In this document: positions 1 to 21,116 of the stretch, one piece after another | Layout of the letters: every line of letters starts with the position of its first letter | Position numbering within the stretch: position 1 is the stretch's first letter | Source of the DNA: Bacteroidales bacterium | GTDB taxonomy: Bacteria > Bacteroidota > Bacteroidia > Bacteroidales > UBA7960 | Direction of reading: 5' to 3' | Assembly (NCBI GenBank): GCA_003554665.1 | Contig: PWGY01000141.1 | Location: 1-21,116 of the forward strand | Length of the DNA: 21,116 nucleotides | The notes under the pieces: model-generated | The model's input: the letters and a program-made list of their open reading frames with translations, nothing else | Told to the model about the DNA's origin: nothing | Databases searched by the model: none | Program-made: the position numbers and the translations under genes

Positions 1-2860
1 CATCGAAGTCCACCATGTTTTCATCACCCAGTATCACGTAGGTTTTGGGTTTTTCCCGGATATAGTCCCTGTTGAATGCCACCACCTGATCCAGTGTCAT
101 TTCAGGGATCAGACGGTAAAGGGTTTCCCGCTGGTCAGTATCCCGTCCCATTCTTTTGGCATTCAAATAATTCCAGATGATGCCCGTATTTTGTATCCGC
201 TGTGTGCGGATGTTGGTGATGGCCTGCTCCTGAGCCAGCCGGAAAGCGGTTTCGGAAACAGGCATCTCATCAAACAACTCATTAAAAGCCGTGAAGGCAT
301 CTGTTATCTTGTCATTTTGTGTGGCAATAAAGCTGGTTTTCATGTAGTGATCTTCCGGGGAGGAGGGAGCTGAATAATTGGACCTGGCCGTATATGCCAG
401 TCCGCGTTTTTCCCTCATCTCCTGAAATACGATGGCATTCATGCCCCCTCCGAAATACCGGTTGTACATACTGATAACCGGTGTCATGTCGGGGTTGTAG
501 GGGATGCCTCTGGAGATGGTCTGCAGGTAGCTCTGGTTGGCATCATAATGGGCGAAATATACCACGTTTTCGTTGGTCTCCATGGGCTCAAACCGCACCC
601 CGCCAGCGATTGAAGCCAGGGTGGAAGGTACGCTGTGATATTGGTCGATCAGTCCGGCAACTTCCTGCAGTGGCTGTGGTCCGTGAAACACAACCTTGTG
701 TTCAATGCGCCAGAGGTCCTGGAGGGCGGCTTTAAGGTGGGTGACCGTCAGCTGATCCAGATCTTCATCCGTAAGGGTGTATGTGGAAGGGTTCTCGGGT
801 CCGTACATGGCATAGTTGACCAGGGCGGAAAAGTTCGCACTTTGATCGGCTTTGCTGTTTTCCCGGGCATTTTTCAGGTTATTCACGAACCTTTGTAATG
901 CGGCCTCTTCTGCTGTGGCATCCTGAATAAGGTGTTCAAACAGACTGATGGCAGCCTCCATATTTTCCGCCAGCCCACTGATGCTGACCCTGGTTTCTTC
1001 AGCCCCCACTGACACGTTGAAATTGCAGGCCAGCCGGTAAAATTCGTTGGAGATTTCCTCAGGAGAATACTCATCTGTTCCCATGAAACGGATGAAGTTG
1101 CCGGCCAGCGGGAGGTATCTGTCATGGTAGCTGCCCATTCGCCAGAAAAAGGTCAGGGAAAAGGTGGGGTTGGCGTCGTTATGGGCGTAAAGGATCTTCA
1201 GGCCGCTGTCGGTATGTCCTCTTTCTATATCTTCCTCGTAGTTCAGGAACACCGGCTCAATGGGGTCTGTTTCACTCGCCTTGACAGAGGTCAGCAGGGG
1301 TGACTCCGCATCCCGGTTGATGTGGATGGGGGTGATGGGCGGTTTTTCTACCTGTTCCACATCGGCAGGCGTTCCTTGCCTTTTATACACTACCAGGTAA
1401 TTGTCTTCCCGGAGGTGTTCATTTGCGAAAGCAATGACATCTTCGCGGCTAATTTCCCCCAGGCGGTCAAGATAAGTGACGCTCTGCTCGTAAGGGACAT
1501 TGTTAAGGAAACTCATGGCCATGCTCATGGCCCTGCTGCGGTTGTTTTCCCTGCTTCGTAATTCCTGGAGGCGCAGGTTGTTTACGGCTGCTTCCATCAG
1601 CCAGTCTTCGAATTCTCCGGCTTTAAGCATTGCCAGCTGTTCCATCAGCAGCTCCTTTACCTCATCAAGAGACTGGTCGCTTTTGTTTCTGCCCGAAAGG
1701 GTGAACACTGAGTAGTCTGCCATGCTTCGAACGCCAGCACTGGCACCCAGGGTGGCCATTTGCTGATTCAGATTCTGGTCAATCAGCCCAGACCGGCCAT
1801 TGGAAAGAATCATCCTGATCATGTTGGCATAGGGCACATGTTCTGATGCAGCCCCTTCAAGCCTCCAGCCGATCTGGATGTTTTCAGCCTGCAACCCGGT
1901 CACTTCCTTTTTGAGAGGCTCAGTCAGTTCCGGCTGGTCTTCAAACGACAACTCAGGCAGGGGCGCGTATTCCAGTTGACCAAAATGCGCATCGATTACC
2001 CTGATGGCCTGATCCGGGTCAAAGTCGCCGGACATCACAACAGCCATATTATTGGGGACATAGTATTGTTCAAAAAAGTTCTTGATGTTGATGATTGACG
2101 GGTTCTTCAGGTGTTCCGGATCTCCCAGGGTTGTTTGCAGTCCGTAAGGATGGGTGGGAAACAAACCGCGGTACATGGCTTGAGAAGCCCGCCGCCCGTC
2201 GTTGGTCAGTGACATGTTGAGTTCTTCATAAACGGTTTCCAGTTCGGTATGGAAAAGGCGAAGCACCGGATCGCTGAACCGGTCGGCCTGGATCATGGCC
2301 CAGTTTTCCAGTTGGTTTGCCGGGATGTTTTCCATGTAAATGGTGAAGTCGTTGGAGGTTCCGGCATTGGTTCCCGTTGATCCGATGGCTGTCATCAACC
2401 TGTCATATTCGTTGGCAATGGCATAGGTGGATGCAATGTAGGAAATGCTGTCAATTTGCTGGTAAATGGCAGCCCGTTTGCTCTCATCGGTTTCCGTACG
2501 GTATTTTTCAAACAGGGCTTCAATTTCGTCCAGCAAGGGTTCCTCTTTTTCCCAATCCAGTGTACCAAAGCTGCTGGTACCCTTGAACATCAGATGCTCA
2601 AAATAATGAGCCAGGCCTGTGGTTTCTGCCGGATCATGCTTGCTGCCTACCCTGACAGCCACATAGGTCTGAATCCTGGGCTCATTGTCAAAGGGCGACA
2701 AATAAACCCTGAGTCCGTTGTCGAGTGTGTAAATGCGGGCATTAAGCGGATCACCCGGAACAGTTTCATAATGATAGTTTTCGCCGGCACAAATCGCTCC
2801 CTTTGATAGAAAGCATACGGCCAGCAAAAGCAATAGTTTGCCAATTTTTTTTGTCATCAT
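1..2860 (-). CDS. M16 family zinc metallopeptidase (insulinase/pitrilysin type), 3' end cut off by the window edge
   Basis: The frame is open for 953 codons from an ATG at 2860 (a second ATG follows at 2857) to the left edge, so only the last few dozen residues appear to be missing. The N-terminus is a signal peptide (Lys-rich start, Leu-rich core, possible cleavage after AICA near residue 25), so the enzyme should be exported to the periplasm or outer membrane. The inverted zinc motif H-Y-F-E-H lies at residues 85-89. The third ligand is probably E212 or E213 in the segment reading ELETVYEELN, followed by the conserved region with GRRASQAMYRG. The second half resembles an M16 domain without an HxxEH, as expected for the inactive partner half of the clamshell fold. 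Length (about 950-1000 aa) fits two-domain pitrilysin-like proteases that degrade peptides. It is divergent from the efflux operon and has no visible partner gene. The family call is secure; the substrate is unknown. Confidence 0.93.
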   Translation of the reverse strand, partial: MMTKKIGKLLLLLAVCFLSKGAICAGENYHYETVPGDPLNARIYTLDNGLRVYLSPFDNEPRIQTYVAVRVGSKHDPAETTGLAHYFEHLMFKGTSSFGTLDWEKEEPLLDEIEALFEKYRTETDESKRAAIYQQIDSISYIASTYAIANEYDRLMTAIGSTGTNAGTSNDFTIYMENIPANQLENWAMIQADRFSDPVLRLFHTELETVYEELNMSLTNDGRRASQAMYRGLFPTHPYGLQTTLGDPEHLKNPSIINIKNFFEQYYVPNNMAVVMSGDFDPDQAIRVIDAHFGQLEYAPLPELSFEDQPELTEPLKKEVTGLQAENIQIGWRLEGAASEHVPYANMIRMILSNGRSGLIDQNLNQQMATLGASAGVRSMADYSVFTLSGRNKSDQSLDEVKELLMEQLAMLKAGEFEDWLMEAAVNNLRLQELRSRENNRSRAMSMAMSFLNNVPYEQSVTYLDRLGEISREDVIAFANEHLREDNYLVVYKRQGTPADVEQVEKPPITPIHINRDAESPLLTSVKASETDPIEPVFLNYEEDIERGHTDSGLKILYAHNDANPTFSLTFFWRMGSYHDRYLPLAGNFIRFMGTDEYSPEEISNEFYRLACNFNVSVGAEETRVSISGLAENMEAAISLFEHLIQDATAEEAALQRFVNNLKNARENSKADQSANFSALVNYAMYGPENPSTYTLTDEDLDQLTVTHLKAALQDLWRIEHKVVFHGPQPLQEVAGLIDQYHSVPSTLASIAGGVRFEPMETNENVVYFAHYDANQSYLQTISRGIPYNPDMTPVISMYNRYFGGGMNAIVFQEMREKRGLAYTARSNYSAPSSPEDHYMKTSFIATQNDKITDAFTAFNELFDEMPVSETAFRLAQEQAITNIRTQRIQNTGIIWNYLNAKRMGRDTDQRETLYRLIPEMTLDQVVAFNRDYIREKPKTYVILGDENMVDFD

Positions 2861-2994
2861 TTTCGATAAAATAATAATGAATAATTCGATGGGTTGAGCA
2901 ATGAATTAGAGTAAGTCAGGTTAAAAATACATAAAAACCTGATTGCGTGCCTGATTTTGAAAAGGCATTTGCGTTTTTTAAGGATTAATTTACA

Positions 2995-3023
2995 TTGCCG
3001 GGCGGCTTTCATGGCTATATTTA
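2995..3023 (+). promoter_or_regulatory. Possible Bacteroidota-type promoter for the efflux operon
   Basis: TTG at 2995-2997 and TATATTTA at 3016-3023, separated by 18 nt, resemble the Bacteroidota -33 TTG and -7 TAnnTTTG elements, with A in place of the final G. Transcription would start near 3030 and give a leader of about 260 nt, which would carry the tandem repeat at 3193-3226. The match is imperfect and other start points are possible. Confidence 0.3.
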
Positions 3024-3192
3024 CGGCCTTTTTGTTTGCATGCCGGGGTCATTGATAAAAGATCAAACAAAACCAGTTTTTAGGTGTTATTATATTCTGA
3101 TATACCGATAAATAGAGCCCAAGCTATTTTTGAAATAAGACCCCAATTCTTTTTGAATGACAACCCTGGCATCTGATGAACACCTTAAATCT

Positions 3193-3226
3193 TTGAAGCA
3201 TTAAAGTCATTGAAGCATTTCAGTCG
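3193..3226 (+). repeat. Two-unit 17-bp tandem repeat in the efflux leader
   Basis: TTGAAGCATTAAAGTCA at 3193-3209 is directly followed by TTGAAGCATTTCAGTCG at 3210-3226, identical at 14 of 17 positions. The sequence just before it (3176-3192) may be a more degenerate third copy. It lies 67 bp before the start of the membrane fusion protein. It could be a binding site for a regulator or a chance mini-duplication. Confidence 0.6.
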
Positions 3227-3293
3227 AATCAATTCCTTTTTCTGGGCATACCCGGCTGATTCATGCGATTGAAAACCATATTAGAAGTAAACA

Positions 3294-4373
3294 ATGAACA
3301 AAAAATTCAAAATTGTGATCAACCTTGCCATCCTGGTTCTGTTGATCGGGATAATTGCCTATCCGAAAATCAGCCCCTTATTTTCTTCCGGTACCTCGGG
3401 GGGCGGAGATGCTTCTTTCCAGCCGCAACAGCGACGGGCCCTGAAGGTTAGCGGATACGTCCTTGAACCGATGCCCATTCGTGATGAGGTCAGAACAACC
3501 GGTAATTTGTTGCCTGATGAGGAGGTGGATCTTGCATTTGAGACAAGCGGAAAGGTTGTGGGCATCTATTTCCAGGAGGGAAGTTTTGTGGAAGAAGGTG
3601 ACCTGCTGGCCAAAATGAATGACCGCCACCTGCAGGCCCAGCTTCAGAAACTTGAAGCCCAGCACCGGTTGCTCGTGGAACGGGAGTTCCGGCAGCGCAG
3701 CCTGCTTGAGCGGGACGCCATTAGTCAGGAGTCTTACGACCAGGTAGTTACCGAGCTGGAGTCGCTGGATGCGGACATTGAACTGATGGAGGCGCGGATA
3801 GCCGAAACCGAAGTACGTGCGCCATTTGACGGCATTGTGGGCCTTCGTTACCTGAGCGAGGGTAGTTACGCCTCCCCGAGTACTCAACTGGCACGGCTTA
3901 TTAAGATAGAGCCACTGAAAATTGAGTTTTCTGTTCCTGAACGTTATGCCGGGGAGATCACTCCCGGGTTTCCGGTGACCTTTAGCATTGACGGTGTTCT
4001 CAATGCCATGGAAGCGGAAGTGTATGCGGTAAACCCCATGGTGGATGAGCGTACCCGTACCATCAGGGTAAGGGCACTGTACGACAACGTTGACGGGCAG
4101 CTTAATCCGGGGCGTTTTGCCAGTATTTCGCTGACCCTGGCCGAAAGCAATGAAGCGATTACAGTTCCGGCCGAGGCACTGATCCCTGAAATGGAAGGAG
4201 ACAGGGTATTTCTATACCGCGACGGGGTAGCCGAGGCCGTGTACGTGCAAACCGGGATCCGTGCCGAGGACCGGGTACAGATCACCGACGGACTTGCTTT
4301 CGGAGATACGCTTCTTACTACTGGTGTGTTGCAGCTTCGTCAGGGACTTCCTGTGGAGCTTGATAATTTTTAA
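3294..4373 (+). CDS. RND efflux periplasmic adaptor (HlyD/AcrA-type membrane fusion protein)
   Basis: This 359-residue protein bridges the inner-membrane pump and the outer-membrane channel in the periplasm. Residues 8-24 form a hydrophobic N-terminal anchor with no lipobox cysteine, so it is probably held by a membrane helix and not by a lipid. A barrel-sandwich/lipoyl half-motif follows (residues about 85-110, with GKVVGIYFQEGSFVEEGDLL), then a coiled-coil hairpin (about 112-165). The second lipoyl half (AETEVRAPFDGIVG) and beta-barrel segments (IEFSVPERYAGE onward) come next, and the C-terminal part is a membrane-proximal domain. The ATG at 3294 is chosen because it precedes the anchor directly; an upstream in-frame start is not seen. 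It is the first gene of a three-gene efflux operon, 11 bp before the pump gene. Substrate specificity cannot be read from the sequence. Confidence 0.93.
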   Translation: MNKKFKIVINLAILVLLIGIIAYPKISPLFSSGTSGGGDASFQPQQRRALKVSGYVLEPMPIRDEVRTTGNLLPDEEVDLAFETSGKVVGIYFQEGSFVEEGDLLAKMNDRHLQAQLQKLEAQHRLLVEREFRQRSLLERDAISQESYDQVVTELESLDADIELMEARIAETEVRAPFDGIVGLRYLSEGSYASPSTQLARLIKIEPLKIEFSVPERYAGEITPGFPVTFSIDGVLNAMEAEVYAVNPMVDERTRTIRVRALYDNVDGQLNPGRFASISLTLAESNEAITVPAEALIPEMEGDRVFLYRDGVAEAVYVQTGIRAEDRVQITDGLAFGDTLLTTGVLQLRQGLPVELDNF

Positions 4374-4384
4374 GGAATCATATA

Positions 4385-7300
4385 ATGAGTCTTTCTTCAA
4401 TAAGTATACAACGACCGGTGCTGGCCACCGTGTTTGTCATTGTGATCGTCCTTTTCGGGTTGATTGGGATGACCTATCTGGGAGTCAGGGAGTTTCCCAG
4501 CGTGGATCCGCCCATCATATCTGTAAGCACCTCTTATCCTGGTGCAAATTCTGATGTGATCGAAACCCAGATCACTGAACCTCTGGAGCAAGCCATCAAT
4601 GCCGTACCCGGTATACGCTCCCTGACCAGTACCAGCCGGCAGGGCAACAGCCGGATCACGGTAGAATTTGAACTCAGTGTGGATATGGAAACTGCGGCCA
4701 ATGATGTACGTGACAAGGTGGCACAGGCCCAGCGGAGATTGCCCAGGGATGTGGATCCTCCCATTGTGTCCAAAGCCGATGCCGACTCCAGCCCGATCAT
4801 GTTTGTGACCGTGGAAAGTGAGACCCGTTCGCTTCTTGAACTTTCAGAAATCGCTGAACTTACTCTGGCGGAGCAGCTACAGACCATATCAGGGGTAAGT
4901 GGCATTCATATTTGGGGTCAGAAACGATATGCCATGCGCCTGTGGCTTGATCCGGCGAAACTTGCCGGTTACGGCCTGACGCCCATGGATGTAAGAAACA
5001 CCCTGCAGCGTGAGAATGTGGAACTCCCCTCGGGTCGGATTGAAGGCAACACAGTGGAGCTGACCATCCGTACCCTTGGTCTGATGTCAACTCCGGAAGA
5101 ATTCAACAACATGATCATCAGCGATGCCGATGGTCAGATCGTGAGGTTCAGGGATGTGGGCCGTGCCGAACTGGGTCCGGAAGACCTGCGCGGGATTGTC
5201 CGGCGCGATGGGGTTCCGCTTGTGGGCAATGCCATTGTGCCCCAGCCCGGTTCCAATCATATTGATATTGTGGATGAGGTCTATCGTCGCCTGGCTATGA
5301 TCGAGCGGGATATTCCGGATGATGTGACCATTAACATCGGTTTTGACAATACGGATTACATCCGCTCATCCATCCGGGAGGTCCGCAATACCATTTTTAT
5401 TGCCTTTACCCTGGTGGTGATCATCATATTCCTCTTTTTACGCGATTGGCGAACCACAATTATTCCTGTGCTGGTGATCCCTGTTTCACTGATCGGTTCC
5501 TTCTTTATCATGTACCTGGCAGGTTTTTCCATCAATGTGCTTACCCTGCTTGCCATTGTACTGGCCATCGGGCTGGTGGTGGATGATGCCATTGTGATGA
5601 TGGAGAATATATATGTAAAAATTGAAAAAGGGATGACTCCCGTCCAGGCAGGGCTTGCCGGGGCGAAAGAGATTTTCTTTGCCATCATTGCCACCACCAT
5701 TACCCTGGTGGCCGTGTTTTTCCCCATTGTTTTCCTGGAAGGGATGACCGGCCGTTTGTTCAGGGAGTTTTCCATTGTAATTGCAGGGGCTGTGGCTATT
5801 TCATCCTTTGTGGCGCTGAGTTTTACCCCCATGCTTTCGACCAAGATCCTGAGGCAACGCAAGACCAGGGGGCGGTTTTATCAGCAGACAGAAGGGTTCT
5901 TCCGGTCATTGAATCTGATGTACACCAATAGCCTGGAGCGTTTTTTACAGCGGCGCTGGATGGCACTGGTTATTTTGGTTGCGGCAGCCGGAATGGTGAT
6001 TATTTTGTTCAATGCCATTCCAGGTGAGATGGCCCCGCTGGAAGACCGGTCTCAGCTGACCATCAATGCCAGGGCGCCTGAAGGAACCACCTACGAGTTC
6101 ATTCGTGACTATATTGATGAAATTGCCGACCTGGCCGAAGAGCAGGTGCCTGAAAGGGAATCCATTACTTCCATGGTGTTCGGGGGGTGGTCCAATGTGC
6201 GGGTGCTCCTGAAAGACCCCGCTGATCGCGAGGCTTCCCAGCAGGAGATTGCTGATCGCCTGTCCGTGGCGCTTCAGGATAAGACCCGTGCCATGGCCTT
6301 TGTGAACCAGCAGTCCACATTCGGAGGGAGGCGCTCAGGCCGTCCTGTTCAGTATGTGATTCAGGCCCAGGATATTGAAAGGATCAGGGAGGTTTTGCCT
6401 GAGTTTATGGACCAGGCAAATGAGAGTAGCATTCTGCAGGCACCTGATGTGAACCTCCGTTTCAACCTGCCTGAGATGCAAATTGAAATTGACCGCGACA
6501 AGGCCAATGCCCTGGGGGTTTCCACTCAGAATATCGGTCAGACGCTTCAGCTGGCACTCAGCGGACAGCGTTTCGGGTATTTCTTTATGCACGGAAAGCA
6601 ATACCAGGTGCTGGGTGAGTTAAGCAGGGAAGATCGCAACACCCCGCTGGATCTGAAATCCTTGTTCGTGCGCAACAACAACGGAGACATGATTCAGCTG
6701 GATAACCTCGTGACTTTGAGGGAGCGCACGGCTCCACCCCAGTTGTACCGGTACAACCGTTTTGTGTCTGCCACGGTATCGGCCAACCTTGCACCGGGTT
6801 ACACCATCAGTGAAGGCATTGAGGAGATGGACCGGATTGCCGACGGTGTACTGGATGACACATTCAGGACGGCCCTTGACGGCGACTCCAGGGATTACCA
6901 GGAAAGTGCCTCCAGTCTGATCTTTGCTTTTGTGCTGGCCATCGTGCTGATCTTCCTGGTGCTTTCGGCCCAGTTTGAAAGTTTCAGGGATCCCCTGATT
7001 GTGATGATGACCGTGCCGCTGGCCATGACGGGAGCCATGCTTTTTCTGTGGTACTTTGATATCACCATGAATATTTTCAGCCAAATCGGGATTATCATGC
7101 TCATCGGGCTGGTATCCAAAAACGGGATTTTGATGGTGGAGTTTGCCAACCAACGAAAACTTGCTGGTATGGCCAAGCTGGAAGCCATCAAGTATGCTGC
7201 GGCTGCCAGGTTCCGTCCCATCCTGATGACCAGTTTATCAACCATTTTGGGCGTGATGCCCCTGACACTCGGTTTGGGTGAGGGAGCCGAGGGCCGGATC

Positions 7301-7441
7301 TCCATGGGTGTGGCGGTGATCGGCGGGCTGATCTTTTCCACCTTTCTGACCCTGTTTGTGGTGCCGGCAGTTTATTCTTACATTTCTTCTGAAAGAAAAA
7401 GTACCGGGGCCGCAGAAGAAGGTCTTCCCGAAACAACTTAA
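4385..7441 (+). CDS. RND efflux pump inner-membrane permease (HAE1/AcrB family)
   Basis: This 1018-residue protein is a proton-driven trimeric exporter of the AcrB type, of normal length for the family (about 1000-1050 aa). The N-terminal helix is followed by the periplasmic porter region with the family's REFPSVDPPIISVSTSYPGA-like segment. The TM4 proton-relay aspartates are D400 and D401 (GLVVDDAIVMMENIY), and the TM10 lysine is K912 (GLVSKNGILMVEFAN). Twelve membrane segments are expected from the two hydrophobic blocks around residues 335-530 and 840-1005. The layout (adaptor, pump, channel, gaps of 11 and 19 bp) indicates one transcript. The motifs favour the hydrophobic/amphiphilic drug class over heavy-metal CusA pumps, but the substrate is unknown. 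No local TetR- or MarR-type regulator gene is present. Confidence 0.96.
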   Translation: MSLSSISIQRPVLATVFVIVIVLFGLIGMTYLGVREFPSVDPPIISVSTSYPGANSDVIETQITEPLEQAINAVPGIRSLTSTSRQGNSRITVEFELSVDMETAANDVRDKVAQAQRRLPRDVDPPIVSKADADSSPIMFVTVESETRSLLELSEIAELTLAEQLQTISGVSGIHIWGQKRYAMRLWLDPAKLAGYGLTPMDVRNTLQRENVELPSGRIEGNTVELTIRTLGLMSTPEEFNNMIISDADGQIVRFRDVGRAELGPEDLRGIVRRDGVPLVGNAIVPQPGSNHIDIVDEVYRRLAMIERDIPDDVTINIGFDNTDYIRSSIREVRNTIFIAFTLVVIIIFLFLRDWRTTIIPVLVIPVSLIGSFFIMYLAGFSINVLTLLAIVLAIGLVVDDAIVMMENIYVKIEKGMTPVQAGLAGAKEIFFAIIATTITLVAVFFPIVFLEGMTGRLFREFSIVIAGAVAISSFVALSFTPMLSTKILRQRKTRGRFYQQTEGFFRSLNLMYTNSLERFLQRRWMALVILVAAAGMVIILFNAIPGEMAPLEDRSQLTINARAPEGTTYEFIRDYIDEIADLAEEQVPERESITSMVFGGWSNVRVLLKDPADREASQQEIADRLSVALQDKTRAMAFVNQQSTFGGRRSGRPVQYVIQAQDIERIREVLPEFMDQANESSILQAPDVNLRFNLPEMQIEIDRDKANALGVSTQNIGQTLQLALSGQRFGYFFMHGKQYQVLGELSREDRNTPLDLKSLFVRNNNGDMIQLDNLVTLRERTAPPQLYRYNRFVSATVSANLAPGYTISEGIEEMDRIADGVLDDTFRTALDGDSRDYQESASSLIFAFVLAIVLIFLVLSAQFESFRDPLIVMMTVPLAMTGAMLFLWYFDITMNIFSQIGIIMLIGLVSKNGILMVEFANQRKLAGMAKLEAIKYAAAARFRPILMTSLSTILGVMPLTLGLGEGAEGRISMGVAVIGGLIFSTFLTLFVVPAVYSYISSERKSTGAAEEGLPETT

Positions 7442-7460
7442 TATTTCTGGAACAACAATA

Positions 7461-8795
7461 ATGCGGACAAAAATGTATATGAAAAAACTGATATTCATTG
7501 CGGGCCTTATGATGCTTTCGCTTTCCTGGAGTACTGCACAGGAAGTAAAAACATTGCAGGAGGTTCTGTCGTTTGGTCTGGAAAACAATTACTCCATACG
7601 GATGGCCAGGAAAGGGCAGGAAATATCAGATAACAACTTCAGTCGTGGCAATGCGGGGTTTTTCCCTTCACTTGATTTACGATCTCAGTATTCCGGGACC
7701 CGCAACAACACTGACAGGGAAAACATTGACGGCACCACTTCTTCCCTGCGCGGGGTACACAATACCGTAGCCAGTGTGAACCTGAATCTGGGCTGGACCA
7801 TATTTGACGGGTTTCGTGTGCAGACCTCCTATGACCGCCTTGGAGTTTTACAGGAAATGGGGGAGCTGAACACCCAGCAGGCCATTGAAAATTTGATTGC
7901 CAACCTGAGTGCGGAGTACTTCAACCTGATCCGGCAAAAACAGCAACTGGAGAACCTGAAGTTTGCCGTGGAGTTGTCGCGCGAACGGATGCGTATTGAT
8001 GAGGAACGGTACCTGCTGGGATCCGGTTCAAGACTTCAGTTGCTTCAGGCAGAGGTTTTTCTGAATGCCGACAGTGCCCGTATGACCAGGCAGGAAGAAG
8101 TTGTCAGGGCTTCACGCATTCACCTGAATGAACTGATGGCCAGGGAAGATCTCAGGGCTGCCATTCAGCCATCCGACACCATTATTCCGCTTGAAGACAT
8201 TCTGATCCTTGAGAGCCTGAGGCAATCAGCCGAAGAAAACAACACCAGTCTGCGTGCTGCCGCCAAAAACACAACGCTCTCTGAATATGACCAGAAAATG
8301 ATTGCCGCTGGAACGTATCCCTATGTGAGTTTTAGTTCGGGTTATGGGTTGTCCCGCAATACCTACCAAACCGGGAGCTACACCGATCAGCAGACTGCAG
8401 GAATGAATTATGGTATTACCCTGGGTATGAATCTGTTTGATGGATTCAATCAGCGAAGGCGCATGAGCAATGCCCGGATTGAAGTTGAAAACAGCCGGGT
8501 TCGTGAGGAAGATACCCGAAACACTTTAATGGCGGATCTGATCACCAATTATGAAGAGTACCTGAACTTTTTCCGCCTTATTGAGATGGAGTCTCAAAAC
8601 CTGGATGTGGCCTATGAAACCCTGAATATTGCCCTGGAACGATACCGGCTGGGAGAGCTTTCAGGCATCGAGCTCAGGGAGGTGCAGAAAAACCTGCTTG
8701 AAGCGGAAGAACGCCTGCTGACGGTTCAGTACCAGGCCAAACTGGCCGAAATATCCCTAAAATATATCGCCGGGAGAATCACCGATTACCTGTAA
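7461..8795 (+). CDS. TolC-family outer-membrane efflux channel
   Basis: This is the third gene of the efflux operon, encoding the outer-membrane exit duct. The open frame extends upstream to 7356, inside the pump gene. The ATG at 7461 is preferred because it falls 19 bp after the pump stop codon and directly precedes a signal peptide; the ATG at 7479 (MKKLIFIAGL) is an equally plausible start. The 444-residue product (from 7461) has a cleavable signal ending near STAQ. Two homologous halves of long amphipathic helices and short beta segments follow, each half holding a TolC-typical stretch (GWTIFDGFRVQ in the first, GMNLFDGFNQRRR in the second). It ends with the long C-terminal helix typical of OEP proteins. 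Convergent with the hybrid kinase gene, 85 bp away. Confidence 0.93.
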   Translation: MRTKMYMKKLIFIAGLMMLSLSWSTAQEVKTLQEVLSFGLENNYSIRMARKGQEISDNNFSRGNAGFFPSLDLRSQYSGTRNNTDRENIDGTTSSLRGVHNTVASVNLNLGWTIFDGFRVQTSYDRLGVLQEMGELNTQQAIENLIANLSAEYFNLIRQKQQLENLKFAVELSRERMRIDEERYLLGSGSRLQLLQAEVFLNADSARMTRQEEVVRASRIHLNELMAREDLRAAIQPSDTIIPLEDILILESLRQSAEENNTSLRAAAKNTTLSEYDQKMIAAGTYPYVSFSSGYGLSRNTYQTGSYTDQQTAGMNYGITLGMNLFDGFNQRRRMSNARIEVENSRVREEDTRNTLMADLITNYEEYLNFFRLIEMESQNLDVAYETLNIALERYRLGELSGIELREVQKNLLEAEERLLTVQYQAKLAEISLKYIAGRITDYL

Positions 8796-8880
8796 GCGAT
8801 TGTTAACTCCCTGCTGCCCCTTTTCGCCTGTGATGAACGGACTCTTTTGGCCTGTTATACATGCCAGGGCCTGAAAGCCA

Positions 8881-11800
8881 TTAAGCGGGTGTGGAGAGGT
8901 GCTGATGTATCAGTTGAATAAAGTGGTCAATCGATATGGGCTTTGTGATATAATTATCACAGCCGGCATCAATGGCTTTTCTTTTATCTACTTCCCCGGA
9001 ATAGGCGGTCATGGCAATTACCGGCAGCTCAGGATATTGCTGCTTGATGATTTTTGTGGCCTCCAGCCCGTTCATTACCGGCATTTTGATATCCATCAGC
9101 ACCAGGTCAATATCCGTATGATCGTGGGCGATTTCTGTTGCCTCTTTTCCGTTCCATGCATGCAATACCTCTATGTCAAACCTGCGAAGGATGGTTTTGG
9201 TCAGCTGAAAATTGTGCTTTTCATCCTCGGCAACCAGTATCCGGGCCTTTATGGGTGCTTGTTGGTTCTGGTTGCCTTTTTTTGCAGGAGAGCCCTGATG
9301 GAAGGTTTTTCCGGGGATGGTAAAATAAAAAATACTTCCTTTTCCCGGTTCGGACTCAAGCCAGATCTCACCACCGAGCAGGCTGACAAAGGAACTGGAA
9401 ATGGCGAGGCCCAGCCCGACTCCTGACTTTTCTCCGGAAGGCATGGGCTCCACCTGCTGGAAACGATCCCAGATGACAGACTGATTTTCCGGACGGATGC
9501 CGATGCCTGTATCGGCAACATAAAACAGCAATTTTCCTTTTTCTTTCCGGCAGCCAAACTCAACATGCCCCTCTTCCGTATATTTTATGGCGTTGTGCAC
9601 CAGGTTGGTCAACACCTGTGCAACTTTTGTCTTATCGGTGATGACCCATGCCTGATCGGCTTGCAACATATTGTTCAGGCGGAACTTCATGGGTTTATTC
9701 CTGGCAAACTGCTCCAACTGATTGTAAACGTTTTTCATTAACTCCCCGATGTCCGTTTCCTTCTCATGGGCTTCAATCAGTCCTGATTCGATGGTCGACA
9801 TGCTGATGATGTCGTCGATTATGGAAAGCAACTGATTGCCACTTTGGCATATGGTATTGCTTAGCTCCCTTACCCGTTCCGGGCTGTGGCTGCCTTCACC
9901 CAGTATTTCAGAAAACCCCATAATGGAATTCAGGGGAGTTCGTATTTCATGTGAAAGATTATTGAGAAAGGCTGTTTTCAGTTTGTCGCTTTCCTCAGCC
10001 CTGGCCCTGGCTGCTTTCAACTCCTCAATGCTTTTGGCCCTTTGTATGCCCATGCTGATCTGGCTGGAGGCATATTCAAGCAAATGGCAGTGGGTTGTGT
10101 CCAGTGCGTCCGGGTCGTTGTAATTCTGAATCACGACGGCCCCGAATATTTCTCCGCCGGCAAAAAGAGGAACCCCCAGCCAGACTTTACTCATTGTTCC
10201 AATCAGTTTAACGTCTCCCTGACTGATCAGTTTTTCAATATCCGGCTGATGAAGCAATCTGGACTTCCCGCTGGTAATAACCAGCCCGGTCAGTGACCCT
10301 TTTGCCGGGAATTGCATGATCTGTGCTTTCTCGGTCTGCTCAAAGGGAACGGACAGCATTCCGGTTGTTTTATCATACAGGGCAACGTAGAAATTTGTGG
10401 TATCCATCAGTTTGCCAAGTGATTCCCTGATGGAGGCAAGCAACTCCTCTGTTTTTTCTGTGGTAATGGTGGCATTGGCAATCTGATAAAGCACACGTCG
10501 GGTGGTTTCGTGTAATTTTCGGTCACTCACATCCCGGACAATGGCCAGCAGGAGATTGCTTTCATTGACAAATAAAGGACTCAGGCTGATCTCTGCGTCA
10601 AATGGTTTTCCTTTACCATCCAGATGTACCCATTCAAAGTGCTGTTTTTCCCCCATAGAGGCCAAACGGATAAGTTCTTCGGCCTTATCCCGGGAGGGGG
10701 TGCCGTCCGGCTGTTGTGGCGGGGAAAGATGCCAGGGGTTACGCCCCAGGAGGTCTTCTTTCCGGTACCGGAACATCCTTTCTGCATGGGGGTTGCAGTC
10801 CAGAATTCCTGCTTCTGACATCAGCAGGATGCCATCACTGGCATACTCAAACAAGGCCCTGTACTTCTTTTCGCTTTCTTCCAGAGCCTGCTTTTGTTCA
10901 TACTTTTCGGTTACGTCAGAGAAGACCATGACCACCCCGGTTATGTTCTCTTCTGTATCTTTGATGGGTGCCGCAGAATCGGCAATCTGGTGTTCGGATC
11001 CATCTCTGGCGATCAGCACGGTATCATTGGCCATCCCGACAATCCTCCCCCTTTCCAAAACAAGCCGGGCAGGGTTTTCTGCTTCTTGTCTTGTTTTGGC
11101 GCTGAAAATACGAAACACTTCCGACAGTGGTTTGTGCATGGCCTCCCTCAGGAGCCATCCGGTCATTTTTTCTGCAATCGGGTTCATGTCCGTTACCCGT
11201 CCATCCAGGTCGGTGGTGATGACACCGTCACCGATTGATTGAAGTGTAACACGGAGGTTTTCACGATGTCGCCGGATGTCGGCGATTGCTTTCCTGCGTT
11301 GAAAAAAGAGTCCTGTCAGTCTGGCGGCATTTTGAAGGAGCCTTTCTTCCTCCGGTAAAAATTCATGGTGGTGAGTGTCATAACAAACCTGAATAAACCC
11401 GATTTTTTGCCCGTTAACTTCAATGTCGGTATGTAGTAAATCACTGCCGGTGCACTTATTTGGTTTTTTCGGGGAGCTATACACATCGGCCACGTTGATC
11501 ATAACATGAGCGGAAGCCGGGTGTTGCATGGCTTCTGAAATATGCTTTTCCAACTGCATGCAAAAGGTTTCGCCAGGAAGCTCTTTGTGCATACTTTCAT
11601 TGATGGAGGTCAGGCAGCGTAATTCTTTGATCCGTTCTTTAAGCTGACCCTCCAGTTTTTTTCTTTGATCTTCAAGCTCTATACTGTACAAGGCAAATCC
11701 AATGTCGTCAGCCACTTCACGGAAAATGGACTGTGCTTCATCCAGACAGGCATAGGCTTCCGGTGCAGCAGCTGTAAGCACCCCGTATGCCTTGCCTTTG

Positions 11801-12240
11801 TAGCTCAAAACCATGCTCAGACCTGCGTTTTCGGATGCTTTCTCTTTGCCCGGGCAATCAGTGCATGTGCCAGAGTGGTGTTTAAACACAACCAGTTCGC
11901 GGGTTTTCAGGGCTTCTGTCATGCATGCTGGCTGTTTGCCGTGCCGGAAGTACTCCTGTAAGGCTGTGAACTGGTTACCCATTTTGCTTGATGCGGTCAA
12001 CGAAACTTTTCCGGACTCATCTGTCAGGGCGATCCATGCATACTGGTAACCCATGCTTTCAGTCAGGTTGTCACAGGCCTTGAATATCAACTTTTCAGGG
12101 TTTTTCTCCCTGGCAATTAGCTGATTGACATTTCGCACTCCTTTGAGTACATTTTTCAGGTGGAACTCTTTCCTGAGTGCATTGCGGAGTCCCCGGATTT
12201 TTTTTGATTGTTGTTCCCCGGAAGAAAATTTACGGGCCAT
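8881..12240 (-). CDS. Soluble hybrid sensor histidine kinase, GAF-GAF-PAS-PAS-GAF-HisKA-HATPase-REC
   Basis: This 1119-residue cytoplasmic protein has no membrane segment. Approximate order: GAF-like domain (30-190) with a C126-x2-C129-P motif; second GAF-like domain (205-318); PAS (325-450); PAS (455-578); GAF (585-735); a short coiled linker; dimerisation/phosphoacceptor domain with H764 in NLSHEIRTPLN; ATPase domain with N883 (VHNAIKYT), DTGIG near 910 and the GLGLA box near 942; and a C-terminal receiver with acidic residues E1005-D1006, phosphoacceptor D1050, T1078 and K1100. It should autophosphorylate and pass phosphate to its own receiver, or receive it from a partner. It is the last gene of the four-gene sensory operon, 14 bp after the smaller kinase. 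The first GAF with CxxCP resembles, from memory, a known variant in multi-domain kinases. No HPt or DNA-binding output is encoded here, so the relay must continue elsewhere or act by protein contact. Confidence 0.93.
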   Translation of the reverse strand: MARKFSSGEQQSKKIRGLRNALRKEFHLKNVLKGVRNVNQLIAREKNPEKLIFKACDNLTESMGYQYAWIALTDESGKVSLTASSKMGNQFTALQEYFRHGKQPACMTEALKTRELVVFKHHSGTCTDCPGKEKASENAGLSMVLSYKGKAYGVLTAAAPEAYACLDEAQSIFREVADDIGFALYSIELEDQRKKLEGQLKERIKELRCLTSINESMHKELPGETFCMQLEKHISEAMQHPASAHVMINVADVYSSPKKPNKCTGSDLLHTDIEVNGQKIGFIQVCYDTHHHEFLPEEERLLQNAARLTGLFFQRRKAIADIRRHRENLRVTLQSIGDGVITTDLDGRVTDMNPIAEKMTGWLLREAMHKPLSEVFRIFSAKTRQEAENPARLVLERGRIVGMANDTVLIARDGSEHQIADSAAPIKDTEENITGVVMVFSDVTEKYEQKQALEESEKKYRALFEYASDGILLMSEAGILDCNPHAERMFRYRKEDLLGRNPWHLSPPQQPDGTPSRDKAEELIRLASMGEKQHFEWVHLDGKGKPFDAEISLSPLFVNESNLLLAIVRDVSDRKLHETTRRVLYQIANATITTEKTEELLASIRESLGKLMDTTNFYVALYDKTTGMLSVPFEQTEKAQIMQFPAKGSLTGLVITSGKSRLLHQPDIEKLISQGDVKLIGTMSKVWLGVPLFAGGEIFGAVVIQNYNDPDALDTTHCHLLEYASSQISMGIQRAKSIEELKAARARAEESDKLKTAFLNNLSHEIRTPLNSIMGFSEILGEGSHSPERVRELSNTICQSGNQLLSIIDDIISMSTIESGLIEAHEKETDIGELMKNVYNQLEQFARNKPMKFRLNNMLQADQAWVITDKTKVAQVLTNLVHNAIKYTEEGHVEFGCRKEKGKLLFYVADTGIGIRPENQSVIWDRFQQVEPMPSGEKSGVGLGLAISSSFVSLLGGEIWLESEPGKGSIFYFTIPGKTFHQGSPAKKGNQNQQAPIKARILVAEDEKHNFQLTKTILRRFDIEVLHAWNGKEATEIAHDHTDIDLVLMDIKMPVMNGLEATKIIKQQYPELPVIAMTAYSGEVDKRKAIDAGCDNYITKPISIDHFIQLIHQHLSTPA

Positions 12241-12254
12241 ACTATGTCGTTGTA

Positions 12255-13445
12255 TTAATGTTCAGTGTTTTGCTGGACTGGTAAAGTGAATGAGAAACAG
12301 GAACCTTCTTTTTCTTTGCTTTCCACAGTGAGCTTTCCCCCATGTTCTTCAATGATTTTCCGGCTTATGGCCAGCCCAAGTCCGGTGCTCGTTTCACCGG
12401 CTGTAGGCCGTGTGCTGGATTTATGAAAGGGGTTAAATATGTAAGGGATTTCACTTTCTTTGATTCCCAGGCCATGGTCAATCACCGAGGTTCTGGCGTA
12501 TTCACCGTCAAGGATGGTTCTGACAATCACTGTGCTGTTCTTGTGCGAATATTTGATTGCATTGCTGATCAGATTGTTCAGCACCTGTTCGGTTTTGTTT
12601 CTGTCGAAATGGAAATACCAGGGGCCTTCAGGGATCTCCAGTTTGATCTCAATATTTTTGTATTTGGCCACCATCCGGTTGAACTCCACGCTTTTCTCAA
12701 GCAGTGCCACATAATCACCAGTTTCTTTTTTCAGTGCGACGTCGCCTGACTCAATTTTCGAGATGTCGAGCAATTCCGTCATCAGACGAAGAGAAAACTG
12801 CAACCGCTCTTCAATGTTTTTGAGGAACTGTTGTTGTTGGGATACTGGAAAGCTGCCGGCATCATTAATCAATATGTCTGCATAAGAAATGGCGGCTGCA
12901 ATGGGGTTTCGAAGATCATGAGCTGCCATGTTCATGAACTTGTTTTTTTCTTCGTGAAGGATGGCCAGTTGTTCATTGGCATTTGTCAGGTCATCAAGGG
13001 TTTGTTCCAGCAGGATCTTTTCCTTGGTCAGCTGTCGTTGCAGGTTGTTGGTTTCACGGTTCAGCTCGGCCAGTCGCTGATTTTGTGTTACAATACGATT
13101 CAGATCCACTTCGCCGGTAACCAGCATTTGTCCCTCCTTGCGGAACACGCGTGCATGGATGGTCGTATTGATTTGTGATTCACTGCCAATGGTGAGCATC
13201 CCTTCATACACCGGTCTGCCAGTGCCAGGATTATCAGGGATTTCAAGGAGCTGGTTAAAGGATGGGTTAACCAGGGTTTCTGCGGCTGTCCCATGCATCA
13301 GCAGGCGGAAGGCGTTGTTCCCGAAAAGCAGTGACCGGTCCTCAATGGAAAAAACAGCGATGCAAAGGGCGTTGCTCACCAGGGCTGCGTTTTCGATCTC
13401 CTGCAGCCAGCAGGAAAGGGGTTGCATCTTTTCTGATTTCTTCAT
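12255..13445 (-). CDS. Soluble PAS-type sensor histidine kinase
   Basis: The ATG at 13445 (MKKSEKMQPL) gives a 396-residue kinase that starts 22 bp after the stop of the upstream gene. The frame is open to an ATG at 13577, but that start would run through the preceding coding sequence and give an unlikely Cys/Arg-rich N-terminus. Residues about 20-115 look like a PAS fold (IAVFSIEDRSLLFGNNAF). Residues 117-168 are a heptad-rich coiled coil. The phosphoacceptor is H176 in NMAAHDLRNPIA, and the ATPase domain has N295 (NLISNAIKYS), D323-x-G325-x-G327, and GLGLAI near 355. It has no transmembrane helix and no receiver, so it can only donate phosphate, plausibly to the receiver of the hybrid kinase encoded 14 bp downstream. 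Signal unknown; genetic linkage suggests the cobalamin protein. Confidence 0.9.
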   Translation of the reverse strand: MKKSEKMQPLSCWLQEIENAALVSNALCIAVFSIEDRSLLFGNNAFRLLMHGTAAETLVNPSFNQLLEIPDNPGTGRPVYEGMLTIGSESQINTTIHARVFRKEGQMLVTGEVDLNRIVTQNQRLAELNRETNNLQRQLTKEKILLEQTLDDLTNANEQLAILHEEKNKFMNMAAHDLRNPIAAAISYADILINDAGSFPVSQQQQFLKNIEERLQFSLRLMTELLDISKIESGDVALKKETGDYVALLEKSVEFNRMVAKYKNIEIKLEIPEGPWYFHFDRNKTEQVLNNLISNAIKYSHKNSTVIVRTILDGEYARTSVIDHGLGIKESEIPYIFNPFHKSSTRPTAGETSTGLGLAISRKIIEEHGGKLTVESKEKEGSCFSFTLPVQQNTEH

Positions 13446-13467
13446 TGATCCAAAGGCTGATTTTGGG

Positions 13468-13902
13468 TTATTGATGCGACAAATTTTCAAACAACGGGAT
13501 GTTGACCTGCATCCACTCATAAAGCGGAAGCACCTGCCTGTAAGCCTCACCTGGTAATTCTTCCCGGATGATATCAATCCACATGTTCAGCTGGGCTGCC
13601 CAGTAAGTGGAGGCGAAGCCCCTGCTCCTGTATGCCCTGAAGACCCATAAAATGGTTTCCACCAAAACCTCAGGGTTGTGGTTTTCCAGGATGGAGGCAA
13701 TGAAACGGGCGTGGTTGGCATGATTGTCACACATCATATCGCGGCCGGACTTCCCGATCAATTCGTCAATATCAGGCCGTGAAAGCATTTTTTCGTTAAC
13801 CCGGGCAATCATGCGCTGCGAAGCTGTGGTGTAAGCCTCAGCGGTGGTGGTGTCGAAGGGTCCCAGCTGGCCGGCACTGGCAATAAGGTCTTTTTTATCC
13901 AT
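13468..13902 (-). CDS. Unrecognised 144-residue helical protein coupled to the cobalamin-binding protein
   Basis: Its ATG overlaps the stop of the upstream cobalamin protein by one base (TAATG), so translation is probably coupled and equal amounts of the two products are likely. The protein appears all-helical, soluble and without signal peptide. Notable residues are C58, H61 and H64 (spaced C-x2-H-x2-H), H75, and four tryptophans (W86, W101, W108, W130). The central part, with D59-N60, H64-x2-F67-I and later W86 and R94-G95-F96, reminds me of a helical domain found next to B12-binding domains in larger regulators. The RSRGF stretch also resembles RsbRD-type N-terminal sensor domains. Both likenesses are from memory and unverified. 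A signalling adaptor between the cobalamin protein and the kinases is an inference from gene order only. Confidence 0.8.
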   Translation of the reverse strand: MDKKDLIASAGQLGPFDTTTAEAYTTASQRMIARVNEKMLSRPDIDELIGKSGRDMMCDNHANHARFIASILENHNPEVLVETILWVFRAYRSRGFASTYWAAQLNMWIDIIREELPGEAYRQVLPLYEWMQVNIPLFENLSHQ

Positions 13903-14555
13903 TATGATTGGTGTTGGTCAATAAAAGCTTCCAGTTCTGTCAGGTTTGCGATATACCGGGTATTCGGGTATCTTTCAGCCACCTCTTTCCCCCCGTAACG
14001 GAATGCCTGCCCCCCAATGATCACCGGGAGCTCAGACTTTTGCCGGATCAGCCGGAGGGTTTTTGCAAGCAGTGGGATGTGTGAGTATATGCTGACCGAA
14101 AGGGCCACCATGTCCGGGTTTTGCTTGTCAATATACCGGATCATTTCATTTGCCGGGACATTGGAGCCCGGGAAATAAGTGTCCCACCCCTTCATCTCAA
14201 AGAGGTCGGCCACCATTTTTACCCCCACCTGGTGAAATTCTGTCTCCACACAACCCAGCACCACTTTTCTGGCTTGCCGCTGGCGTGACACAATGTCGTA
14301 AAAAAGCTCATTCATGATGCTTTCGGTCACAGAGGTGGCAATATGTTCCTCTGCCACGGTAACCTGGTTGCTTTCCCAAAGTTCACCCACACGATACAAA
14401 GCCACCTTAATGGTATGCTCGTAAATGTCCTGAATAGGTATTCCTTTCGCTGCCAAATCCCTGATAAGATTTGAAGCGGCCACCCTGTTGCCTTGCAGTA
14501 TCAACTCCAGGTAGCGGTTTTCATCAGAATTGGTCCTGTTGCTGAATGCTTCCAT
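13902..14555 (-). CDS. Stand-alone cobalamin-binding sensor protein (CarH/LitR-type B12 domain, no DNA-binding domain)
   Basis: The 217-residue protein has a four-helix cap domain (about 12-90) followed by a B12-binding Rossmann-like domain (about 96-215). The cap carries W60-x9-E70-H71, the pattern that in CarH-type photoreceptors packs against the upper face of adenosylcobalamin. The Rossmann part carries E106-x-H108-x2-G111, the variant of DxHxxG in which His is the lower cobalt ligand. It also has S153-V-S155 in the SxL position and G181-G182. These features fit the photoreceptor/regulator branch better than methionine synthase or methyltransferase corrinoid proteins, which have DVHDIGKN. 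Unlike CarH it lacks the MerR helix-turn-helix. The residue after W60 is E61, where Thermus CarH, as I recall, has the His that ligates cobalt after illumination. It heads the sensory operon, 33 bp after cysS, which may be co-transcribed. Cobalamin binding is very likely; light sensing is plausible but unproven. Confidence 0.88.
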   Translation of the reverse strand: MEAFSNRTNSDENRYLELILQGNRVAASNLIRDLAAKGIPIQDIYEHTIKVALYRVGELWESNQVTVAEEHIATSVTESIMNELFYDIVSRQRQARKVVLGCVETEFHQVGVKMVADLFEMKGWDTYFPGSNVPANEMIRYIDKQNPDMVALSVSIYSHIPLLAKTLRLIRQKSELPVIIGGQAFRYGGKEVAERYPNTRYIANLTELEAFIDQHQS

Positions 14556-14588
14556 GTGAGGAATATTTCAGCACTAAGATAAAAAATA

Positions 14589-16070
14589 TTAACGGTTTAT
14601 CTCCCAGGTGCTACCCTCTTTGCTGTCTTTTATGATAATATTCATTTGCTGAAGGGCATCCCTGAGCCGGTCCGCTGTTTCCCAGTCTTTGTTTTCACGG
14701 GCCTTTTTGCGTAACTCAAGAATGAGTTCCATGAGTTCTTCCAGCAGTTCATCCTGTTGCCCATGGCCACCATGTTCGGCATTTAATCCGAAAATATCCT
14801 CCAGGAAAAGGTGGAATGTTTTTCGAAGGGCTTCCAGATCTTTACCGCACAGGGTCTCCCTTTGGTCACGAACAGCGTTGATTGTTTTTACGGCATCAAA
14901 AAGATGGGCGATGGCTACCGGGCTGTTGAAATCATCCTGCATGGCAGTGTGACATTTCTTAGCCAGATCCGGGATCTTTGTGCTGGAAGTTTCTGAAGGC
15001 TGCAGTTGGTTCAGGGTTTCAGATGCCTGCAGTAGTCTTTGGAGGCCTTTGTCAGCCGCCTGCAGGGCCTCATTGCTGAAGTCAAGGGTGCTGCGGTAAT
15101 GTGCCTGCAGAATAAAGAAGCGTATGGTCAGTGGGCTGTAGGCCTTTGTCAGCTCATCATGCTTGCCGTCGAAAAACTCCCTGAGGGTGATGAAGTTCCC
15201 CAGGGATTTGCCCATTTTCTGCCCGTTGATGGTGATCATGTTGTTGTGCATCCAGTAACGAACCGTGTCTTTGCCGAAGGTGGCATTTGACTGGGCAATT
15301 TCGCACTCATGGTGGGGAAACAGCAGATCCATGCCACCACCGTGGATGTCGAATTCCTTTCCCAGGTATTTGGCGCTCATGGCAGAACACTCCAGGTGCC
15401 AGCCCGGGAAGCCTTCTCCCCATGGCGAAGGCCAGCGCATCAGATGAGTGGGAGATGCTTTTTTCCACAGGGCAAAGTCGGCCGGATGGCGTTTTTCTTC
15501 CTGGCCTTCCAGCTCCCGGTTGCCTGCCATCATTTCCTCCACGTTCCTCCCGCTGAGCTTGCCGTAATGATGCTGCTCATTGTACTTTTTGACGTCAAAG
15601 TATACCGAACCATCCACTTCATAAGCATACCCCGCATCCAAAATGGCCTTCACCATTTCAATCTGTTCAATGATGTGGCCTGAGGCCCTCGGCTCGATGC
15701 TGGGTTTCTGTACATTCAGCCGGGCCATGTCTTCATGGTAGCGATCTGAGTAATACTGGACTATTTCCATGGGCTCCAGTTGCTCCAGTCGTGCCTTTTT
15801 GGTGATCTTGTCTTCCCCGCTGTCAGCATCACCCTCCAGGTGGCCCACATCGGTAATGTTCCTTACATAGCGGACTTTGTATCCAAGATGCTTCAGGTAA
15901 CGGAATACAAGGTCGAAAGTGATGGCCGGACGTGCATGACCAAGGTGGGCATCTCCGTAAACCGTGGGGCCACAAACATAAAGCCCGGTGAATGGAGGGG
16001 TTGCCGGATCAAATTTCTCCAGTCGACGTGTTAAAGTATTGTAGATATGTAAATTATTTTTTGTGATCAT
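14589..16070 (-). CDS. cysS: Cysteinyl-tRNA synthetase
   Basis: This 493-residue class I aminoacyl-tRNA synthetase attaches cysteine to tRNA-Cys in the cytoplasm. The HIGH signature is present as H-L-G-H at 42-45 and the KMSKS signature as K-M-G-K-S at 285-289. Probable zinc ligands in the active site are C33 (YVCGPTVYG), C228 (GWHLECSAM), H253 and E257 ([10 protein letters not shown]), as expected for CysRS. The remainder is the anticodon stem-contact and binding region, including a short charged helix ([13 protein letters not shown]) typical of the C-terminal DALR region. Length fits the family (about 460-500 aa). It is preceded by a perfect -7 element (16112-16119) and followed after 33 bp by the sensory operon on the same strand. 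Confidence 0.97.
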
Positions 16071-16111
16071 GCTGGCAGTCCTTGTTTAAAATCAACATTT
16101 TCTGAGAGTTG

Positions 16112-16119
16112 CAAAGGTA
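16112..16119 (-). promoter_or_regulatory. Probable -7 promoter element for cysS
   Basis: On the minus strand this octamer reads TACCTTTG, a perfect match to the Bacteroidota -7 consensus TAnnTTTG, 41 bp before the cysS start. No TTG is seen at the -33 spacing, so the promoter is incomplete by eye. Transcription would begin near 16105. Confidence 0.4.
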
Positions 16120-16237
16120 ATAAAAATAGGTTTTCTGAGGTGCCGGAGCCTCCTGTATGCAATGATCCGGAATGCTTTATGGAATCTTGTCCAATGCCAC
16201 TGTTCTGTAGTCGTTTTGTTTTGTCTCCGGAACCAGC

Positions 16238-16996
16238 TTATTGCTTTGCAAGCACCTCCTTTGTTTTGTTGTACCCAATGTCAAAAACCTTTCGGGCACT
16301 TGAGAGATCCAGAATTCCGTAATGTTGCAGCTCTTCCGGTTCAATGTATATGTTGCATTTTTCTTTCCTGATTTCTGCGTGATTGCGCATGGTCAGGTGG
16401 AATGACCGGATGGCAATGGTTCTGAGCCCGGATATTTGTTCTTCATGGCCGAGGGGGTTCACATTGATTCCGATGATTGTCCGGCACTTTCCCTCCAGTG
16501 GTTCAACAGGGAAGTTATTTACAATGCCCCCGTCAAGATACTGATGTCCGTCGATTTCAACCGGCGGGAAGACAACCGGAATGGAAGAGGAAGCCTTGAT
16601 GGCCTGTATCAGCTCTCCTCTGTCAAAGCGGGTATATTCGATTGTGTTGATGTTTACCGCGTGCAGGATCAGGGGTATTTGCAACTCCTCAAACGTATTG
16701 GCGGTAAGGGTCTTGCGCAAGGTCTTTTCGAAACCTGTCATCTTCAGCAAGCCATCTTTTGGAACAACAAGACGCAGGAATGCGACCAGATTTTTGCTAA
16801 TCAGGGCTTTCAAAACTTCTTCCGCATTTTTACCGTCTGCATAAAGGGCTCCCACAATGGCACCGGCGCTGACCCCTGAAATTATTTCAGGCTTGATGCC
16901 GTGTTCTTCAAGGGCCTTGATTGCCCCCAGGTGGGCAAAGCCTCTGGTGCCGCCGCCACTTAGTACCAGGCCGTATTTGTATTTCTTTTTTATCAT
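16238..16996 (-). CDS. Patatin-like phospholipase (RssA-type alpha/beta hydrolase)
   Basis: The 252-residue protein has the three patatin signatures: the oxyanion-hole glycine loop G14-G-G-T-R-G19, the nucleophile elbow G41-V-S43-A-G45, and the dyad aspartate D155 in YLDGGIVNN. S43 and D155 should form the catalytic Ser-Asp dyad of a lipid acyl hydrolase. No signal peptide or membrane helix is evident, so it is probably cytosolic and membrane-associating. Length and layout match the short single-domain RssA/YchK-like bacterial members and not the outer-membrane PlpD type with a C-terminal barrel. Monocistronic in appearance; it is divergent from the small barrel protein and has its own promoter (17020-17050). 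Substrate unknown. Confidence 0.93.
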   Translation of the reverse strand: MIKKKYKYGLVLSGGGTRGFAHLGAIKALEEHGIKPEIISGVSAGAIVGALYADGKNAEEVLKALISKNLVAFLRLVVPKDGLLKMTGFEKTLRKTLTANTFEELQIPLILHAVNINTIEYTRFDRGELIQAIKASSSIPVVFPPVEIDGHQYLDGGIVNNFPVEPLEGKCRTIIGINVNPLGHEEQISGLRTIAIRSFHLTMRNHAEIRKEKCNIYIEPEELQHYGILDLSSARKVFDIGYNKTKEVLAKQ

Positions 16997-17019
16997 TATA
17001 TATAAGTTTGTTGATGACG

Positions 17020-17050
17020 TAAATATAGATATTTACCCGATGTAACGCAA
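17020..17050 (-). promoter_or_regulatory. Probable promoter for the patatin-like gene
   Basis: On the minus strand TTG (17050-17048) and TATATTTA (17027-17020) are separated by 20 nt, close to the Bacteroidota -33/-7 pattern with A replacing the last G. Predicted start is near 17013, giving a very short leader before the ATG at 16996. Confidence 0.45.
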
Positions 17051-17063
17051 GCTAAAACATTTT

Positions 17064-17094
17064 TTTGAAATGATCCGGATAATTTGTAAATTTG
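17064..17094 (+). promoter_or_regulatory. Strong Bacteroidota-type promoter for the small barrel protein
   Basis: TTTG at 17064-17067 and TAAATTTG at 17087-17094 are separated by exactly 19 nt, a full match to the Bacteroidota TTTG/TAnnTTTG promoter. Transcription should begin around 17100, leaving a leader of only about 15 nt before the ATG at 17116. It stands back to back with the patatin promoter, the two -33 boxes being 13 bp apart. Confidence 0.65.
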
Positions 17095-17115
17095 GTTGAG
17101 ATAAAAAGATTGATT

Positions 17116-17766
17116 ATGAAAGTAAGGATAATTCTTGCTGCGCTGCTGCTTATGCTGGTTATGGCAGTTTTTTCTCCCGGTTTTGCACAGGATGTTGATG
17201 GGAGGTTGCTGGAACAGGAGGCTGCTTTCTCACCTTCTCCGCAATTTGGAATGCAATTGGGTACTTCCTTTACTGCAGGAGGTTACGGAGGGTCAATGTT
17301 TTCCCAAACAATTTCCCCGCACCTTGGCTGGGATCTTAGCAAAAACTTTCATCTTGAGGTAGGAACTGTTTTTTCCTCTGGCAAGCTCCGGGGGAATTCA
17401 CCCGTTGCCCCGTTCGGCTTAGCTGGCGAAAACACGGCAATGCAAGGCATCGAAGGTCAGCGCTTTTTAAGTGCGACAGTTTATGCCTATGGTTCTTACA
17501 GGGTTAATCCGAGATTAAGCCTGACCGGGGGTACCTGGGTTGAACGAAATGATATGGGTACGGTTGACCCTCAGATGAATCCAATGGCATTCGACACCAA
17601 TGCCAGGGGCATGATGTTCGGGGTTGATTACAAGATAACTGACAATTTACGTTTCGGGGCTGAAGTCAGTATGTCATCCGGCGTTAATCCGTTCAACCCT
17701 TTGCAGCAGGGTCACTTTTCTCCGCACAGATATCCGGCTCCAATGCCTTTCTACCGGAGGAATTAA
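17116..17766 (+). CDS. Putative small outer-membrane beta-barrel protein of unknown function
   Basis: The ATG at 17116 gives 216 residues; the frame also contains an upstream TTG at 17092, but that overlaps the predicted -7 promoter element. Residues 1-25 form a classic signal peptide ending in FAQ. The mature part has alternating polar/hydrophobic stretches ending in aromatic or Gly residues (QFGMQLGTSFTAG, FHLEVGTVFSS, FLSATVYAYGSYRV, GMMFGVDYKIT, LRFGAEVSMSSG), separated by Asn/Asp-Pro-rich turns. This is consistent with a small barrel of roughly eight strands. The C-terminus is Pro/Arg-rich (YPAPMPFYRRN) instead of ending on a beta-signal aromatic residue, which is unusual. I do not recognise a specific family. 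A strong promoter immediately precedes it, suggesting considerable expression. Confidence 0.82.
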   Translation: MKVRIILAALLLMLVMAVFSPGFAQDVDGRLLEQEAAFSPSPQFGMQLGTSFTAGGYGGSMFSQTISPHLGWDLSKNFHLEVGTVFSSGKLRGNSPVAPFGLAGENTAMQGIEGQRFLSATVYAYGSYRVNPRLSLTGGTWVERNDMGTVDPQMNPMAFDTNARGMMFGVDYKITDNLRFGAEVSMSSGVNPFNPLQQGHFSPHRYPAPMPFYRRN

Positions 17767-18096
17767 AAATACCCGGTGATTCTATTAGGAAAGAACAAAT
17801 AATTTTCTTAAATTGTTCCACTCATAAAGACAGCTTGATGGCTTTCAAGGCCAAAGGTTGGTTTTACTTATGTGGTTAATGTTGTTTTTGTTTTGGTGGT
17901 TAAAGCGGTGTAGAATGTGCTCCCTTGGCATTTTTCACCGCTTTTTCAATGGGAGGTGTCACTGTTTATTTCGTGTCATCATAATCATATCCTGATCCGG
18001 CCGGATGCCGGGCCATGCTGCAATAACGGGCCATGCTTCATGAATCCGGGTGCTGATGCCGCCGGTTTAAGCAGCAATAAAGCGTGTTTTGCAAAA
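17767..18096. other. 330-bp convergent intergenic region
   Basis: This lies between the 3' ends of the small barrel gene (+) and the radical SAM gene (-). It contains a candidate terminator hairpin (17902-17946) and an 11-bp direct repeat, CGGGCCATGCT at 18009-18019 and 18027-18037. No frame in it shows protein-like composition, and I see no RNA gene or mobile-element remnant. Confidence 0.55.
17902..17946 (+). terminator. Candidate terminator hairpin downstream of the small barrel gene
   Basis: AAAGCGGTG (17902-17910) pairs with CACCGCTTT (17936-17944), a 9-bp stem with a 25-nt loop that ends in a run of five T (17942-17946). It lies 136 bp past the stop codon, farther than usual, and the loop is large, so the call is moderate. 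Confidence 0.4.
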
Positions 18097-19158
18097 TTAC
18101 TGCATCTGAAGCCGCAAATTGGTCAATCCTTCCTGGCGGGCAATGGTAACCACGTTGTTGTATTCTGACCTGTTGATTCTCCTTGAAATTTCCGGGTACT
18201 CAAATGCCTTGTACATGGGGGTATATTGCGACATGATGTTTACATAGGTGTTTTTGGGAAGATTGGCTGAGATCCACCTGATCACCCTGTCGCTTTTTGC
18301 CGCATTTTCTGGCATTACCAGATGCCTGATCATTAGCCCTTTATAGATGAGGCTGGTTTCAGGATCCGCTTCTGCCACACCTGTTTGCCGGTGCATTTCA
18401 AGCAATGCTTTTTGTGTAACCTCCGGATAGCAGTCTGCACCGGGTGAGTAAGTCCCTGCTGCCTCCGCGTCCATATACTTAAAGTCAGCCAGGTAAATAT
18501 CCACAACTCCATCCAGGTATTTCAGGACGCTTTCTTTTTCCCACCCACATGTATTGTATACCAGGGGAACACTTAGTCCGCGTGATGCGGCTTCGTCCAG
18601 TGCCAATAAAATATGGGGAGAATAATGACTTGGGGTAACCACATTGATGTTATGGCATCCATTTCTTTCCAGCGCCAGCATGATGTCTGCCAGGTCGCTG
18701 GTGGAATATTCCCTCCCCTGTCCTTTATGACTTATCTCATAATTGATGCAGAAAACGCATAACAGTCCGCAGTTGGTAAAGAATACCGTGCCAGAGCCCC
18801 TGCTTCCCACAAGCTCTTTTTCTTCTCCGTAATGCGGGTTGGCTGATGAGATCTCAAGCGTGGCATTGGCATTACAATGTCCCCTTTGTCCGCTGAGGCG
18901 GTCTGCTCCGCAATTCCTGGGGCATAATGTACAATTTTCCATCATGTCATAAAGGGCTTCCCCGCGCTTCTTCAATTCTCCGGTTTCATGAAGCCGGACG
19001 TAGCCCGGGGTATAGGCATCTGCTTTATTGTGCATTAAATCATTGTTTAAGAGGTTGCGTGCATTGGCATCCTGTCCGTTGAACAATCCCCTGGTAAATA
19101 TAGCAGCAGGCAGTGTTGCCATTAATTTCAGAAAATGCCGCCTGTTTTTCTTTTCCAT
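18097..19158 (-). CDS. PflX-type radical SAM protein with a twin-arginine signal
   Basis: The 353-residue protein has the radical SAM cluster motif C130-x3-C134-x2-C137 (NCGLLCVFCINYEIS). Before it is a second cysteine group, C76-x2-C79-P-x2-C83 with C95, as in the PflX/COG1313 group of pyruvate formate-lyase-activase-like proteins. Sequence stretches such as GCHNINVVTPSHY, VDIYLADFKY and VNIMSQYTPMYKA also match that group as I remember it. The N-terminus is unusual: N-R-R-H-F-L-K (5-11) followed by a short hydrophobic stretch fits a Tat signal, with a possible cleavage site near ANA (residue 33). Export of a folded Fe-S protein would explain a Tat signal, but SAM and electron supply outside the cytoplasm would be puzzling. 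Its target is unknown; no formate-lyase-like gene is nearby. It is divergent from the DHOD-like gene. Confidence 0.88.
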   Translation of the reverse strand: MEKKNRRHFLKLMATLPAAIFTRGLFNGQDANARNLLNNDLMHNKADAYTPGYVRLHETGELKKRGEALYDMMENCTLCPRNCGADRLSGQRGHCNANATLEISSANPHYGEEKELVGSRGSGTVFFTNCGLLCVFCINYEISHKGQGREYSTSDLADIMLALERNGCHNINVVTPSHYSPHILLALDEAASRGLSVPLVYNTCGWEKESVLKYLDGVVDIYLADFKYMDAEAAGTYSPGADCYPEVTQKALLEMHRQTGVAEADPETSLIYKGLMIRHLVMPENAAKSDRVIRWISANLPKNTYVNIMSQYTPMYKAFEYPEISRRINRSEYNNVVTIARQEGLTNLRLQMQ

Positions 19159-19188
19159 AGATATATTTGTTTTGTCTAAATTAAGACA

Positions 19189-19221
19189 TTGATTGTCAAT
19201 GGATAACTATTCGTAAATTTA
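19189..19221 (+). promoter_or_regulatory. Possible promoter for the DHOD-like gene
   Basis: TTG at 19189-19191 or 19193-19195 lies 22 or 18 nt before TAAATTTA at 19214-19221, resembling the Bacteroidota pattern. The leader would be about 165 nt and would include the perfect inverted repeat at 19312-19349. The -7 box is palindromic and is shared with a divergent candidate promoter. Confidence 0.35.
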
Positions 19222-19244
19222 CAAAAAATCATAGAAACAACAAA
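19214..19244 (-). promoter_or_regulatory. Possible promoter for the radical SAM gene
   Basis: On the minus strand TTTG (19244-19241) and TAAATTTA (19221-19214) are exactly 19 nt apart, matching the Bacteroidota pattern except for the final base. The leader to the ATG at 19158 would be about 50 nt. Confidence 0.4.
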
Positions 19245-19311
19245 AAACATGATGCGGTGATTAAACAATTCGCCCATGATAAACATTTACTAGTTAAAGG
19301 CATAAGGAGGG

Positions 19312-19349
19312 TTAACGGCCAAATTGCATAAAAATCATTTGGCCGTTAA
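19312..19349 (+). promoter_or_regulatory. Perfect inverted repeat in the leader of the DHOD-like gene
   Basis: TTAACGGCCAAA (19312-19323) is exactly complementary to TTTGGCCGTTAA (19338-19349). One more T-A pair (19324/19337) extends the stem to 13 bp around a 12-nt AT-rich loop. It ends 45 bp before the start codon. No T-run follows directly and no gene ends upstream on this strand, so it is more likely a leader-RNA structure or an operator than a terminator. Confidence 0.7.
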
Positions 19350-19394
19350 GCCCGAAAAATTTTTAACCATTAACCAACGAACGGGAGGAGCACT

Positions 19395-20408
19395 ATGGCA
19401 CATTTATCAACAAACTACATGGGTCTTACCCTGAAAAACCCCCTGATAGTGGGAGCATGCAACTTGTCAATGGATTCCGGTACGGCTTCCAAAATGGAAG
19501 AAGCAGGGGCGGCGGCTATCGTATTTAAATCTTTGTTTGAGGAGCAGATCAACCTGGAAAGCCTCGAATTAGAAGAAAGCCTTCATGCATATGATGAGCG
19601 GCACGCAGAAATGATCAATTTGTTTCCGGAAGTAAAACATGCCGGGCCTGAAGAACATCTGGAGAAACTCAGGAAACTGAAACAGGCTGTGAGTATACCT
19701 GTGATCGGCAGTTTGAATTGTGTCAACAGAGATACATGGGCCGAATATGCCCTGAAAATGAAAGAAACCGGCGTGGATGCCCTGGAACTCAATTTTTATG
19801 CAGCCCCTGATAGCTTTGAACAGACAGGAAAGGAAAAAGAGCAGGAGCAAATCGACATAATGAATGAGGTGATCAGGAAAGTGAACATCCCGGTCAGTGT
19901 GAAGCTGAGCCCGTTTTACACGAATCCTTTGCAGGTGATCCGGAAAATGGATGCCGCCGGGGTGAATGGCTTTGTGTTGTTTAACCGGCTGTTTCAGCCC
20001 GACATTGATCCCAAAAAGGGGGAGCATCACTTTCCGTTTAACCTGAGCCAGCCCATGGATTACCGGCTGCCGCTGCGTTATGCCGGCCTGCTGCACAATG
20101 AGGTCAAAGGCAACCTGTGTGCCAATACGGGTATTTTTACCGGCGAGGACATGGCCAAAATGATACTTGCAGGTGCAGATTGCGTGCAGGTGGTCAGTGC
20201 CCTGTACAAGAACAAGGTGGGGTATATCAAAGACATGCTGAACGATCTTTCGGTCTGGATGGAAGCTGCCGGATATGATAGTCTGGATGCATTCCGGGGG
20301 AAATTATCCAGGGCCAACAGCAAAGATCCCTATGCGTATCAGCGGGCCCAGTATGTGGATCTTTTGATGAAACCATTTGAAGTAATGCAAAAGTATCCTC
20401 AGCGGTAA
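19395..20408 (+). CDS. Dihydroorotate dehydrogenase-like flavoprotein
   Basis: This 337-residue TIM-barrel protein of the DHOD superfamily should bind FMN. Visible features are the N-terminal NPLIVGACN segment, the Lys at 45 (FKSLFEE), a lysine at 170 (VSVKLSPF) matching the FMN-contacting Lys of class 1 enzymes, and a phosphate-binding NTGIFTG stretch in the C-terminal third. The position that carries the catalytic Cys or Ser in true DHODs (N-x-S-C-P-N) reads N133-F-Y-A-A-P, so it may not oxidise dihydroorotate. In Bacteroidota such proteins are usually annotated only as DHOD-like; from memory they often sit near pyruvate:ferredoxin oxidoreductase, and here ackA is the convergent neighbour. 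A clear Shine-Dalgarno-like GGGAGGAG (19383-19390) precedes the ATG, which fixes the start and is uncommon in this phylum. Confidence 0.88.
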   Translation: MAHLSTNYMGLTLKNPLIVGACNLSMDSGTASKMEEAGAAAIVFKSLFEEQINLESLELEESLHAYDERHAEMINLFPEVKHAGPEEHLEKLRKLKQAVSIPVIGSLNCVNRDTWAEYALKMKETGVDALELNFYAAPDSFEQTGKEKEQEQIDIMNEVIRKVNIPVSVKLSPFYTNPLQVIRKMDAAGVNGFVLFNRLFQPDIDPKKGEHHFPFNLSQPMDYRLPLRYAGLLHNEVKGNLCANTGIFTGEDMAKMILAGADCVQVVSALYKNKVGYIKDMLNDLSVWMEAAGYDSLDAFRGKLSRANSKDPYAYQRAQYVDLLMKPFEVMQKYPQR

Positions 20409-20484
20409 ATTTACCGGAATGAGCAGCCGCCCTTTTTCAAGGTGCCGGCCTGTTCAGTAAACCCTGTGATAGAAAGCAAAATAG

Positions 20485-20537
20485 AAAGAGGCTGTACCCT
20501 TCCGGTTTTTGTAGCGGAAATTCGGTACAGCCTCTTT
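20485..20537. terminator. Probable bidirectional terminator between the DHOD-like gene and ackA
   Basis: AAAGAGGCTGTACC (20485-20498) pairs perfectly with GGTACAGCCTCTTT (20524-20537), a 14-bp stem. A second short TTCCG/CGGAA pairing can form inside the loop. It lies between two convergent genes, 77 bp past the DHOD-like stop and 50 bp past the ackA stop. Flanks are A/T-rich but without a long T-run; the A's and T's at the stem ends could serve both directions. Confidence 0.6.
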
Positions 20538-20586
20538 ACTTATGGCATCTTATATGACGTCTGAAGCCACATGATGCATCCGGGAA

Positions 20587-21116
20587 TTACCCGTTGTTGT
20601 TTTCCTGGTGCTGGGTGACAATCTTCAGGGTGTCGTAAGCGATCACCAGCTCCTCGTTGGTGGGAACAACCATGACCTTTACCCTGGATTCGTGTTTGGA
20701 AATCATTTCCAGTTTTCCTCTCAATCCGTTGTTTTTCTCCGGGTCGAAAGTTACCCCCAGGTGGTCGAGCCCTTTGCAAACGGCTTCCCTGGTTTCTGCA
20801 CCGTTTTCACCGATCCCGCCGGTAAAAATGATCAGGTCCACACCGCCCATGGCAGCTGCGTAGGCTCCGATGTATTTTTTGATCCTGTAGGCATACATTT
20901 CCAGTGCAAGTTGTGCCCTTTTGTTGTTTTCCTTCCATGCGGCATTTTCAATATCCCGCATGTCGTAAGAAACCCCGCTGATACCCAGCATCCCACTTTT
21001 CTTGTTGATCAGTTTGTTGGCTTCGTCTGTATCAAGGCCTTTCTTTTTCATGATATAAAGAAGTGCACCAAGATCCAGGTCTCCTGTACGGGTACCCATC
21101 ATCAGTCCTTCCACCG
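20587..21116 (-). CDS. ackA: Acetate kinase, C-terminal part (5' end outside the window)
   Basis: Only the last 175 complete codons are visible; the gene continues past the right edge, so the GTG at 21114 is an internal valine and not the start. The fragment holds the acetate kinase signature regions: EGLMMGTRTGDLD (substrate/metal-binding Arg and Asp), SGMLGISGVSYDMRD, and the C-terminal ASKHA-fold ATP site FTGGIGENGAETR. The C-terminus with VVPTNEELVIAYDT matches the normal family end, so nothing is missing on this side. The enzyme interconverts acetyl phosphate plus ADP with acetate plus ATP, usually the last step of acetate fermentation. It normally pairs with phosphotransacetylase, which may lie outside the window. 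Confidence 0.96.
   Translation of the reverse strand, partial: VEGLMMGTRTGDLDLGALLYIMKKKGLDTDEANKLINKKSGMLGISGVSYDMRDIENAAWKENNKRAQLALEMYAYRIKKYIGAYAAAMGGVDLIIFTGGIGENGAETREAVCKGLDHLGVTFDPEKNNGLRGKLEMISKHESRVKVMVVPTNEELVIAYDTLKIVTQHQENNNG

Follow-up and report, generated by a model that had tools for sequence, protein, structure and literature searches.

The window, a 21,116-nucleotide stretch of contig PWGY01000141.1 from a Bacteroidales bacterium, carries four co-directional genes on its minus strand. All four open reading frames claimed in an earlier sequence-only reading were found, and the spacing it gave is correct: a 1-bp overlap is followed by gaps of 22 and 14 bp. The features are listed here from upstream to downstream.

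14589..16070, minus strand: cysS, co-directional, 33 bp upstream of the B12 gene, with an orthologue in loci L002 and L003
13902..14555, minus strand: CarH-type cobalamin-binding protein, 217 aa; PF02607 helix bundle and PF02310 Rossmann domain
14376..14378, minus strand: W60 of the W-x9-EH adenosyl-binding motif; Trp in 75/75 readable rows
14343..14348, minus strand: E70-H71 of W-x9-EH; 75/75 readable rows
14232..14240, minus strand: E106-x-H108, lower axial cobalt ligand motif; Glu in 77/77 rows, His in 76/77
13468..13902, minus strand: GLB, predicted globin, 144 aa; photoglobin/phycobiliprotein-like, without a conserved proximal His
13711..13725, minus strand: N60-H61-x-x-H64, the GLB family signature; N60 in 200/202 rows, H61 in 199/202, H64 in 201/202
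13645..13647, minus strand: W86, at the column of SasPcob Trp296; Trp in 201/202 GLB rows and 5/5 photoglobins
12255..13445, minus strand: PAS-type histidine kinase, 396 aa; HDLRNP (H176), N-box and G1 box
13110..13367, minus strand: PAS-like input domain of that kinase, residues 27-112, from the strand/helix order in the AlphaFold2 model
8881..12240, minus strand: hybrid kinase, 1119 aa; GAF, PAS, HisKA, HATPase and REC domains (Pfam)

The program-made list of reading frames starts the short kinase at a TTG at 13577. We prefer the ATG at 13445, because it leaves the 22-bp gap and matches the 396-aa length of the relatives in loci L001-L003. Hydropathy windows above 1.6 number zero in the three small proteins and one in the hybrid kinase. 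The cysS gene, absent from the earlier reading, adjoins the operon upstream, and its orthologue, 89-91% identical, is also upstream in L002 and L003. Because cysS is co-directional and so close to the B12 gene, the transcript may start further up, and cysS is possibly part of it.

The cobalamin-binding protein and its predicted globin partner

The first gene had been read as encoding a CarH-type B12 protein, and the analysis bears this out: Pfam gives PF02607 and PF02310, and both W-x9-EH and E-x-H are present (77 aligned rows, two of them cut, which leaves 75 readable at W-x9-EH). A MerR-type DNA-binding domain is absent from the 217 residues, where Pfam detects these two families only. Photocobilins head the PDB matches (8j2w/8j2x, E 8e-22; 8jbs, 9e-19; 8j2y, 2e-18), ahead of CarH 5c8a at 3e-7, and the CarH model NF052513 scores 48.5 bits against a cut-off of 400. 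The full light signature is described in PMC11796333 as GxxW, EH, GxxH and GxxxP; three of these four elements occur here, GxxH being replaced by TxxH. In photocobilins the counterpart of E70-H71 makes adenosine and dimer contacts (PMC10979010). The B12 protein presumably binds adenosylcobalamin.

The sequence-only reading had contrasted this protein with CarH and LitR, which are repressors. The contrast stands in that the operon lacks a MerR domain and has a two-component output, while sharing the B12-binding fold and light-sensing residues, but the apter comparison is with photocobilins, in which the target of B12-domain control is an enzyme and not DNA (PMC10979010). Since photocobilins already do so, abandonment of the CarH DNA-binding mode is not in itself new.

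The product of the second gene had been called an unrecognised helical protein. The 144-aa protein is indeed without a Pfam or NCBIfam family and without a significant PDB sequence match, but AlphaFold2 models it (pLDDT 96) with a globin fold close to those of allophycocyanin, smURFP and the photocobilin globin. We call this predicted phycobilin/photoglobin-type globin GLB. Its predicted fold and alignment register agree with those of photoglobins, although the four photoglobin domains listed score -0.5 to -1.9 bits, and a tree of five photoglobins and 67 GLB rows set the two groups apart (100/99). N60 aligns with Asp270, the bilin-anchoring residue of the photocobilin SasPcob; the column is Asp in 5/5 photoglobin domains and Asn in 200/202 GLB rows. 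Trp296 of SasPcob, the counterpart of W86, is reported to hydrogen-bond the corrin ring (PMC10979010).

The B12 domain and globin are here encoded by two genes, not in one chain as in photocobilins. Natural fusions of the two nevertheless abound. A search with an Ilyobacter chain gave 747 homologues at E 1e-20; among the 120 listed, which are protein clusters, all 120 carry a GLB-family globin N-terminal to a CarH-type domain, and all 120 have W-x9-EH. Because the query is itself a fusion, this count shows that fusions are widespread and not what share of the globins is fused. When the B12 protein and GLB were joined, the alignment to photocobilin 8j2y stayed collinear across its globin as well, scoring 73.5 bits versus 69.8 for the B12 part alone. 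The predicted fold, together with the natural fusions, leads us to regard the pair as a probable split photocobilin-like sensor.

The resemblance to photocobilins (SasPcob, 8j2w/8j2x; AbDPcob, 8j2y) extends to an adenosylcobalamin domain of the CarH type that bears W-x9-EH and E/DxH, its coupling to a five-helix globin, the retained corrin-contact Trp and the proposed control of an enzyme partner rather than of DNA (PMC10979010). The operon differs from them in its separate chains, its NHxxH globin family with Asn in place of the bilin Asp, its histidine kinase partner and the presence of heme oxygenase in just 1/49 host genomes. BBAG-2 globins are likewise encoded by a separate gene adjoining a B12-binding gene; they are reported with heme oxygenase, partly with a bilin reductase, and two were shown to bind biliverdin (PMC10151467). 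Judged by that description, GLB differs in occurring mostly without heme oxygenase and in lying beside kinases. The Azospirillum and Skermanella fusions (L081, L086) also combine an N-terminal photoglobin-like domain with a CarH-type domain, and the Azospirillum fusion is followed, two annotated genes further on, by a gene for a histidine kinase; unlike GLB, their globins keep the Asp at the bilin site and are missed by the GLB profile.

Photoglobins were reportedly defined in a bioinformatic study, Schneider 2022. No paper on a split B12-globin-kinase operon was found in the literature searched; because Schneider 2022 may describe related neighbourhoods, we claim no priority.

The kinases and the conserved gene order

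The third gene had been described as a PAS kinase. HisKA and HATPase_c are present, and the AlphaFold2 model (pLDDT 80.9, pTM 0.49) has a PAS-like order of strands and helices at residues 27-112, but Pfam detects no PAS domain. Patterns for the phospho-acceptor His, N-box and G1 were found in both kinases. A G2 pattern matched in the hybrid and found no match in the short kinase, where G355 and G357 are invariant across 43 aligned kinases. The fourth gene does encode the multi-GAF/PAS hybrid kinase that had been claimed: Pfam gives GAF, PAS, HisKA, HATPase_c and REC, with the best GAF/PAS stretches at residues 47-184, 328-443, 468-573 and 598-731, and H764 and the REC residue D1050 are present.

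The proposed four-gene neighbourhood was recovered in relatives for its first three genes. B12 protein, globin and kinase occur in this exact order in 59 of the 78 related loci in which a globin ORF was called, from Bacteroidota, Balneolales, Lentisphaerota and Desulfobacterota, which upholds the earlier view of a sensor domain separate from any DNA-binding domain and tied to two-component proteins. The refuting outcome named in the earlier reading, loss of the neighbourhood in relatives, did not occur for these three genes. The B12 gene is directly upstream of the globin in 68/80 loci, and a kinase lies within the co-directional run in 69/78. Clear orthologues of the hybrid kinase, in contrast, occur in L002 and L003 only, with a broken remnant in L001, from a sister genome; this gene was added locally and lies outside the conserved core. 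Response regulators in relatives carry outputs of the LuxR type, GGDEF and SpoIIE.

A proposed two-chain sensor and its alternatives

The computations directly show the order of the genes, the globin fold as a prediction, the natural fusions, the conserved motifs and the rarity of heme oxygenase. We propose, with a probability of roughly 0.6, that the operon encodes a two-chain photocobilin-like sensor in which the state of adenosylcobalamin, probably set by light, gates a kinase, probably without biliverdin. The products of genes 1 and 2 would together form the sensor, with photocobilin architecture: the CarH-type protein would hold adenosylcobalamin, and GLB would dock across the edge of the corrin ring via Trp86. 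If the adenosyl group is lost, with green or blue light as the most plausible trigger, the E70-H71 helix would shift and dimerisation of the B12 protein would alter; the B12-globin pair would then engage the kinase's PAS domain differently, switching phosphoryl flow of this soluble histidine kinase on or off. The hybrid kinase, in this clade only, could act as a second kinase or as a receiver and pass the signal onward. Physical contact between the chains, adenosylcobalamin binding, the light response and the sign of kinase control are the steps that we infer; stand-alone photocobilins are described in PMC10979010 as changing a partner enzyme by protein contact.

On this proposal, fold, partner and likely role can be predicted for a large family that matched no Pfam or NCBIfam model, and control of the B12-photoreceptor kind would reach two-component kinases in several bacterial groups, beyond DNA binding and diguanylate cyclase fusions. 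The data suggest a B12-based switch in many bacteria.

Light might be irrelevant, with the pair reporting the level or chemical state of adenosylcobalamin (adenosyl, methyl, aquo) to the kinase. Records come from Bacteroidales, Desulfobulbaceae, Spirochaetota, Clostridium and Ilyobacter, groups that include several anaerobes of dark habitats; adenosyltransferase PF01923 is present in 38/49 host genomes, and one element of the light signature is altered. We nevertheless consider such a metabolic sensor unlikely, because the residues that enclose the adenosyl group in light-sensing CarH and photocobilins, a Trp and a Glu-His pair, show no variation here, adenosylcobalamin bound on a CarH-type fold should be labile to light regardless of what it is used for, and some hosts, such as Lutibacter, are aerobes of lit waters.

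GLB could instead bind biliverdin or another bilin, obtained from outside or made by an unrecognised enzyme, and so add a red-light range to a true two-chromophore photocobilin. The phycobiliprotein-like fold is consistent with this, related globins bind biliverdin (PMC10151467 and PMC10979010), and in the SAR324 genome G036 heme oxygenase passes the cut-off, as does a radical SAM protein of the HutW type. The heme oxygenase frequency among hosts (1/49) is also not significantly lower than in a sample of the phylum (42/395; Fisher p 0.07). Yet 48/49 genomes are without a canonical biliverdin source, and Asn occupies the bilin-Asp column even in locus L050, which comes from a SAR324 genome that carries heme oxygenase. 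AbPcob, with His instead of the bilin-contact Asp, is reported to bind biliverdin weakly (PMC10979010). A two-chromophore sensor seems to us quite improbable. In our proposed two-chain sensor the bilin-anchoring Asp is gone and most hosts lack heme oxygenase, so GLB probably works independently of biliverdin, either to dock and transmit or with a different ligand bound. This raises the question of how a bilin-type globin serves cells that have no heme oxygenase. One tentative answer, possible though we would not lean on it, is that the NHxxH globin is a new sensor globin that arose from the photoglobin/phycobilin fold, gave up biliverdin and holds a different ligand in a pocket lined by invariant Asn, His, Tyr and Trp; common in oxygen-avoiding bacteria, it might form with adenosylcobalamin an O2-independent dual sensor driving kinases, diguanylate cyclases or phosphatases.

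In a further reading GLB would be a heme-binding sensor of O2 or NO, with the B12 protein as a separate module; in the globin-coupled sensors DosC and BpeGReg, too, a globin fold feeds a signalling output. DosC and Bordetella globin-coupled sensor domains are among the best fold matches, and helix E has two nearly invariant His. Helix F of GLB, however, is without a conserved His (across residues 77-93 it is found in 0-7 of the 202 rows per position, position 92 with 53 being the exception), and at position 94, directly past it, His occurs in 78/202 rows; a heme sensor is accordingly very unlikely.

That the kinases adjoin the B12-globin pair by chance or operon drift is the least credible reading, despite the unconserved hybrid kinase and the 9/78 loci whose co-directional run lacks a kinase, some of which are truncated at contig ends, because the three-gene order recurs across four bacterial groups and histidine-kinase matches make up 120 of the 426 genes at most three genes from the globin versus 1 of the 162 at least six genes off, a kinase neighbourhood that exceeds chance.

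Photocobilin kinship of the B12 protein

The operon (8881-14555, minus strand) is a split, kinase-coupled relative of the photocobilins with an altered globin. By Pfam its B12 protein has two B12-binding domains only, and the closest PDB matches are photocobilins (8j2w/8j2x, E 8e-22; 8j2y, 2e-18), with 8jbs between them (9e-19) and CarH 5c8a behind (3e-7). The motifs W60-x9-E70-H71 and E106-x-H108 were found. An alignment of 77 rows covers the window, 75 loci and Ilyobacter and omits the five loci that lack a B12 match at E 1e-10. Two of its rows are truncated ahead of W60; the other 75, which can be read there, all have W60, E70 and H71, and E106 is kept in 77/77 and H108 in 76/77. Three elements of the light signature given for B12 photoreceptors in PMC11796333 (GxxW, EH, GxxH, GxxxP) are present, GxxH being replaced by TxxH; Gly occupies that column in 9/77 rows. 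The residue following W60 is Glu in 74/75 rows. In CarH this column is the His that forms the bis-His state, which makes a photocobilin-like light state the better guess for the window protein. In SasPcob, light strips the adenosyl group, the Glu-His helix shifts and the dimer opens, the cobalt then being taken by water or hydroxide rather than by a second His (PMC10979010).

Gene order and kinases

A single scan of genome contigs turned up 138 relatives, of which the best 80, biased towards close relatives, were kept; placement of the B12 gene was judged by the distance between matches (tblastn, E 1e-10). Within these best 80 of 138, it lies directly upstream of the globin gene, at 150 bp or less, in 68 loci, directly downstream in two (L051, L078) and farther upstream on the same strand in five (L047, L050, L061, L075, L079). 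Five of the 80 had no tblastn match at that cut-off: L001, from a sister Bacteroidales genome, opens at the contig end with the final 21 residues of the B12 protein, a divergent B12 protein adjoins the globin in L073, and L040, L057 and L080 show no trace of one.

ORF coordinates in the window bear out the positions of the four genes, and the overlap and gaps between them, as first read from sequence. The mechanical ORF list opens the short kinase with a TTG, but its start is the ATG at 13445; its relatives in L001-L003 are likewise 396 aa. The sequence-only reading had also proposed a candidate B12/light-gated phosphorelay, an interpretation that is partly right. The gene linkage extends to the relatives: in 69 of the 78 loci where a globin ORF was called, a kinase belongs to the co-directional run; the B12 gene belongs to it in 70, and the two together in 64. 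B12, globin and kinase genes are consecutive in 59, mostly in Bacteroidota but including L004 (Balneolales), L044 (Oligosphaera) and L052 (Desulfobulbaceae). The hybrid kinase fares less well, with clear orthologues in L002 and L003 only. In L001 it is a broken 85-aa remnant (1733-1990) beside an intact globin and short kinase, through either natural loss or assembly error.

A REC-kinase of about 400 aa within three genes downstream in 12 loci would suit a kinase-to-kinase relay. Ten chosen proteins were scanned, and the clusters of L047, L079 and L050 hold response regulators with outputs of LuxR type, two GGDEF and SpoIIE. Facing the window operon is a convergent three-gene set (3294-8795), which we take to resemble an RND efflux system; in L001, orthologues of all three genes, 88-95% identical, adjoin the operon in an unchanged arrangement.

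The AlphaFold2 model of the short kinase (pLDDT 80.9, pTM 0.49) has a PAS-like order at residues 27-112, and this PAS-type kinase would be the natural receiver of the sensor signal, contacted by the B12-globin pair. Stand-alone photocobilins are reported to alter a cyclase by contact (PMC10979010). We infer the contact, the ligand, the light effect and the sign of kinase control alike. Our scores for the leading account and for its alternatives overlap, because a single sensor could serve both light and a metabolic B12 signal.

The altered globin and its hosts

The more novel point is the ligand of the altered globin. According to PMC10979010, SasPcob Asp270 holds the bilin and Trp296 hydrogen-bonds the corrin, and AbPcob, with His at the former position, binds biliverdin weakly. 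When the joined B12 protein and globin were aligned with 8j2y, N60 was matched with that His and W86 with the Trp; with 8j2w, joining the globin brought no gain (81.1 to 80.2 bits). Asp occupies the N60 column and Trp the W86 column in five photoglobin domains, encoded on plasmids of Azospirillum, Skermanella and Streptomyces. In contrast to the bilin-holding Asp270 of SasPcob, the N60 column is Asn in 81/81 split and 119/121 fused globins, and W86 is kept in 80/81 and 121/121. H61, H64, Y91, Y100, W108, Y128 and W130, each at least 93% conserved in this globin family, are missing from the five photoglobins, except for a His at column 64 in Azospirillum.

Heme oxygenase was found in one of 49 searched host genomes, a SAR324 genome whose globin still has Asn at the bilin-site column; HutW likewise exceeded its cut-off only there. 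The cluster of this genome (G036; loci L050, L087, L088) has a REC-SpoIIE regulator. A PduO-type adenosyltransferase is present in 38/49. In a comparison sample of 395 genomes from one phylum, 42 lie above the heme-oxygenase cut-off, and the globin occurs in five, all of them outside the 45 that gave a heme-oxygenase match of any strength. Because the difference (1/49 versus 42/395) has a Fisher p of 0.07 and the genomes are unmatched for completeness and lifestyle, all that follows from the low rate is that the usual biliverdin source is absent from most hosts; it does not show that the globin drives heme-oxygenase loss. Genomes with BBAG-2-type globins are reported to carry heme oxygenase (PMC10151467).

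Fused chains

Searched against plasmids, the B12 protein matched 25 records, and in all six examined the B12 domain is fused to a globin-sized extra domain. Ilyobacter polytropus encodes a single 373-aa chain with the globin (90.5 bits) ahead of a CarH-type domain; since its gene overlaps the next, a GGDEF gene (L083:3554-5597 for the pair), the output is probably cyclic di-GMP. As a database query this chain matched 747 proteins with E values no higher than 1e-20, and in 120/120 of the matches listed, including a near-identical copy of the query, a globin scoring 68 to 125 bits is N-terminal to the B12 domain. The matches show globin-B12 fusions to be widespread, although the fused share of globins is not readable from a count whose query was itself fused.

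A tree was built from 72 globin domains, taken from the split set (36 of its 81 rows, among them the window), the fused set (31 of 121) and the five photoglobins. In this tree, split-form globins lie together on one side of a branch with support 100/100. Rooted on the photoglobins, a root branch that is very long, the fused rows are paraphyletic, and four rows are long-branched. Simple fission is not established, since the globin comes first in the fusions, whereas in the split loci the B12 gene precedes it.

The fusions of Azospirillum (L081:4566-5627) and Skermanella (L086:3581-4633) align C-V-E-D with the presumed column of C-x-R-D, a phycobiliprotein motif (PMC10151467), so that a covalent bilin link is conceivable in both. 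Two Streptomyces photocobilin-like genes (L082:3974-5035 and L084:2926-4020) are flanked by PP2C phosphatase and STAS genes, resembling stress-response switches. A third (L085:2968-4047) is close to annotated gas vesicle genes, a proximity hinting that gas vesicle proteins are controlled by light or B12.
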